64,000 nt of DNA from Luteimonas padinae (GTDB lineage Bacteria; Pseudomonadota; Gammaproteobacteria; Xanthomonadales; Xanthomonadaceae), in contig NZ_BMZT01000002.1 of the NCBI RefSeq assembly GCF_014652935.1, positions 310,001 to 374,000 on the forward strand. The letters run 5' to 3'. The notes under the pieces are model-generated. The model ran no database searches. It had not been told where the DNA came from and was given only the letters and a program-made list of their open reading frames with translations. Shown here piece after piece: positions 1-64,000 of this stretch; the first letter of the stretch is position 1, and each line of letters starts with the position of its first letter. A program made the position numbers and the translations under genes.

Positions 1-584
1 GCCCGTCCTGCCACGGCCGCGGCAAGACCTTCAGGACCCCGTGCCCGGCCTGCCGCGGCAACGGCCGCGTGGAGGAGGAGAAGGTCCTGCAGGTCAAGGT
101 GCCCGCGGGCGTCGATACCGGCGACCGCATCCGCCTGTCCGGCGAGGGCGAGGCCGGTCCGCCCGGCACCCAGCCCGGCGATCTTTACGTCGAAGTCCGT
201 GTGCGCCCGCACGCCATCTTCGAGCGCGACGGCGACGACCTGCACTGCGAGGTGCCGATCCGCTTCTCGCAGGCCGCGCTTGGCGATACCGTGCGCGTGC
301 CGACCCTCGGCGGCGAGGCCGAGATCCGCATTCCCGCCGAGACCCAGACCGGCAAGGTCTTCCGCCTGCGCGACAAGGGCGTGAAGTCGGTGCGCAGCCG
401 CGCGCCGGGAGATCTGTACTGCAAGGTCGTGGTGGAGACCCCGGTCAACCTGACCGCCGCGCAGCGCGAGCTGCTGGAGCAGTTCGAGGGCACCTTCGTC
501 GGCGAGGGCGCGCGCCGTCATTCACCGAAGTCGAGCACCTTCGTCGACGGCGTGAAAGGCTTCTGGGAGCGGATGACCTCCTGA
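1..584 (+). CDS. dnaJ: Chaperone protein DnaJ, C-terminal part (5' end outside window)
   Basis: Hsp40 co-chaperone that delivers unfolded clients to DnaK and stimulates its ATPase. The window opens inside the cysteine-rich zinc region: the last two CxxCxGxG repeats are visible as PSCHGRGK (its first Cys codon is cut by the edge) and CPACRGNGR. The two beta-rich client-binding domains follow, with the family block [20 protein letters not shown] at their start, then a short tail ending in TGA at 584. The J domain and Gly/Phe linker lie upstream of the window. dapB starts 45 bases downstream on the same strand, as in other Xanthomonadaceae. Confidence 0.95.
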
Positions 585-629
585 GGGCGCGTGCTTGTGG
601 CTGCGCGGCCGCCTCGCTAGCCTTCCCGG

Positions 630-1340
630 ATGGGTGATCCAGTCAGGTTCCTGATCCACGGTGCCAGCGGCCGCATGGGGCAGGCGCTGCTGCGCCTGTG
701 CGCCGGGGGCGCGGTGGACTGCAGCGTGGTGGCGGCGGTGTCGCGCAAGCCGGCGCAGCGGGTGGTCGATGGCGTGCCGCAGTTCGCGGCCAGCGAGCTT
801 GCGGGCGTGCCGCCCTTCGACGTCGCCATCGATTTCAGCCTGCCCGAGGGCTTCGATCCGCTGCTGGCCCTGTGCAGGCAGCGTGGCGCGGCCCTGGTGT
901 CGGGCACCACCGGGCTCTCGGATGCCCAGCGACAGGCCCTCGCCGAGGCCGCCGCCGATATCCCGGTGCTGTGGGCCGCCAACTTCAGCCTGGGCGTGGC
1001 GGTGCTCGAGGAGCTGGTCGAGCGCGCCGCGGCGGCGCTGGCCGGCTGGGACTGCGACATCGTCGAGACCCACCACGTGCACAAGCAGGACGCCCCGTCC
1101 GGCACCGCGCTGGCCCTCGGTGCCGCCGCGAAAAGGGGCGGCGGCATGCCGCGCTACGCCAGCCTGCGGGCCGGCGACATCGTCGGCGAACACCTAGTGC
1201 AGCTCACCGGCACGGGCGAGCGCGTGGAGCTGGTGCATCGCGCCACCAGCCGCGATGTCTTCGCGCGCGGGGCGCTGCACGCGGCCTCCCGCCTGCGTGG
1301 CCGCCCGCCGGGGGCCTGGCGCCTGCGCGACCTGCTCTGA
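630..1340 (+). CDS. dapB: 4-hydroxy-tetrahydrodipicolinate reductase
   Basis: NAD(P)H-dependent reduction of 4-hydroxy-tetrahydrodipicolinate to tetrahydrodipicolinate, in the cytosolic diaminopimelate/lysine pathway. The 236-residue product has the N-terminal dinucleotide motif GASGRMGQ (residues 11-18), the GTTGLS segment, and the catalytic and substrate-binding block THHVHKQDAPSGTA near residue 148, which carries the conserved His pair and Lys. It is somewhat shorter than the E. coli enzyme (273 residues), which from memory is usual in this family of bacteria. It lies between dnaJ and carA on the same strand. Confidence 0.95.
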   Translation: MGDPVRFLIHGASGRMGQALLRLCAGGAVDCSVVAAVSRKPAQRVVDGVPQFAASELAGVPPFDVAIDFSLPEGFDPLLALCRQRGAALVSGTTGLSDAQRQALAEAAADIPVLWAANFSLGVAVLEELVERAAAALAGWDCDIVETHHVHKQDAPSGTALALGAAAKRGGGMPRYASLRAGDIVGEHLVQLTGTGERVELVHRATSRDVFARGALHAASRLRGRPPGAWRLRDLL

Positions 1341-1475
1341 GGCGCCGGGCATTCACGTTCTCGCTGGCGCAGCGGAACCCGCGCCGGTATCATTCCCGCT
1401 CGCCTGATCCTCATGCCTCCGGGCCGGCCAATGCCGGGCCGGCGGTGTCTTGCAACCCCACGTAGGCGACCGCCA

Positions 1476-5841
<4,366 letters not shown>

Positions 5842-5845
<4 letters not shown>

Positions 5846-6315
5846 GACCACCGATCACGGCACAGGGAGCGCAGCGCCTGCGCGCGGAGCTGGAAGAACT
5901 GAAGAGCGTCCAGCGGCCTGCCGTCATCAACGCGATCGCCGAGGCGCGTGCCCACGGCGACCTGAAGGAAAACGCCGAGTACCACGCCGCGCGCGAGCAG
6001 CAGGGCTTCATCGAGGGCCGCATCAAGCAGCTCGAGAGCGAGCTGTCGCACGCGCAGGTGATCGACGTCGCCTCGCTCAACGTCGGCGACAAGGTCGTGT
6101 TCGGTGCCAACGTGCTGCTGGCCGACGAGGATACGGGCAAGGAGACCCGCTACCAGATCGTCGGCGACCTGGAAGCCGACATCAAACAGGGCCTGATCGC
6201 CATCTCCTCGCCGGTGGCGCGCGCGCTCATCGGCAAGCACGCCGGCGACGTCGTGACCATCGAGGCGCCCGGCGGCACCAGCGAGGTCGAGATCGTCGAG
6301 GTCAGCTACGGCTGA
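5842..6315 (+). CDS. greA: Transcription elongation factor GreA
   Basis: Rescues backtracked RNA polymerase by stimulating cleavage of the nascent RNA 3' end through the secondary channel. The 157-residue product has the N-terminal antiparallel coiled coil ([14 protein letters not shown]), the acidic tip region [15 protein letters not shown] around residue 41, and the C-terminal FKBP-like domain ending [13 protein letters not shown]. The ATG overlaps the carB stop in the 4-base form ATGA. This carB-greA-rpfE-recJ order matches the Xanthomonas rpf region. Confidence 0.96.
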
Positions 6316-6322
6316 TCCGGCG

Positions 6323-7267
6323 ATGCCGGACCTGGATTCCAGCGTGACCCTGCTGCTCCCGGCCGCCGCTCGGCTGGGGCGACAGCGCCTGTCCGCGGCC
6401 TGCGCGAAGCGCCTGGGGCGCGGCGACCCGGTGCCCGCCGGCGAGGCGGGCAGGCGCGCGCAGCTGCTGCGGCATTTCCCGCTGCGCGGCGAGGGCTGGC
6501 CGATCGCGGCGCTGTCGCGGCAGGCCGAGCTCGGCGATGCCGCCGGTGCGGCGTGGCTGCGCGCCGACCCGGTCTGGCTGCGCCCGGACATCAACGGCGT
6601 GCGCCTGCTGGCGCACGGCGATGCGCTGGGACTGGCGCGCGCCGACAGTGACGAGCTGCTGTCGGCACTGCGTCCGCTGTTCGGCGATGCCGGGTTCATG
6701 CTCGACGCCCCGCATCCGGCGCGCTGGTACCTGCGCCTGCCGGCGGAGACGCGCCTGCCGGTGTTTTCCGACCCCGGCGACGCGCTGGGCGAGGACATCT
6801 TCGAACACCTGGACATCAGCCCCGAGGCGCGGCGCTGGCGCACGCTGGCCAGCGAGGCGCAGGTGACGCTGCACCACCATCCCCTCAATGCGCGACGCGC
6901 GGCGCGCGGCCAGTCGCCGGTCAACGCGCTGTGGTTCTGGGGCGGCGGTCGCCTGCCGGCCGCTGCGTCCGGCCAAGGCACCACCGGCTTCAGCGGCGAC
7001 GACAGCGCGCGCGCCCTTGCCTCGGCCGGCGGCCGCGGGGCCGACCTGCCGGAGCGCTTCGCGGGCGAGCCGGGCGTGTACGACCTCGAGGGCACGCGCG
7101 ACCTCGCGTGGATCGAAAGCGGGTGGCTGGCACCGGCGCTGGATGCGCTGCGCGCGGGCGGCATCGCGGCGCTGCACCTGGACGATGCCGATGGCTGGCG
7201 CTTCTGCCTGCGTCGCGGGCAGGCGCTGCGCATCTGGCGCGCCCCGCTGGCCTGGCCGGCGCAGTGA
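6323..7267 (+). CDS. rpfE: RpfE-type regulatory protein of unknown biochemical function
   Basis: A 314-residue cytosolic protein with no signal peptide or membrane segment. Position between greA and recJ and overall character match the RpfE protein of the Xanthomonas rpf cluster, whose mutants have reduced extracellular enzyme and polysaccharide production. Relatives are sometimes annotated as phosphoglycerate-mutase-like. Visible landmarks are LRADPVWLRPDINGVRLLAH around residues 78-97 and PVNALWFWGGGRLP around residue 200, a tryptophan- and glycine-rich block typical of the family. No catalytic motif can be assigned from sequence. It starts 7 bases after greA, and its TGA overlaps the recJ GTG start, so coupling is likely. 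Confidence 0.8.
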   Translation: MPDLDSSVTLLLPAAARLGRQRLSAACAKRLGRGDPVPAGEAGRRAQLLRHFPLRGEGWPIAALSRQAELGDAAGAAWLRADPVWLRPDINGVRLLAHGDALGLARADSDELLSALRPLFGDAGFMLDAPHPARWYLRLPAETRLPVFSDPGDALGEDIFEHLDISPEARRWRTLASEAQVTLHHHPLNARRAARGQSPVNALWFWGGGRLPAAASGQGTTGFSGDDSARALASAGGRGADLPERFAGEPGVYDLEGTRDLAWIESGWLAPALDALRAGGIAALHLDDADGWRFCLRRGQALRIWRAPLAWPAQ

Positions 7268-9009
7268 CGCCCGTCCGCAGGATCCGGCGCCGCGCGCTTG
7301 CGGACGGCGCTGACGCCGCGGCGTCGTGGCCGGCCGACATCCCGCCGCTGCTGCGCCGCATCTATGCCGCCCGCGGCGCGCACGACGCCGATGCCGCGCG
7401 CCCGCGGCTGGCCGGCCTGCTGCCGCCCGACGGCCTGCTCGACCTCGATCGCGCCACGGCGCTGCTGGCCGCTGCGATCGAGGGTGGCCGCCGCATCCTG
7501 GTGGTGGGCGACTTCGATGCCGACGGCGCCACCGCCTGCGCCCTCGCAGTGCGCGGCCTGCGCATGCTCGGCGCGGGCGACGTGCTGCACGCCGTTCCCA
7601 ACCGCATGGTGCACGGCTATGGCCTGTCGACCGCGCTGGTGGCGGAACTGGCGCCGCTGCGCCCCGACCTGCTGGTGACCGTGGACCACGGCATCGCCTG
7701 CCATGCCGGTATCGAGGCCGCCCGGGCCCTGGGTTGGCAGGTGCTGGTCACCGACCACCACCTGCCCGGCGAGCGGCTGCCGGCGGCCGACGCCATCGTC
7801 AATCCGAACCGCGAGGGTGACGGCTTCGGCAGCAAGATGCTGGCCGGCGTGGGCGTCATGTTCTACGTGCTGCTGGCGCTCCGCGCGCGACTGCGCGACG
7901 AGGGCCGGCTGGAAGGCAAGGGGCCGGAGCTTGCGCAGCTGCTGGACCTGGTCGCCGTCGGCACCGTGGCCGACCTGGTGCCGCTGGACGCCAACAACCG
8001 CGCCCTGGTCGCGGCCGGCCTGCGCCGCCTGCGCGCGGGGCAGGGCTGCGCCGGGCTCAAGGCGCTGGTGGAGGTGTCCGGCCGCCGCGCGGAGCTGCTG
8101 TCCGCGGCGGACATCGGCTTCGCCGTCGGGCCGCGCCTGAACGCCGCCGGGCGCCTGGAGGACATGGCGCTCGGCATCGAATGCCTGCTGTGTGACGATC
8201 CGGCGCGGGCACGCGAACTGGCGGTCCAGCTTGACACGATCAACCGCGAACGCCGCAACGTGCAGCAGGCGATGCTGGACGAAGCCGAGCGCGCGCTCAC
8301 GACGCAGGCGCTCGACGCGATGGGGCAGGGCGATGGGAGCAAGGCCGCGGCCTGCGCCTTCGATCCGGGCTGGCATCCGGGCGTGGTCGGGCTGGTGGCG
8401 TCGAAGCTCAAGGAGCGGTTGCACCGGCCGGTGGTCGCGTTCGCGCCGTCCGAACCCGGCAGCGCCAGCCTGCGCGGCTCGGCACGCTCGATCCCGGGCT
8501 TCCACGTGCGCGATGCCCTGGCCGCGATCGATGCGCGTCATCCCGGGCTGATCGAACGCTTCGGCGGCCATGCCATGGCGGCCGGCCTGACGCTGGACGC
8601 CGCGCGCCTGGACGCCTTCCAGGCCGCGTTCCAGGCCCATGCCGCCGCGACGCTGGATGCCGCCGCGCTGCAGGCCACCCTCGACAGCGACGGCGCGCTG
8701 GCCCCGCACGAGTTCGACCGTTTCCACGCCGAGGCCCTGCGCGATGGCGGCCCCTGGGGCCAGGCCTTTCCCGAGCCGCTGTTCGACGGCGAGTTCGAGG
8801 TGGCCGACTGGCGCGTGGTGGGCGAGCGCCACCTGCGCATGACCCTGCGTGCCGAGGGCCTGAGGACGCCGCTGGCCGCGATCCAGTTCGGCGCCTGGCG
8901 CGGCGAACCTCCGCCGGGCCGCGCGCGCCTGGCCTACCGCCTGCAGCCGGATGACTACCGCGGCGGGGACGCGATCCAGCTGCTGGTCGAACACCTCGAG
9001 GCCTGCTGA
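7264..9009 (+). CDS. recJ: Single-stranded-DNA-specific 5'-3' exonuclease RecJ
   Basis: DHH-family exonuclease used in RecF-pathway recombination, base-excision and mismatch repair. The 581-residue protein starts at GTG 7264, overlapping the rpfE stop (GTGA); no other start fits the family N-terminus. Visible motifs are GDFDADGATA (residues 82-91), the second metal-binding motif VDHGIA, the family-naming TDHHLPG, and the C-terminal GGH motif in RFGGHAMAAGL. The last 41 residues are duplicated in a remnant 1.4 kb downstream at 10446-10568, which suggests that the present 3' end was acquired or duplicated. Confidence 0.95.
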   Translation: MTPVRRIRRRALADGADAAASWPADIPPLLRRIYAARGAHDADAARPRLAGLLPPDGLLDLDRATALLAAAIEGGRRILVVGDFDADGATACALAVRGLRMLGAGDVLHAVPNRMVHGYGLSTALVAELAPLRPDLLVTVDHGIACHAGIEAARALGWQVLVTDHHLPGERLPAADAIVNPNREGDGFGSKMLAGVGVMFYVLLALRARLRDEGRLEGKGPELAQLLDLVAVGTVADLVPLDANNRALVAAGLRRLRAGQGCAGLKALVEVSGRRAELLSAADIGFAVGPRLNAAGRLEDMALGIECLLCDDPARARELAVQLDTINRERRNVQQAMLDEAERALTTQALDAMGQGDGSKAAACAFDPGWHPGVVGLVASKLKERLHRPVVAFAPSEPGSASLRGSARSIPGFHVRDALAAIDARHPGLIERFGGHAMAAGLTLDAARLDAFQAAFQAHAAATLDAAALQATLDSDGALAPHEFDRFHAEALRDGGPWGQAFPEPLFDGEFEVADWRVVGERHLRMTLRAEGLRTPLAAIQFGAWRGEPPPGRARLAYRLQPDDYRGGDAIQLLVEHLEAC

Positions 9010-9108
9010 GCGCGGCCGCATTCAGGGGGCTATCGCGGACCGCGGAGCCGATTGATAATCGCGCACCGCCTGCGCGCCCGCGCCGGCCACCGATCGAGGG
9101 AATCGCAC

Positions 9109-10440
9109 ATGGCTCCACGCTCAACCGCGCTCACGCTGGCGATCCTCGCCATGTTCTCCGGCATGGCCACGGCGGCCACGCCGACGTCGCCGCTGGCCGT
9201 GGGCCAGCCCGTACGGGGCGAGATCACCAGCGCCGATGCCATGAACTGGCGCGACGGCAGCCGCAGCGAGCTGTACGCCATCAGCCTGGCCGCCGACGAA
9301 GGCGTGCGCTTCGAGGTCACGGGCCCGCTGGATGCGCAGCTGTCGCTGTTCCGCGACGGCGAACTGGTGCAGGCCTCGGCCGAGGGCCCCGACGACGCCA
9401 GCCTCGCCGTGCGCGCGCCGCGGGCCGGCCGCTACGTGCTGGCCGTGAGTGGCCGCGATGCTTCGGCCTATGGCCCGTACACGCTGAGCGCCACGGCCAT
9501 GCAGGTGTATGCCGGCGGCGAGCTCGCGCCGGGGGCGACGATCACCGACTGGGCGCAGTCGCCGCGCACCATCCCGCTGCGCATCACCGAGCCCGGCATG
9601 TACCGCATCCGCATGGCGTCCGACGACTTCGACACCGTGCTGTCGCTGGAGGGCGAGGGCGTGTCGCTGCGCAGCGACGATTCCGAAGGCAGCAACTCGA
9701 TGCTGACCACCCGGCTCGCGCCCGGGATCTACAGCCTGCGCGCCTCCGGCTTCCAGGACAGCATCGACGGCCAGTACGAACTCTCGGTGGCCAGCCATGC
9801 GCTGCCGGAAGGCGTCGAGCCGGCCGTCGACGGCGAACTCGTGCCGGGCCGCGAGGTCACCGCCCTCTACCAGGGCCAGCCGGTGACCTATCGCCTGCGA
9901 CTGGACGGCCGCCATCTGCTCGAACTCGACATGCGCAGCAACGAGATCGATCCCGGCCTGCAGCTGCTGGGCAACGGCGTGGAGCTCGAGGACGACGACT
10001 CCGGCGAGCGGCTCGACGCGCGCATCGCCACCGTGCTGGAGCCGGGCGAATACACCGTCCGCGCCTCGGCCTTCGATACCGGCGCCGGCGTGTTCACCCT
10101 GTCCGCGGCGCTGTCCGACGTTCCGGCGGATGCCGGCGGCGGCGCGCTGCGGGTCGGGCAGCCGCGCGACGCGCGACTGATCGGGGGGACCTCGGACCGC
10201 TACACCTTCAGCGTCCCGCGCGCCGGCGACCACGTGGTCGAGATGTCCGCCGGCGAGGGCCTCGACAGCCACCTGCGCCTGTTCCGCGATGGCGAGGAGA
10301 TCGCCGCGGACGACGACAGCGGTGGTGGCCTGGACGCGCGCATCGAACAGCACCTGCCGGCCGGGGACTACGTGCTCGAAGCATCGTCGCTGGGCGGCGG
10401 CGAGGGCGGTCGCTACCGCATCGGCGTGCGGCGGCGCTGA
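9109..10440 (+). CDS. Secreted protein made of four PPC-like repeats
   Basis: A 443-residue exported protein of unknown function. Residues 1-21 form a signal peptide (TALTLAILAMFSGMATAA) with likely cleavage after ATA. The rest reads as four tandem domains of about 100 residues, each opening with a G-x-P/E-L-x-x-G type segment (LAVGQPVRGEI, GGELAPGATI, DGELVPGREV, LRVGQPRDARL). Each carries a D-x-x-L-x-L-F/L strand, an acidic turn such as EDDDSGERLDARI or ADDDSGGGLDARI, and a closing G-x-Y-x-L strand. This is the pattern of bacterial pre-peptidase C-terminal (PPC) domains, here without any attached peptidase. ATG 9109 is preceded by GAGGG, and GATAAT at 9054-9059 is a candidate -10. It sits between intact recJ and a recJ 3'-end remnant. 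Confidence 0.75.
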   Translation: MAPRSTALTLAILAMFSGMATAATPTSPLAVGQPVRGEITSADAMNWRDGSRSELYAISLAADEGVRFEVTGPLDAQLSLFRDGELVQASAEGPDDASLAVRAPRAGRYVLAVSGRDASAYGPYTLSATAMQVYAGGELAPGATITDWAQSPRTIPLRITEPGMYRIRMASDDFDTVLSLEGEGVSLRSDDSEGSNSMLTTRLAPGIYSLRASGFQDSIDGQYELSVASHALPEGVEPAVDGELVPGREVTALYQGQPVTYRLRLDGRHLLELDMRSNEIDPGLQLLGNGVELEDDDSGERLDARIATVLEPGEYTVRASAFDTGAGVFTLSAALSDVPADAGGGALRVGQPRDARLIGGTSDRYTFSVPRAGDHVVEMSAGEGLDSHLRLFRDGEEIAADDDSGGGLDARIEQHLPAGDYVLEASSLGGGEGGRYRIGVRRR

Positions 10441-10445
10441 ACGGC

Positions 10446-10568
10446 CGGTTCGGCGGTTGGGGCGGCGAACCACCGCCCCCGCGCTTGCACGTCGCCTTCC
10501 GTCTCTCGCCCGACGACTACCGCGGCGGAGATGCCATCCAGCTCGTTGTCGAGTACCGGGAAGCCTGG
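10446..10568 (+). pseudogene. Displaced second copy of the recJ 3' end
   Basis: Translated in frame, these 123 bases give 41 residues that align without gaps to the last 41 residues of RecJ (positions 8884-9006). By hand alignment 28 of 41 are identical, including GEPPP and the long block PDDYRGGDAIQL. There is no start codon and no RecJ stop; the reading frame runs on past 10568 into unrelated sequence. It is therefore a remnant, not a gene. The similarity is protein-like (many third-position differences), so the copy is old or came from a diverged relative. The minus-strand acyltransferase gene ends inside it. Confidence 0.8.
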
Positions 10569-11740
10569 CGACTGGGTCTGGGCGGAAGTCCGAAGAAGGG
10601 GCGCAGCCAGCGGATGCGGGCGATGACCCGCATATGCAGGATGGCGCAGCCGGCAATGGTGCCCGTGCCCACCAGGAGTGGCTCGAGCCACGGCCCCAGC
10701 GCCAGCGGTGAGAGCGAGAACGCCAGGGGCACGATCAGGCTCTGGTGCAGCACATACCAGGGAAACACCGCCTCACGTGCGCTCGGCAGCCACTGGAATG
10801 GGCGGTCGAGCAGAGTGCGGCTCCAGCCGAAGATCGCCAGCAGCGCGGTCCAGGCGTAGGTCGCCCGGGCCATGCGCTCGATCATGGCCCAGTCCACGCG
10901 CAGCGCCCAGGCGGGGATGTCGCCGGGCGGAAGGTAGCGACCGGCTGCACGCAGGGACAGTTCGAGGCTGATGGCCAGCAGCGCCAGCGCCAGCGTCGTC
11001 CGGCGCATGGCGACCAGGCCGGTCCAGAAGCGCGCCTCGCCTGCGACCAGCCAGCCCGCGGCGAAGAAGAACAGGTATTTGGCGTGTGCGTACCAGTCGC
11101 CGACCAGCGCATGGGTCTCGGGCCAGCGCGGCATCAACCACCAGAGGCCGGCGAACAGCCAGGCCGAGGGGACCAGCACCCAGAAGATGCGGGGGCGGTC
11201 GAACAGCCAGTTTCGCAGCCGCGTTCCAGCGGCCGACTCCAGCACCGGCGTCAGCGCCAGCAGCAGCATGCTGTAGGTCCAGACATAGGCCAGGTACCAG
11301 AGATGGTTCCAGGTGATTCCATACTCGGCGCCGGACCAGCCGCCGCCCGCCCAGGGTCGCAGCTGCAGGTAGCGGGCCATGAACGCGCCGAAGTCCGGCT
11401 CGATCGCGCCGTTGCCGAGTGCTTCGCAGTAGGCCTGGACCGGGACGATCGCCAGCATCCCGAACAGAAGCGGAAGCAGCAGTCTCCAGCTGCGTGACAG
11501 CGCCAGTCGCCAGCCCGGACGTGCGGCCATGGCCAGGCCCAGGGCGATGCCGGAGATCATGAACAGCAGCGGCATCCGCCAGCGGTTGAGCGCGATCATC
11601 GGCCACTGCAGCCATTCCGCCTGGTAGGTGCTCTTGGCGTGGTAGCCCCATTCGGCGACGTAGACCATGCCGAGGTGATAGGCGATCAGCAGGGCGAAAG
11701 CGAAGACGCGGAGCGCGTCGATATCGTGGCGTCTGGGCAT
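10517..11740 (-). CDS. Membrane acyltransferase (acyltransferase 3 / OpgC-like family)
   Basis: A 407-residue integral membrane protein with about ten hydrophobic segments. The N-terminal block RRHDIDALRVFAFALLIAYH is the classic opening of the acyltransferase 3 family, which O-acylates surface carbohydrates or peptides; the true substrate cannot be inferred here. Later landmarks are WRMPLLFMISGIALGLAM (residues about 63-80) and LWYLAYVWTYSMLLL. The start at ATG 11740 is chosen because it places the family motif at the N-terminus. The final 15 or so codons, including STTSWMASPPR, are antisense to the recJ remnant, so the C-terminus was probably remodelled when this interval formed. It is divergent from rpfD. 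Confidence 0.8.
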   Translation of the reverse strand: MPRRHDIDALRVFAFALLIAYHLGMVYVAEWGYHAKSTYQAEWLQWPMIALNRWRMPLLFMISGIALGLAMAARPGWRLALSRSWRLLLPLLFGMLAIVPVQAYCEALGNGAIEPDFGAFMARYLQLRPWAGGGWSGAEYGITWNHLWYLAYVWTYSMLLLALTPVLESAAGTRLRNWLFDRPRIFWVLVPSAWLFAGLWWLMPRWPETHALVGDWYAHAKYLFFFAAGWLVAGEARFWTGLVAMRRTTLALALLAISLELSLRAAGRYLPPGDIPAWALRVDWAMIERMARATYAWTALLAIFGWSRTLLDRPFQWLPSAREAVFPWYVLHQSLIVPLAFSLSPLALGPWLEPLLVGTGTIAGCAILHMRVIARIRWLRPFFGLPPRPSRQASRYSTTSWMASPPR

Positions 11741-11878
11741 CGGTCTGGCCGGCGAAAGGACGGTCGAGCATTGATCGTGATGCCTGCTGGTGCCAGCGCA
11801 AAGTGGCACTGCGACGGGGTTTTGGGCCGAACCGCGGAACTGGGGGACGAGCCGTGGAGCGGGTATCGGCGGCGTCGA

Positions 11879-11884
11879 TACAAT
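11879..11884 (+). promoter_or_regulatory. Candidate -10 element of rpfD
   Basis: TACAAT matches the TATAAT consensus in five of six positions and lies only 6 bases before the rpfD ATG at 11891. If used, the mRNA would be essentially leaderless. No clear -35 element was seen. The gap 11741-11890 also holds the divergent promoter of the acyltransferase gene. Confidence 0.4.
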
Positions 11885-11890
11885 TTCGTC

Positions 11891-12811
11891 ATGCACCGAT
11901 CCGATGCCGGACCTGCCCGCGAGCCGCAGGACTTCTGGACCCGCCACCGGCCCTGGCAGCGCCCCTTCGAGATCGCGATCTGGGTGCTGGTGTTCGGCAT
12001 CGCCGCGGCGGCCAACGTCGCGGTGATCCTGATCGATGCCCATCGCGATGGCCTGCATGTGCAGGCCTGGCAGCCGGTGGTGGAGGAGGGCAGCAGTGCG
12101 CTGGCGTCGCTGCTGCTGGTGCCGTCGCTGCTGTGGCTGTGCGAGCGCTGGCCCCTGCACGCCGGAACCTGGGCCCGGCGCCTGCCGGTGTACGCGGCCG
12201 CCAGTCTTGTCTGGTCGTTGTTGCACGTGGCCGGCATGGTGCTGGTCCGCAACTTCGCCTAAGCCCTGGCGGGCGACAGCTACAGCTTCGACTGGTGGAT
12301 CGGCCTGCCTTACGAGTACATCAAGGACGTGCAGACTTTTGCCCTGATCGTGTCCGTCGCCCACGGCTACAGCTGGCTCTGGCGGCGGCTGCACGGGGAG
12401 GCGCACGTGCTCGGGCGCCCGGACCCCGGCGTTCCGGCTCCCGCCGACGAGCACGAAGAACGTCCGGACCGCTTCCTGGTGCGCAAACTGAGACGCGACT
12501 TCCTGGTCGCCGCGGCGGACATCGAGTGGCTCAAGGCGGCAGGCAACTACGTCAATCTGCACGTGGCCGGGCGCGACTATCCCCTGCGCAGCACCATGGC
12601 GGGCATCGAGGCGCGGCTGGATCCGGCCCGCTTCGTCCGCATCCATCGCAGCCATATCGTCAACCTCGAGCGGGTCGCCTCGATCGAGCCGCTCGACAGC
12701 GGCGACGCCCGCGTTCATCTGGTCGACGGCACCGAACTGCCGTGCAGCCGCAGTTACCGCGAGGCGCTGCGCGGGCGCGCCTTTCCGGGAGCGCCGCAGC
12801 GGACCGCCTGA
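11891..12811 (+). pseudogene. rpfD: LytTR-type regulator RpfD, interrupted by an in-frame stop
   Basis: The frame from ATG 11891 codes for a membrane-anchored LytTR transcription regulator, the RpfD protein of the Xanthomonas rpf cluster. The N-terminal half has four hydrophobic segments (for example PFEIAIWVLVFGIAAAANVA and YAAASLVWSLLHVAGMVLV). The C-terminal half is a LytTR DNA-binding domain with the family blocks IEWLKAAGNYVNLHV and FVRIHRSHIVNLERV. One TAA at 12260-12262 interrupts the same frame between RNFA and ALAGDSYSF. Both sides are intact, so a single substitution from a Tyr or Glu codon explains it. A separate GTG at 12328 could give a 160-residue soluble LytTR fragment without the membrane domain. 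Sequencing error is the main alternative. Confidence 0.8.
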
Positions 12812-12847
12812 GCGCGCACGGCGGCATCCCGGTCCCGGCGCCGGAAT

Positions 12848-12856
12848 TGCTAGAAT
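12848..12856 (+). promoter_or_regulatory. Extended -10 promoter element of prfB
   Basis: TGCTAGAAT fits the extended -10 form TGnTAnnnT. A transcript start near 12863 would give a 24-base leader before the prfB ATG at 12887. No convincing -35 is needed or seen. Confidence 0.5.
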
Positions 12857-12886
12857 CCGCCTCTTTCCAAGCGGATCGACCGGCAG

Positions 12887-14015
12887 ATGATGGAGCTCAA
12901 TCCCGTCCGCCAGCGCATCGCCGACCTCAAGGGTCGGCTGGATGCGCTGAGGGGGTTTCTTTGACTACGACACCAAGCGCGAGCGGCTCGAGGAAGTAGA
13001 GCGCGAGCTCGAGAACCCGGACGTCTGGAACGACCCCGAGCGCGCGCAGGCGCTGGGGCGCGAGCGCTCGACGCTCGACAAGACCGTCAACGGCATCCGC
13101 GACCTGACCGACGGCCTGGTGGGGGCGGCCGAGCTGCTGGACCTGGCCGAGGCCGAAGACGACGCGGAGACCGCGGAAGCGGTCGAGGCGGATGTCGAGC
13201 GCCTGTCGGCGCAGGTGGAGAAGCTCGAGTTCCAGCGCATGTTCTCCGGCAAGATGGACTCGACCAACGCCTTCCTGGACATCCAGGCCGGGGCCGGCGG
13301 CACCGAGGCCCAGGACTGGGCCGAGATCCTGCTGCGCATGTACCTGCGCTGGGCCGAGAGCCGCGGCTGGAAGACCGAGATCATGGAGGCCAGCGGCGGC
13401 GACGTTGCCGGCATCAAGTCGGCCACGGTGCGCGTGGAGGGCGACTTCGCCTACGGCTGGCTGAAGACCGAGACCGGCGTGCACCGCCTGGTGCGCAAGT
13501 CTCCGTTTGACTCCGACAACCGCCGCCACACCAGCTTCACCTCGGTGTTCGTGTCGCCGGAAGTCGACGATTCGATCGACATCCAGATCAACCCGGCCGA
13601 CCTCAAGACCGACGTCTACCGCTCGTCCGGCGCCGGCGGCCAGCACGTCAACAAGACCGAGTCGGCGGTGCGCATCACGCACGTGCCCACCGGCATCGTG
13701 GTCGCCTGCCAGACCGGCCGCAGCCAGCACTCCAACCGCGACACCGCGATGAAGATGCTGGCGGCCAAGCTGTACGAGCTCGAGATGCAGAAGCGCAACG
13801 CCGAGCGCGACGCGGTGGAAGCCACCAAGTCCGACATCGGCTGGGGCAGCCAGATCCGCAACTACGTGCTCGACCAGAGCCGCATCAAGGATCTGCGCAC
13901 CGGCATCGAGCGTTCGGACACGCAGAACGTGCTCGATGGCGACCTCGACGAGTTCATCGAGGCCAGCCTGAAGTCGGGGCTGGAAGTGGGCGCGAAGCGC
14001 ATCGACGCTGTTTGA
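12887..14015 (+). CDS. prfB: Peptide chain release factor 2 (programmed +1 frameshift)
   Basis: Recognises UGA and UAA and triggers peptide release. Translation begins at ATG 12887 and reads 25 codons to CTT at 12959-12961, where an in-frame TGA (12962-12964) follows. A +1 shift resumes at GAC 12963 and continues to 14015, for 375 residues in total. The slip site is preceded by the internal Shine-Dalgarno-like AGGGGG, as in E. coli. GGQ, the catalytic tripeptide, is at residues 250-252 ([10 protein letters not shown]), and the stop-recognition SPF motif is in [11 protein letters not shown]2 autoregulates its own level through this site. lysS follows after a 140-base gap containing REP units. 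Confidence 0.97.
12950..12965 (+). other. prfB programmed frameshift site
   Basis: AGG GGG TTT CTT TGA C: the purine-rich AGGGGG pairs with 16S rRNA three bases upstream of the slippery CTT, and the in-frame TGA followed by C is a poor terminator. This is the conserved RF2 autoregulatory element, not a mutation. Confidence 0.95.
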
Positions 14016-14028
14016 TCGCGGAAGTGTT

Positions 14029-14091
14029 CGCAGCTATAGCTGCTCCTGCAGCCGCGCCGCCGCCACTGTAGGAGCAGCTAAAGCTGCGACC
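14029..14091. repeat. REP-like repeat pair, inverted (cluster 1)
   Basis: Two units of the window-wide repeat TGTAGGAGCAGCTACAGCTG(CGACC). The first is in minus orientation at 14029-14051 and degenerate (CTATAG core); the second is in plus orientation at 14067-14091 (CTAAAG core). The 5' GTAG tetranucleotide and imperfect internal palindrome are typical of GTAG-type REP elements of Xanthomonadaceae. It lies between prfB and lysS and can form a stem of about 24 bp. Confidence 0.75.
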
Positions 14092-14155
14092 CGCACCCGC
14101 GACACGCTCCCAGCCCCCCCCTGATTCCACAGATCCCGCAGCCCCCGAGACCCGC

Positions 14156-15679
14156 ATGACCACCCCCGCCCAGCCCCAGCCCGCCGCCGACGACAACAGC
14201 CTCATCGCCGAGCGCCGCGGCAAACTGGCCGCGCTGCGCGGGCAGGGCGTCGCCTTCCCCAACGACTTCCGTCGTACCGACCACGCCGGCGACCTGCAGG
14301 ACGAGTACGCCGACGCCGAGGCCTGGACCGCCGAGGCCCTCGAGGCCAGCGGCCGCCGGGTCGCCGTGGCGGGCCGCATGCTCGCCAAGCGGGTCATGGG
14401 CAAGGCCGCGTTCGCCCAGGTCCAGGACGTGAGCGGGCGGCTGCAGCTGTTCCTGCAGTCCAATGCCCTGGGCGAGGCCTACGACGCCTTCAAGGGCTGG
14501 GACGTGGGCGACATCGTGGCCGCCGAGGGCGTGCTCACGCGCACCCGCACCGGCGAGCTGTCGGTGAAGGTCGACGCGCTGCGCCTGCTGACCAAGTCGC
14601 TGCGGCCGCTGCCGGACAAGTGGCACGGCCTTGCCGACGTCGAGCAGCGCTACCGCCAGCGCTACGTCGACCTGATCGTGAACCCCGAGGCGCGCGAGGT
14701 GTTCGTGGTGCGCTCGAAGGTGGTCGCGGCGATGCGCCGCTGGCTCGACGCGCGCCGCTTCCTCGAAGTGGAGACGCCGATGATGCATTACATCGCCGGC
14801 GGCGCCACCGCGCGTCCGTTCACCACCCACCACAACGCGCTCGACCTCGAGCTGTACCTGCGCGTGGCGCCCGAGCTGTACCTGAAGCGGCTGGTCGTGG
14901 GCGGCTTCGAGCGCGTGTACGAGATCAACCGCAACTTCCGCAATGAAGGCGTCAGCACCCGCCACAACCCCGAGTTCACGATGCTCGAGCTGTACGAGGC
15001 CTACGCCACGTACACCCAGGTCATGGACCTGACCGAGGCGATGATCCGCGACGTGGCGCTCGAGGCCACCGGTGGCACGCGCTTCGGCTGGGACGGCCAT
15101 GACATCGACCTGGCTCCGGCCTTCCGCCGCTGGCGCATGGACGACGCCGTGCGCGAGCTCAACCCCGGCATCAGCGCCGCCGACTGTCGCGACCGTGACG
15201 CACTGGCGGCCCATTGCGAGCGCCTCGGCGTGCGCACGAAGCCGTCCTGGGGCTGGGGCAAGCTGCTGCTGGAGATCTTCGAGGCGACCGTCGAGGAGGG
15301 TCTGGTGCAGCCGACCTTCATCACCCACTACCCGGTGGAGGTCTCGCCGCTGGCGCGCGAGTCGGACACCGAACCCGGCATCACCGACCGCTTCGAGCTG
15401 TTCATCGGCGGCAAGGAGATGGCCAACGGGTTCTCCGAGCTCAACGATCCCGAGGACCAGGCCGCGCGCTTCCGCGCCCAGGTCGAGGCCAAGGCCGGCG
15501 GCGACGACGAGGCCATGCACTACGACGCCGACTACATCCGCGCGCTCGAGGTCGGCATGCCGCCCACCGGCGGACTCGGCGTCGGCATCGACCGCCTGGT
15601 CATGCTGCTGACCGGCTCGGCCTCGATCCGCGACGTGCTGCTGTTCCCCTACATGCGCCCCCAGGCGGCGCCCGAGTGA
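14156..15679 (+). CDS. lysS: Lysyl-tRNA synthetase, class II
   Basis: Charges tRNA-Lys with lysine. The 507-residue protein has the N-terminal OB-fold anticodon-binding domain ([20 protein letters not shown]) and a class II catalytic core. Motif 2 is recognisable in [20 protein letters not shown] around residues 250-269, and motif 3 in [15 protein letters not shown] near the end. Length and order are standard for LysRS. It follows prfB, as in E. coli and most gammaproteobacteria, and precedes the DSF signalling genes, as in the Xanthomonas rpf region. Confidence 0.97.
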
Positions 15680-15835
15680 CGCAGGGGGCCGGGAAGTGCC
15701 CGACCGGGCCGGGAACTGACGTATCCTCGGTCGCCTGGGCCCCGCATCCGCGGGCCGGGGGCGGGCACGCGGCCTGCATGCAGCGGTCCGGGGGCGGCGC
15801 CCGACGCCCTGCGCGATGCGAGGGAACATGAACCG

Positions 15836-16909
15836 GTGAACATCGTCATCGTCGACGACCAGACCTCGGCACGCACGATGCTGCGGCACATCCTCGAGGA
15901 CATCAGTCCCGAGCTGGAGGTGCTCGACTTCAGCGACCCGCAGGAAGCCCTGCGCTGGTGCGAGGACAATCGCGCCGACCTGCTGCTGCTCGATTACCGG
16001 ATGCCGGTGATGGACGGGCTGGAGTTCGCGCGCCGCTTCCGGCGTCCGCTGCGACACCGCGACGTGCCGATCGTGCTGGTGACCGTGGTCGGCGACGAAC
16101 CCATCCGCCAGGCCGCACTGGATGCCGGCGTGATCGACTTCCTGGTCAAACCGGTGCGCCCGCGCGAGCTGCGCGCACGCTGCCGCAACCTGCTGCAGCT
16201 CAGGCAGCAGGCCGAGTCGGTCAAGCAGCGTGCGCTGTCGCTCGAGCAGCGGCTGCTGTCGAGCATGCACGAGGTCGAGGAGCGCGAGCGGGAGACGCTG
16301 ACGCGGCTCGCGCGCGCCATCGCCTACCGCGACGCCGGCACCAGCGCCAACCTCGCGCGGCTGGCGGCGGTGGCCGGCATCGTCGCCGAGGGCCTGGGCC
16401 TGGGCGAGGACGAGGTGCGCACCATCGAGCTGGCCGCGCCGCTGCACGACATCGGCAAGATCGCGATCCCCGACGCCGTGCTGCTCAAGCCCGGCGCGCT
16501 GGACGCGGACGAGCTCGCGGTGATGCGCCGGCATCCGGAGATCGGCCACGAGCTGCTCAAGGACAGCCAGAACCGCTTCGTGCAGATGGGCGCGACGATC
16601 GCGCTGCGCCACCAGGAGCGCTACGACGGCAGCGGGTACCCGGGCGGCCTGAAGGGCGAGGAGATCCCGCTGGAGGCGCGGATCGTGGCGGTGGCGGACG
16701 TGTTCGACGCGCTGCTGTCGGAGCGGCCGTACAAGCGCGCCTGGAGCATGGACGAAACCCTGGACTTCATCGTCCGCGAGAGCGGGCGCCTGTTCGACCC
16801 GCGCTGCGTGGACGCCCTCGTGGCCAGCCGCGCGCGCGTCGAGGAGGCCTGCGAGCGCTATGCGGCGGATGTCGCCCGCGGCGGCGATGCCGGGCCGGTG
16901 GGGGACTGA
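15836..16909 (+). CDS. rpfG: Response regulator with HD-GYP domain, RpfG
   Basis: Cyclic di-GMP phosphodiesterase that carries the DSF signal from RpfC. The 357-residue product has an N-terminal receiver domain with phospho-acceptor Asp53 ([13 protein letters not shown]), then a helical linker (residues 119-155) and an HD-GYP domain with HDIGK at 204-208 and [14 protein letters not shown] at 259-272. Start GTG 15836 is preceded by GAGGGA at 10 bases. It overlaps the end of a four-codon ATG-AAC-CGG-TGA minigene, which may be incidental. rpfC follows after 4 bases, without the intervening rpfH found in X. campestris. Confidence 0.93.
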
Positions 16910-16913
16910 CGCC

Positions 16914-19049
<2,136 letters not shown>

Positions 19050-19061
19050 AGGGGGCCAGCC

Positions 19062-19979
19062 TCAGCGGCTGGTGGCCACCGCGGCGTCGAGGAGGGCGGG
19101 GCGCTGCAGCTGCGCGCGCACCAGGCGCTCCATCATCCTGAGCTGGCGGTCGCCCAGCTGCAGCGCGGTGTCCACCCAGATCCGCGTGGTGTCCATCAGC
19201 TCCGCGTGCGGGATCGGGTCGATCGCATCGCGCACCCGGTGCAGCGCCAGCCGCGCGGCGGCGATGCGGCGGTTCTGCCGGATCACCTCGTTGACGGCAC
19301 GCACGCCCTCGCCGGGCTCGGCCAGCACGTCGACGATGCCCATATCGTGCAGCGCCTCGCTGCTGTACATCACGCCGTCGAGCATCATCTGTTCGGCGCG
19401 CTTCGGACCGATGCGGCGCGATAGCAGCGAGTAGGCGCCCATGCCCGGGAAGAGGCCGAACAGGACCTCCGGGAAGCCCATCTGCACGCCGCGCTCGGCC
19501 ACGATCGTCTGGCAGGCCAGCGCGAGCTCGAAGCCGCCGCCCAGCGCGTCGCCCTGGACCAGCGCCACGGTGTGTGCGTCCGGATGCAGGCGGGTGTGCA
19601 GCAGGTGGATGCTGTCGACGCATTCGGTGGCGTAGCGGAGCAGGCCTTCGCGGTCGCGCTGGCGGATCAGGCCCGCGAACAGCTCGAGGTCGCCACCGAG
19701 GTTGAAGACGTGCGCATCCGAGCCGATGACGATGTGCGACAGGGCCGGAGCCGGGCCCTCGGCCGCCGCGGACGCGGCCTGGCAGCCCTCGATCGCCTCC
19801 CGCGCGAACAGCCGGAGTTCACGCAGCAGCCGCGGGGAGAAGCATGGCCGGTACGAGGCGTCGCTGAAGGCCTGGCGGGCGTGCATGTGGCACCAGTGCG
19901 AGGCGTTGGACGGGTCGTGGGTGATGCGGAGCGTGGCCAGGTCCGTGGCGGTGTTGCCGTGAAGAAATTCGACGTTCAT
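19062..19979 (-). CDS. rpfF: DSF synthase RpfF (enoyl-CoA hydratase/crotonase family)
   Basis: Makes the cis-2-unsaturated fatty acid quorum signal DSF from acyl-ACP by combined dehydratase and thioesterase activity. The 305-residue product is a crotonase-fold protein. The two catalytic glutamates are Glu151 (GDALGGGFELALA) and Glu171 (GFPEVLFGLFPGMGAYS), 20 residues apart as in X. campestris RpfF (Glu141 and Glu161). The oxyanion segment IGSDAHVFNLGGDLELF is also conserved. Start ATG 19979 (MNVEFLHG) is preferred; an upstream extension is not conserved. It is about 15 residues longer than the X. campestris protein, mainly at the N-terminus. rpfB lies upstream on the same strand. Confidence 0.93.
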   Translation of the reverse strand: MNVEFLHGNTATDLATLRITHDPSNASHWCHMHARQAFSDASYRPCFSPRLLRELRLFAREAIEGCQAASAAAEGPAPALSHIVIGSDAHVFNLGGDLELFAGLIRQRDREGLLRYATECVDSIHLLHTRLHPDAHTVALVQGDALGGGFELALACQTIVAERGVQMGFPEVLFGLFPGMGAYSLLSRRIGPKRAEQMMLDGVMYSSEALHDMGIVDVLAEPGEGVRAVNEVIRQNRRIAAARLALHRVRDAIDPIPHAELMDTTRIWVDTALQLGDRQLRMMERLVRAQLQRPALLDAAVATSR

Positions 19980-20141
19980 GTGGAGGTCCCCTGACGTGCA
20001 GGACGCCTCCGGCCGGGCCTGCCGGCGGAGTCCTGGAAAGATGATGAATGCCCGTTGCCGGGCATCTATGCGCCCATTTCCCCGCTTGGGCAAGCGGAGT
20101 GGACGCACCGGGGCAGGGGAGCCCGGCCGTCAGGGAAAAAC

Positions 20142-20157
20142 TGTGAATTACGTCACA
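20142..20157 (-). promoter_or_regulatory. CRP/Clp-type operator upstream of rpfF
   Basis: TGTGA-ATTACG-TCACA is a perfect match to the CRP/Clp consensus TGTGA-N6-TCACA. It directly abuts the rpfB stop codon (20158-20160) and is centred 170 bases before the rpfF ATG, so it is placed to control an rpfF promoter. In Xanthomonas, Clp is a CRP homologue whose DNA binding is blocked by cyclic di-GMP, the molecule degraded by RpfG. Confidence 0.65.
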
Positions 20158-21840
20158 TTAATGCGAGGGTGTTTCGTCGCGGAGCTCCCGCCGCAGGATC
20201 TTGCCCACATTCGTCTTGGGCAGCTCGTCACGGAACTCGATATAGCGCGGCTGCTTGTAGCCGGTGAGCTCGTTGCGGGCGTGGGCCTTGACCTGCTCGG
20301 CGGTGAGCGACGGGTCCTTCTTCACGATGACCAGCTTCACCGCCTCGCCCGACTTGTCGTCGGGCACGCCGACGGCGGCGACCTCGAGCACGCCGGGCAT
20401 CATCGCGATCACGTCCTCGATCTCGTTCGGGTACACGTTGAAGCCCGACACCAGGATCATGTCCTTCTTGCGGTCGACGATGTAGAAGAAGCCGCCTTCG
20501 TCCATGCGCGCCATGTCGCCGGTGTGCAGCCAGCCGTCGGCATCGATCGCCGCGGCGGTGTCCTCGGGGCGCTGCCAGTAGCCGCGCATGACCTGAGGGC
20601 CCTTGATGCACAGCTCGCCCACTTCGCCGACGGGAAGCATGCGGCCTTCCTCGTCCTTGATGCAGGCGTCCGTCGACGGGATCGGCAGGCCGATGGCGCC
20701 GTTGTACTCGGCCAGGTCCATCGGGTTGATGCAGGCCGCGGGCGAGGTCTCGGTCAGGCCGTAGGCTTCGACCAGGGTCACGCCGGTCACCTTCTTCCAG
20801 CGCTCGGCCACCGAACGCTGCACGGCCATGCCGCCGCCCAGCGTCAGGCGCAGCTGCGAAAAGTCGACGTCCTCGAAGCCGGGCGTATTGAGCAGGCCGT
20901 TGAACAGCGTGTTGACGCCGGTGATGGCGGTGAAGGGCTCACGCTTGAGCTCCTTGACGAAGCCGGGCATGTCGCGCGGGTTGGTGATCAGGATGTTCTT
21001 GGCGCCGAACTTGGTGAACACCAGGCCGTTCGCGGTCAGCGCGAAGATGTGGTACAGCGGCAGCGCGGTGACGATCACTTCCTGGCCCGGTTTGGCCTGC
21101 TTGCTGACCCAGGCCGAGGCCTGCTGCATGTTGGCCACCAGATTGCGGTGGGTCAGCATCGCGCCCTTGGCGACGCCGGTGGTGCCGCCGGTGTATTGCA
21201 GGAAGGCGATGTCCTCGCGGTCGATGGCGACGTCGGGCACCGCGTGCGCCGCGCCGGCCTTCAGCGCGTCGCGGAAGCGGATCGTTCCCGCGATGGCGTA
21301 GTCGGGCACCATCTTCTTCACGTGCTTGACGACGAAGTTGACGATCGCGCCCTTGGGGAAGCCGAGCATGTCGCCCAGGCCGGTGGTGATGACCTTCTCG
21401 ACCTTGCTGTCGGCCAGGACCTTCTGCACCACGTGGCCGAAGTTGTCGAGCACCAGGATCGCGCGCGCGCCGGAATCGACCAGCTGGTGGCGCAGTTCGC
21501 GCGCGGTGTACATCGGATTGGTGTTGACCACCGCGAGCCCCGCGCGCAGCGCGCCGAAGGTGGCGATCGGGTACTGCAGGCAGTTGGGCATCATGATCGC
21601 GATGCGATCGCCCTTCCTGAACTTCAACTCCCCGAGCAGGTAGGCCGCGAACTGCCGGCTCAGCGTGTCCAGCTCACCATAGGTGATGGACACGCCCATG
21701 TTGGAGAACGCGGGCTGGTCGCGGTACTTGTCGATCGCCTCCTGCAGCAGCGCCGGGATCGAGGGGTATTCGTCGGCGTCGATCTCGGCGGGAATCCCGT
21801 CCGGATAGTTCGCCAGCCATGGCCGTTCAGTGCTGCTCAT
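20158..21840 (-). CDS. rpfB: Long-chain fatty-acyl-CoA ligase RpfB
   Basis: Activates free fatty acids to acyl-CoA; in Xanthomonas RpfB recycles fatty acids released by RpfF and takes part in DSF turnover. The 560-residue protein is a FadD-type ANL ligase with the AMP-binding P-loop YTGGTTGVAKGAML around residue 220, the VEAYGLTETSPA motif, the hinge segment HTGDMARMDEGG, and the C-terminal Lys in the KTNVGKILRREL block. Start ATG 21840 gives the family N-terminus. rpfF lies 178 bases downstream on the same strand. Confidence 0.92.
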   Translation of the reverse strand: MSSTERPWLANYPDGIPAEIDADEYPSIPALLQEAIDKYRDQPAFSNMGVSITYGELDTLSRQFAAYLLGELKFRKGDRIAIMMPNCLQYPIATFGALRAGLAVVNTNPMYTARELRHQLVDSGARAILVLDNFGHVVQKVLADSKVEKVITTGLGDMLGFPKGAIVNFVVKHVKKMVPDYAIAGTIRFRDALKAGAAHAVPDVAIDREDIAFLQYTGGTTGVAKGAMLTHRNLVANMQQASAWVSKQAKPGQEVIVTALPLYHIFALTANGLVFTKFGAKNILITNPRDMPGFVKELKREPFTAITGVNTLFNGLLNTPGFEDVDFSQLRLTLGGGMAVQRSVAERWKKVTGVTLVEAYGLTETSPAACINPMDLAEYNGAIGLPIPSTDACIKDEEGRMLPVGEVGELCIKGPQVMRGYWQRPEDTAAAIDADGWLHTGDMARMDEGGFFYIVDRKKDMILVSGFNVYPNEIEDVIAMMPGVLEVAAVGVPDDKSGEAVKLVIVKKDPSLTAEQVKAHARNELTGYKQPRYIEFRDELPKTNVGKILRRELRDETPSH

Positions 21841-21973
21841 TCATTCCCCCTCGGACGGTTGGCCGCCGGGTTTCGCGCCCGGCGCATCGATTCGATTGGA
21901 TCACACGGTTCCGCGGCGCGGCAAGGCGCAGTGCAGCTATGCTGGCGCGGACCACGGGCGAACGGGGAACGGC

Positions 21974-22435
21974 ATGGCGGCACGCGGACACTTCGATGCT
22001 GCGCCCCGGTGGCGCATCGCAGCCGCGCTGCTGCTCGTCGCGGCGATGGCCGCCTGCGCACGTCCACAGCCCGAGGAAGCGCTGCGCCAGGCGCTCGACG
22101 GGATCCAGGCGGCGATCGAGGCGCGCGATGCGGGGGAGGTGTCGGAGCATCTCAGCGACGACTTCATCGGGCCCGGCGGGCTCGATCGCGATGGCGCGCG
22201 ACGCCTGGCCGCGCTGCACTTCATGCGCCACGGCGACGTGGGCGTGCTTCCGGGCCCGCTTGACATCGAGCTCCAGGACGACCACGCCCGCGTCCGCTTC
22301 AGCGCCGTGCTCTCCGGCGGCAGCGGCCGGCTGCTGCCCGACAGCGCCCAGGCCTGGCAGGTCGACACCGGCTGGCGCCTGGTCGATGGCGAGTGGCGGA
22401 TGAGCAGCGCGGACTGGGCGCCGGTGATGCGCTGA
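21974..22435 (+). CDS. Small putative lipoprotein, SnoaL/NTF2-like
   Basis: A 153-residue predicted lipoprotein of unknown role. Residues 12-28 are hydrophobic and end in the lipobox AMAAC, with Cys28 the likely lipidated residue. The mature part has the shape of a small NTF2-like fold: a helical EEALRQALDGIQAAIEARDA segment followed by several strands ending in WRLVDGEWRMSSADW. The start at ATG 21974 gives the best signal sequence. It is divergent from rpfB and convergent with acnA, with REP units in the gap. Confidence 0.65.
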   Translation: MAARGHFDAAPRWRIAAALLLVAAMAACARPQPEEALRQALDGIQAAIEARDAGEVSEHLSDDFIGPGGLDRDGARRLAALHFMRHGDVGVLPGPLDIELQDDHARVRFSAVLSGGSGRLLPDSAQAWQVDTGWRLVDGEWRMSSADWAPVMR

Positions 22436-22453
22436 AGGCCGAAGACTCCCTGC

Positions 22454-22563
22454 CTGCAGGAGCAGCTACAGCTGCGACCGCACAGCCCACCTCTGTAGGA
22501 GCAGCTACAGCTGCGACCGGGCAGCCCGGCAAGCACGGGTCGCAGCTGTAGCTGCTCCTACAG
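22454..22563. repeat. REP-like repeats, three units (cluster 2)
   Basis: Units at 22454-22479 (plus, CTGCAGGAGC variant), 22493-22518 (plus) and 22538-22563 (minus). The last two are perfect 26-base inverted copies separated by 19 bases, a strong hairpin between the convergent lipoprotein and acnA genes. It may serve as a bidirectional transcript end or stabiliser. Confidence 0.85.
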
Positions 22564-22578
22564 ATACAGGGGGCGGGG

Positions 22579-25353
<2,775 letters not shown>

Positions 25354-25444
25354 GGCTGGGCTCCTTGGTTCGGATGGCTTGGCGGGCGGGCAGGCCGCCA
25401 GTGTACGGATGAATGCGTTACCGCTGCGTTCCCGGTATGTGGGC

Positions 25445-25484
25445 TTGGGTATGCATTGCAAGGTATGTACAATACATGCATACC
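25445..25484 (+). promoter_or_regulatory. Promoter and nested-palindrome operator of the vapBC pair
   Basis: A -35 TTGGGT (25445-25450) and -10 TACAAT (25468-25473) are 17 bases apart. Two nested inverted repeats overlap them: the outer 9-base arms GGTATGCAT (25448-25456) and ATGCATACC (25476-25484) are perfect, and the inner arms ATGTA (25465-25469) and TACAT (25473-25477) surround CAA. Such palindromes are the usual target of VapB-VapC autorepression. Confidence 0.65.
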
Positions 25485-25517
25485 GTTCCAGCCATGCCCC
25501 GACGGGCGGGAGGTCCC

Positions 25518-25811
25518 ATGGAAGCCACCGTTGCCGAACGCGGCCAGATCACCCTGCCCAAGGCGGTGCGTGATGCCCTGGGGCTGACCAAGGGCACCAC
25601 CCTGAAGGTTGAACTGGAAGGCGGGCGCATCATCCTGCGCAAGAACGTCGATGACGCTGTGTCGCGGGCCCGTGGCCGGTTCAAGCTGCCGCCCGGCGTC
25701 ACCACCGACGACATCATGCGCGAACTGCGTGGGCGTGCGCCGGGTGACCCTCTGGAACCCTTCGAGGTGCTGCGCGAACCGGCCGATGCCGGCCAGGCGG
25801 GCGATGAATGA
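25518..25811 (+). CDS. AbrB/SpoVT-family antitoxin (VapB-like)
   Basis: A 97-residue protein with an N-terminal swapped-hairpin AbrB domain: [20 protein letters not shown], then [20 protein letters not shown]. This domain binds DNA as a dimer and represses the operon. The C-terminal tail (residues about 50-97) is acidic and probably wraps the toxin. ATG 25518 is preceded by GGGAGG at 7 bases; longer upstream starts run through the promoter palindrome and are unlikely. The stop overlaps the toxin start (ATGA), the usual antitoxin-first coupling. The pair sits between acnA and acnB. Confidence 0.85.
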
Positions 25812-26227
25812 TCGCCGTCGATACCAATGTACTGATCGACCTGCTCGGTGAAGACGCCCGGGCTGACGCGGCCGAAAGCTGCGTCCGCGATGCCCTGATG
25901 CTGGGGCCGGTCGTGGTCTGCGACGTGGTGGTGAGCGAAATCACCGCGGGCCTGGGCCACGGCGCGGACATCATGGACGTGGTCGAGGACATGGGTCTGA
26001 GCTACCTGCCGGTCGATCGCAGGGCGGCCATCCGCGCTGGTGAAATGCAGCGCCGCTTCAACCAGCGGCGCAAATCCTCGCGTAACAAGGAAGCACCGCG
26101 CACCGTGCCGGATTTCCTCGTCGGCGCCCACGCCATGCTCCAGTGCAATGCCTTGATCACCCGCGACGACGGCTTCTTCCGCGACTACTTCAAGGGCCTG
26201 AAGCTGATCGTGCCAAAGGCCACCTGA
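25808..26227 (+). CDS. PIN-domain ribonuclease toxin (VapC-like)
   Basis: A 139-residue PIN-domain protein, predicted Mg-dependent RNase. The first acidic residue is in [13 protein letters not shown] (Asp5), the second in [10 protein letters not shown] (Glu44), and the third acidic site in [15 protein letters not shown] followed by [12 protein letters not shown]. These form the expected acidic active site. It overlaps the antitoxin by ATGA. acnB begins 68 bases downstream; readthrough from the toxin-antitoxin promoter into acnB is possible because no terminator is seen in between. Confidence 0.85.
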
Positions 26228-26295
26228 GAACAGCGTCCCCGCCGTGGCGGGAACGAAGCGACATCCACCACCTGTTTTTTCCCGGAGTCCCCACC

Positions 26296-28890
26296 ATGTT
26301 GGAAGCCTATCGCCACCACGTGGCCGAACGCGCTGCGCTCGGCATCCCCGCGCTGCCGCTGACCGCGCAGCAGACCGCCGACGTCATCGAGCTGCTGAAG
26401 AACCCGCCGGCCGGCGAGGAGCAGTTCCTGCTCGACCTGCTGACCCACCGCGTGCCCGCGGGCGTGGACGATGCGGCCAAGGTCAAGGCCTCGTACCTGG
26501 CCGCCATCGCCTTCGGCAGCGAACAGAACGCGCTGATCAGCCGCGAGCGCGCCACGGAGCTGCTGGGCACGATGCTGGGTGGCTACAACGTCGCTCCGCT
26601 GGTCGAGCTGCTGGATGACGCGCGGCTGGGCGCCGTCGCCGCCGATGGCCTGAAGCACACCCTGCTGGTGTTCGATGCCTTCCACGACATCGAGGAGAAG
26701 GCGAAGGCCGGCAACGCCAACGCCCAGGCCGTGCTGCAGAGCTGGGCCGACGCCGAATGGTTCACCTCGAAGCCGGAGGTGCCGGAGTCGATGACCATCA
26801 CCGTGTTCAAGGTGCCGGGCGAGACCAATACCGACGACCTGTCGCCGGCGCCGGACGCCACCACGCGCCCGGACATCCCGATGCATGCGCTGGCGATGCT
26901 GAAGAACAAGCGCCCCGACGCGCCCTTCGTGCCGGAAGAAGACGGCAAGCGCGGCCCGATCCAGGAGATCCTGTCGCTGAAGGAGAAGGGGCATCTCGTC
27001 GCCTACGTCGGCGACGTGGTCGGCACCGGTTCCAGCCGCAAGTCGGCCACCAACAGCGTGCTGTGGTGGACCGGCGAGGACATCCCCTACATCCCGAACA
27101 AGCGCTTCGGCGGCGTCTGCCTGGGCTCGAAGATCGCGCCGATCTTCTACAACACGATGGAGGACGCCGGCGCGCTGCCGATCGAGCTCGACGTGTCGAA
27201 GATGGAGCACGGCGACGTGGTCGAGCTGCGTCCCTACGACGGCAAGGCGCTGAAGGGCGGCGAAGTGATCGCCGAGTTCGAGGTCAAGAGCGAAGTGCTG
27301 TTCGACGAGGTGCGCGCCGGCGGCCGCATCCCGCTGATCATCGGCCGCGGCCTGACCGCGCGGGCCCGCGAGTCGCTGGGCCTGCCCGCCACCGCGCTGT
27401 TCCGCCAGCCGGCCGCGCCCGCCGACACCGGCAAGGGGTTCACGCTCGCGCAGAAGATGGTCGGCCGCGCCTGCGGCCTGGCGGAGGGGCAGGGCGTTCG
27501 CCCGGGCACCTACTGCGAGCCGAAGATGACCACCGTCGGTTCGCAGGACACCACCGGCCCGATGACCCGCGACGAGCTGAAGGACCTGGCCTGCCTGGGC
27601 TTCTCGTCGGACCTGGTGATGCAGTCGTTCTGCCACACCGCGGCCTATCCGAAGCCGGTGGACGTGAAGACGCACCACACGCTGCCGGAGTTCATCTCCA
27701 CCCGCGGCGGCGTCTCGCTGCGCCCGGGCGACGGCATCATCCACAGCTGGCTCAACCGCATGCTGCTGCCCGACACCGTCGGCACTGGCGGCGACAGCCA
27801 CACTCGCTTCCCGATCGGCATTTCCTTCCCGGCGGGCTCGGGCCTGGTCGCTTTCGCCGCGGCGACGGGCGTGATGCCGCTGGACATGCCCGAATCGGTG
27901 CTGGTGCGCTTCAAGGGCCAGCTGCAGCCGGGCGTGACCCTGCGTGACCTGGTGCACGCGATCCCGCTGTACGCGATCAAGGCGGGCCTGCTGACGGTTG
28001 CCAAGCAGGGCAAGAAGAACATCTTCTCCGGCCGCATCCTGGAGATCGAAGGCCTGCCGGACCTGAAGATCGAGCAGGCCTTCGAGCTGGCCGACGCCTC
28101 CGCCGAGCGCTCCGCCGCTGGCTGCACCGTGCGTCTGGACAAGGCGCCGATCATCGAATACCTCACCAGCAACATCGTGCTGCTGAAGTGGATGATCGCC
28201 GAAGGCTACGCCGACGCCCGCACCCTGCAGCGCCGCATCGCCAAAATGGAGCAGTGGCTGGCCGACCCGCAGCTGCTCGAGCCCGATGCCGACGCCGAGT
28301 ACGCCGCGGTGATCGAGATCGACCTGGCCGAGATCGTCGAACCGATCGTGTGCTGCCCGAACGATCCGGACGATGCCAAGACCCTGTCCGACGTCGCCGG
28401 CGACACCATCGACGAGGTGTTCATCGGCTCGTGCATGACCAACATCGGCCACTTCCGCGCGGCTGCAAAGCTGCTGGAAGGCAAGCGCGACATCCCCACG
28501 CGCCTCTGGGTCGCGCCGCCGACCAGGATGGACGCCAGCGAGCTGACCAGGGAAGGCCACTACGGCACCTTCGGCGCCGCCGGCGCACGCATGGAGATGC
28601 CGGGCTGCTCGCTGTGCATGGGCAACCAGGCGCAGATCCGCGAGGGCGCCACCGCGATGTCGACCTCGACCCGCAACTTCCCGAACCGCCTGGGGCGCAA
28701 CACCAACGTCTACCTGGGCTCGGCGGAGCTGGCCGCGATCTGCTCGCGCCTGGGCCGCATCCCGACCCGCGAGGAGTACATGGAAGGCGTGGGCGTGATC
28801 AGCGACAAGGGCGCGGAGATCTACCGGTACATGAACTTCGATCAGATCGAGGAGTACCGCGAGGTGGCGGAAGGGGCGTCGGCGGCCTGA
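26296..28890 (+). CDS. acnB: Aconitate hydratase B
   Basis: Main TCA-cycle aconitase of many Proteobacteria. The 864-residue protein starts at ATG 26296 ([20 protein letters not shown]) and has the AcnB-specific order: N-terminal HEAT-like domain, swivel domain with [16 protein letters not shown] around residue 245, and the cluster domain with Cys in [12 protein letters not shown] and [10 protein letters not shown]. It is a second aconitase next to acnA, with only the vapBC pair between. Length is typical for AcnB. Confidence 0.96.
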
Positions 28891-28915
28891 CCGGCACGTC
28901 GCGTCGACTGCGGAA

Positions 28916-28942
28916 ACGCCCGGCATTGTCGGGCGTCTTCCG
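28916..28942 (+). terminator. Possible terminator after acnB
   Basis: Inverted repeat ACGCCCG-gcattgt-CGGGCGT followed by CTTCCG. The stem is 7 bp and the following tract is only weakly T-rich, so termination may be partial. Confidence 0.4.
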
Positions 28943-28968
28943 ATCAGCGTTCCAGTCTGGAGATTCAC

Positions 28969-29334
28969 ATGCGTGAAGGGCAACGGCGGATGTCAGCGGC
29001 CGGCAAACTCTTTTCCCTCGTCGCCCTGGTCGAAGCATTTACCTGGGCGGGGCTGCTCGTGGGCATGTACCTGAAGTACGTCAGCGGCACGACCGATCTT
29101 GGCGTCTGGCTGTTCGGCCGCCTCCACGGCGGCGCGTTCCTGCTCTACGTGGTCGTCGCGTTCGCCGCGGGTGTCAGGCTGCGTTGGCCGATGTGGGCCC
29201 TGCTGGTCGCGGTGCTTGCGGCGATCCCGCCGCTGGTGACCCTGCCACTCGAGTACTGGTTCCGCCGCCGCGGCCTGCTGTCGCAGGTGGTGATTGCAAG
29301 GAACCCCGGCCCAGAACTCACGGGGAAGGCCTGA
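28969..29334 (+). CDS. DUF3817-family small membrane protein
   Basis: A 121-residue protein with three hydrophobic segments: LFSLVALVEAFTWAGLLVGM, AFLLYVVVAFAAGVRL and ALLVAVLAAIPPLVTLPLEY, then a basic segment FRRRGLL. The pattern of an N-terminal E-A-x-T/S-W motif inside the first helix, a KY motif (YLKYVSG), and an RLHGGAF segment fits DUF3817, whose function is not known. ATG 28969 has GGAG 6 bases upstream; ATG 28990 is an alternative start 7 codons in. Confidence 0.75.
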   Translation: MREGQRRMSAAGKLFSLVALVEAFTWAGLLVGMYLKYVSGTTDLGVWLFGRLHGGAFLLYVVVAFAAGVRLRWPMWALLVAVLAAIPPLVTLPLEYWFRRRGLLSQVVIARNPGPELTGKA

Positions 29335-29401
29335 CGGAAACCGGGCTGCGCAGCGGCTTCGCGCTGCAGGCAGCATGAAACGCGCAGTTGCCAGGCTGCG
29401 C

Positions 29402-30319
29402 TCAGCCGGAAACCTGCAGCAGCACCAGCCGCCACAGCGGCAAGGTCACCAGCGACAGCACGATCCCGTACCCCACGATCGCAGCCGCCAATCGCGGCGC
29501 CAGCCCATGCGTGATCGCCAGCGCGGCGGCGGTGATCATCGGCGGCATCGCGGTTTCCAGCACGCCCACCTGCAGCACGTCGCCACGCATGCCCAGCAGC
29601 CAGGCCACCGGCAGCGAAAGCAGAGGCAACAGCACCAGCTTCAGCGCCAGCCCGGTCGCCAGCGGCGCGATCTCGTCGCGCGGCAGGCGCAGCTGGATGC
29701 CCAGGCCCACGGCCAGCATCACCAGCATCACCAGTACGCCGGACAGGCGCTCCAACGCGAGGGCGATCCACTGCGGCGGCTGCTCCGGCATCAGCGTGAG
29801 TCCGAACACCAGCGCCCAGATCGGCGGGAAACGGACGATGCGCAGCGCGATCGCCCGCGCCGACGGCGCGCTGTCGCCGCTGCCGCGCGCCAGCACGATC
29901 ATGCCGACGGTGGACAGCAGCAGGAAGGTGCCGAACTGGTCGTAGACCACGGCATAGGGAATGGCCTGCCCGCCGAGCAGCGCCTCGACCATCGGGAAGC
30001 CGACATAGCTGGTGTTGCCGAGCATCGTCAGCAGCACCAGCACCACCATTTCATCGCGCCGGAAATGCAGCCAGCGTGACGCGAGCTGCACCATGGCCCA
30101 CGCCACGCCGGCCACCAGCCACGGCAGCGCCGCCAGCGCGAACAGCGACACGTCGAAGCGCAGCTTCGGCACGTTGAGCAGGATCGCCGCCGGCAGGCAG
30201 ACGTAGAGCACCAGCAGGTTCAACGTTTCCGCCGCGTTGGCCGGCAGCACGCGCAGGCGCGCGAACACCATGCCCAAGGCCAGCATCGCGAGCATCAACG
30301 CAAACGCATCAAAGGCCAT
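29402..30319 (-). CDS. AEC-family transporter (auxin efflux carrier-like permease)
   Basis: A 305-residue permease with about ten membrane segments in the two-times-five AEC arrangement. Typical family marks are NLLVLYVCLPAAILLNVP near the N-terminus and the mid-protein TMLGNTSYVGFPMVEALLG, which carries the conserved N-x-x-x-x-G-x-P sequence. Bacterial members export or import dicarboxylates such as malate or malonate; the substrate cannot be told here. It is on the opposite strand to the gene before it and about 65 bases from hflD, which is in the same direction upstream. Confidence 0.85.
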   Translation of the reverse strand: MAFDAFALMLAMLALGMVFARLRVLPANAAETLNLLVLYVCLPAAILLNVPKLRFDVSLFALAALPWLVAGVAWAMVQLASRWLHFRRDEMVVLVLLTMLGNTSYVGFPMVEALLGGQAIPYAVVYDQFGTFLLLSTVGMIVLARGSGDSAPSARAIALRIVRFPPIWALVFGLTLMPEQPPQWIALALERLSGVLVMLVMLAVGLGIQLRLPRDEIAPLATGLALKLVLLPLLSLPVAWLLGMRGDVLQVGVLETAMPPMITAAALAITHGLAPRLAAAIVGYGIVLSLVTLPLWRLVLLQVSG

Positions 30320-30384
30320 CAGTAGTCCGCGTCAACCCGTTCTGATTCGCGCGAATCCGTGGCTGAAAGTGCTTCCGCAACTCT

Positions 30385-30993
30385 TCAGCCCAGCAGATCC
30401 TCCACCGCCCGCGCCATCGCGCCGCGCTGGAACAGGAAGTCCCAGGGGCTGCCGCCGGACTGCCGCCACAGCACCGCCGAGCGCAGCGCCGCCAGCAGCA
30501 TCGCCCGGATCTCGGCCACGATCGCGGCCTGGCCCAGGTAGTGCGGGTTGCCCTGCACCAGCACGCGCGGGCGCAGGTGGCTGACGGTATCCGCGTAGAG
30601 CGCGCCGAGCTTCGTCAGCACCTCCGGATGCGCGGTGCCCAGGCGCCCGGCGTCGTGGCGGGCGGCGAGGATCCCCTCGTGCACGCGGCGCGCGATGTCG
30701 TCGTCCTGGACGAAGCGGCGCTCGAGCTGGGTCACCGCCAGCGCGAGCTTCGGCAGCAGGGGGTCCTGGCCCTTGTTGGCCAGGTAGTCGCGCACCAGCA
30801 TCAGGCCGGGGCGAACGTTGGGCACGCCGCCGTAGACGTCCGCGGCCGAGTCGGCGTCGATGCGGAACACGCTGCCCAGCGCTGTTTCGAGCACGGTGCC
30901 TTCGGCCTGGCCGGTCTCGGCCACGCGGCGCACCTGGCGCAGGGCCTGGGCCAGGCCAGCCAGCGCCAGCATGCGGTCGTGCATGTCGCTCAT
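30385..30993 (-). CDS. hflD: HflD homologue (high-frequency lysogenization protein)
   Basis: A 202-residue, mostly helical peripheral membrane protein. In E. coli HflD binds the phage lambda CII activator; its housekeeping role is unclear. Recognised by the family N-terminus [20 protein letters not shown], the [16 protein letters not shown] block and by position directly after mnmA, an arrangement conserved in gammaproteobacteria. The ATG overlaps the mnmA stop by ATGA, so the two are co-translated. Confidence 0.88.
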
Positions 30994-32105
30994 GCCGGGG
31001 CCCCCGTGCCGTGGGCGGCAGGGGCGTCGGTGGACGCGATCACCGCGCCGCCCAGACAGGCCTCGCCCTGGTACAGCACCACGGACTGGCCCGGGGTCAC
31101 GGCGCGCTGGGGTCGCAGGAAGGCGACCTGCAGGGTCCCGGTATCGTCAACGCTCACTTCGCATGGCTCCTCTGGCTGCCGGTAGCGCGTCTGCGCCGTG
31201 CAGCTGAAACGGGTGGACGGCGGCGCGCCGGCGATCCAGTGTGCGGCTTCGCTGCGCAGGCTGCGTGACATCAGGTATGGGCTGTCGTGGCCCTGGTCAA
31301 CCGTCAGCACGTTGGTGGCGACGTCCTTGCCGACCACGTACCAGGGCTTGTCGTCGAAGCCGCGGCGGCCGCCGATGTGCAGGCCCTCGCGCTGGCCGAG
31401 GGTGTAGTAGAACACGCCGGGATGTTCGCCCACGTCCTGGCCGTCGGGCGTGCGGATCGCGCCTGGCCGGGCCGGCAGGTACTGGCCGAGGAATTCGCGG
31501 AAGTCGCGCTCGCCGACGAAGCAGATGCCGGTCGAATCCTTCTTGGCGGCGGTCGGAAGCCCGGCGGCCGCGGCCATCGCGCGCACTTCGTCCTTGTGCA
31601 GGTGGCCCAGCGGGAAGAGGGTCGCCGCCAGCTGCTCCTGTCCCAGCTGGTGCAGGAAGTAGCTCTGGTCCTTGCCGCGGTCGGCCGCGCGCAGCAGGCG
31701 CCAGCGGCCGCCCGCGAAGTCGACGCGGGCGTAGTGTCCGGTGGCGATGCGCGCCGCGCCCAGCTCGCGGACAGCGTCGAGGAAATGCTTGAACTTGATC
31801 TCGCGGTTGCACAGCACGTCCGGATTCGGCGTGCGCCCGGCGGCGTACTCGGCCAGGAAATGCTCGAACACACCTGCCCAGTACTCGCCCGAGAAGTCGC
31901 GGAAGTGGATCGGGATGCCGAGCCGCCCACAGACCGCGACGGCGTCGCGGCGGTCCTCGTCGGCGCGGCAGTGGCCGCTGCCGTCGTCGGCCCAGTTGTC
32001 CATGAACAGTCCGGCGATCGCGACCCCGGCGTCGCGCAGCACCAGTGCGGCGACCGAGGAGTCCACGCCGCCGGACATGCCGACGATGGCGTCGGGCGCC
32101 GCCAT
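30990..32105 (-). CDS. mnmA: tRNA-specific 2-thiouridylase MnmA
   Basis: Thiolates U34 of tRNAs for Lys, Glu and Gln using ATP and persulfide sulfur relayed by Tus proteins. The 371-residue protein has the PP-loop [12 protein letters not shown] at residues 9-20, the first catalytic Cys in [12 protein letters not shown], and the second in [15 protein letters not shown] 32105 overlaps the NUDIX stop by one base (TGATG) and the end overlaps hflD, giving a NUDIX-mnmA-hflD operon. Confidence 0.96.
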
Positions 32106-32584
32106 CAGCGCACCGAGCGCAGCAGCGACAGCGGCTGCCGGCTGCCGGCCAGGTGGTCGGCGACGACCTGCCAGACCAGCGGACTGCGGTGACGGGCGGC
32201 CTCGGCCTGCAGCTCCGCCGGCGTCAGCCAGAGGGCACGCACGATGCCTTCGTCCAGCTCGCGCGCCGGATCGTGCGACAGCGGGCGCGCGGCGAAGGCG
32301 AAGCGCAGGTAGTGCCGCCCGGGGCTGCCGTCGGGCAGGGTGGGCGAGGTCCACTGGTAGGCGCCGATGAACGCGGTGGGCTCGACCGTCCAGCCCGACT
32401 CCTCCAGCGTTTCGCGCACGGCGGCGTCGACCAGGTCCTCGTCCGGTTCCAGATGGCCGGCGGGCTGGTTGAGCACGAGGCGGCCGCCGGAGCGCTCCTC
32501 CACGCACAGCACGCGGCCGCCGTCGACCACCACCGTGGCGACGGTGACATCGGGCTGCCAGAACCGTCCCTGCCGGTAGGTCAT
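32105..32584 (-). CDS. NUDIX hydrolase (NudJ-like)
   Basis: A 159-residue phosphohydrolase. The NUDIX box GX5EX7REXXEEXG is complete: it begins at [20 protein letters not shown] and ends in SGW. Homologues beside mnmA are NudJ-type enzymes that act on nucleoside and thiamine-pyrimidine pyrophosphates; this assignment rests mainly on context. ATG 32584 ([16 protein letters not shown]) is the family-like start; the frame continues upstream without conserved sequence. First gene of the mnmA-hflD operon, divergent from clpS. Confidence 0.85.
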
Positions 32585-32724
32585 GGACGGCCTGGTCCAC
32601 GCGCGTGGCAGCGCGCCGGGCGGTGGCGGTGGAACGGCATCGGGCGGGCAGGGCGCATGCGGCAACCGGTCTGGAATGGCTCATTTTCGCCCGCCGGCAT
32701 GGGGCCGTCCACCGGGCGCACCGG

Positions 32725-32730
32725 TATAAT
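32725..32730 (+). promoter_or_regulatory. -10 promoter element of clpS
   Basis: A perfect TATAAT ends 7 bases before the clpS ATG at 32738. A start at the usual distance would fall on or next to the ATG, so the clpS transcript is probably leaderless. No strong -35 is seen. Confidence 0.55.
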
Positions 32731-32737
32731 CACGGCC

Positions 32738-33058
32738 ATGAGCCACCATGCAGGACACGAGCGCGACCACGGCGTCGCCGTCGAGACCGGTCGCCCCGAG
32801 CTGGCGCGGCCGCCGCTGTACTCGGTCCTGCTGCTGAACGACGACTACACGCCGATGGATTTCGTGGTCGAAGTGCTGGTCCGCTTCTTCGGCATGGACA
32901 TCGAGCGCGCCACCCAGGTGATGCTGCACGTCCACACCCGCGGCCGCGGCGTCTGCGGTGTGTTCACCCGCGACGTGGCCGAGTCCAAGGTCGCCCAGGT
33001 CAACGAGTACGCCCGCCTGAACCAGCATCCGCTGCTGGCGACCGCCGAGAAGGCCTGA
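32738..33058 (+). CDS. clpS: ATP-dependent Clp protease adaptor ClpS
   Basis: Adaptor that delivers N-end-rule substrates to ClpAP. The 106-residue product has the conserved core [20 protein letters not shown], with the substrate-pocket Asp-Asp pair and Met, and the [20 protein letters not shown] block that contacts the ClpA N-domain. An N-terminal 25-residue flexible tail precedes the core, as in the family. clpA follows after 230 bases with its own ribosome site. Confidence 0.97.
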
Positions 33059-33288
33059 CCCGCGGCGGCGGGTTGCCCGCTGTCCTTCGTCCACCACCCG
33101 ATCCTCATGCCCGCATGGGGCACGATGACGCGCAGGTCGTCGTCGCGGGCGCCGCGCCGGCGGCAACGGCCATCGGCGGCGCTTGCCAAGCCCGCGCGCA
33201 AAGGCCTACAACGGGTGCAAGGACCGGCATGGAATTCGCTGCCCGCGCCCCCATCTGGTCCATAGTGAAATCCGGAGGCAGACGCCCC

Positions 33289-35568
<2,280 letters not shown>

Positions 35569-35659
35569 CGGCGCCGCGCCCTCGCCAGTATCCCGGCGCG
35601 GGCGTGACTGACCGGCCGGCGTTCGACCGATGGCACGGGCCGAAATGCTCGCGTGGGGA

Positions 35660-35690
35660 TTGCACTCTGCAACAATCCTTGTATAGTTGT
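35660..35690 (+). promoter_or_regulatory. Promoter and candidate operator of the ars operon
   Basis: A -35 TTGCAC (35660-35665) and -10 TATAGT (35682-35687) are 16 bases apart, so transcription would start at or next to the arsR ATG at 35695. A short inverted repeat ACAA-TCC-TTGT (35672-35682) lies in the spacer and touches the -10, where ArsR binding would block polymerase. Confidence 0.55.
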
Positions 35691-35694
35691 AATC

Positions 35695-35997
35695 ATGGAC
35701 GATGAATCCGCCGTCTCCGCGCTGTCCGCCCTCGCGCATGCCGACCGCCTGGCCGCCTTCCGCCTGCTGGTTCGCGCCGGCTTCGAGGGCGTGCCTTCGG
35801 GCGCGATCGCCGAGGCACTGTCGATTCCGGCGACGCGCATGAGCTTCCACCTGGCGACGCTCGAGCGCGCGGGCCTGCTGCGCTGCTGGCGCGATGGCAG
35901 GCACGTCCGCTACGCCGCCAGCTACGACGACATGCGCGAGCTGCTGGCCTTCCTCACCGCAGACTGCTGCAACGGCAATCCCGAAATCTGTGCATGA
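35695..35997 (+). CDS. arsR: ArsR-family arsenic-responsive repressor
   Basis: A 100-residue winged-helix repressor, first gene of the arsenic operon. The recognition helix region is SIPATRMSFHLATLERAGLL (residues 43-62). The metalloid site appears to be C-terminal: Cys91, Cys92 and Cys99 in DCCNGNPEICA, like the C-terminal As(III) site described for Acidithiobacillus-type ArsR rather than the alpha-3 site of plasmid R773. ATG 35695 is chosen because an upstream ATG at 35653 reads through the promoter. Confidence 0.88.
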   Translation: MDDESAVSALSALAHADRLAAFRLLVRAGFEGVPSGAIAEALSIPATRMSFHLATLERAGLLRCWRDGRHVRYAASYDDMRELLAFLTADCCNGNPEICA

Positions 35998-36032
35998 GCA
36001 TTTCCGAACAGCTCCTGGCCTGAGGCACCGGC

Positions 36033-36446
36033 ATGGCGATCACGATCTACCACAATCCCGCCTGCGGCACGTCCCGCAACACCCTCGAAATGCTGCGCCA
36101 GTCCGGCGAGCACCCCCAGGTCATCGAATACCTGCGGACACCGCCCTCGCGCGAACGGTTGCTGGAGTTGATCGCCGCGATGGGCATCTCGCCGCGCGAA
36201 GTCCTGCGCGAGAAAGGCACGCCGTATGCGGAACTCGGGCTGGATGACCCAGCGCTCCTCGACGAGGACCTGGTAGACGCGATGCTGGCGCATCCGATCC
36301 TGATCAACCGCCCGATTGTGGTCACCCGTCGCGGTGCGGCACTCTGCCGGCCGCCCGAAAAGGTGCTTGCGCTGCTCGACCATCCGGTGGCGTCGTTCAC
36401 GAAGGAAGACGGCGAAGTGGTCACTGCAGGCGGGACGTTGACGTGA
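36033..36446 (+). CDS. arsC: Arsenate reductase, glutaredoxin-dependent
   Basis: Reduces arsenate to arsenite for export. The 137-residue thioredoxin-fold protein has the active-site Cys in [16 protein letters not shown] (Cys11) and the oxyanion-binding arginine in [17 protein letters not shown]. These features are those of the E. coli/R773-type ArsC. Its stop overlaps the arsH GTG start (GTGA). Confidence 0.95.
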
Positions 36447-37168
36447 GCGATCCGGTTCTGATGGATCTGCCGAACATCGACCCCGCGCAGCTCGCCCCGA
36501 TCGACGTGGACGCGCTGGCCGCCCCGGGCGATCCGGTGCACCCGCCATGCATCCTGATTCTTTACGGTTCGCTGCGCGAGCGTTCCTATTCGAGGCTGCT
36601 GGCCGAGGAAGCCGGCCGGCTCCTGCGCTGGTACGGCTGCGAGGTGCGAATCTTCGATCCACGCGATCTGCCGCTGCCCGACGGCGCGCCTGCGGACCAT
36701 CCGAAGGTGGCCGAGCTGCGGGAACTCGCCGACTGGTCGGAGGGCATGGTGTGGATCAGCCCGGAGCGCCACGGCGCCATGACCGGAATCATGAAGGCGC
36801 AAATCGACTGGATTCCGCTGTCCCAGGGCGCGAAGCGGCCGACGCAGGGCAAGACGCTCGCGGTGATGCAAGTGTCCGGAGGCTCGCAGAGCTTCAACGC
36901 CGTCAACCAGCTGCGCGTGCTCGGCCGCTGGATGCGCATGGTGACGATCCCGAACCAGTCGTCGGTTGCGAAGGCCTACCAGGAATTCGACGAGGCCGGC
37001 CGCATGAAGCCGTCGGCCTTCTACCAGCGCGTCGTCGACGTGTGCGAGGAGCTGGTCAAGTTCACCTGGCTCGTGCGCGGCCGATCGGCCTACCTGACCG
37101 ACCGCTATTCCGAGCGGGTCGAGACCGCCGAAGAGTTGTCCAGCCGCGTCGACCAGCGCGCCATCTGA
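36443..37168 (+). CDS. arsH: ArsH, NADPH-dependent FMN reductase / organoarsenical oxidase
   Basis: A 241-residue flavodoxin-fold protein. ArsH family members oxidise trivalent organoarsenicals and protect from oxidative stress. The flavin loop is [15 protein letters not shown] (residues about 39-53), and the conserved [19 protein letters not shown] and [20 protein letters not shown] blocks are present. The N-terminal extension of about 35 residues is typical. Start GTG 36443 overlaps arsC. Confidence 0.95.
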
Positions 37169-37186
37169 CCTCGGCGGAAGCGCACC

Positions 37187-38491
37187 ATGCTTGCCCTCGC
37201 GATCTTCATTGTGACCCTGGTGTTCGTCGTCTGGCAGCCGCGCGGGCTCGGCATTGGCTGGTCGGCGCTCGCCGGCGCCGGCGTCGCCCTGGCAACGGGC
37301 GTCGTAGGCTGGGACGACGTCGGTACGGTATGGGGCATCGTCTGGGATGCCACGTTCACCTTCGTTGCGCTGATCGTGATCTCCGTGATTCTGGACGAGG
37401 CCGGGTTCTTCGCCTGGGCGGCCCTGCACGTGGCGCGCTGGGGCGGCGGCAACGGCCGCAAGCTGTTTCCGCTGGTCGTTCTGCTCGGGGCCGCGATCGC
37501 CGCCATGTTCGCCAACGACGGTGCGGCCCTGCTGCTGACGCCGATCGTGCTGGCGATCCTGCTGCGACTGGATTTCCCGGCGGCTGGCGCGATGGCCTTC
37601 ACCGTCACCTGTGGCTTCATCGCCGATACGGCCAGCCTGCCGCTCGTGGTGTCGAACCTGGTCAACATCGTCACCGCCAATTACTTCGGCATTCCCTTCG
37701 GCAGGTATGCCTCCGTCATGGTGCCGGTGAACCTGGTTTCGGTCGCCGTGACGCTGCTGGTGCTCTGGCTCTGGTTCCGTCGTGACATTCCTGCTCGATA
37801 TCGCCTCGAGGCGCTGGAAGAGCCGCGGCAGGCGATCCGGGACCCGGCGATCTTCCGGTCCGCGTTTCCGCTGCTCGCCCTGCTGTTGATCGCGTACTTC
37901 GTGACCGCTCCGTTCGGCGTTCCGATCGCGCTGGTCACGAGCGTCGCAGCGGTACTCATGATGGCGATTGCCGGCCGCTGGGGCAGCGGCGGCCGCGGCG
38001 CGGGCATCGGCCTGACGAAGGTCCTGCTCGGCGCGCCCTGGCAGATCGTGCTGTTCTCGCTGGGCATGTACCTGGTCGTCTACGGCCTCGGGAATGCCTG
38101 GCTCACCAGCGCGTCCACGGCCGTCCTGACCTGGCTTGCCGCGCAGGGCTCGCTCGTGGCCACGATCGGGACCGGCGTTGCCGTCGCCATCCTCGCCTCG
38201 GTGATGAACAACATGCCGGCGACGCTCGTCGGTGCTCTGGCCATCGACGCGGCCGAAGTGCCGGCGCTGACCAGGGAATTGATGATCTACGCCAACGTCG
38301 TCGGCAATGACCTCGGCCCGAAGCTCACGCCGATCGGCTCGCTCGCGACGCTGCTGTGGCTCCACGTGCTGGCGGGCAAGGGCCAGCGGATCACGTGGGG
38401 CCAGTACATGAAGGTCGGGCTGATCCTGACTCCGCCCGTACTGCTGGCGACCCTGATCGCGCTCTGGATCTGGCTGCCGCTTGCACAGTGA
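37187..38491 (+). CDS. arsB: Arsenite efflux pump ArsB
   Basis: A 434-residue inner-membrane arsenite/proton antiporter with about twelve membrane segments. Recognised by family blocks MFANDGAALLLTPIVLAILL (residues 106-125), FIADTASLPLVVSNLVNIV and SVMNNMPATLVGALAI. It follows arsH by 18 bases and ends the operon at a strong terminator. ArsB is of the classical R773 type, not Acr3. Confidence 0.94.
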   Translation: MLALAIFIVTLVFVVWQPRGLGIGWSALAGAGVALATGVVGWDDVGTVWGIVWDATFTFVALIVISVILDEAGFFAWAALHVARWGGGNGRKLFPLVVLLGAAIAAMFANDGAALLLTPIVLAILLRLDFPAAGAMAFTVTCGFIADTASLPLVVSNLVNIVTANYFGIPFGRYASVMVPVNLVSVAVTLLVLWLWFRRDIPARYRLEALEEPRQAIRDPAIFRSAFPLLALLLIAYFVTAPFGVPIALVTSVAAVLMMAIAGRWGSGGRGAGIGLTKVLLGAPWQIVLFSLGMYLVVYGLGNAWLTSASTAVLTWLAAQGSLVATIGTGVAVAILASVMNNMPATLVGALAIDAAEVPALTRELMIYANVVGNDLGPKLTPIGSLATLLWLHVLAGKGQRITWGQYMKVGLILTPPVLLATLIALWIWLPLAQ

Positions 38492-38515
38492 GCGAAGCCG
38501 GCAGGCCTACGAATG

Positions 38516-38542
38516 AAAAAGGCGGCCTTCGGGCCGCCTTTT
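38516..38542. terminator. Bidirectional terminator between arsB and infA
   Basis: GGCGGCC-TTCG-GGCCGCC is a 7-bp stem closed by a UUCG tetraloop, flanked by AAAAA on one side and TTTT on the other. It can end the rightward ars transcript and the leftward infA transcript. Confidence 0.85.
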
Positions 38543-38562
38543 CTTCCGGCGCGCCGCGCGCC

Positions 38563-38781
38563 TTACTTCATGCGATAGGTGATGCGACCCTTGGTGAGGT
38601 CGTAGGGGGTCATTTCGACCTTGACCCTGTCGCCGGTGAGGATGCGGATGTAGTTCTTGCGCATGCGCCCGGAGATGTGGGCGATGATCTCGTGCCCGTT
38701 CTCAAGCTTCACGCGGAACATCGTGTTCGGAAGGGTTTCCGACACCGCTCCCTCGAATTCAATGACGTCGTCTTTCGCCAT
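38563..38781 (-). CDS. infA: Translation initiation factor IF-1
   Basis: A 72-residue OB-fold protein that binds the ribosomal A site during initiation. The sequence starts [20 protein letters not shown] and ends [15 protein letters not shown], the standard family length and ends. aat lies 90 bases upstream on the same strand, the same infA-aat neighbourhood as in many gammaproteobacteria. Confidence 0.98.
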
Positions 38782-38870
38782 GCGTCCTGTACTGACCATT
38801 GCTGTGGGTCGGGCGCAAGGCCCGCAAGACGGCAATTGTCGCACGGACGGCCGTCCCGCGCAAAAGTTCC

Positions 38871-39638
38871 TCAGGCCGGGCGCGGCTGCGGCGCGCCGGA
38901 CACCCCGCCCAGGGCCGCGACCGGCAGCCGCCCGAACGCGTCCGTCCAGGACCCCGGGCGCCCGGGCAGCACGGCGAGCCTGCGGACCTCGGCGAGAAAG
39001 CGCGCCCGCGGCCACGAGGCCGCGCCCAGGCTCACCAGGTGCGGGTTCTCGACCTGGGCATCGATCAGCGGCCAGTCCCATCCACGCAGCACGTGGGCCA
39101 GCGCCGCCAGCGCGACCTTGGAGCCGCCGCTGCGGGCGCTGAACATGCTCTCGCCAAAGAACATCCGGCCCACGGCCACGCCGTACAGCCCGCCGGCCAG
39201 GCGCCCTTCGCCGTCGCGCACTTCGATGGAGTGCGCATGCCCCAGCCGGTGCAGCCGGCAGTAGGCGGCACGCATGGCATCGGTGATCCAGGTCCCGTGC
39301 TGGCCGGCACGAGGAGCCCGGGCGCAGGCGAGCAGCACCGCGTCGAAGTCATGGTCGGCGACCACCGTCCAGTCGCAGCCGCGCAGCCGCCTGCGGAAGC
39401 GCGAGGACAGGCGCACGCCGTCGGTCGCGAACACCGTGCGCGGATCCGGCGACCACCACAGCAGCGGCTGGCCCTCGGAGTACCAGGGGAAGATGCCGTT
39501 GGCGTAGGCGTTCAGCAGGCGGGTGGCGGAGAGGTCGCCGCCGATGGCCAGCAGCCCGTCGGGCTCGCGCAGCGCGGATTCCGCCGGCGGGAACGGCGAT
39601 TCCGGGTCGTTGCCCAGCAGCGGCGGGAGCAGCTCCAT
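38871..39638 (-). CDS. aat: Leucyl/phenylalanyl-tRNA--protein transferase
   Basis: Adds Leu or Phe to N-terminal Arg or Lys of proteins, creating N-degrons that ClpS (encoded in this window) recognises. The 255-residue protein has the conserved [20 protein letters not shown] block (residues about 50-69), [19 protein letters not shown], and [22 protein letters not shown] 39638 ([18 protein letters not shown]) matches the family start; the frame is open upstream but not conserved. A neighbour of infA. Confidence 0.95.
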
Positions 39639-39649
39639 GCCTGCGGATT

Positions 39650-40891
39650 CTATGGGCCCGGCTGGTCCGGGGAACGGATGCCGCCCGTGGCCTGCCCGGG
39701 GCTCGTGGAGGCTGCCGGCGCACGGAACGGCGAGCGCCGCGCCAGCCACGCCGCCTGCTGCCGGGTGGCTTCGGCCTCTTCCGCGCACCAGTCGCGCAGT
39801 GCACCGCGGAAGCCTGCATCCGCGATCCAGTGACGGCTGCGCACGAAGGCGGGCAGGAACCCGCGCGCGATCTTGTGCTCGCCCTGGGCCCCCGGCTCGA
39901 AGCGCTGCAGGCCTTCGCGCAGGCAGTATTCGATGCCCTGGTAGTAGCAGGTCTCGAAGTGCAGCCCGGGAAGCTGCCGGCTGGCGCCCCAGTAGCGTCC
40001 GTACAGCGTGTCGGCGCCGCGCATGCAGAGCGCACCGGCGATGGCTTCGCCGTCCAGGTCGGCCAGCACCAGCACCAGTGCGCGCGGCATCGCGGCGGCG
40101 AGGTGGTGCAGGAACTCCAGGGTCAGCGCCGGTGCGTTGCCGTAGTCGGCAAAGGTCTCCAGGTAGAAACGGTGCATGGCCGCCAGGTCGCATGCGTCGG
40201 CCTCGTCGCCGTGCAGCACCCGGAAGGTGACGCCGGCGCGCCGCACCTTCGCCCGTTCCTGGCGGATGTTCTTGCGATGACGATGATCCATGTCGCCGAG
40301 GAAGGCGTCGAAGTCCGGCCAGCCGGCCTCGTTGTGCCAGTGATACTGGACGTCGGTGCGCGGCAGCCAGCCGTCGTCGAAGGCGGCGTCCTCGCCCGCG
40401 GTGTGGAAGTTGACGTGCGCCGAGGACAGGCCGAGGGCCATGGCGTCTTCGACGATCGCGTCGGGCAGGGCGCGCCGCGCGGCGTCGTCACGCGCCAGCA
40501 GCCGTGGCCCGGTCACCGGCGAATAGGGCACGGCCCCCAGCCACTTCGGGAAGTAGTCGAGCCCGTGCCGCGCATAGGCATGCGCCCAGGCATGGTCGAA
40601 CACGAACTCGCCGTGCGAATTGGTCTTCAGGTAGCCCGGTGCCGCGGCGACCAGGCGATCGCCGTCCCACAGCGTCAGGTGCCGCGGCGTCCAGCCCCAC
40701 TGCGGACGCAGGCAGCCATGCCGCTCCAGTCCCCCCAGGAACGCATGTGCGACGAAGGGGTTCGCACCGTCGTGCAGCCCGTCCCACGCCGCGGCGGGGA
40801 CCTGCGCCAGCGATTCGAAGATGCGTGCCCGAAACGCGTGTCCTGCCACGGTTCTACGCGGATGTCCGTGGGGCAGGCCGGGGCTGGTCAT
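39650..40891 (-). CDS. COG3146 family N-acyltransferase (FemAB/GNAT-like)
   Basis: A 413-residue cytosolic protein of the DUF482/COG3146 family, predicted double-GNAT or FemAB-like acyltransferase with no firmly known substrate. Family blocks seen are NPFVAHAFLGGLERHGCL, YFPKWLGAVPYSPVTGPRLL, HRHRKNIRQERAKV and YYQGIEYCLREGLQRFEPGA with a following GEHKIARGFLP. It lies between trxB and aat on the same strand, 11 bases before aat, so the two are probably co-transcribed. Confidence 0.88.
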   Translation of the reverse strand: MTSPGLPHGHPRRTVAGHAFRARIFESLAQVPAAAWDGLHDGANPFVAHAFLGGLERHGCLRPQWGWTPRHLTLWDGDRLVAAAPGYLKTNSHGEFVFDHAWAHAYARHGLDYFPKWLGAVPYSPVTGPRLLARDDAARRALPDAIVEDAMALGLSSAHVNFHTAGEDAAFDDGWLPRTDVQYHWHNEAGWPDFDAFLGDMDHRHRKNIRQERAKVRRAGVTFRVLHGDEADACDLAAMHRFYLETFADYGNAPALTLEFLHHLAAAMPRALVLVLADLDGEAIAGALCMRGADTLYGRYWGASRQLPGLHFETCYYQGIEYCLREGLQRFEPGAQGEHKIARGFLPAFVRSRHWIADAGFRGALRDWCAEEAEATRQQAAWLARRSPFRAPAASTSPGQATGGIRSPDQPGP

Positions 40892-40958
40892 GCCCCGGGC
40901 GAGCCTTCGTCGTCATCGCGTCGGTCCGCGTCTGTCCGCATGGATCCGTGGCGGAGGA

Positions 40959-42062
<1,104 letters not shown>

Positions 42063-42103
42063 GTGCGGGAACGGAGAGCGGGATCGAAGACGGAGAAGGG
42101 CTG

Positions 42104-43174
42104 ATGCGCATCGGCGTTCCGAAGGAAACCAAACCGCAGGAAGGGCGCGTGGCGCTGGTGCCGGGCGCCGCCGGCGACCTGGTCAAGCGCGGCCACGAGG
42201 TGTGGCTGGAGCACGACGCCGGCGCGAAGTCCGGCTTCGCCGATGACGACTACAGCGCCCTGGGCGTGCACATCGCCCCCGACGCCGCGGCCCTGTACGA
42301 GCGGGGCGAGCTGATCGTCAAGGTCAAGGAACCCATCGCCGGCGACCTCGAGCACCTGCGCCGCGACCACCTGCTGTTCTGCTACCTGCACCTGGCCGCC
42401 GAGCCCGCGCTGACCGGCCGGCTGCTCGACATCGGCCTGACCGGCGTCGCCTTCGAGACCGTCGAACTGCCCGGCGGCGAGCTGCCGCTGCTGGCACCGA
42501 TGTCGGTGATCGCCGGGCGCATCGGCGTCCAGGTCGGCACCCAGCTGCTGCACATGCCGATGGGCGGCAAGGGCAAGCTGCTCGGCGGCCTGCCGTCGAC
42601 CGGGCGCGGCAGCGTCGTGGTCTTCGGCGCGGGCAGGGCCGGCGGCGCCGCGGCGGCACTGGCCGCGGCCGGCGGCGCCAACGTGACCGTCTTCGAGATG
42701 CGCCCCGACCGCATGGAGCAGATGACGCAGCTGGGCCACAACGTCACCGCGCTGTACCCGTACCACGACGTGGTCGCGCGCTCGGTCGCGCACGCCGACC
42801 TGGTGGTTGGCGCGGTGCTGGTGACGGGCGCCAAGGCACCGAAGGTGCTGACCCGCGACATGGTCGCCGGCATGGAGCCGGGCAGCGTGCTGGTGGACAT
42901 CGCCATCGACCAGGGCGGCTGCTTCGAGACCTCGCGCCCGACCACCTGGGAGGCGCCGACCTACGTGGAGGAGGGCGTGACGCACTTCTGCGTGACCAAC
43001 ATGCCCGGGGCCGTGCCGCGGACTTCGTCGCAGGCGATCTGCGCGGCGATCCTGCCCTGGGTGGACCGCCTGGCGAGCGGTCGCGACCCGGCCTCGGATC
43101 CGGCGCTGGCGCGCGGCATCAACGTGGCCGATGGCAGGCTGGTGCATCCCGCACTGCTCGAGATGTCCCCCTGA
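42104..43174 (+). CDS. ald: Alanine dehydrogenase
   Basis: NAD-dependent oxidative deamination of alanine to pyruvate and ammonia, reversible. The 356-residue protein starts MRIGVPKETKPQEGRVALVP, the AlaDH/PNT N-terminal domain, and has the nucleotide loop VVFGAGRAGGAAAALAA at about residues 170-186. The segment CVTNMPGAVPRTSSQA is also typical. It is a few residues shorter than average (about 370), through a compact C-terminus. The preceding terminator may attenuate it. Confidence 0.94.
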   Translation: MRIGVPKETKPQEGRVALVPGAAGDLVKRGHEVWLEHDAGAKSGFADDDYSALGVHIAPDAAALYERGELIVKVKEPIAGDLEHLRRDHLLFCYLHLAAEPALTGRLLDIGLTGVAFETVELPGGELPLLAPMSVIAGRIGVQVGTQLLHMPMGGKGKLLGGLPSTGRGSVVVFGAGRAGGAAAALAAAGGANVTVFEMRPDRMEQMTQLGHNVTALYPYHDVVARSVAHADLVVGAVLVTGAKAPKVLTRDMVAGMEPGSVLVDIAIDQGGCFETSRPTTWEAPTYVEEGVTHFCVTNMPGAVPRTSSQAICAAILPWVDRLASGRDPASDPALARGINVADGRLVHPALLEMSP

Positions 43175-43198
43175 GCACGCATGCACGCGGAGTATGAG

Positions 43199-43204
43199 TA
43201 GAAT
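43199..43204 (+). promoter_or_regulatory. -10 promoter element of ftsK
   Basis: TAGAAT, 37 bases before the ftsK GTG start, is a good -10 match and recurs before prfB. No clear -35 is seen. It lies in the 67-base gap between ald and ftsK. Confidence 0.4.
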
Positions 43205-43241
43205 CATCCCATTGCGAGCATTTCTTAAGGTCTGATCACAC

Positions 43242-45602
43242 GTGGCAGCACGCCCCGCAATGGAACGCGGCTCCCGCCGCAAGCGCAAGGCGGCGCCCGC
43301 GGCGGCCGCAACGGCCCCCAATCCCCGCCGGCAGAAGCTGCTGCGCGACATCGCGCTGATCGCGATCGCGCCGCTGCTGGTGTACCTGCTCGCCTGCATG
43401 GTCACGTACTCGCCAAGCGATCCGGGCTGGAGCAACGCCGGCAGCCTCACCGCGCCGCTCAACAACGCCGGCGGCCGCGTCGGTGCCTGGGTGGCCGACG
43501 TGGTGCTGGGCCTGTTCGGCCACGTGGCCTTCGTGCTGCCGCTGATCCTGGGCGCGGTGGCGTGGATCGCGCTGTTCGGCATGGACACCGACGGCGACGG
43601 CCAGGCGGATCTCGGCCCGGCGCTGCGCCTGGTCGGTATCGTCGGCTTCATCGTCTCCTCCACCGGCCTGCTGTACCTGCGCATCGGCGCGGTGGAAGGC
43701 TACTCCGCCGGCAGCGGCGGAATCCTCGGCCGACTGGTCGGCAACTCGCTGTATTCGGCGTTCGGCCCGGTGGGCGGCAACCTGTTCCTGCTGGCACTGC
43801 TGCTGGTGTCGGTGACGCTGGCCACGGGCCTGTCCTGGTTCAAGGTGATGGACGCGCTCGGCGGCTGGGTGATCAAGCTGCCGGCGCTGTTCCGCCGCGG
43901 CAGCAAGCAGGCCAGTGAATGGCAGGAGGCGCGCGCGCACCGCGAGGAGCGCACCGAGGTCCGCAAGATCGACACCGAACTGCGGGCGAAGCGCGAGAAG
44001 GTGAAGATCGAGCCGCCGCCGGCGCCGGTGGTGGAAAAGAGCGACCGCGCCAGGCGCGAGCAGCAGATCCCGCTGTTCAACGTCGGCGACGGCGGCGGCG
44101 TCCCGCCGCTGGCGCTGCTGGACGATCCCAAGCCGCAGCCCAAGGGCTACGACGAGGAGACGCTGGAAACGCTGTCGCGGCAGATCGAGTTCAAGCTCAA
44201 GGACTTCCGCATCGATGCCCAGGTGGTCGGTGCCTATCCCGGGCCGGTGATCACGCGCTTCGAGATCGAGCCGGCGCCGGGCATCAAGGTCAGCCAGATC
44301 AGCTCGCTGGACAAGGACATCGCCCGCGGGCTGTCGGTGAAGTCGGTGCGCGTGGTCGACGTGATCCCGGGCAAGTCGGTGATCGGCCTTGAAACGCCGA
44401 ACACGCACCGGGAGATGATCTACCTGTCCGAGCTGCTGCGCTCGAAGGAGTACGACAAGTCATCCAGCCCGCTGACGCTGGCGCTGGGCAAGGACATCGC
44501 TGGCCGGCCGACGGTGGCCGACCTCGCGCGCATGCCGCACCTTCTGGTCGCCGGCACCACCGGTTCGGGCAAGTCGGTGGCGGTGAACGCGATGGTGTTG
44601 AGCCTGCTGTACAAGGCCTCGGCCAAGGACCTCAGGATGCTGATGATCGACCCGAAGATGCTGGAGCTCAGCGTCTACCAGGGCATCCCGCACCTGCTGG
44701 CGCCGGTGGTCACCGACATGAAGGAGGCCGCGAACGGCCTGCGCTGGTGCGTGGCCGAGATGGAGCGCCGCTACAAGCTGATGAGCGCGGTGGGCGTGCG
44801 CAACCTCGCCGGCTTCAACAAGAAGGTGCGCGACGCGCAGGAGGCCGGCCAGCCGCTGCTGGATCCGCTGTTCAAGGCGAACCCCGAAATCGACGAGGTC
44901 GCCCAGCCGCTCGACACGCTGCCGTTCATCGTCATCTTCATCGACGAATTCGCCGACATGATGATGATCGTCGGCAAGAAGGTGGAGGAGCTGATCGCCC
45001 GCCTGGCGCAGAAGGCGCGCGCCGCCGGCATCCACCTGATCCTGGCCACGCAGCGGCCGTCGGTGGACGTGATCACCGGCCTGATCAAGGCCAACATCCC
45101 CACGCGCATCGCCTTCCAGGTGTCGTCGAAGATCGACTCGCGCACCATCCTCGACCAGTCCGGCGCGGAAACGCTGCTCGGCCACGGCGACATGCTGTAC
45201 CTGCCGCCGGGCACGGCGATGCCCGAACGCGTGCACGGCGCCTTCGTGTCCGACGAGGAAGTGCATCGCGTGGTCGAGAACCTCAAGCAGTCCGGCGGCG
45301 GCCCCGACTACATCGAGGGCGTGCTGGAGGAAGTGCAGAGCATGGGCGACGGCGTGGTGGTCGGCGCGACCGGCCTGCCGGAGTCCAGCAGCAGCGGCGA
45401 CGAGAGCGATCCGCTCTACGACGAGGCGGTGCGCGTGGTCACCGAGACCCGCCGCGCGTCCATCTCCGGCGTGCAGCGCAGGCTCAAGATCGGCTACAAC
45501 CGCGCCGCGCGCCTGGTCGAGGCGATGGAGGCCGCCGGCGTGGTCTCGGCGCCCGAGCACAACGGCGACCGCAGCGTCCTTGCACCCCCACCCCCGCAGT
45601 AG
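43242..45602 (+). CDS. ftsK: DNA translocase FtsK
   Basis: Septal DNA pump that resolves chromosome dimers with XerCD and links division to segregation. The 786-residue protein has four N-terminal membrane segments (residues about 35-215), a short charged linker (about 225-300) in place of the very long E. coli linker, the RecA-like motor with Walker [15 protein letters not shown] and Walker [15 protein letters not shown], and the C-terminal winged-helix gamma domain ([20 protein letters not shown]) that reads KOPS. Start GTG 43242; ATG 43260 is an alternative. Confidence 0.96.
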
Positions 45603-45624
45603 CCCGTACGCCCCAAGCCCCAAA

Positions 45625-45704
45625 TGTAGGAGCAGCTACAGCTGCGACCCGCGGCATGCAGCGGTGTCGCGGCGATGCCGGTCGCAGCTGTAGCTGCTCC
45701 TACA
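45625..45704. repeat. REP-like repeat pair, inverted (cluster 3)
   Basis: Units at 45625-45649 (plus) and 45680-45704 (minus) are perfect 25-base inverted copies with a 30-base loop. They follow ftsK by 22 bases and precede lolA by 60, so they could form a strong mRNA hairpin that shields the ftsK 3' end. Confidence 0.85.
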
Positions 45705-45763
45705 CTCGCATTCAGCCCCACACCCGCACACTCGCCGCGCATCTCCCAGCGAAGGAGCTTCCG

Positions 45764-46393
45764 ATGATCCGAATGCGCTACTGGCTGGCCGCGCTGGCCC
45801 TGGCCTCCACCCTCGCCGGCACCGCGTTCGCCGGTGCGCGCGACAACCTCGATGCCTTCAGCAAGGGGCTGAAAGGCCTCGACGGCAGCTTCGAACAGAA
45901 GCTCTACGACCTGGACGGGCGCCTGAAGGAGACCTCGAAGGGCCGCATCGCGCTGTCCGCGCCGCGGCTGTTCCGCTGGGAGTACGCCACCCCCTACGAG
46001 CAGCTGATCGTCGCCGACGGCGAGAAGGTCTGGGTGTTCGATCCGGACCTCGACCAGGTCACCGTGCGTCCTCAGGGGCCCGAGGAGCAGAACAGCCCGC
46101 TCGCGGCCCTGGTCGATCCGGCGCGCCTGGAGCGCGACTTCAACGTCCGCGAGGGCGGCGAGGCGGACGGCCTGTCCTGGCTGCTGCTGTCGCCGCGCGA
46201 TGCCGAGCAGGCCAGCTTCAGCAGCGCCCGCCTGGGCTTCAGTGGCCAGGCGCTGGTGCGCATGGAAGTGGTCGACACCCTGGGCCAGCGCACCGAGCTC
46301 GCGTTCAGCGGCTGGAAGCGCAATCCGGCCTTCGACCGCGCGACCTTCCGCTTCGTGCCGCCGGCCGGTGTGGACGTGGTCGGCGAAGGCTGA
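45764..46393 (+). CDS. lolA: Outer-membrane lipoprotein carrier LolA
   Basis: Periplasmic chaperone that ferries lipoproteins from LolCDE to LolB. The 209-residue precursor has a signal peptide (RMRYWLAALALASTLAGTAF, cleavage after AFA) and the LolA fold starting ARDNLDAFSKGLKGLDGSF. Family strands FRWEYATPYEQLIVADGEKV and VWVFDPDLDQVTV are present. GAAGGAG precedes ATG 45764. It follows ftsK as in most gammaproteobacteria. Confidence 0.95.
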   Translation: MIRMRYWLAALALASTLAGTAFAGARDNLDAFSKGLKGLDGSFEQKLYDLDGRLKETSKGRIALSAPRLFRWEYATPYEQLIVADGEKVWVFDPDLDQVTVRPQGPEEQNSPLAALVDPARLERDFNVREGGEADGLSWLLLSPRDAEQASFSSARLGFSGQALVRMEVVDTLGQRTELAFSGWKRNPAFDRATFRFVPPAGVDVVGEG

Positions 46394-46442
46394 CGCCGGC
46401 GCTGCGGCGGACACGAGCCGCAGCGGCGGGCTGACAGCACGG

Positions 46443-46476
46443 ACGGCGCGGCGGGTGGCCCCCTCCGCGCCGTTCT
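46443..46476 (+). terminator. Possible terminator after lolA
   Basis: ACGGCGCGG (46443-46451) and CCGCGCCGT (46465-46473) form a 9-bp stem with a 13-base loop, followed by TCTC rather than a T-run. Weak intrinsic terminator at best. Confidence 0.35.
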
Positions 46477-46518
46477 CGCGTTACAGGGAACGTAGCTCCT
46501 TCCACCAGCGTCGTTTCC

Positions 46519-47235
46519 ATGCCGGCAGTCCACCACGCCCCGCTGTTGCTCCTGGCCATGCTGCCCGCCGTCGTCGCCCCGTGCGCGCTGGCAGGCACAG
46601 GGGAGGGCACGGCCAGGGGTGGGGGGGCTGCCGACACCATCTCCATGCCCGTGCCGGCGGCCGACCAGGCCCAGGCCGCGGTCGCCGCAGTGCTCGTGGC
46701 CACGCTGGGCGAGCGCTTCGATGACCCCATGCTGGAACTGCGGCTCGGGCCGGCGAGCCTGGAACCGGGCGCGGCGGGCGAGCCGGTCGTGCAGGGCGTG
46801 GGCCAGCTGCGCCTGGGCGGAGCAGGGCAGGACTGGCTCGCCTTCCACTATCGGAGCCGCTACGACGCCACCTTCGGCACCGCCGGGTATCCGGACATCA
46901 CCCTGGGCGGTGACGGCGAGGCCGCAGGCGAACGCTTCGTGCCCAACGATGCAAGGCTGGTGGGGGAGCTGGAAGCGCGGATCGCCACGGAGTTCGAGTC
47001 ACTGCCCGGCGCCGGCCGCGTGTTCCTCCAGCTCGACGACATCAGCAGCATCCAGTCGGGCCAGCGCTTCCTGCGCATCGACGCCAGCGGCATCGCCGAC
47101 TTCGGGCCCGGCGGCAGCACCGCGGCGCACGTGGACGCCATCTACGACCTCCAGGCCGGGCACTGGCTGAGCATCGAACACGAACTCGCGCCCAACATCG
47201 TCGCGCACGACGACGGCGGCACCGCGGGCTACTGA
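46519..47235 (+). CDS. Secreted protein of unknown function
   Basis: A 238-residue protein with a signal peptide (HAPLLLLAMLPAVVAPCALA, cleavage after ALA near residue 25). No known catalytic motif is seen. The mature part has a strand-rich centre (QDWLAFHYRSRYDATFGTAG, then PDITLGGDGEAAGERFVPND) and a segment FLQLDDISSIQSGQRFLRID. It lies in the gap between lolA and rarA, genes that are adjacent in many relatives, so it may be a lineage-specific insertion. Codon usage looks like that of its neighbours. Confidence 0.6.
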   Translation: MPAVHHAPLLLLAMLPAVVAPCALAGTGEGTARGGGAADTISMPVPAADQAQAAVAAVLVATLGERFDDPMLELRLGPASLEPGAAGEPVVQGVGQLRLGGAGQDWLAFHYRSRYDATFGTAGYPDITLGGDGEAAGERFVPNDARLVGELEARIATEFESLPGAGRVFLQLDDISSIQSGQRFLRIDASGIADFGPGGSTAAHVDAIYDLQAGHWLSIEHELAPNIVAHDDGGTAGY

Positions 47236-47298
47236 GCGCGCAGCGCGGGGCCGGGCCGGGCTTGGTATCGTGGCCGCCCCCGATCCCGCGGATGCGAC

Positions 47299-48654
47299 GT
47301 GTCCCGCAAGCCAGTCCCGGACGCCGGCCCCGGCCTCCTGCCCCCAGACACCGACGCGCTCGCGCTGCGCCCGCTGGCCGAGCGCATGCGCCCGCGCACG
47401 CTCGACGAGATGGTCGGGCAGCGGCGGCTGCTTGCCCCGGGCACCGCGCTGCGCCGCGCGGTGGAATCGGGGCGCGTGCATTCGATGGTGCTGTGGGGGC
47501 CGCCGGGCTGCGGCAAGACCACGCTGGCGCTGCTGCTGGCCGAGTACGCCGACGCCGAGTACCGCGCGATCTCGGCCGTCCTGACCGGGCTGCCGGACGT
47601 GCGCAAGGTACTGGCCGAAGCCGAGCACACCTTCGCCGGTGGGCGCCGCACGGTGCTGTTCGTCGACGAGGTGCACCGCTTCAACAAGGTGCAGCAGGAC
47701 GCGTTCCTGCCGCACATCGAGCGCGGCACCATCATCTTCGTCGGCGCCACCACCGAGAATCCCTCGTTCGAGCTCAATTCCGCGCTGCTGTCGCGCTGCC
47801 GCGTGCACGTGCTGGAAGCGGTGTCGGCCGAAGACATCGAGGTGGCGCTGCGGCGCGCGCTGGACGACGACGCCCGCGGCCTCGGCGGGCGCGGCATCGC
47901 CATCGGCGACGGCCAGCTGCGGCTCATCGCCACGGCCGCCGACGGCGACGTGCGCCGCGCGCTCACCCTGCTCGAGATCGCCGCCGAGCTCGCCGGCGAC
48001 GGCGGCACCATCACCGACGAGACCCTGGGCCAGGTGCTGGCCGACCGCAGCCGCCGCTTCGACAAGGGTGGCGACCAGTTCTACGACCAGATCTCGGCGC
48101 TGCACAAGTCGGTGCGCAGTTCCAACCCGGACGCCGCGCTGTACTGGCTGGCGCGCATGCTCGACGGCGGTGCCGACCCCGCCTATCTCGCGCGTCGCCT
48201 GACCCGGATGGCGGTCGAGGACATCGGCCTGGCCGACCCGCGTGCGCTCACCATGTCGCTGGAAGCCTGGGACGCCTACGACCGCCTGGGCAGTCCCGAA
48301 GGCGATCTCGCGCTCGCCCAGGTGGCGGTGTACCTGGCCAGCACCGCGAAGTCGAACGCCGCCTACAAGGCCTTCGGCGAAGCGAAGCGCGACGTGGCCG
48401 AGTACGGCAGCGCCGAAGTCCCGATGCACCTGCGCAACGCGCCGACGAAGCTGATGAAGCAGCTCGGCCATGGCGCCGGCTACCAGTACGACCACGATGC
48501 CGAAGGCGGCGTGGCGCTCGGCCAGACCGGCTTCCCCGACGCGATGGGCGAGCGCGTCTACTATCGCCCGGTCGAACGCGGCCTGGAGATCAAGCTGCGC
48601 GAGAAGCTGGAACGCCTCCGCGCCGCCCGAACCCAACGCACCAACCCCCCGTAG
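47299..48654 (+). CDS. rarA: Replication-associated recombination protein A (RarA/MgsA)
   Basis: Clamp-loader-like AAA+ ATPase that acts at stalled replication forks. The 451-residue protein has the RarA N-terminal block RPLAERMRPRTLDEMVGQRR, Walker A GPPGCGKTTLALLLAEY, Walker B LFVDEVHRFNKVQQDAFLPH, the sensor 1 GATTENPSFELNSALLSRC, and the C-terminal tetramerisation part. The stop codon (TAG 48652-48654) lies inside the first REP unit of cluster 4, so insertion of the repeat supplied the present end of the gene. Confidence 0.95.
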   Translation: MSRKPVPDAGPGLLPPDTDALALRPLAERMRPRTLDEMVGQRRLLAPGTALRRAVESGRVHSMVLWGPPGCGKTTLALLLAEYADAEYRAISAVLTGLPDVRKVLAEAEHTFAGGRRTVLFVDEVHRFNKVQQDAFLPHIERGTIIFVGATTENPSFELNSALLSRCRVHVLEAVSAEDIEVALRRALDDDARGLGGRGIAIGDGQLRLIATAADGDVRRALTLLEIAAELAGDGGTITDETLGQVLADRSRRFDKGGDQFYDQISALHKSVRSSNPDAALYWLARMLDGGADPAYLARRLTRMAVEDIGLADPRALTMSLEAWDAYDRLGSPEGDLALAQVAVYLASTAKSNAAYKAFGEAKRDVAEYGSAEVPMHLRNAPTKLMKQLGHGAGYQYDHDAEGGVALGQTGFPDAMGERVYYRPVERGLEIKLREKLERLRAARTQRTNPP

Positions 48655-48755
48655 GAGCAGCTACAACCGCGTCCAGACGGCCACCCCCTGTAGGAGCAGC
48701 TACAGCTGCGACCAGACCCGCCAAGCGCCTGCAGGACCGGCTTGCAGCCACAACC
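48651..48755. repeat. REP-like repeats, two to three units (cluster 4)
   Basis: Units at 48651-48674 (plus, degenerate at its 3' half), 48688-48713 (plus, good copy) and a more diverged CTGCAGGACCGGCTTGCAGC variant at 48729-48755. They fill the gap between the convergent rarA and the SafE-like gene. The first unit begins at the rarA stop codon. Confidence 0.75.
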
Positions 48756-48765
48756 ACCAGCCACC

Positions 48766-49488
48766 TCAAGGCGGCGGCAGACATCCCAGCGCCGCCAGCG
48801 GCCCCGCCAGCGCCGGAATATGCATCAGCCACGGCGCCGCGATCGTCAGCACACCCGCGCCCAGCACGACGCCCCCCACCGCCATCCGCCACGGACCGCG
48901 CTGCAGCCACTGCCCCAGGCGCGCGCCGGACCAGGTCAGCGAGACCATCAGCGGCAGCGTGCCCAGCCCGAACGCCGCCATGGTCAGCGCGCCGTTGCGC
49001 GCGTCGGCCTGCAGCCAGGCCGCGGCCAGCATGGTGGTGCTGAGTCCGCAGGGCATCCAGCCCCAGAGCACGCCGAGTGCGATCCGCTTGGCCGCGGTGT
49101 CGGCCGGCACCAGCGGCGCCTGCAGCCGGCGCAGGCGCTGCCAGAGCGCCGTGCCCGGACGGCCGAGGAAGGACAGGCGGCCGCTGCGGTCCAGCAGCCG
49201 CAGCGCCACCAGCACCAGCACCGCGCCCACCAGCATCCGCGCACCGAACGCGAGCCAGGGACTGCGTGCCGCCGCCAGGATCCCGCCACCGATGCCGCCG
49301 GCGACCGCGCCCGCGAGCACATAGCCGCCCACGCGCCCGAGGTTGGGCTGCATCGCCGTCCACCAGCCGCGGCTGCCGCCCATGGCCGAGAAACCCGTGG
49401 CGATGCCGCCGCACATGGCGGCGCAGTGCACGCCGCCCATCAGCCCGGTCAATAGCGCGGCGCCGATGGCGAGCCAGTCAATCGGCAT
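48766..49488 (-). CDS. SafE/TauE-like permease downstream of cbb3 assembly genes
   Basis: A 240-residue membrane protein of the COG2836 family (sulfite exporter TauE/SafE-like, CcdA-like fold), with about six membrane segments. It has a Cys pair in GVHCAAMCGGIATGFSAM (residues 19-36) and WGWMPCGLSTTMLAAAWL later. Homologues are encoded next to cbb3 oxidase assembly genes and are thought to help in copper handling or maturation; the role is not proven. It overlaps ccoS by 11 bases and ends the cco operon. Confidence 0.85.
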   Translation of the reverse strand: MPIDWLAIGAALLTGLMGGVHCAAMCGGIATGFSAMGGSRGWWTAMQPNLGRVGGYVLAGAVAGGIGGGILAAARSPWLAFGARMLVGAVLVLVALRLLDRSGRLSFLGRPGTALWQRLRRLQAPLVPADTAAKRIALGVLWGWMPCGLSTTMLAAAWLQADARNGALTMAAFGLGTLPLMVSLTWSGARLGQWLQRGPWRMAVGGVVLGAGVLTIAAPWLMHIPALAGPLAALGCLPPP

Positions 49489-49696
49489 TGTCGGGCCCGG
49501 GCTCGACGGAACCGCGCGGAACGTCCGCCGCGCCCGATCCGGAAGCCGGCACGTCCGCGCTGTCGTCGCGCAGGATGTCGATGGCGGCCGCGTCCAGGTT
49601 CTCGAACTGGCCCTTGCGCACCGCCCAGCGGAAGGCCCAGATCGCGAGCAGCAGCAGGCCGAGGCTCATCGGGATGAGGAAAAGCAGGATGTTCAT
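49478..49696 (-). CDS. ccoS: cbb3-type cytochrome oxidase assembly protein CcoS
   Basis: A 72-residue single-span membrane protein needed for heme and copper insertion into cbb3 oxidase. The N-terminus MNILLFLIPMSLGLLLLAIW is the membrane segment, followed by FRWAVRKGQFENLDAAAIDI, the FenL-type motif of the family. The tail is acidic. It overlaps ccoI by four bases and the SafE-like gene by eleven. Confidence 0.92.
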   Translation of the reverse strand: MNILLFLIPMSLGLLLLAIWAFRWAVRKGQFENLDAAAIDILRDDSADVPASGSGAADVPRGSVEPGPDNAD

Positions 49697-52110
49697 GCGG
49701 CCTGAATCCGCGCCAGGCGCAGCGCATTGACGGTGACGATCAGCGACGACAGGGCCATGCCCAGCGCCGCCACCCAGGGCGTGACCAGGCCCGCGGCCGC
49801 CAGCGGGATGGCGACGAGGTTGTAGCCGAGCGCCCAGGCCAGGTTCTGGCGCACGATGTTGCGCGTGCGCCGGGCCAGCGCGACCGCGGCCGGGATGCGC
49901 AGCAGCGAGGGCGCGGTCAGCACCAGGCTGGCCGCGCGGTGGGCGAGGGCGGCGCCGCTGCCGATCGCGATCGAGACGTCGGCGCCGGCCAGCACCGGCG
50001 CGTCGTTGAGCCCGTCGCCGACCATCGCCACCACGCGGCCGTCGGCCTGGAGCGCGCGCACGCCGGCGAGCTTGTCCTCCGGCGACTGGCGCGATGCGGC
50101 CCGGTCGATGCCCAGCCGGTCGGCGAAGGCGTTCACCGGGCCCGACGCGTCGCCGCTGGAGAGGTGCACCTCGACGCCCTGGCCGCGAAGCCCGGCGATC
50201 GCGGCCGCGGCGTCGGCGCGCGGGGGCTCCTCGAGCACGAAGCGCGCGGCGGCCTCGTGGCCGTCGCCCAGCCAGAGTGCGCCGTCGTCGATGCGCCCGG
50301 CGGCGAACTCGGCGCGCCCCAGGCGCCAGCCGCGCCCTTCGACCATACCCGCGATGCCCTGGCCAGGATGCTCTTCAACATCGACGGCACCCAGGCCCGC
50401 ATCCTGGCCCTCGAACGCGCGTGCGATCGGATGCAGGCTGTCGCGCTCCAGCGCCGAGGCGATGGCCAGCACGTCTTCGACGTCGAATCCGCCGAAGGCC
50501 TCCACGCGCGCCAGCGTCGGCCGGCCGCTGCCGAGCGTGCCGGTCTTGTCGAAGACGATGTCCGTGGCCGCGGCGAGCGAGCCGAGGGCGTCGGCGTCGT
50601 TGGCCAGCACGCCCAGCTTCGCCAGCGCACCGTGGGCGACGGTGATCGCGGTGGGCACGGCGAGCGACAGCGCGCAGGGGCAGCTGATCACCAGCAGCGC
50701 CAGCGTGACCTCCAGCGCCCGCGACGGATCGTGGAAGCGCCAGCCGATGTAGACCAGGACCGCCACCACCAGGATCCCGGCGACGAAGCGGCCGGAGATC
50801 GCGTCGGCCAGCTGCGCGACGCGCGGGCGGTGCGATTGGGCGCGCTCGACCAGGGTCTCGAGTTCGGACAGCCGGGTGCCGGCGCCCACGCGCTCGACGA
50901 GGATGCGCGCCGGCGCCTCGCGGCAGACCGTGCCGGCGTAGATGGTGTCGCCGAGCTTGTGCAGGACCGGATGGGCTTCGCCGGTCAGCAGCGCTTCCTC
51001 GAAGCGCGCCGGGGCGTCGAGCAGGCGTCCGTCGGCGGGCACCGCGTCGCCGGCCGCGACGCAGGCGATGTCGCCGGCAACGAGCGACGCGGTCGGCACC
51101 ACCTCGCGGCTGCCGTCGGCCAGCTCGCGCGTCGACAGCGCCGGTCGCGCGCGCGCCAGCGTATCGACCTGGGCTACCGCGATGCGGCGCGCACGCTGTT
51201 CGAGCATGCGCGCGCCCAGCAGCAGGAAGACGAACATCACCGCCGCGTCGTACCAGACGTGGGTGCCGCCGCGCAGCGTCTCCCAGACGCTGGCGAAGTA
51301 GGCCAGCAGGGTGGAGCTGGCGATCAGGGTGTCCATGCCCAGGTGGCGGTTGCGCAGCTCGCGCAGCATCCCGGCGATGAACGGCCAGCCGCACCAGAAC
51401 ACCACCGGCGTCGACACCAGGAAGGTGATCCAGCGCAGGAAGTCGCGGGTGGCGACCGGCATCTGCTGGTAGATGTCCAGGTACAGCGCCTCGGCGAACA
51501 TCATCGCCTGCATCGAGGCCAGGCCCGCGATGCCGATGCGCACCAGGTCGCGGTTGCGCTGCGCGCGGCGCTCGCGCTCGCGGTCGGTGCCGGTGGCGAG
51601 GTAAGGCACGTAGCCGAGCGCGGCCAGCCGGCGCAGCGGGCCCGACAGCGCGGCGACCGCCGGGTCCCAGGTGATGCGCACGCGGCCGGTCACGGCGTTG
51701 GCCACGACCTCCACCACGCCCGGCTCGCGGGCCACGGCGCGGTCGATCAGCCAGGCGCAGGCGGCGCAGCGCATGCCGTCGGTGAGCACGGTGATCTCGC
51801 GGCCGCCGTCGACGTCGCGGACGTGGCCGGCCTGGATGTCGTCGCGGTCGAACGCGGCCAGCTGCGCTTCGAGGTCGACCACGGCGCGACCCGCGGGCTC
51901 CGAGCGCAGCCGGTAGTAGTCGACCAGGTTGGCGTCGCGGATCCACTGTGCGGCCGCGGCGCAGCCGTCGCAGCAGAAGCGGCGGGACTGGCCGTCGACG
52001 TGGGCGGTGGCGGGGGTCGCGGGCAGCGGTTCGCTGCAGTGGAAGCAGCCGGCATCCCCACCCTGCGCGTCGCGCACGGCGGCGGCCGTGGCGACCGCGC
52101 CCGCGCTCAC
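49693..52110 (-). CDS. ccoI: Copper-transporting P1B-type ATPase CcoI
   Basis: A 805-residue heavy-metal ATPase that supplies copper for the cbb3 oxidase. It has an N-terminal zinc-ribbon-like region (CFHCSEPLPATP, CCDGC), an HMA domain with GMRCAACAWLIDRAVAREPG, the transmembrane CPC motif in VISCPCALSLAVPTA, phosphorylation site FDKTGTLGSG and the hinge MVGDGLNDAPVL. Start is GTG 52110, one base after the ccoH stop. The long N-terminus is a mark of FixI/CcoI rather than CopA. Confidence 0.94.
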   Translation of the reverse strand: MSAGAVATAAAVRDAQGGDAGCFHCSEPLPATPATAHVDGQSRRFCCDGCAAAAQWIRDANLVDYYRLRSEPAGRAVVDLEAQLAAFDRDDIQAGHVRDVDGGREITVLTDGMRCAACAWLIDRAVAREPGVVEVVANAVTGRVRITWDPAVAALSGPLRRLAALGYVPYLATGTDRERERRAQRNRDLVRIGIAGLASMQAMMFAEALYLDIYQQMPVATRDFLRWITFLVSTPVVFWCGWPFIAGMLRELRNRHLGMDTLIASSTLLAYFASVWETLRGGTHVWYDAAVMFVFLLLGARMLEQRARRIAVAQVDTLARARPALSTRELADGSREVVPTASLVAGDIACVAAGDAVPADGRLLDAPARFEEALLTGEAHPVLHKLGDTIYAGTVCREAPARILVERVGAGTRLSELETLVERAQSHRPRVAQLADAISGRFVAGILVVAVLVYIGWRFHDPSRALEVTLALLVISCPCALSLAVPTAITVAHGALAKLGVLANDADALGSLAAATDIVFDKTGTLGSGRPTLARVEAFGGFDVEDVLAIASALERDSLHPIARAFEGQDAGLGAVDVEEHPGQGIAGMVEGRGWRLGRAEFAAGRIDDGALWLGDGHEAAARFVLEEPPRADAAAAIAGLRGQGVEVHLSSGDASGPVNAFADRLGIDRAASRQSPEDKLAGVRALQADGRVVAMVGDGLNDAPVLAGADVSIAIGSGAALAHRAASLVLTAPSLLRIPAAVALARRTRNIVRQNLAWALGYNLVAIPLAAAGLVTPWVAALGMALSSLIVTVNALRLARIQAA

Positions 52111-52111
52111 C

Positions 52112-52618
52112 TCACCCCTGCTCGCCGGAGAGGGCCGGCTTCACGTGGGCGGCGCGCTGGCCCGCCGGCAGGCGGCCCTGCAGGCGCCACGGCATGCCTT
52201 CCGGCATCACTTCCAGCTTCCAGTCGTGATCGAGCGGAAGCTCGACCGCGGCCCGCCAGCCGTTGTCCGCGGGCTCGGCGCGGAGCTCCAGGTCGGAGGC
52301 GGCGAGGGTGGGGTGGCGCAGCACCAGGCGCAGCGGCTGCTGGCGCTGGTAGTCGCCGGTCACCGGCAGCACCTCGATGAAGCCTTCGTCGACGCGCACG
52401 ATTGCGCTCAGGCGCAGGTCGCGCGCGCGCGCGTCCGGGCTGAGGTCGGCCACCTGGATCTGCGCGGTGCGCGAAACCACGTCGCCGACGGAATCGCTGG
52501 AATCGCGCGCCGCAAGGCTGACCAGGATCACGCCGGCGACCACCGAGGCCGCGGGCAGGCCCAGCACCAGCCACATCATCGGCTCGCGCCAGAAGGGTCG
52601 TTTCCTGTCGTCTGTCAT
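52112..52618 (-). CDS. ccoH: FixH/CcoH, cbb3 oxidase assembly factor
   Basis: A 168-residue protein with one N-terminal membrane segment (PMMWLVLGLPAASVVAGVIL) and a periplasmic beta-rich domain. FixH family members stabilise the cbb3 complex during assembly. ATG 52618 overlaps the ccoG stop by one base; GTG 52621 is an alternative start one codon earlier. Located between ccoG and ccoI as in most cbb3 operons. Confidence 0.9.
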   Translation of the reverse strand: MTDDRKRPFWREPMMWLVLGLPAASVVAGVILVSLAARDSSDSVGDVVSRTAQIQVADLSPDARARDLRLSAIVRVDEGFIEVLPVTGDYQRQQPLRLVLRHPTLAASDLELRAEPADNGWRAAVELPLDHDWKLEVMPEGMPWRLQGRLPAGQRAAHVKPALSGEQG

Positions 52619-54171
52619 CACATCGGTCCGAAGAAGCTGCTGTCGACCGTCTCGCTGGCCCCGCCGTCGATGGTCTCGACGCGGAAGGTCAGCGGCTGGC
52701 GGCCCTTGATGGAGTCCGGCGCGGTGACGATCACCGGGACGCTGATCACCTGCTGCGCGCCGGCGCGCACCGCGTCGAGCCCGCTGCCGCGCAGTTCGAT
52801 GCCGGGGGCGACGTCCTCGATCACGATGCGATAGGTGGCCTCGTCGTCGCTCTTGTTGACCACCTTGATGGTGTAGTCGTTCTCGACCTCACCGCCGCCG
52901 ACCGCGCGGTAGAGCGCGTTGCGGTCGCGCAGCACCTCGACGATCAGCGGGCTGCGCGTGTTCACGCCCACCACCCAGGCCACGGCCAGCGCCAGCAGCA
53001 GGGCGCCGTAGATGAGCACGCGCGGGCGCGCGATGCGGGTGGGCTTGCCGTCGATGGCGTTCTGGGTGCTGTAGCGGATCAGGCCGCGCTCGAAGCCCAT
53101 CTTGTCCATCACCGCGTCGCAGGCGTCGATGCAGGCGCCGCAGGCGATGCACTCGTACTGCAGGCCGTTGCGGATGTCGATGCCGGTCGGGCACACCTGC
53201 ACGCACATGGTGCAGTCGATGCAGTCGCCGAGCTCGTCGGGCGCGAACTTCGGCAGCGGCTCGGCCACCTGGCCGGCCTCGCCGAGGGTGATCGTGCCCG
53301 CGGCCTGCACGCGGTTGTCGGCCGCGGTCGGGTGCAGCGCCGAGCGGAACACGTAGTCGTAGGCGGTGACCTGGTCGAGCAGGGCGCGGCCGCGCGCGGC
53401 GATGCTGCCCAGGCCGCGCTTGCGCGGGCCGCGCGGCTCGCCGCGCATCGGGTCGTAGGCGATGATCAGGGTGTTGCGGTCGAACATCGCGCTCTGGAAG
53501 CGCGCGTAGGGGCACATGTACTTGCAGACCTGCTCGCGCAGGAAGCCGGCGTTGCCCCAGGTGGCCAGCGCGTAGAACAGCACCCAGAAGGTTTCCCAGC
53601 CGCCCCATTCGAAGGGCACCAGGCGCGCGCCCAGCTCGGTGATCGGGGTGAAGAAGCCGACGAAGGTGAAGCCGGTCCACAGCGCGAACACCGCCCACAG
53701 CGCGTGCTTGGCGCCCTTGCGCAGCACTTTCTCGCGCGTCCACGGGCCGGCGTCGAGCTTCATGCGCTTGTTGCGGTCGCCCTCGGTCCAGCGCTCCATC
53801 CACAGGAACACTTCGGTCCACACCGTCTGCGGGCAGGCGTAGCCGCAGAACAGGCGTCCGGCCAGGGCGGTGAAGAAGAACAGCGCCAGCGCCGCGATGA
53901 TCAGCAACAGCGCCAGGAACAGGAAGTCCTGCGGCCAGAAGGTCAGCCCGAAGACGTGGAACTTGCGCGCCGGCAGGTCGAACAGCACCGCCTGGCGGCC
54001 GTCCCAGCGCAGCCAGGGGAAGACGTAGAACATGCCCAGCAGCCAGAACACGGCGGCAACGCGCAGGGTGTTCAGGCGGCCGGAGACCTCGCGCGGATAG
54101 ACCTTGCGCTCGCTGACGTACATCGAGCCGCCGGTGTCATCGGCCAGCTCCAGGGGAATGCGACGGCTCAC
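52618..54171 (-). CDS. ccoG: CcoG (FixG/RdxA), Fe-S protein for cbb3 copper handling
   Basis: A 517-residue membrane protein with about five membrane segments and two 4Fe-4S sites in CIDCTMCVQVCPTGIDIRNG and CIACGACIDACDAVM. It is thought to reduce Cu(II) for the cbb3 oxidase. The C-terminal 100 residues form an Ig-like periplasmic domain (FixG C-domain). Between the RGEPRGPRKRG motif and the first cysteine cluster there is an insertion of roughly 50 residues relative to the compact form I know from other proteobacteria. GTG 54171 overlaps the upstream stop. Confidence 0.94.
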   Translation of the reverse strand: MSRRIPLELADDTGGSMYVSERKVYPREVSGRLNTLRVAAVFWLLGMFYVFPWLRWDGRQAVLFDLPARKFHVFGLTFWPQDFLFLALLLIIAALALFFFTALAGRLFCGYACPQTVWTEVFLWMERWTEGDRNKRMKLDAGPWTREKVLRKGAKHALWAVFALWTGFTFVGFFTPITELGARLVPFEWGGWETFWVLFYALATWGNAGFLREQVCKYMCPYARFQSAMFDRNTLIIAYDPMRGEPRGPRKRGLGSIAARGRALLDQVTAYDYVFRSALHPTAADNRVQAAGTITLGEAGQVAEPLPKFAPDELGDCIDCTMCVQVCPTGIDIRNGLQYECIACGACIDACDAVMDKMGFERGLIRYSTQNAIDGKPTRIARPRVLIYGALLLALAVAWVVGVNTRSPLIVEVLRDRNALYRAVGGGEVENDYTIKVVNKSDDEATYRIVIEDVAPGIELRGSGLDAVRAGAQQVISVPVIVTAPDSIKGRQPLTFRVETIDGGASETVDSSFFGPM

Positions 54172-54470
54172 TGCTTGTCCGGGGGGAGTGCCCTGTTGAA
54201 GCGGCTCGAGGGCCGCAGGAGGATCCAGGTGAACAGGCTCGAGGCCGCGGTCGCGACCCAGAACATGAAGAAGGCGATCGAGTAGCCCAGGCTGCGGCTC
54301 ATCTGCAGCTCGGGGAAGGTGATGTCACGCAGCGCGAGCGGGTCGACGAAGGCCGAGAAGACCATCGTCGACACGCCCGCGGCGAAGAAGCTGGGCCACA
54401 GGATGGCGCCGACCCGCTGCGCCATGGGGCGCGGCGGGTGGTCGAAGCCGGGGCCGGGGGCGGCGCTCAC
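54168..54470 (-). CDS. Small membrane protein between ccoP and ccoG, function unknown
   Basis: A 100-residue protein if it starts at GTG 54470, which overlaps the ccoP stop in the same GTGA manner as its neighbours; ATG 54425 would give 85 residues. It has two hydrophobic segments (ILWPSFFAAGVSTMVFSAFV and LGYSIAFFMFWVATAASSLF) and a basic end. It is not CcoQ, which is present separately. No characterised family was recognised. Embedding in the cco chain by overlaps at both ends argues for a role in cbb3 assembly or function. Confidence 0.75.
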   Translation of the reverse strand: MSAAPGPGFDHPPRPMAQRVGAILWPSFFAAGVSTMVFSAFVDPLALRDITFPELQMSRSLGYSIAFFMFWVATAASSLFTWILLRPSSRFNRALPPDKQ

Positions 54471-55402
54471 TGGGCCTCCGGCGACTGCTCCCGGCCGGCG
54501 GTGTTGCTGGACAGCGACCAGACGTAGGACGCCACCAGCCGCGAGCGGGTCTCGCCCAGCAGGTCGCGGTGCGCCGGCATGACGCCGTGGCGGCCATTGC
54601 GGATGGTCTCCATGATCGACTCCACGGAGTTGCCGTACATGGCGTAGCCGTCGGTCAGGTCCGGGGCGCCCAGGTCCTGGTTGCCCTTGCCGTCGATGCC
54701 GTGGCAGGCCACGCAAACGCCTTCGTACAGGCCCTTGCCCTGCGCGGCGAAGAAGTCGTTCTCGGGCACTTCGCCGGCCAGCGAGCGGACGTAGGTGGCC
54801 ACCGAGAGCACGGCGTTCTCGCCGCCCATGCCGGTGAGCACCGTGCCCCACTCGGGCATCACGCCTTCGCGGCCGTCGAGCACGGTCTGCAGGACCTGCT
54901 CCTCGGAGCCGCCCCAGTGCCAGATGTCGTCGGTCAGGTTGGGGTAGCCCACCGCGCCCTGCGCGGACGAGCCGTGGCAGGTGGCGCAGGTGTTGGCGAA
55001 GATCGCTCGGCCCAGCTCAACGGCGCGCGGGTCGCCGGCGAGCTCGGAGATCGGGCGGCCGTCATAGGGGCGGAAGGTCTCGGCCAGGACCGCGTCCTGC
55101 TTCGCCTTGTCCGCGTCGTGCTCGGCCGCCGACGTCCAGTTGCCGAAGCCCTTGAAGTTGCCCAGGCCCGGGTACCACAGCAGGTAGGCCACCGAGTACA
55201 CCATGGTCAGGTAGAAGCCGATGATCCACCAGCGCGGCAGCGGCTTGTTGTACTCGGTGATGTCGCCGTCCCATACGTGGCTGGTTTCGTCGGGCTTGGG
55301 GTCGCCGGGGCGGCGGCGGCTGGTCCAGGCCAGCAGGCCCCACAGGCCGAGCAGGTTCAGCACCACCAGTGCGATGACGTAAATGCTCCAACCGGTGCTC
55401 AT
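54467..55402 (-). CDS. ccoP: cbb3 cytochrome oxidase diheme subunit CcoP
   Basis: A 311-residue membrane-anchored cytochrome c with two heme-binding motifs, CATCHG (about residue 138) and CVACHG (about residue 231). Two N-terminal hydrophobic segments (IYVIALVVLNLLGLWGLLAW and WWIIGFYLTMVYSVAYLLWY) anchor it. It feeds electrons to CcoO and CcoN. Its ends overlap ccoQ and the small unknown gene. Confidence 0.96.
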   Translation of the reverse strand: MSTGWSIYVIALVVLNLLGLWGLLAWTSRRRPGDPKPDETSHVWDGDITEYNKPLPRWWIIGFYLTMVYSVAYLLWYPGLGNFKGFGNWTSAAEHDADKAKQDAVLAETFRPYDGRPISELAGDPRAVELGRAIFANTCATCHGSSAQGAVGYPNLTDDIWHWGGSEEQVLQTVLDGREGVMPEWGTVLTGMGGENAVLSVATYVRSLAGEVPENDFFAAQGKGLYEGVCVACHGIDGKGNQDLGAPDLTDGYAMYGNSVESIMETIRNGRHGVMPAHRDLLGETRSRLVASYVWSLSSNTAGREQSPEAQ

Positions 55403-55542
55403 TGCCGCGGCTCCTCGGCGTCGTCTTCAAGGGGCAGCCTTGCGGCCGCGTCGAACATGGCCTTGTGCGAAGGCCTCCAGATGAATGCCCAGCCGCCGAC
55501 GAACAGCAGCAGCAGCGCCAGGGTGATGATGCCTCCGGTCAT
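55399..55542 (-). CDS. ccoQ: cbb3 cytochrome oxidase small subunit CcoQ
   Basis: A 47-residue single-span protein that stabilises the cbb3 complex. N-terminal membrane segment [19 protein letters not shown], then the family block [22 protein letters not shown] 55542 overlaps the ccoO stop and the end overlaps the ccoP start. Confidence 0.9.
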
Positions 55543-56216
55543 TGCGCGGCCTCCTGCGCGCCCGTGGTGGACGCTGCAGCGGCGGCGGTCGGCGCGTGCC
55601 TGCCCAGGCCCTGCAGGTAGGCGACGACGGCGTCGAGCTCGGTCTTGCCGGCCACCGCTTCGGTCACGCCGGCAAGGTCCTCGTCGGTGTAGGGATCGCC
55701 CAGGCGGCGCAGGTTGCGCATGTTGCGCTCGACCTTCGCCGGGTCGACCTCGGCGTCGGCCAGCCAGGAGAACGACGGCATGTTGGATTCCGGCACCACC
55801 GCGCGCGGGTCGATCAGGTGCACGCGGTGCCAGTCGTCGGAGTAGCGGCCGCCGACGCGGGCGAGGTCCGGCCCGGTGCGCTTGGAGCCCCACTGGAACG
55901 GCCGGTCATAGACCGACTCGCCGGCCAGCGAGTAGTGGCCGTAGCGCTCGGACTCGAAGCGCAGCGTGCGCACCATCTGCGAGTGGCAGTTGTAGCAGCC
56001 CTCGCGGACGTAGACGTCGCGGCCGGCGAGCTCGAGCGCCGGGTAGGGCTCGACGCCGTCCAGCGGCTCGATCGCCTCGGCCTGGTACATCAGGGGCACG
56101 ATCTCGGCGAGGCCGCCGAAGGACACGGCGATCGCGACGAGGATGATCATCAGGCCGATGTTCTTCTCGACCTTCTCGTGGGCGTTGGGCGGCGGGGTGG
56201 TCTTGTGGTCGCTCAT
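55539..56216 (-). CDS. ccoO: cbb3 cytochrome oxidase monoheme subunit CcoO
   Basis: A 225-residue membrane-anchored monoheme cytochrome c. It has an N-terminal span ([20 protein letters not shown]), the heme motif [12 protein letters not shown] (about residue 74), and the axial-ligand region [14 protein letters not shown]. The C-terminus is Ala/Thr-rich. It follows ccoN by one base and overlaps ccoQ. Confidence 0.96.
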
Positions 56217-56217
56217 G

Positions 56218-57720
56218 TCAGGCTGCCTGGGTCGAAGCGCGGGCGCTGGAGGGGTCGGGCGGCATCACCGGATGCGCGGCGGGGGCCTTGGCCGCCTGGA
56301 AGGTCTTCCAGGTGTTGACCGCCATCAGGACCATGCCGGAGAGGATGAGCAGGCCGCCGCCAAGGCGCACGAGGTAGTACGGATAGGTGACGTTGAGGGC
56401 CTCGACGAAGCTGTAGGTCAGCGTGCCGTCGGCGTTGGTGGCGCGCCACATCAGGCCCTGCATCACGCCGGCGATCCACATCGAGACGATGTAGAGCACG
56501 ACGCCGATGGTGTGCAGCCAGAAGTGCACGTCGATCCACTTGACCGAATGCATCTCCTTCAGGCCGAGCACGCGCGGCATCAGCGAGTAGATCGAGCCCA
56601 CGGTGATCATCGCCACCCAGCCGAGCGCGCCGGCGTGCACGTGGCCGACGGTCCAGTCGGTGTAGTGCGACAGCGAGTTGACCGTCTTGATCGACATCAT
56701 CGGCCCCTCGAAGGTCGCGATCATGTAGAACGACAGCGCCACGATCAGGAACTTCAGGATCGGGTCGGTGCGCAGTTTGTACCAGACACCCGACAGGGTC
56801 ATGATGCCGTTGATCGCGCCGCCCCAGCTGGGTGCCAGCAGGATCAGCGAGAACACCATGCCCACCGACTGCACCCAGTCGGGCAGGGCGGTGTAGTGCA
56901 GGTGGTGCGGGCCGGCCCACATGTAGACCGCGATCAGCGCCCAGAAGTGCACGATCGACAGGCGGTAGGAGTAGACCGGGCGGCCAGCCTGCTTGGGCAC
57001 GAAGTAGTACATCATGCCGAGGAAGGCGGTGGTCAGCAGGAAGCCCACGGCATTGTGGCCGTACCACCACTGCACCATCGCGTCGACCGCGCCGCTGTAC
57101 ACCGGGTACGACTTGTCGAAGCCGGACGGGATGGCGATGTTGTTGACGATGTGCAGGATCGCGATGGTGATGATGTACGCGCCGAAGAACCAGTTCGCCA
57201 CGTAGATGTGGCTGACCCGGCGCTTGGCGATCGTGCCGAAGAACAGCACCGCGTAGGCCACCCACACCACGGCGATCGCCCAGTCGATGGGCCATTCCAG
57301 CTCCGCGTATTCCTTGCCCTGGGTCATGCCCAGCGGCAGGGTGATGACCGCGGCCACCAGGATCGCCTGCCAGCCCCAGAACACGAAGGACGCCAGCCGG
57401 TCGGAGATCAGGCGCACGTGGCAGGTGCGCTGCACCACGTACAGGCTGGTCGCGAACAGCGCCGAAACGCCGAAGGCGAAGATCACGCCATTGGTGTGCA
57501 GCGGGCGCAGGCGGCCGTAGCTGAGCCACGGAATGCCTTCACCGAGGGTGGGCCAGTACAGCTGGGCGGCGATGAGGACGCCGACAGCCATGCCGACGAT
57601 GCCCCAGATCACGGTTGCGATCGTGAACTGGCGCACCACCTTGTCGTTGTAGTAGCCGGACCTGGCTGCGTCGTTGACGCTGAGGGCGGCCGGGGCCGCG
57701 GTGGCTGGGGTCGAGGACAT
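56218..57720 (-). CDS. ccoN: cbb3 cytochrome oxidase catalytic subunit CcoN
   Basis: A 500-residue heme-copper oxidase subunit with about twelve membrane segments; reduces oxygen at high affinity. Heme and copper ligand histidines are seen in [50 protein letters not shown] and [20 protein letters not shown]. Start ATG 57720 ([10 protein letters not shown]) gives a normal length. First gene of the cco chain; an FNR-type box lies 58 bases upstream. Confidence 0.97.
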
Positions 57721-57777
57721 GGGCAGATGACCTTGGTTTGCGTGTGTGGATTCTCCGGCTCCGCACTGCATCCCGGA

Positions 57778-57791
57778 TTGATCGTGGTCAA
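57778..57791 (-). promoter_or_regulatory. FNR/ANR-type box upstream of ccoN
   Basis: On the gene strand TTGAC-CACG-ATCAA differs from the consensus TTGAT-N4-ATCAA at one position. A class II promoter with this box at -41.5 would start near 57743, leaving a leader of about 22 bases before the ccoN ATG at 57720. Confidence 0.75.
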
Positions 57792-57903
57792 TTCAGGAGC
57801 CGGTCCGCGCAACACCCGCCGTAGAGAAGGCGTGCGGGCCGAACGGCCAGGCGGGGCAGGGAGTGATGTTGCGCTGCACATTATAGGCCCCGTGAACGCG
57901 AAA

Positions 57904-57926
57904 GGGCGCGCCGGAGCGCGCCCTCG
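57904..57926 (-). terminator. Terminator downstream of azurin
   Basis: GGGCGCGC-CGGA-GCGCGCCC is an 8-bp stem. On the minus strand it is followed by TTTCGCG, a short T-tract. It separates azurin from the cco operon promoter region, 41 bases after the azurin stop. Confidence 0.6.
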
Positions 57927-57967
57927 GAAGGGCATCCGCGCCGCTGCACGCGGCGCGGCCCCGTGGC

Positions 57968-58423
57968 TCAGGGGGTGACGACCAGCTTGCCCTTCATCAG
58001 CGCGGCGTGGCCGGGGAAGGAGCAGAAGAAGGCGTAGTCGCCGCCGGCCTTCAGCTTGCTGCCGGGGAAGGAGGCCTTGGTGCTGGCGCCGCCGCCGATC
58101 ATGTCGGTGGCACCCAAGACCTTGGCGTCGCCGGCGGGCAGGTAGCCCGCGGCGGCACCGGCCTTGGCGCCCGCGGCGTTGATCGCCTGGACGTCCGCCG
58201 TTGCGGCCACGACAACGTTGTGTCCCATCGCCGCGGCCGGCAGCTTGCCGGTGTGCTCGAGCTCGATGCTGATGGTCTTGCACGCGGCCGAGACCGTGAT
58301 TTCCTTCTGGTCGAACTGCATGCGGTCGTCGCCCTTGAGCTTGATCGTGCAGTTGGACGCCATCGCGGTGCCGCCGAAGGCGAGCAGGCCGAGGCCGAGG
58401 GTGGCGATGATGAGCTTCTTCAT
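57968..58423 (-). CDS. azu: Azurin (blue copper protein)
   Basis: A 151-residue precursor of the periplasmic electron carrier azurin. Signal peptide KKLIIATLGLGLLAFGGTAM with cleavage after AMA. Copper ligands are seen as His in MGHNVVVAA and Cys, His, Met in FFCSFPGHAALMKGKL, the standard azurin arrangement; the Cys pair of the disulfide is also present. It can donate electrons to cbb3 oxidase or denitrification enzymes. Start ATG 58423; an upstream in-frame ATG would only add non-signal sequence. Confidence 0.95.
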   Translation of the reverse strand: MKKLIIATLGLGLLAFGGTAMASNCTIKLKGDDRMQFDQKEITVSAACKTISIELEHTGKLPAAAMGHNVVVAATADVQAINAAGAKAGAAAGYLPAGDAKVLGATDMIGGGASTKASFPGSKLKAGGDYAFFCSFPGHAALMKGKLVVTP

Positions 58424-58501
58424 GGGGGTTCTCCTGTGGGACTGGATGGGGTGGGTGTCCACCGCATGGACACAGTATCGGCGGCCGGGCGGTTCCCGGC
58501 C

Positions 58502-58515
58502 ATGACATGGGTCAA
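58502..58515 (-). promoter_or_regulatory. FNR/ANR-type box upstream of azurin
   Basis: On the gene strand TTGAC-CCAT-GTCAT keeps the TTGA half and most of the second half of the consensus. It overlaps the stop codon of the SirB-like gene, 79 bases before the azurin ATG; a start at the -41.5 distance would leave a leader of about 44 bases. Confidence 0.55.
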
Positions 58516-58919
58516 GCGGCCAGCATCAGCCAGGCGATGCCGCCGGGGTGGTGCGCGCGGGCGACGGAGTACATGAAGCCGAACACCGCCAGGGCGCCGA
58601 CGTAGCAGGCCAGGCGCGCGCCTGCGCTGCGACCCGGACGCAGCGCCATGAACCCGAGCACGATGTAGACGACAAGCAGCACGATCTTGACCGCCAGCCA
58701 GCCGTTGGCGAACAGCGCACCGGGCAGGATGGTGACCAGCATCAGCGCCGCCGTGAGCAGGGTCGTGTCGATGGTGTAGCTCAGGTAGCGCACCGGCGCG
58801 ACCAGCGCCAGGCGCTGCTGCCCGACCTGGGCCAGCAGGCCGCGCAGCGCGAACAGCAACCCGCTGGCCATGACCGCGGCGACGTGGACCCACTTGATGT
58901 GCGGATAGAACTCGATCAT
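58512..58919 (-). CDS. SirB2-family membrane protein
   Basis: A 135-residue membrane protein with four hydrophobic segments (for example IKWVHVAAVMASGLLFALRG and GWLAVKIVLLVVYIVLGFMA). The opening pattern K-W-x-H-x-x-A-V and the later VRYLSYTIDTTLLTAALML block are those of the SirB family, once named for invasion gene expression but of unknown biochemical role. It starts 4 bases after the nnrS stop, so it is probably co-transcribed with nnrS. Confidence 0.85.
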   Translation of the reverse strand: MIEFYPHIKWVHVAAVMASGLLFALRGLLAQVGQQRLALVAPVRYLSYTIDTTLLTAALMLVTILPGALFANGWLAVKIVLLVVYIVLGFMALRPGRSAGARLACYVGALAVFGFMYSVARAHHPGGIAWLMLAA

Positions 58920-58923
58920 GGCC

Positions 58924-60150
58924 TCAGCCCTGCCTGCCGTCGGCGCGGGGCGAGAGGTAGATCCGGCCGATCCGCGCCACCCAGGGCGAGAGCGCCACCA
59001 GCCAACCGGCCGCAGCCACCGCCCACCACAGGCCCGGATCGGCGGAGACGTCGGCGAGGATGCGCGCCACCGTCACCAGCTGGATCGCCGCGAACGCGAA
59101 CCAGGCCACGGCCGGCATCTCGATCTTCCTGCCCGAGTGGCCCTGCGTGACCCGCGTGACCATGGCCACCAGCAGGCTGCCGAAGAAGCCCACGAACAGC
59201 GCGTGCGCCGGCGCGCGCCCGAGGATGAAACCCTCGCCTGCGAAGTAGGCCAGGCTCTGCGCGGAGTAGAGCGCGAACGTGACCGGCAGCCAGGCCAGGC
59301 CGAGGAACAGCACCGCCAGGATCCCCGGCTTCGGCCCGCGCGGCCACCAGCGCCACAGCGCCAGCAGCGACAGCGCCAGCAGCGGCAGGTCGGCCAGCCA
59401 CAGCCAGGCATAGGCATGCACCAGCTCCAGGCCCAGGTGCACCACGCACAGCGCCCAGAACGCGGCCAGCAGCCACATCGGGCGCCACGCCACGTAGCCC
59501 TTCACCACGTTGCCGGCGAAGAAGGGGAACATCCGGTGCGCCACCGTCAGGTACACCGGCAGCAGCAGGCCGAAGGTGCCGATCTTGATGCTGGCGAAGA
59601 TCCACTGCGGGCTGCCCGTGAGCAGGCCGGCGCCGAACGCCGCCAGGCCCAGCCAGCCCAGCACCAGCGCGGCGAAGCAGGAGCGCGCATGCCAGGTGCG
59701 GTTGCGATCGCGGAGCACCAGATCGCCGAGGAAGCACAGCCCCGCCAGCCAGCCCGCGAGCGTCATCGCCACGCCCACTTCGATGCCGGCCGGCGCGCCG
59801 AGCGCACCGAGCAGCACCGCGACCTGGCCACCGAACATGCCCAGGCCCACCGGCACGTAGTGCCAGCGCACCGCATCGGGCAGTCCCATCCAGCGCGGGA
59901 AGGTGGTCAGCAGGAAGCCGAAGATGAAGCTCGGCAGCATCTGGTACTGCATGACGATGGCATGCAGCCAGCCGGCGTAGGGCTCGGGCTGCGGCATCGA
60001 CAGCAGTCCGGGCCAGCGGCTTGCCAGCAGCCAGGCGGTCCACCAGGCCATGGCCAGCAGCACGTTGCCGGCGCCGACGAAGAACATGATGCGGTGGGGG
60101 GCGGCGGCGAGCAGCCGCGGAGAGAGGCGGGCGTCAGGGCGTGTATCCAT
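58924..60150 (-). CDS. nnrS: NnrS family membrane protein (nitric-oxide stress)
   Basis: A 408-residue heme- and copper-containing membrane protein family that protects from nitrosative stress; about twelve membrane segments. Family blocks are APHRIMFFVGAGNVLLAMAW near the N-terminus and VAHRMFPFFAGNVV in the middle, plus LHAIVMQYQMLPSFIFGFLL. Start ATG 60150 is preferred to 60168 because an FNR-like box then lies 42 bases before it, giving a nearly leaderless transcript. Confidence 0.88.
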   Translation of the reverse strand: MDTRPDARLSPRLLAAAPHRIMFFVGAGNVLLAMAWWTAWLLASRWPGLLSMPQPEPYAGWLHAIVMQYQMLPSFIFGFLLTTFPRWMGLPDAVRWHYVPVGLGMFGGQVAVLLGALGAPAGIEVGVAMTLAGWLAGLCFLGDLVLRDRNRTWHARSCFAALVLGWLGLAAFGAGLLTGSPQWIFASIKIGTFGLLLPVYLTVAHRMFPFFAGNVVKGYVAWRPMWLLAAFWALCVVHLGLELVHAYAWLWLADLPLLALSLLALWRWWPRGPKPGILAVLFLGLAWLPVTFALYSAQSLAYFAGEGFILGRAPAHALFVGFFGSLLVAMVTRVTQGHSGRKIEMPAVAWFAFAAIQLVTVARILADVSADPGLWWAVAAAGWLVALSPWVARIGRIYLSPRADGRQG

Positions 60151-60185
60151 GGCGCAAGTGTGGGCCATCGGGCTTTGCGAGGGCC

Positions 60186-60199
60186 TTGATCCAGGTCAC
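60186..60199 (-). promoter_or_regulatory. FNR/ANR-type box upstream of nnrS
   Basis: On the gene strand GTGAC-CTGG-ATCAA has a perfect ATCAA half and a degenerate first half. Its centre is about 42 bases from the nnrS ATG at 60150, the class II activator distance to a start at the ATG itself. Confidence 0.5.
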
Positions 60200-60244
60200 C
60201 GCAGCCGCGGCTTGCCGCCGGCGGTCGCCGCTGCTGCACGAAAC

Positions 60245-60274
60245 AGGAAAGGGGGCGGACTTTCGTCCGCCCCC
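60245..60274 (-). terminator. Terminator of norB
   Basis: GGGGGCGGAC-TTTC-GTCCGCCCCC is a 10-bp perfect stem. On the minus strand the T-rich TTTCCTGTTTC follows. It lies 26 bases after the norB stop. Confidence 0.8.
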
Positions 60275-60299
60275 TCGGGTCACGCATCGCCTGCAAGGA

Positions 60300-62576
60300 T
60301 CAGGCTTCGTTGGCGACCGTGCCTGCCGGGAGCTTTTCGCGGCGGCCCGGCGACAGCCAGAGCGAGGCCACGAACAGGCCGATCAGCAGCGCGCCGCAGG
60401 CGAAGACCACGTCGCCCGGCGTGCGCATCCACACCAGCACGTCGATGATCGGACGGCCCATGAACTCGGCCGAACGCGCGAACCAGTAGCCGTCGTTGAT
60501 GCTGGCTTCGAGCTGCAGCACGCCCAGCGGCAGCAGGGTCAGCACCGTCATCAGGGCCAGGCCGATGTTGAGCGCCCAGAAGCCCGAGCGCAGCAGGCCC
60601 TCGCGCCAGACCAGGTCGGGCTTCAGGCCACGCAGGCAGTACAGCATCAGGCCGATGCCGAGCATGCCGTACACCCCGAACAGCGCGGTGTGGCCATGGG
60701 CCGCGGTGAGGTTGGTGCCCTGCATGAAGTACAGCGCGATCGGCGTGTTGATCAGGAAGCCCAGCAGGCCGGCACCGATCAGGTTCCAGAAGCTCACCGC
60801 CAGGAAGCACATGATCGGCCACTTGTAGCGCTCCATCCACTTGGTGGCGCGGCCGTTCTGCCAGGTCTCGTAGGCCTCCCAGCCGATCAGCGCCAGTGGC
60901 ACCACTTCCAGCGCCGAGATGCTGGCGCCCACCGCGATCACCGCCGTGGTCGTGCCGGCGAAGTACAGGTGGTGGAACAAGCCCAGCACGCCGCCGGCCA
61001 TGAAGATGATGGTGGCGAACAGCACGCTGTTGGTCGCCGTCCGGCCGCGCACCAGGCCCAGCTTGACGAAGATGAAGCTGATCACCGCGACCGCGAACAC
61101 CTCGAAGAAGCCCTCCACCCACAGATGCACGATCCAGAAACGCCAGTAGGTGATGATCGAGATGTGCGAGTGCTCGCGCCACATCAGGCCGGCCGCGTAC
61201 AGCAGGCCGATCGCGACCACCGACAGGAACAGCAGGCCGGCGATCGAGGACATTTCGTCCCGGCGCTTGAGCGCGGGCCACAGCGCACGCCCCATCAGCG
61301 TCAGCCACAGCAGCAGGCCGATGAACAGGTAGATCTGCCAGAAGCGGCCGATGTCGGTGTACTCCCAGCCCTGGTGGCCGAACCAGAAGTTCTTGTCCAG
61401 GCCGAGCTTGTTCATCACCGCCATCCACTGGCCGGCGAAGGAACCGACCACGATCAGGATCAGGCTGATGAACAGGAAGTTGACACCGAAGCGCTGGAAC
61501 TTCGGCTCATGCCCCGAGATCGCCGGCGCCAGGTACAGGCCGGTGCCCAGCCAGGCGGTCGCGATCCACAGGATCGCCAGCTGCGTGTGCCAGGTGCGGG
61601 TGAGGGTGTAGGGCAGGTATTCCGCCAGTGCGAAGCCGTAGGCGGCCTGGCCTTCGACCTGGTAGTGCGCGGTGGTCGCGCCCAGCAGGATCTGCACCAG
61701 GAACAGCGCCACCACCAGCCAGAAGTACTTGGCCACCGCGCGCATCGACGGCGTCACCGCGATCGACAGCGAAGGGTCGGTCTTCGGCGGCACCAGCGGC
61801 GTTTCCTTGCCGTGGTTGACCGCGTAGTGCCAGACCAGCAGCGCGATGCCGGCGATCATCAGCAGGATGCTGAAGAGCGACCACATCAGGCTGGTCGAGG
61901 TCGGCGTGTTGCCCACCAGCGGGTCGTGCGGGAAGTTGTGGGTGTAGCTGATGTCGCTGTCCGGGCGCTCGGTGACCGTGGCCCACGAGGCCCAGAAGAA
62001 GAAGCCCGACATCAGGCGCCGGTGCTCGGCGTCCGGGATCGGGTTCTCGCGCAGGGCGTAGGTCTCACGCAGGTGCGCGCTGGCCGGGTCGTCCGAGAAC
62101 ACGCTGTCGTAGTGCGCGCTCACCACCTCGATGGCGCGGGCGCGCTCGTCGCTGATGACGATGACGTCGCCGAGCGCGTCGTAGGTGTTGGCGCGGAGGG
62201 CGGGGCGCAGCTGCGTTTCCAGGCGCGCCTGGTCGTCCGCGGGCAGCGCGTCGTACGCGCGTCCGTACTGCGCCTGCGCACGGGCGTCGAGCATCGCCAG
62301 CGCCTCCCGGTGCAGCCATTCGGCCGACCAGTCGGGGGCGAGCAGGGCGCCATGGCCCCAGATCGAACCGATCTGCTGGCCGCCGAAGCTCTGCCAGACC
62401 TGGCGGCCGGTCTCGAGCTCCTCCTTGGTGAAGACGACCTGGCCGCTCTCGGTCACGATCTTCGAGGGGAGCGGCGGTGCTTTCTGATGGATCTCGCGAC
62501 CCATCCACAACATGACGGCAAAGGTGACTATCAGCAGGGCCGACAAGCCCCACCACAGCCGTTTGGTGGTATCCAT
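60300..62576 (-). CDS. norB: Quinol-dependent nitric oxide reductase (qNOR)
   Basis: Reduces two NO to N2O with electrons from quinol. The 758-residue protein has the qNOR N-terminal extension with one span (LWWGLSALLIVTFAVMLWMG), a large periplasmic domain (about residues 35-225) and a NorB-like core of twelve or more segments. Metal-ligand histidines are seen in TRTWHTQLAILWIATAWLG, FHHLYFAGTTTAV and TAAHGHTALFGVYG, and conserved glutamates in WVEGFFEVFAVAVISF. It does not need NorC. No nitrite reductase is in the window, so detoxification is as likely as respiration. Confidence 0.95.
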   Translation of the reverse strand: MDTTKRLWWGLSALLIVTFAVMLWMGREIHQKAPPLPSKIVTESGQVVFTKEELETGRQVWQSFGGQQIGSIWGHGALLAPDWSAEWLHREALAMLDARAQAQYGRAYDALPADDQARLETQLRPALRANTYDALGDVIVISDERARAIEVVSAHYDSVFSDDPASAHLRETYALRENPIPDAEHRRLMSGFFFWASWATVTERPDSDISYTHNFPHDPLVGNTPTSTSLMWSLFSILLMIAGIALLVWHYAVNHGKETPLVPPKTDPSLSIAVTPSMRAVAKYFWLVVALFLVQILLGATTAHYQVEGQAAYGFALAEYLPYTLTRTWHTQLAILWIATAWLGTGLYLAPAISGHEPKFQRFGVNFLFISLILIVVGSFAGQWMAVMNKLGLDKNFWFGHQGWEYTDIGRFWQIYLFIGLLLWLTLMGRALWPALKRRDEMSSIAGLLFLSVVAIGLLYAAGLMWREHSHISIITYWRFWIVHLWVEGFFEVFAVAVISFIFVKLGLVRGRTATNSVLFATIIFMAGGVLGLFHHLYFAGTTTAVIAVGASISALEVVPLALIGWEAYETWQNGRATKWMERYKWPIMCFLAVSFWNLIGAGLLGFLINTPIALYFMQGTNLTAAHGHTALFGVYGMLGIGLMLYCLRGLKPDLVWREGLLRSGFWALNIGLALMTVLTLLPLGVLQLEASINDGYWFARSAEFMGRPIIDVLVWMRTPGDVVFACGALLIGLFVASLWLSPGRREKLPAGTVANEA

Positions 62577-62639
62577 TCAACCTCTCCAGGGACACGGATG
62601 TGTGCCGCGCAATCCTGACGATGGGCTGAAGAAAACTAA

Positions 62640-62653
62640 CTGACGTGGGTCAA
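62640..62653 (-). promoter_or_regulatory. FNR/ANR-type box upstream of norB
   Basis: On the gene strand TTGAC-CCAC-GTCAG keeps the TTGA half and GTCA of the second half. Centred about 70 bases before the norB ATG, it would fit a start near 62605 with a leader of about 29 bases. It lies between the FNR-type gene and norB. Confidence 0.5.
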
Positions 62654-62679
62654 GCCGCCTGCGGGTCGGCGGGCGCGGC

Positions 62680-63441
62680 CTACTGTTTCCAGAGCACGGG
62701 CGCGGCCAGCGCGCCCAGGCGCCCCTGATCGAGGATCTCCAGCTCACGCCGGTCGACGTGCAGCAGGCCCTCGGACTGGAAGCGCTTGAGCACCCGGCTC
62801 ACGGTTTCGGGCGCCAGCCGCAGGTAGTTGGCGATGTCGGTGCGCGCCATCGTCAGCTGGAAGCGGTCGGCCGAGAAGCCGCGTGCGGCCAGGCGGCGCG
62901 ACATCATCACCAGGAACGCGGCCATGCGTTCGTCGGCGGTCCAGTCGCCCGCGAGCAGGGCGGCGCGGCCGATGTCGCGGCTGAGCAGGCGGAACAGGTG
63001 CTGCTGCAGGCCGGGCAGGCGGCCGGCGAGCACCGAGATCTTGGGGAACGAGAACCGGCACAGCATCACCGTGTCCAGCGCCACCGCGTTGCAGGGGTAG
63101 GTGTCGCCGTCGATGCCGTCCAGGCCGATCACCTCGCCCGGGAAGTGGAAGCCGAGCACGTGCTCGCGCCCGCCCGGATCGATGATGTAGGTCTTGACCG
63201 TGCCCGCGCGCACCGCCGCGATCGCCTCGAAGGGATCGCCGACGCGGAACACGTGGTCGCCGGCGTGCAGCGGGCCGACGTGCTCGACCAGCATGTGCAG
63301 CTCGCCCAGCGAGGCCTTGTCCATGCCCTGGGCCATGCACGCCTGCGAGAACGCGCAGGTGGAGCAGAAATGGAACTCGTCGCCGTCGTCGGCCAGGATG
63401 CTGGGATCGACGCGCGGAAACGCGACCTTGTCGTTCACCAC
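62680..63441 (-). CDS. fnr: FNR/ANR-type oxygen-sensing regulator
   Basis: A 253-residue Crp/Fnr regulator. Cluster ligands are Cys26, Cys29 and Cys35 in FCSTCAFSQACMAQG plus Cys117 in DTYPCNAV, the FNR spacing CX2CX5C. A cyclic-nucleotide-fold domain follows, and the recognition helix LAPETVSRVLKRF has the FNR-specific E-x-x-S-R contacts, so it should bind TTGAT-N4-ATCAA boxes. Start GTG 63441 has GGAGG 7 bases upstream; GTG 63438 is an alternative. hemN lies upstream on the same strand, as with anr-hemN in Pseudomonas. Confidence 0.93.
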   Translation of the reverse strand: MVNDKVAFPRVDPSILADDGDEFHFCSTCAFSQACMAQGMDKASLGELHMLVEHVGPLHAGDHVFRVGDPFEAIAAVRAGTVKTYIIDPGGREHVLGFHFPGEVIGLDGIDGDTYPCNAVALDTVMLCRFSFPKISVLAGRLPGLQQHLFRLLSRDIGRAALLAGDWTADERMAAFLVMMSRRLAARGFSADRFQLTMARTDIANYLRLAPETVSRVLKRFQSEGLLHVDRRELEILDQGRLGALAAPVLWKQ

Positions 63442-63460
63442 GCCGTGGCCTCCCGATGCG

Positions 63461-64000
63461 TCAGATCGCGCGGGAGAAGCGGGGCCGGCTGTCGGATTCG
63501 GCGGGGGCGGGGGTGAGGTAGCGGTCGAAGCACATGGCAATGTTACGCAACAGCAGCCGTCCGCGCCCAGTCACCTTGATGCGATCGTGCTCGACGCGGA
63601 CCAGGCCGTCCTCCTCGAGCGGCTTCATGCTGGCCAGCGAGTCGGCGAAATAGTCCCGGAAATCAATGGCGTGCCGACGCTCCAGGGCGCCCATCGGGAC
63701 CTCGGCCTGGCACATCAGCTGCTGGATCAGGTCGGCGCGGATCACGTCGTCCTCGTCGAGCTGCATGCCGCGGAACACCGGCAGCCGGCCCTCGTCGATG
63801 GCGAACTGCCACGAGGGCAGGTCGCGCGGGTTCTGGCTGAAGGTGTCGCCGATGTGGCTGATCGCGCTCACGCCCATGCCGATCAGGTCGCTGTCGGCGT
63901 GGGTGGTGTAGCCCATGAAGTTGCGGTGCAGGCTGCCGCGCGCTTGGGCCATGGCCAGGTCGTCGTCGGGCAGCGCGAAGTGGTCCATGCCGATGTACTC
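63461..64000 (-). CDS. hemN: Oxygen-independent coproporphyrinogen III oxidase, C-terminal part
   Basis: Radical-SAM enzyme for heme synthesis without oxygen. The visible 179 residues are the C-terminal part: EYIGMDHFALPDDDLA (the conserved MDHFA motif), LHRNFMGYTTHADSDLIGMG with the Y-T-T segment, and a winged-helix-like end. The N-terminus with the 4Fe-4S cysteines lies beyond the window edge. It precedes the FNR-type regulator by 19 bases, so the two are likely co-transcribed. Confidence 0.95.
   Translation of the reverse strand, partial: EYIGMDHFALPDDDLAMAQARGSLHRNFMGYTTHADSDLIGMGVSAISHIGDTFSQNPRDLPSWQFAIDEGRLPVFRGMQLDEDDVIRADLIQQLMCQAEVPMGALERRHAIDFRDYFADSLASMKPLEEDGLVRVEHDRIKVTGRGRLLLRNIAMCFDRYLTPAPAESDSRPRFSRAI

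What the first reader, a model, noticed from the sequence alone, without database searches (positions are those of the whole stretch)
12260..12262. rpfD is interrupted by one in-frame stop codon
The frame from ATG 11891 to TGA 12811 encodes both halves of an RpfD-type protein (membrane region, then LytTR domain) but contains TAA between RNFA and ALAGDSYSF. Both flanks keep coding character and no frameshift is needed. Tyr or Glu codons are one base away. Either the strain has lost full-length RpfD inside an otherwise complete DSF cluster, or a soluble LytTR fragment from GTG 12328 now acts without its membrane input.
Basis: partly seen in the sequence, partly recalled or inferred. Interest (0 to 1): 0.75.

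Follow-up and report, generated by a model that had tools for sequence, protein, structure and literature searches.

The report
Stop-broken membrane regulator beside an acyltransferase
A bacterium related to Lysobacter carries a membrane-bound gene regulator cut in two by one stop signal; the gene belongs to a two-gene set, regulator plus acyltransferase, that its relatives have or lack together, so the break looks like ordinary gene decay, while the conserved pairing itself is the more useful lead.

Summary
The in-frame TAA at 12260-12262 is real in this assembly. It falls on a position that is the same residue in 67 of 67 relatives examined, none with a boundary there. Most likely full-length RpfD is lost, recently: one stop, frame kept, no excess of amino-acid changes. 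This does not imply a broken DSF system: all 14 rpfD-less genus loci inspected still match rpfB, F, C and G, and a published comparison says rpfD is not implicated in DSF signalling (PMC2585010). rpfD is half of a divergent pair with an Acyl_transf_3 gene: 65 of 66 relatives with flank; both found in the same 37 and missing from the same 15 of 52 genus genomes. Between them lie LytTR-like direct repeats 20-21 bp apart in 62 of 67 sequences, kept here. The block 10444-12834 is absent from the nearest genome and has a foreign phylogeny. GTG 12407 is a better, unproven restart. Sequencing error is not excluded.

The parts
10444..12834 (.). block absent from the nearest genome G008, with collinear DNA on both sides
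   Evidence: blastn of the window against 71.5 kb of G008: collinear 1-10443 and 12835-35568
10449..10567 (+). scrap of a second recJ 3' end at the left edge of the block
   Evidence: 75% identical to the window's own recJ end, up to 81% to recJ ends of related genomes
10517..11740 (-). divergent acyltransferase gene, 407 aa, open frame
   Evidence: Pfam Acyl_transf_3, 76.7 bits, cut-off 31; weak MdoC likeness, 39 bits, cut-off 338
11824..11837 (+). first direct repeat of the likely LytTR operator
   Evidence: GGGCCGAACCGCGG, motif learnt over the intergenic sequences
11844..11857 (+). second direct repeat, 20 bp after the start of the first
   Evidence: GGGACGAGCCGTGG; only such pair over threshold in the 64-kb window
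11879..11884 (+). likely -10 element of rpfD, 6 bp before the ATG (would mean a leaderless mRNA)
   Evidence: TACAAT; TA[GC]AAT begins 12 bp before the start in 48 of 67 sequences, within 40 bp in 57 of 67
11891..12259 (+). rpfD piece before the stop: three hydrophobic segments (about 11978-12034, 12086-12142, 12188-12244)
   Evidence: match in 37 of 52 genus genomes, own included
12260..12262 (+). in-frame TAA
   Evidence: column invariant in 67 of 67 relatives
12263..12808 (+). rpfD piece after the stop: a weak hydrophobic stretch (about 12329-12379) and the LytTR domain (12500-12772)
12329..12331 (+).
   Evidence: 3 of 6 match to AGGAGG; opens the weak hydrophobic stretch
12407..12409 (+). 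GTG, best in-frame restart candidate, would give 134 aa of linker plus LytTR
   Evidence: GGGGAGG at 12395-12401, 5 of 6 match; 11 of 67 relatives have as good by chance in the stretch

Best explanation
The window carries a recently inactivated copy of rpfD, which in relatives encodes a protein with three or four membrane segments and a C-terminal LytTR DNA-binding domain. The intact protein most likely works as a one-component regulator: its membrane part senses an unknown envelope cue and its LytTR domain binds the two direct repeats, 20-21 bp apart, between rpfD and the divergent acyltransferase gene, controlling that enzyme and itself. The acyltransferase-rpfD pair entered this lineage as a block at the rpf locus, between a PPC-domain gene and prfB. 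Here the stop ends translation after the third hydrophobic segment, so the regulator is lost and the acyltransferase runs without its normal control, on the way to the joint loss seen in related genomes. Shown: the stop, the pairing, the repeats, joint presence and absence, the conflict of trees. Inferred: arrival by transfer, regulation by RpfD, sensing, the direction of control, the youth of the stop.
For: One stop in the frame, column invariant in 67 of 67 relatives. Acyltransferase divergent from rpfD in 65 of 66 relatives with flank, among them Pleionea, of the order Oceanospirillales. Direct repeats at 20-21 bp in 62 of 67 sequences, 3.6% in shuffles of two-base blocks, against canonical LytTR sites of 9-bp repeats 10-13 bp apart (PMC11347149, passages). 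No such pair in 14 rpfD-less loci, one in each of 6 loci with rpfD. Block absent from G008. Marker trees join this genome with G008 (100/99; 99/96 with lysS and rpfG alone), while the rpfD C piece joins G011 and G054 (99/83) and the acyltransferase does too; the AU test rejects this rpfD with that of G039 (p 0.0016) and of G039 and G015 (p 0.0005). Presence of the pair changes at least 6 times on the tree of 20 genomes. G048 keeps only a 26-residue LytTR remnant next to prfB.
Against: Changes special to this copy are no richer in amino-acid changes than those of its two nearest kin (Fisher p 0.42 before the stop, 0.74 after it), so decay is not visible apart from the stop; that fits a very young stop, an error, or a product still in use. 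The operator is intact here. No binding or expression data exist. The acyltransferase could be controlled by something else. The AU p for this rpfD with that of G015 alone is only 0.043. The recJ scrap at the edge is closer to clade members than to G011 or G054.
Confidence: 0.62

Rival explanations
1. The stop is an error of sequencing, assembly or culture, and the gene in nature is whole.
For: Single stop at an invariant column, no sign of relaxed selection, operator and promoter kept, only one genome of the species at hand.
Against: Genome listed as 100% complete with 0.47 contamination in 35 contigs. Of 45 non-overlapping frames of G008 compared with the window, five showed an inner stop there: two of these lie over an intact ORF in another frame, three I judged spurious from identity and composition alone. 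So I recognised no second broken gene among those shared with G008 in the 64 kb; genes not in G008 were not tested. The gene is one this genus often lacks.
Confidence: 0.22
2. A shortened LytTR protein restarted inside the gene, best at GTG 12407, still binds the operator and acts without membrane input.
For: GGGGAGG five bases before GTG 12407, LytTR domain complete after it, operator kept. Precedent: an engineered LytTR-only piece of the membrane regulator CoxC still repressed its promoter and no longer answered CO (PMC11347149, passages).
Against: 11 of 67 intact relatives have an equally good chance start in the stretch, and only 11 of 67 have any start codon at that column; restart some 145 bases after a stop is usually weak (general knowledge); selection on the C piece not shown.
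Confidence: 0.12
3. The two pieces are made as separate proteins that work together.
For: Both frames open; G240, in another genus, is also split near the same point, by a shift of frame.
Against: No start with a fair ribosome-binding site close after the stop; none of 67 relatives is split there; the 8 genus-mates of G240 with rpfD have open frames of 301 aa or more.
Confidence: 0.03

Closest known systems
RpfD of the Xanthomonas rpf cluster
   Same: Place beside prfB-lysS-rpfG-rpfC-rpfF-rpfB; hydrophobic segments then LytTR. PMC9864630 puts rpfDEI in the right-hand section of the cluster (one passage).
   Different: Here broken by one stop and in a block of foreign descent. No named Xanthomonas RpfD was compared directly; the name rests on place, domain and recall.
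CoxC, a membrane MHYT-LytTR one-component regulator (PMC11347149)
   Same: Membrane part fused to a C-terminal LytTR domain; direct-repeat operator (passages).
   Different: No MHYT domain found; three or four hydrophobic segments against seven; two repeats against three; partner gene is an acyltransferase.
LytTR Regulatory Systems of Streptococcus mutans (PMC6193735)
   Same: Direct repeats mostly 12 bp apart upstream of the regulator's own promoter (passages).
   Different: There a LytTR regulator is held by a separate membrane inhibitor; here membrane part and LytTR are one chain in relatives and the partner gene is an acyltransferase transcribed away from it.
MdoC (OpgC) glucan acyltransferase and other Acyl_transf_3 enzymes
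   Same: Acyl_transf_3 domain, faint MdoC likeness.
   Different: Far under the MdoC cut-off (39 of 338 bits); substrate unknown.

Membership tests
LytTR family (PF04397) | LytTR domain over the curated cut-off | tested here: met
   86.6 bits against 22.6 in the C piece
LytTR family (PF04397) | operator of two direct repeats about 19-22 bp from start to start | tested here: met
   20-21 bp in 62 of 67 intergenic sequences, shuffles 3.6%; binding itself untested
RpfD (rpf cluster) | gene beside prfB at the rpf locus | tested here: met
   window order rpfE-recJ-PPC gene-acyltransferase-rpfD-prfB-lysS-rpfG-rpfC-rpfF-rpfB (gene names by recall)
RpfD (rpf cluster) | one unbroken chain of membrane part and LytTR | tested here: not met
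   TAA at 12260-12262; unbroken there in the 67 relatives examined
RpfD (rpf cluster) | likeness to a named Xanthomonas RpfD sequence | not tested
   no named Xanthomonas record was among the fetched loci
DSF signalling core | kept wherever rpfB, F, C and G are kept | tested here: not met
   14 of 14 inspected rpfD-less loci match rpfB/F/C/G; PMC2585010 section 9
CoxC-type MHYT-LytTR regulator | MHYT domain | tested here: not met
   no MHYT hit in the window pieces or two intact relatives
LytTR Regulatory System | separate membrane inhibitor gene beside a LytTR regulator | tested here: not met
   both parts in one chain in relatives; neighbour is Acyl_transf_3
pseudogene by nonsense change | inner stop where relatives have a sense codon | tested here: met
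   67 of 67 relatives
pseudogene by nonsense change | relaxed selection after the lesion | tested here: inconclusive
   no excess of amino-acid changes, p 0.42 and 0.74

The most novel reading that the evidence does not exclude
The acyltransferase-RpfD pair is an undescribed mobile regulatory module: a membrane one-component LytTR regulator that reads the state of the envelope and sets its own divergent acyltransferase through conserved direct repeats. In this strain the stop has turned the regulator into a signal-blind LytTR protein made from GTG 12407, which locks the acyltransferase in one state while the membrane sensor is discarded.
Probability: 0.1. Interest if true: 0.6.

Novelty: new member of a known kind. 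Interest (0 to 1): 0.4.

Why it matters
By itself one stop in a gene that the genus often does without is ordinary decay. What is useful is the context it exposed: rpfD, listed among rpf genes with only a minor regulatory role (PMC2585010), goes with a divergent acyltransferase in nearly every relative examined, comes and goes with it, and has a conserved LytTR-like operator between the two. That turns an unclear gene into a direct test: does RpfD bind those repeats and set the acyltransferase? Searches of the held papers gave none with rpfD and LytTR, none with LytTR, acyltransferase and Xanthomonas, and ten with LytTR, acyltransferase and regulator, none about such a pair by title and start of abstract. 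Of five papers with rpfD, Xanthomonas and rpfE I opened three and not PMC12294570 and PMC3667120; the text held for PMC2448391 was too short to show rpfD. Of 121 papers with the word rpfD, 40 were listed, mostly on mycobacteria or unrelated. Most subscription papers are not held.

Tried and rejected
Natural gene boundary: rejected, 0 of 67 relatives. Reassigned TAA: unlikely, TAA ends rpfB and the gene read as infA; the window holds no tRNA at all, and the whole genome was not scanned for a suppressor tRNA. Restart at GTG 12329: unlikely. Counting changes by lineage gave no sign of relaxed selection either way. Foreign base composition as a sign of transfer: third-position GC of the block (0.88-0.90) is a little under that of six neighbouring or nearby genes read (0.92-0.96), not decisive. 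The recJ scrap at the left edge was expected to match G054 or G011, the nearest kin of the block; it matched clade members better (up to 81% against 68-72%, some 120 bp or less), so the donor is not settled. The tool kept the best 80 of 180 loci; of the family matches only the 29 loci fetched besides our own entered the alignment; the second copies in G013 and G025 entered for G013 only.

Full report
What is there. The frame from ATG 11891 to TGA 12811 contains one TAA at 12260-12262. The piece before it has three strong hydrophobic segments; the piece after it has a weaker hydrophobic stretch (mean 1.15 over 17 residues, relatives' median 1.17) and a LytTR domain. The nearest named records are Lysobacter sp. 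GX 14042, a Lysobacteraceae bacterium and Luteimonas sp. 8-5, at 68-71% identity in the C piece; the species itself is unnamed.

Is it one gene? I compared the two pieces separately with 67 relatives: 37 copies from 36 genomes of the same genus, 29 from other genera of the family, and Pleionea of the order Oceanospirillales. All 67 are filled at the stop column, with the same residue and no stop. One family genome outside that set, G240, has its rpfD split by a shift of frame near the same point, while its 8 genus-mates with the gene have open frames. So I see no natural boundary, and the stop strikes an invariant position.

How often is the gene missing? The N piece is found in 37 of 52 genus genomes, this one included. 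For the 15 without it I fetched the prfB region of 14 and left out G034, whose prfB match was a fragment. All 14 have tblastn matches over most of rpfG, rpfC, rpfF and rpfB; I did not test that each frame is open, and in G005 rpfB and acnA match in two frames. One, G048, keeps a 26-residue LytTR remnant beside prfB. On the marker tree the three nearest genomes, G008, G004 and G040, have no rpfD; the fourth, G015, has one of another lineage. [quoted passage not shown] Loss of RpfD is therefore no surprise and does not imply a broken DSF system.

A foreign block. The window and G008 are collinear at about 92-94% identity except for two blocks present only here: 10444-12834, with the acyltransferase and rpfD, and 35569-38514. 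Marker genes join this genome with G008 (100/99 with four genes; 99/96 with lysS and rpfG alone). The rpfD C piece joins G011 and G054 (99/83); the acyltransferase joins G011 (97/96) and then G054 (100/99) on a tree of 7. Holding this rpfD together with that of its species kin G039, or of G039 and G015, is rejected (p 0.0016 and 0.0005); with G015 alone it is borderline (p 0.043). A scrap of a recJ 3' end sits at the left edge and overlaps the tail of the acyltransferase, as whole recJ does in G043 and G054. I read this as arrival of the pair by recombination from a genome where recJ and the acyltransferase converge; the donor is not identified, and gain before the split from G008 followed by loss in G008 is not excluded.

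A two-gene module. Of 66 relatives with enough flank, 65 have an Acyl_transf_3-type gene divergent from rpfD, mostly some 150 bp away; the exception is G274, and G126 was cut by a contig end. On a tree of 20 of the genomes presence changes at least six times, so the match is not one event inherited by all, although related genomes are not independent.

An operator. A nine-base word, one mismatch allowed, is found in 56 of 66 intergenic sequences, against at most 33 in three shuffles. It grew into a 14-base motif whose two best places lie 20-21 bp apart in 62 of 67 sequences, against 3.6% of sequences shuffled in two-base blocks. The motif was learnt on the same sequences, but the spacing was not part of the learning. 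TA[GC]AAT begins 12 bp before the rpfD start in 48 of 67, which would make the messenger leaderless. Over the threshold used, the window has exactly one such repeat pair, at 11824; 14 rpfD-less loci have none and 6 loci with rpfD have one each. Canonical LytTR sites are 9-bp direct repeats 10-13 bp apart (PMC11347149, passages), and LytTR systems of Streptococcus mutans have repeats mostly 12 bp apart upstream of their own promoters (PMC6193735, passages). Both repeats are present here.

How it most likely works. Intact RpfD would sit in the membrane, sense an unknown envelope cue, and through the repeats set the divergent acyltransferase and itself. Here the stop removes the LytTR domain from the membrane part, and the acyltransferase runs without that control. 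Control by RpfD is inferred from pairing and operator; nothing here shows binding.

Age and product. Counting changes special to each of three kin, this copy shows 27 amino-acid to 11 silent changes before the stop and 30 to 31 after it, not significantly different from G054 and G011 together (p 0.42 and 0.74). Its end branch in the C-piece tree is 0.24, between G054 at 0.16 and G011 at 0.38. So the stop is young, or an error, or the second piece is still used. Of in-frame restarts, 12329 is poor and 12407 fair, but 11 of 67 intact relatives have an equally good one for no reason. A precedent for a signal-blind LytTR piece is the engineered truncation of CoxC (PMC11347149, passages).

Verdict. 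Observation right; interpretation half right. It is most likely a recently broken regulator in a module that this clade gains and loses, with sequencing error as the chief rival. The pairing with the acyltransferase and its operator is the finding worth following.

Noticed in passing
window 35569-38514: Second block absent from G008. Its ORFs at 36033-36446, 36443-37168 and 37187-38491 look by eye like an arsenate reductase, an ArsH-type protein and an arsenite or anion transporter; no family search was made.
   Followed up: partly
window 12959-12965: prfB carries the well-known programmed +1 shift signal (CTTTGAC) of release factor 2 genes; recognised from recall.
   Followed up: no
window 10449-10567: Scrap of a second recJ 3' end between the PPC-domain gene and the acyltransferase, 75% like the window's own recJ and up to 81% like recJ of related genomes.
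   Followed up: partly
L228 1528-2410: rpfD of genome G240 is split into two overlapping frames by a shift of frame near the same point as the stop here.
   Followed up: partly
L207 12542-12619: Genome G048 keeps only 26 residues of the LytTR end of rpfD beside prfB, a nearly erased copy.
   Followed up: partly
L222: Genome G015 has shifts of frame in recJ, prfB and the acyltransferase, which looks like an error-prone assembly.
   Followed up: no
L210 3-5004: In genome G005 acnA and rpfB match in two frames each, either broken or wrongly assembled.
   Followed up: no
L227 5996-8491: The only other LytTR match of this genome lies in a gene that looks like a LytR/AlgR-type response regulator.
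   Followed up: no
window 10517-12718: On the minus strand one open frame of 733 codons runs through the acyltransferase and back across most of rpfD; probably a by-product of GC-rich coding.
   Followed up: no
L057 2257-3105: A Marinicaulis MAG encodes a distant protein that aligns along the whole length, 24% identical to the Lysobacter copy.
   Followed up: no
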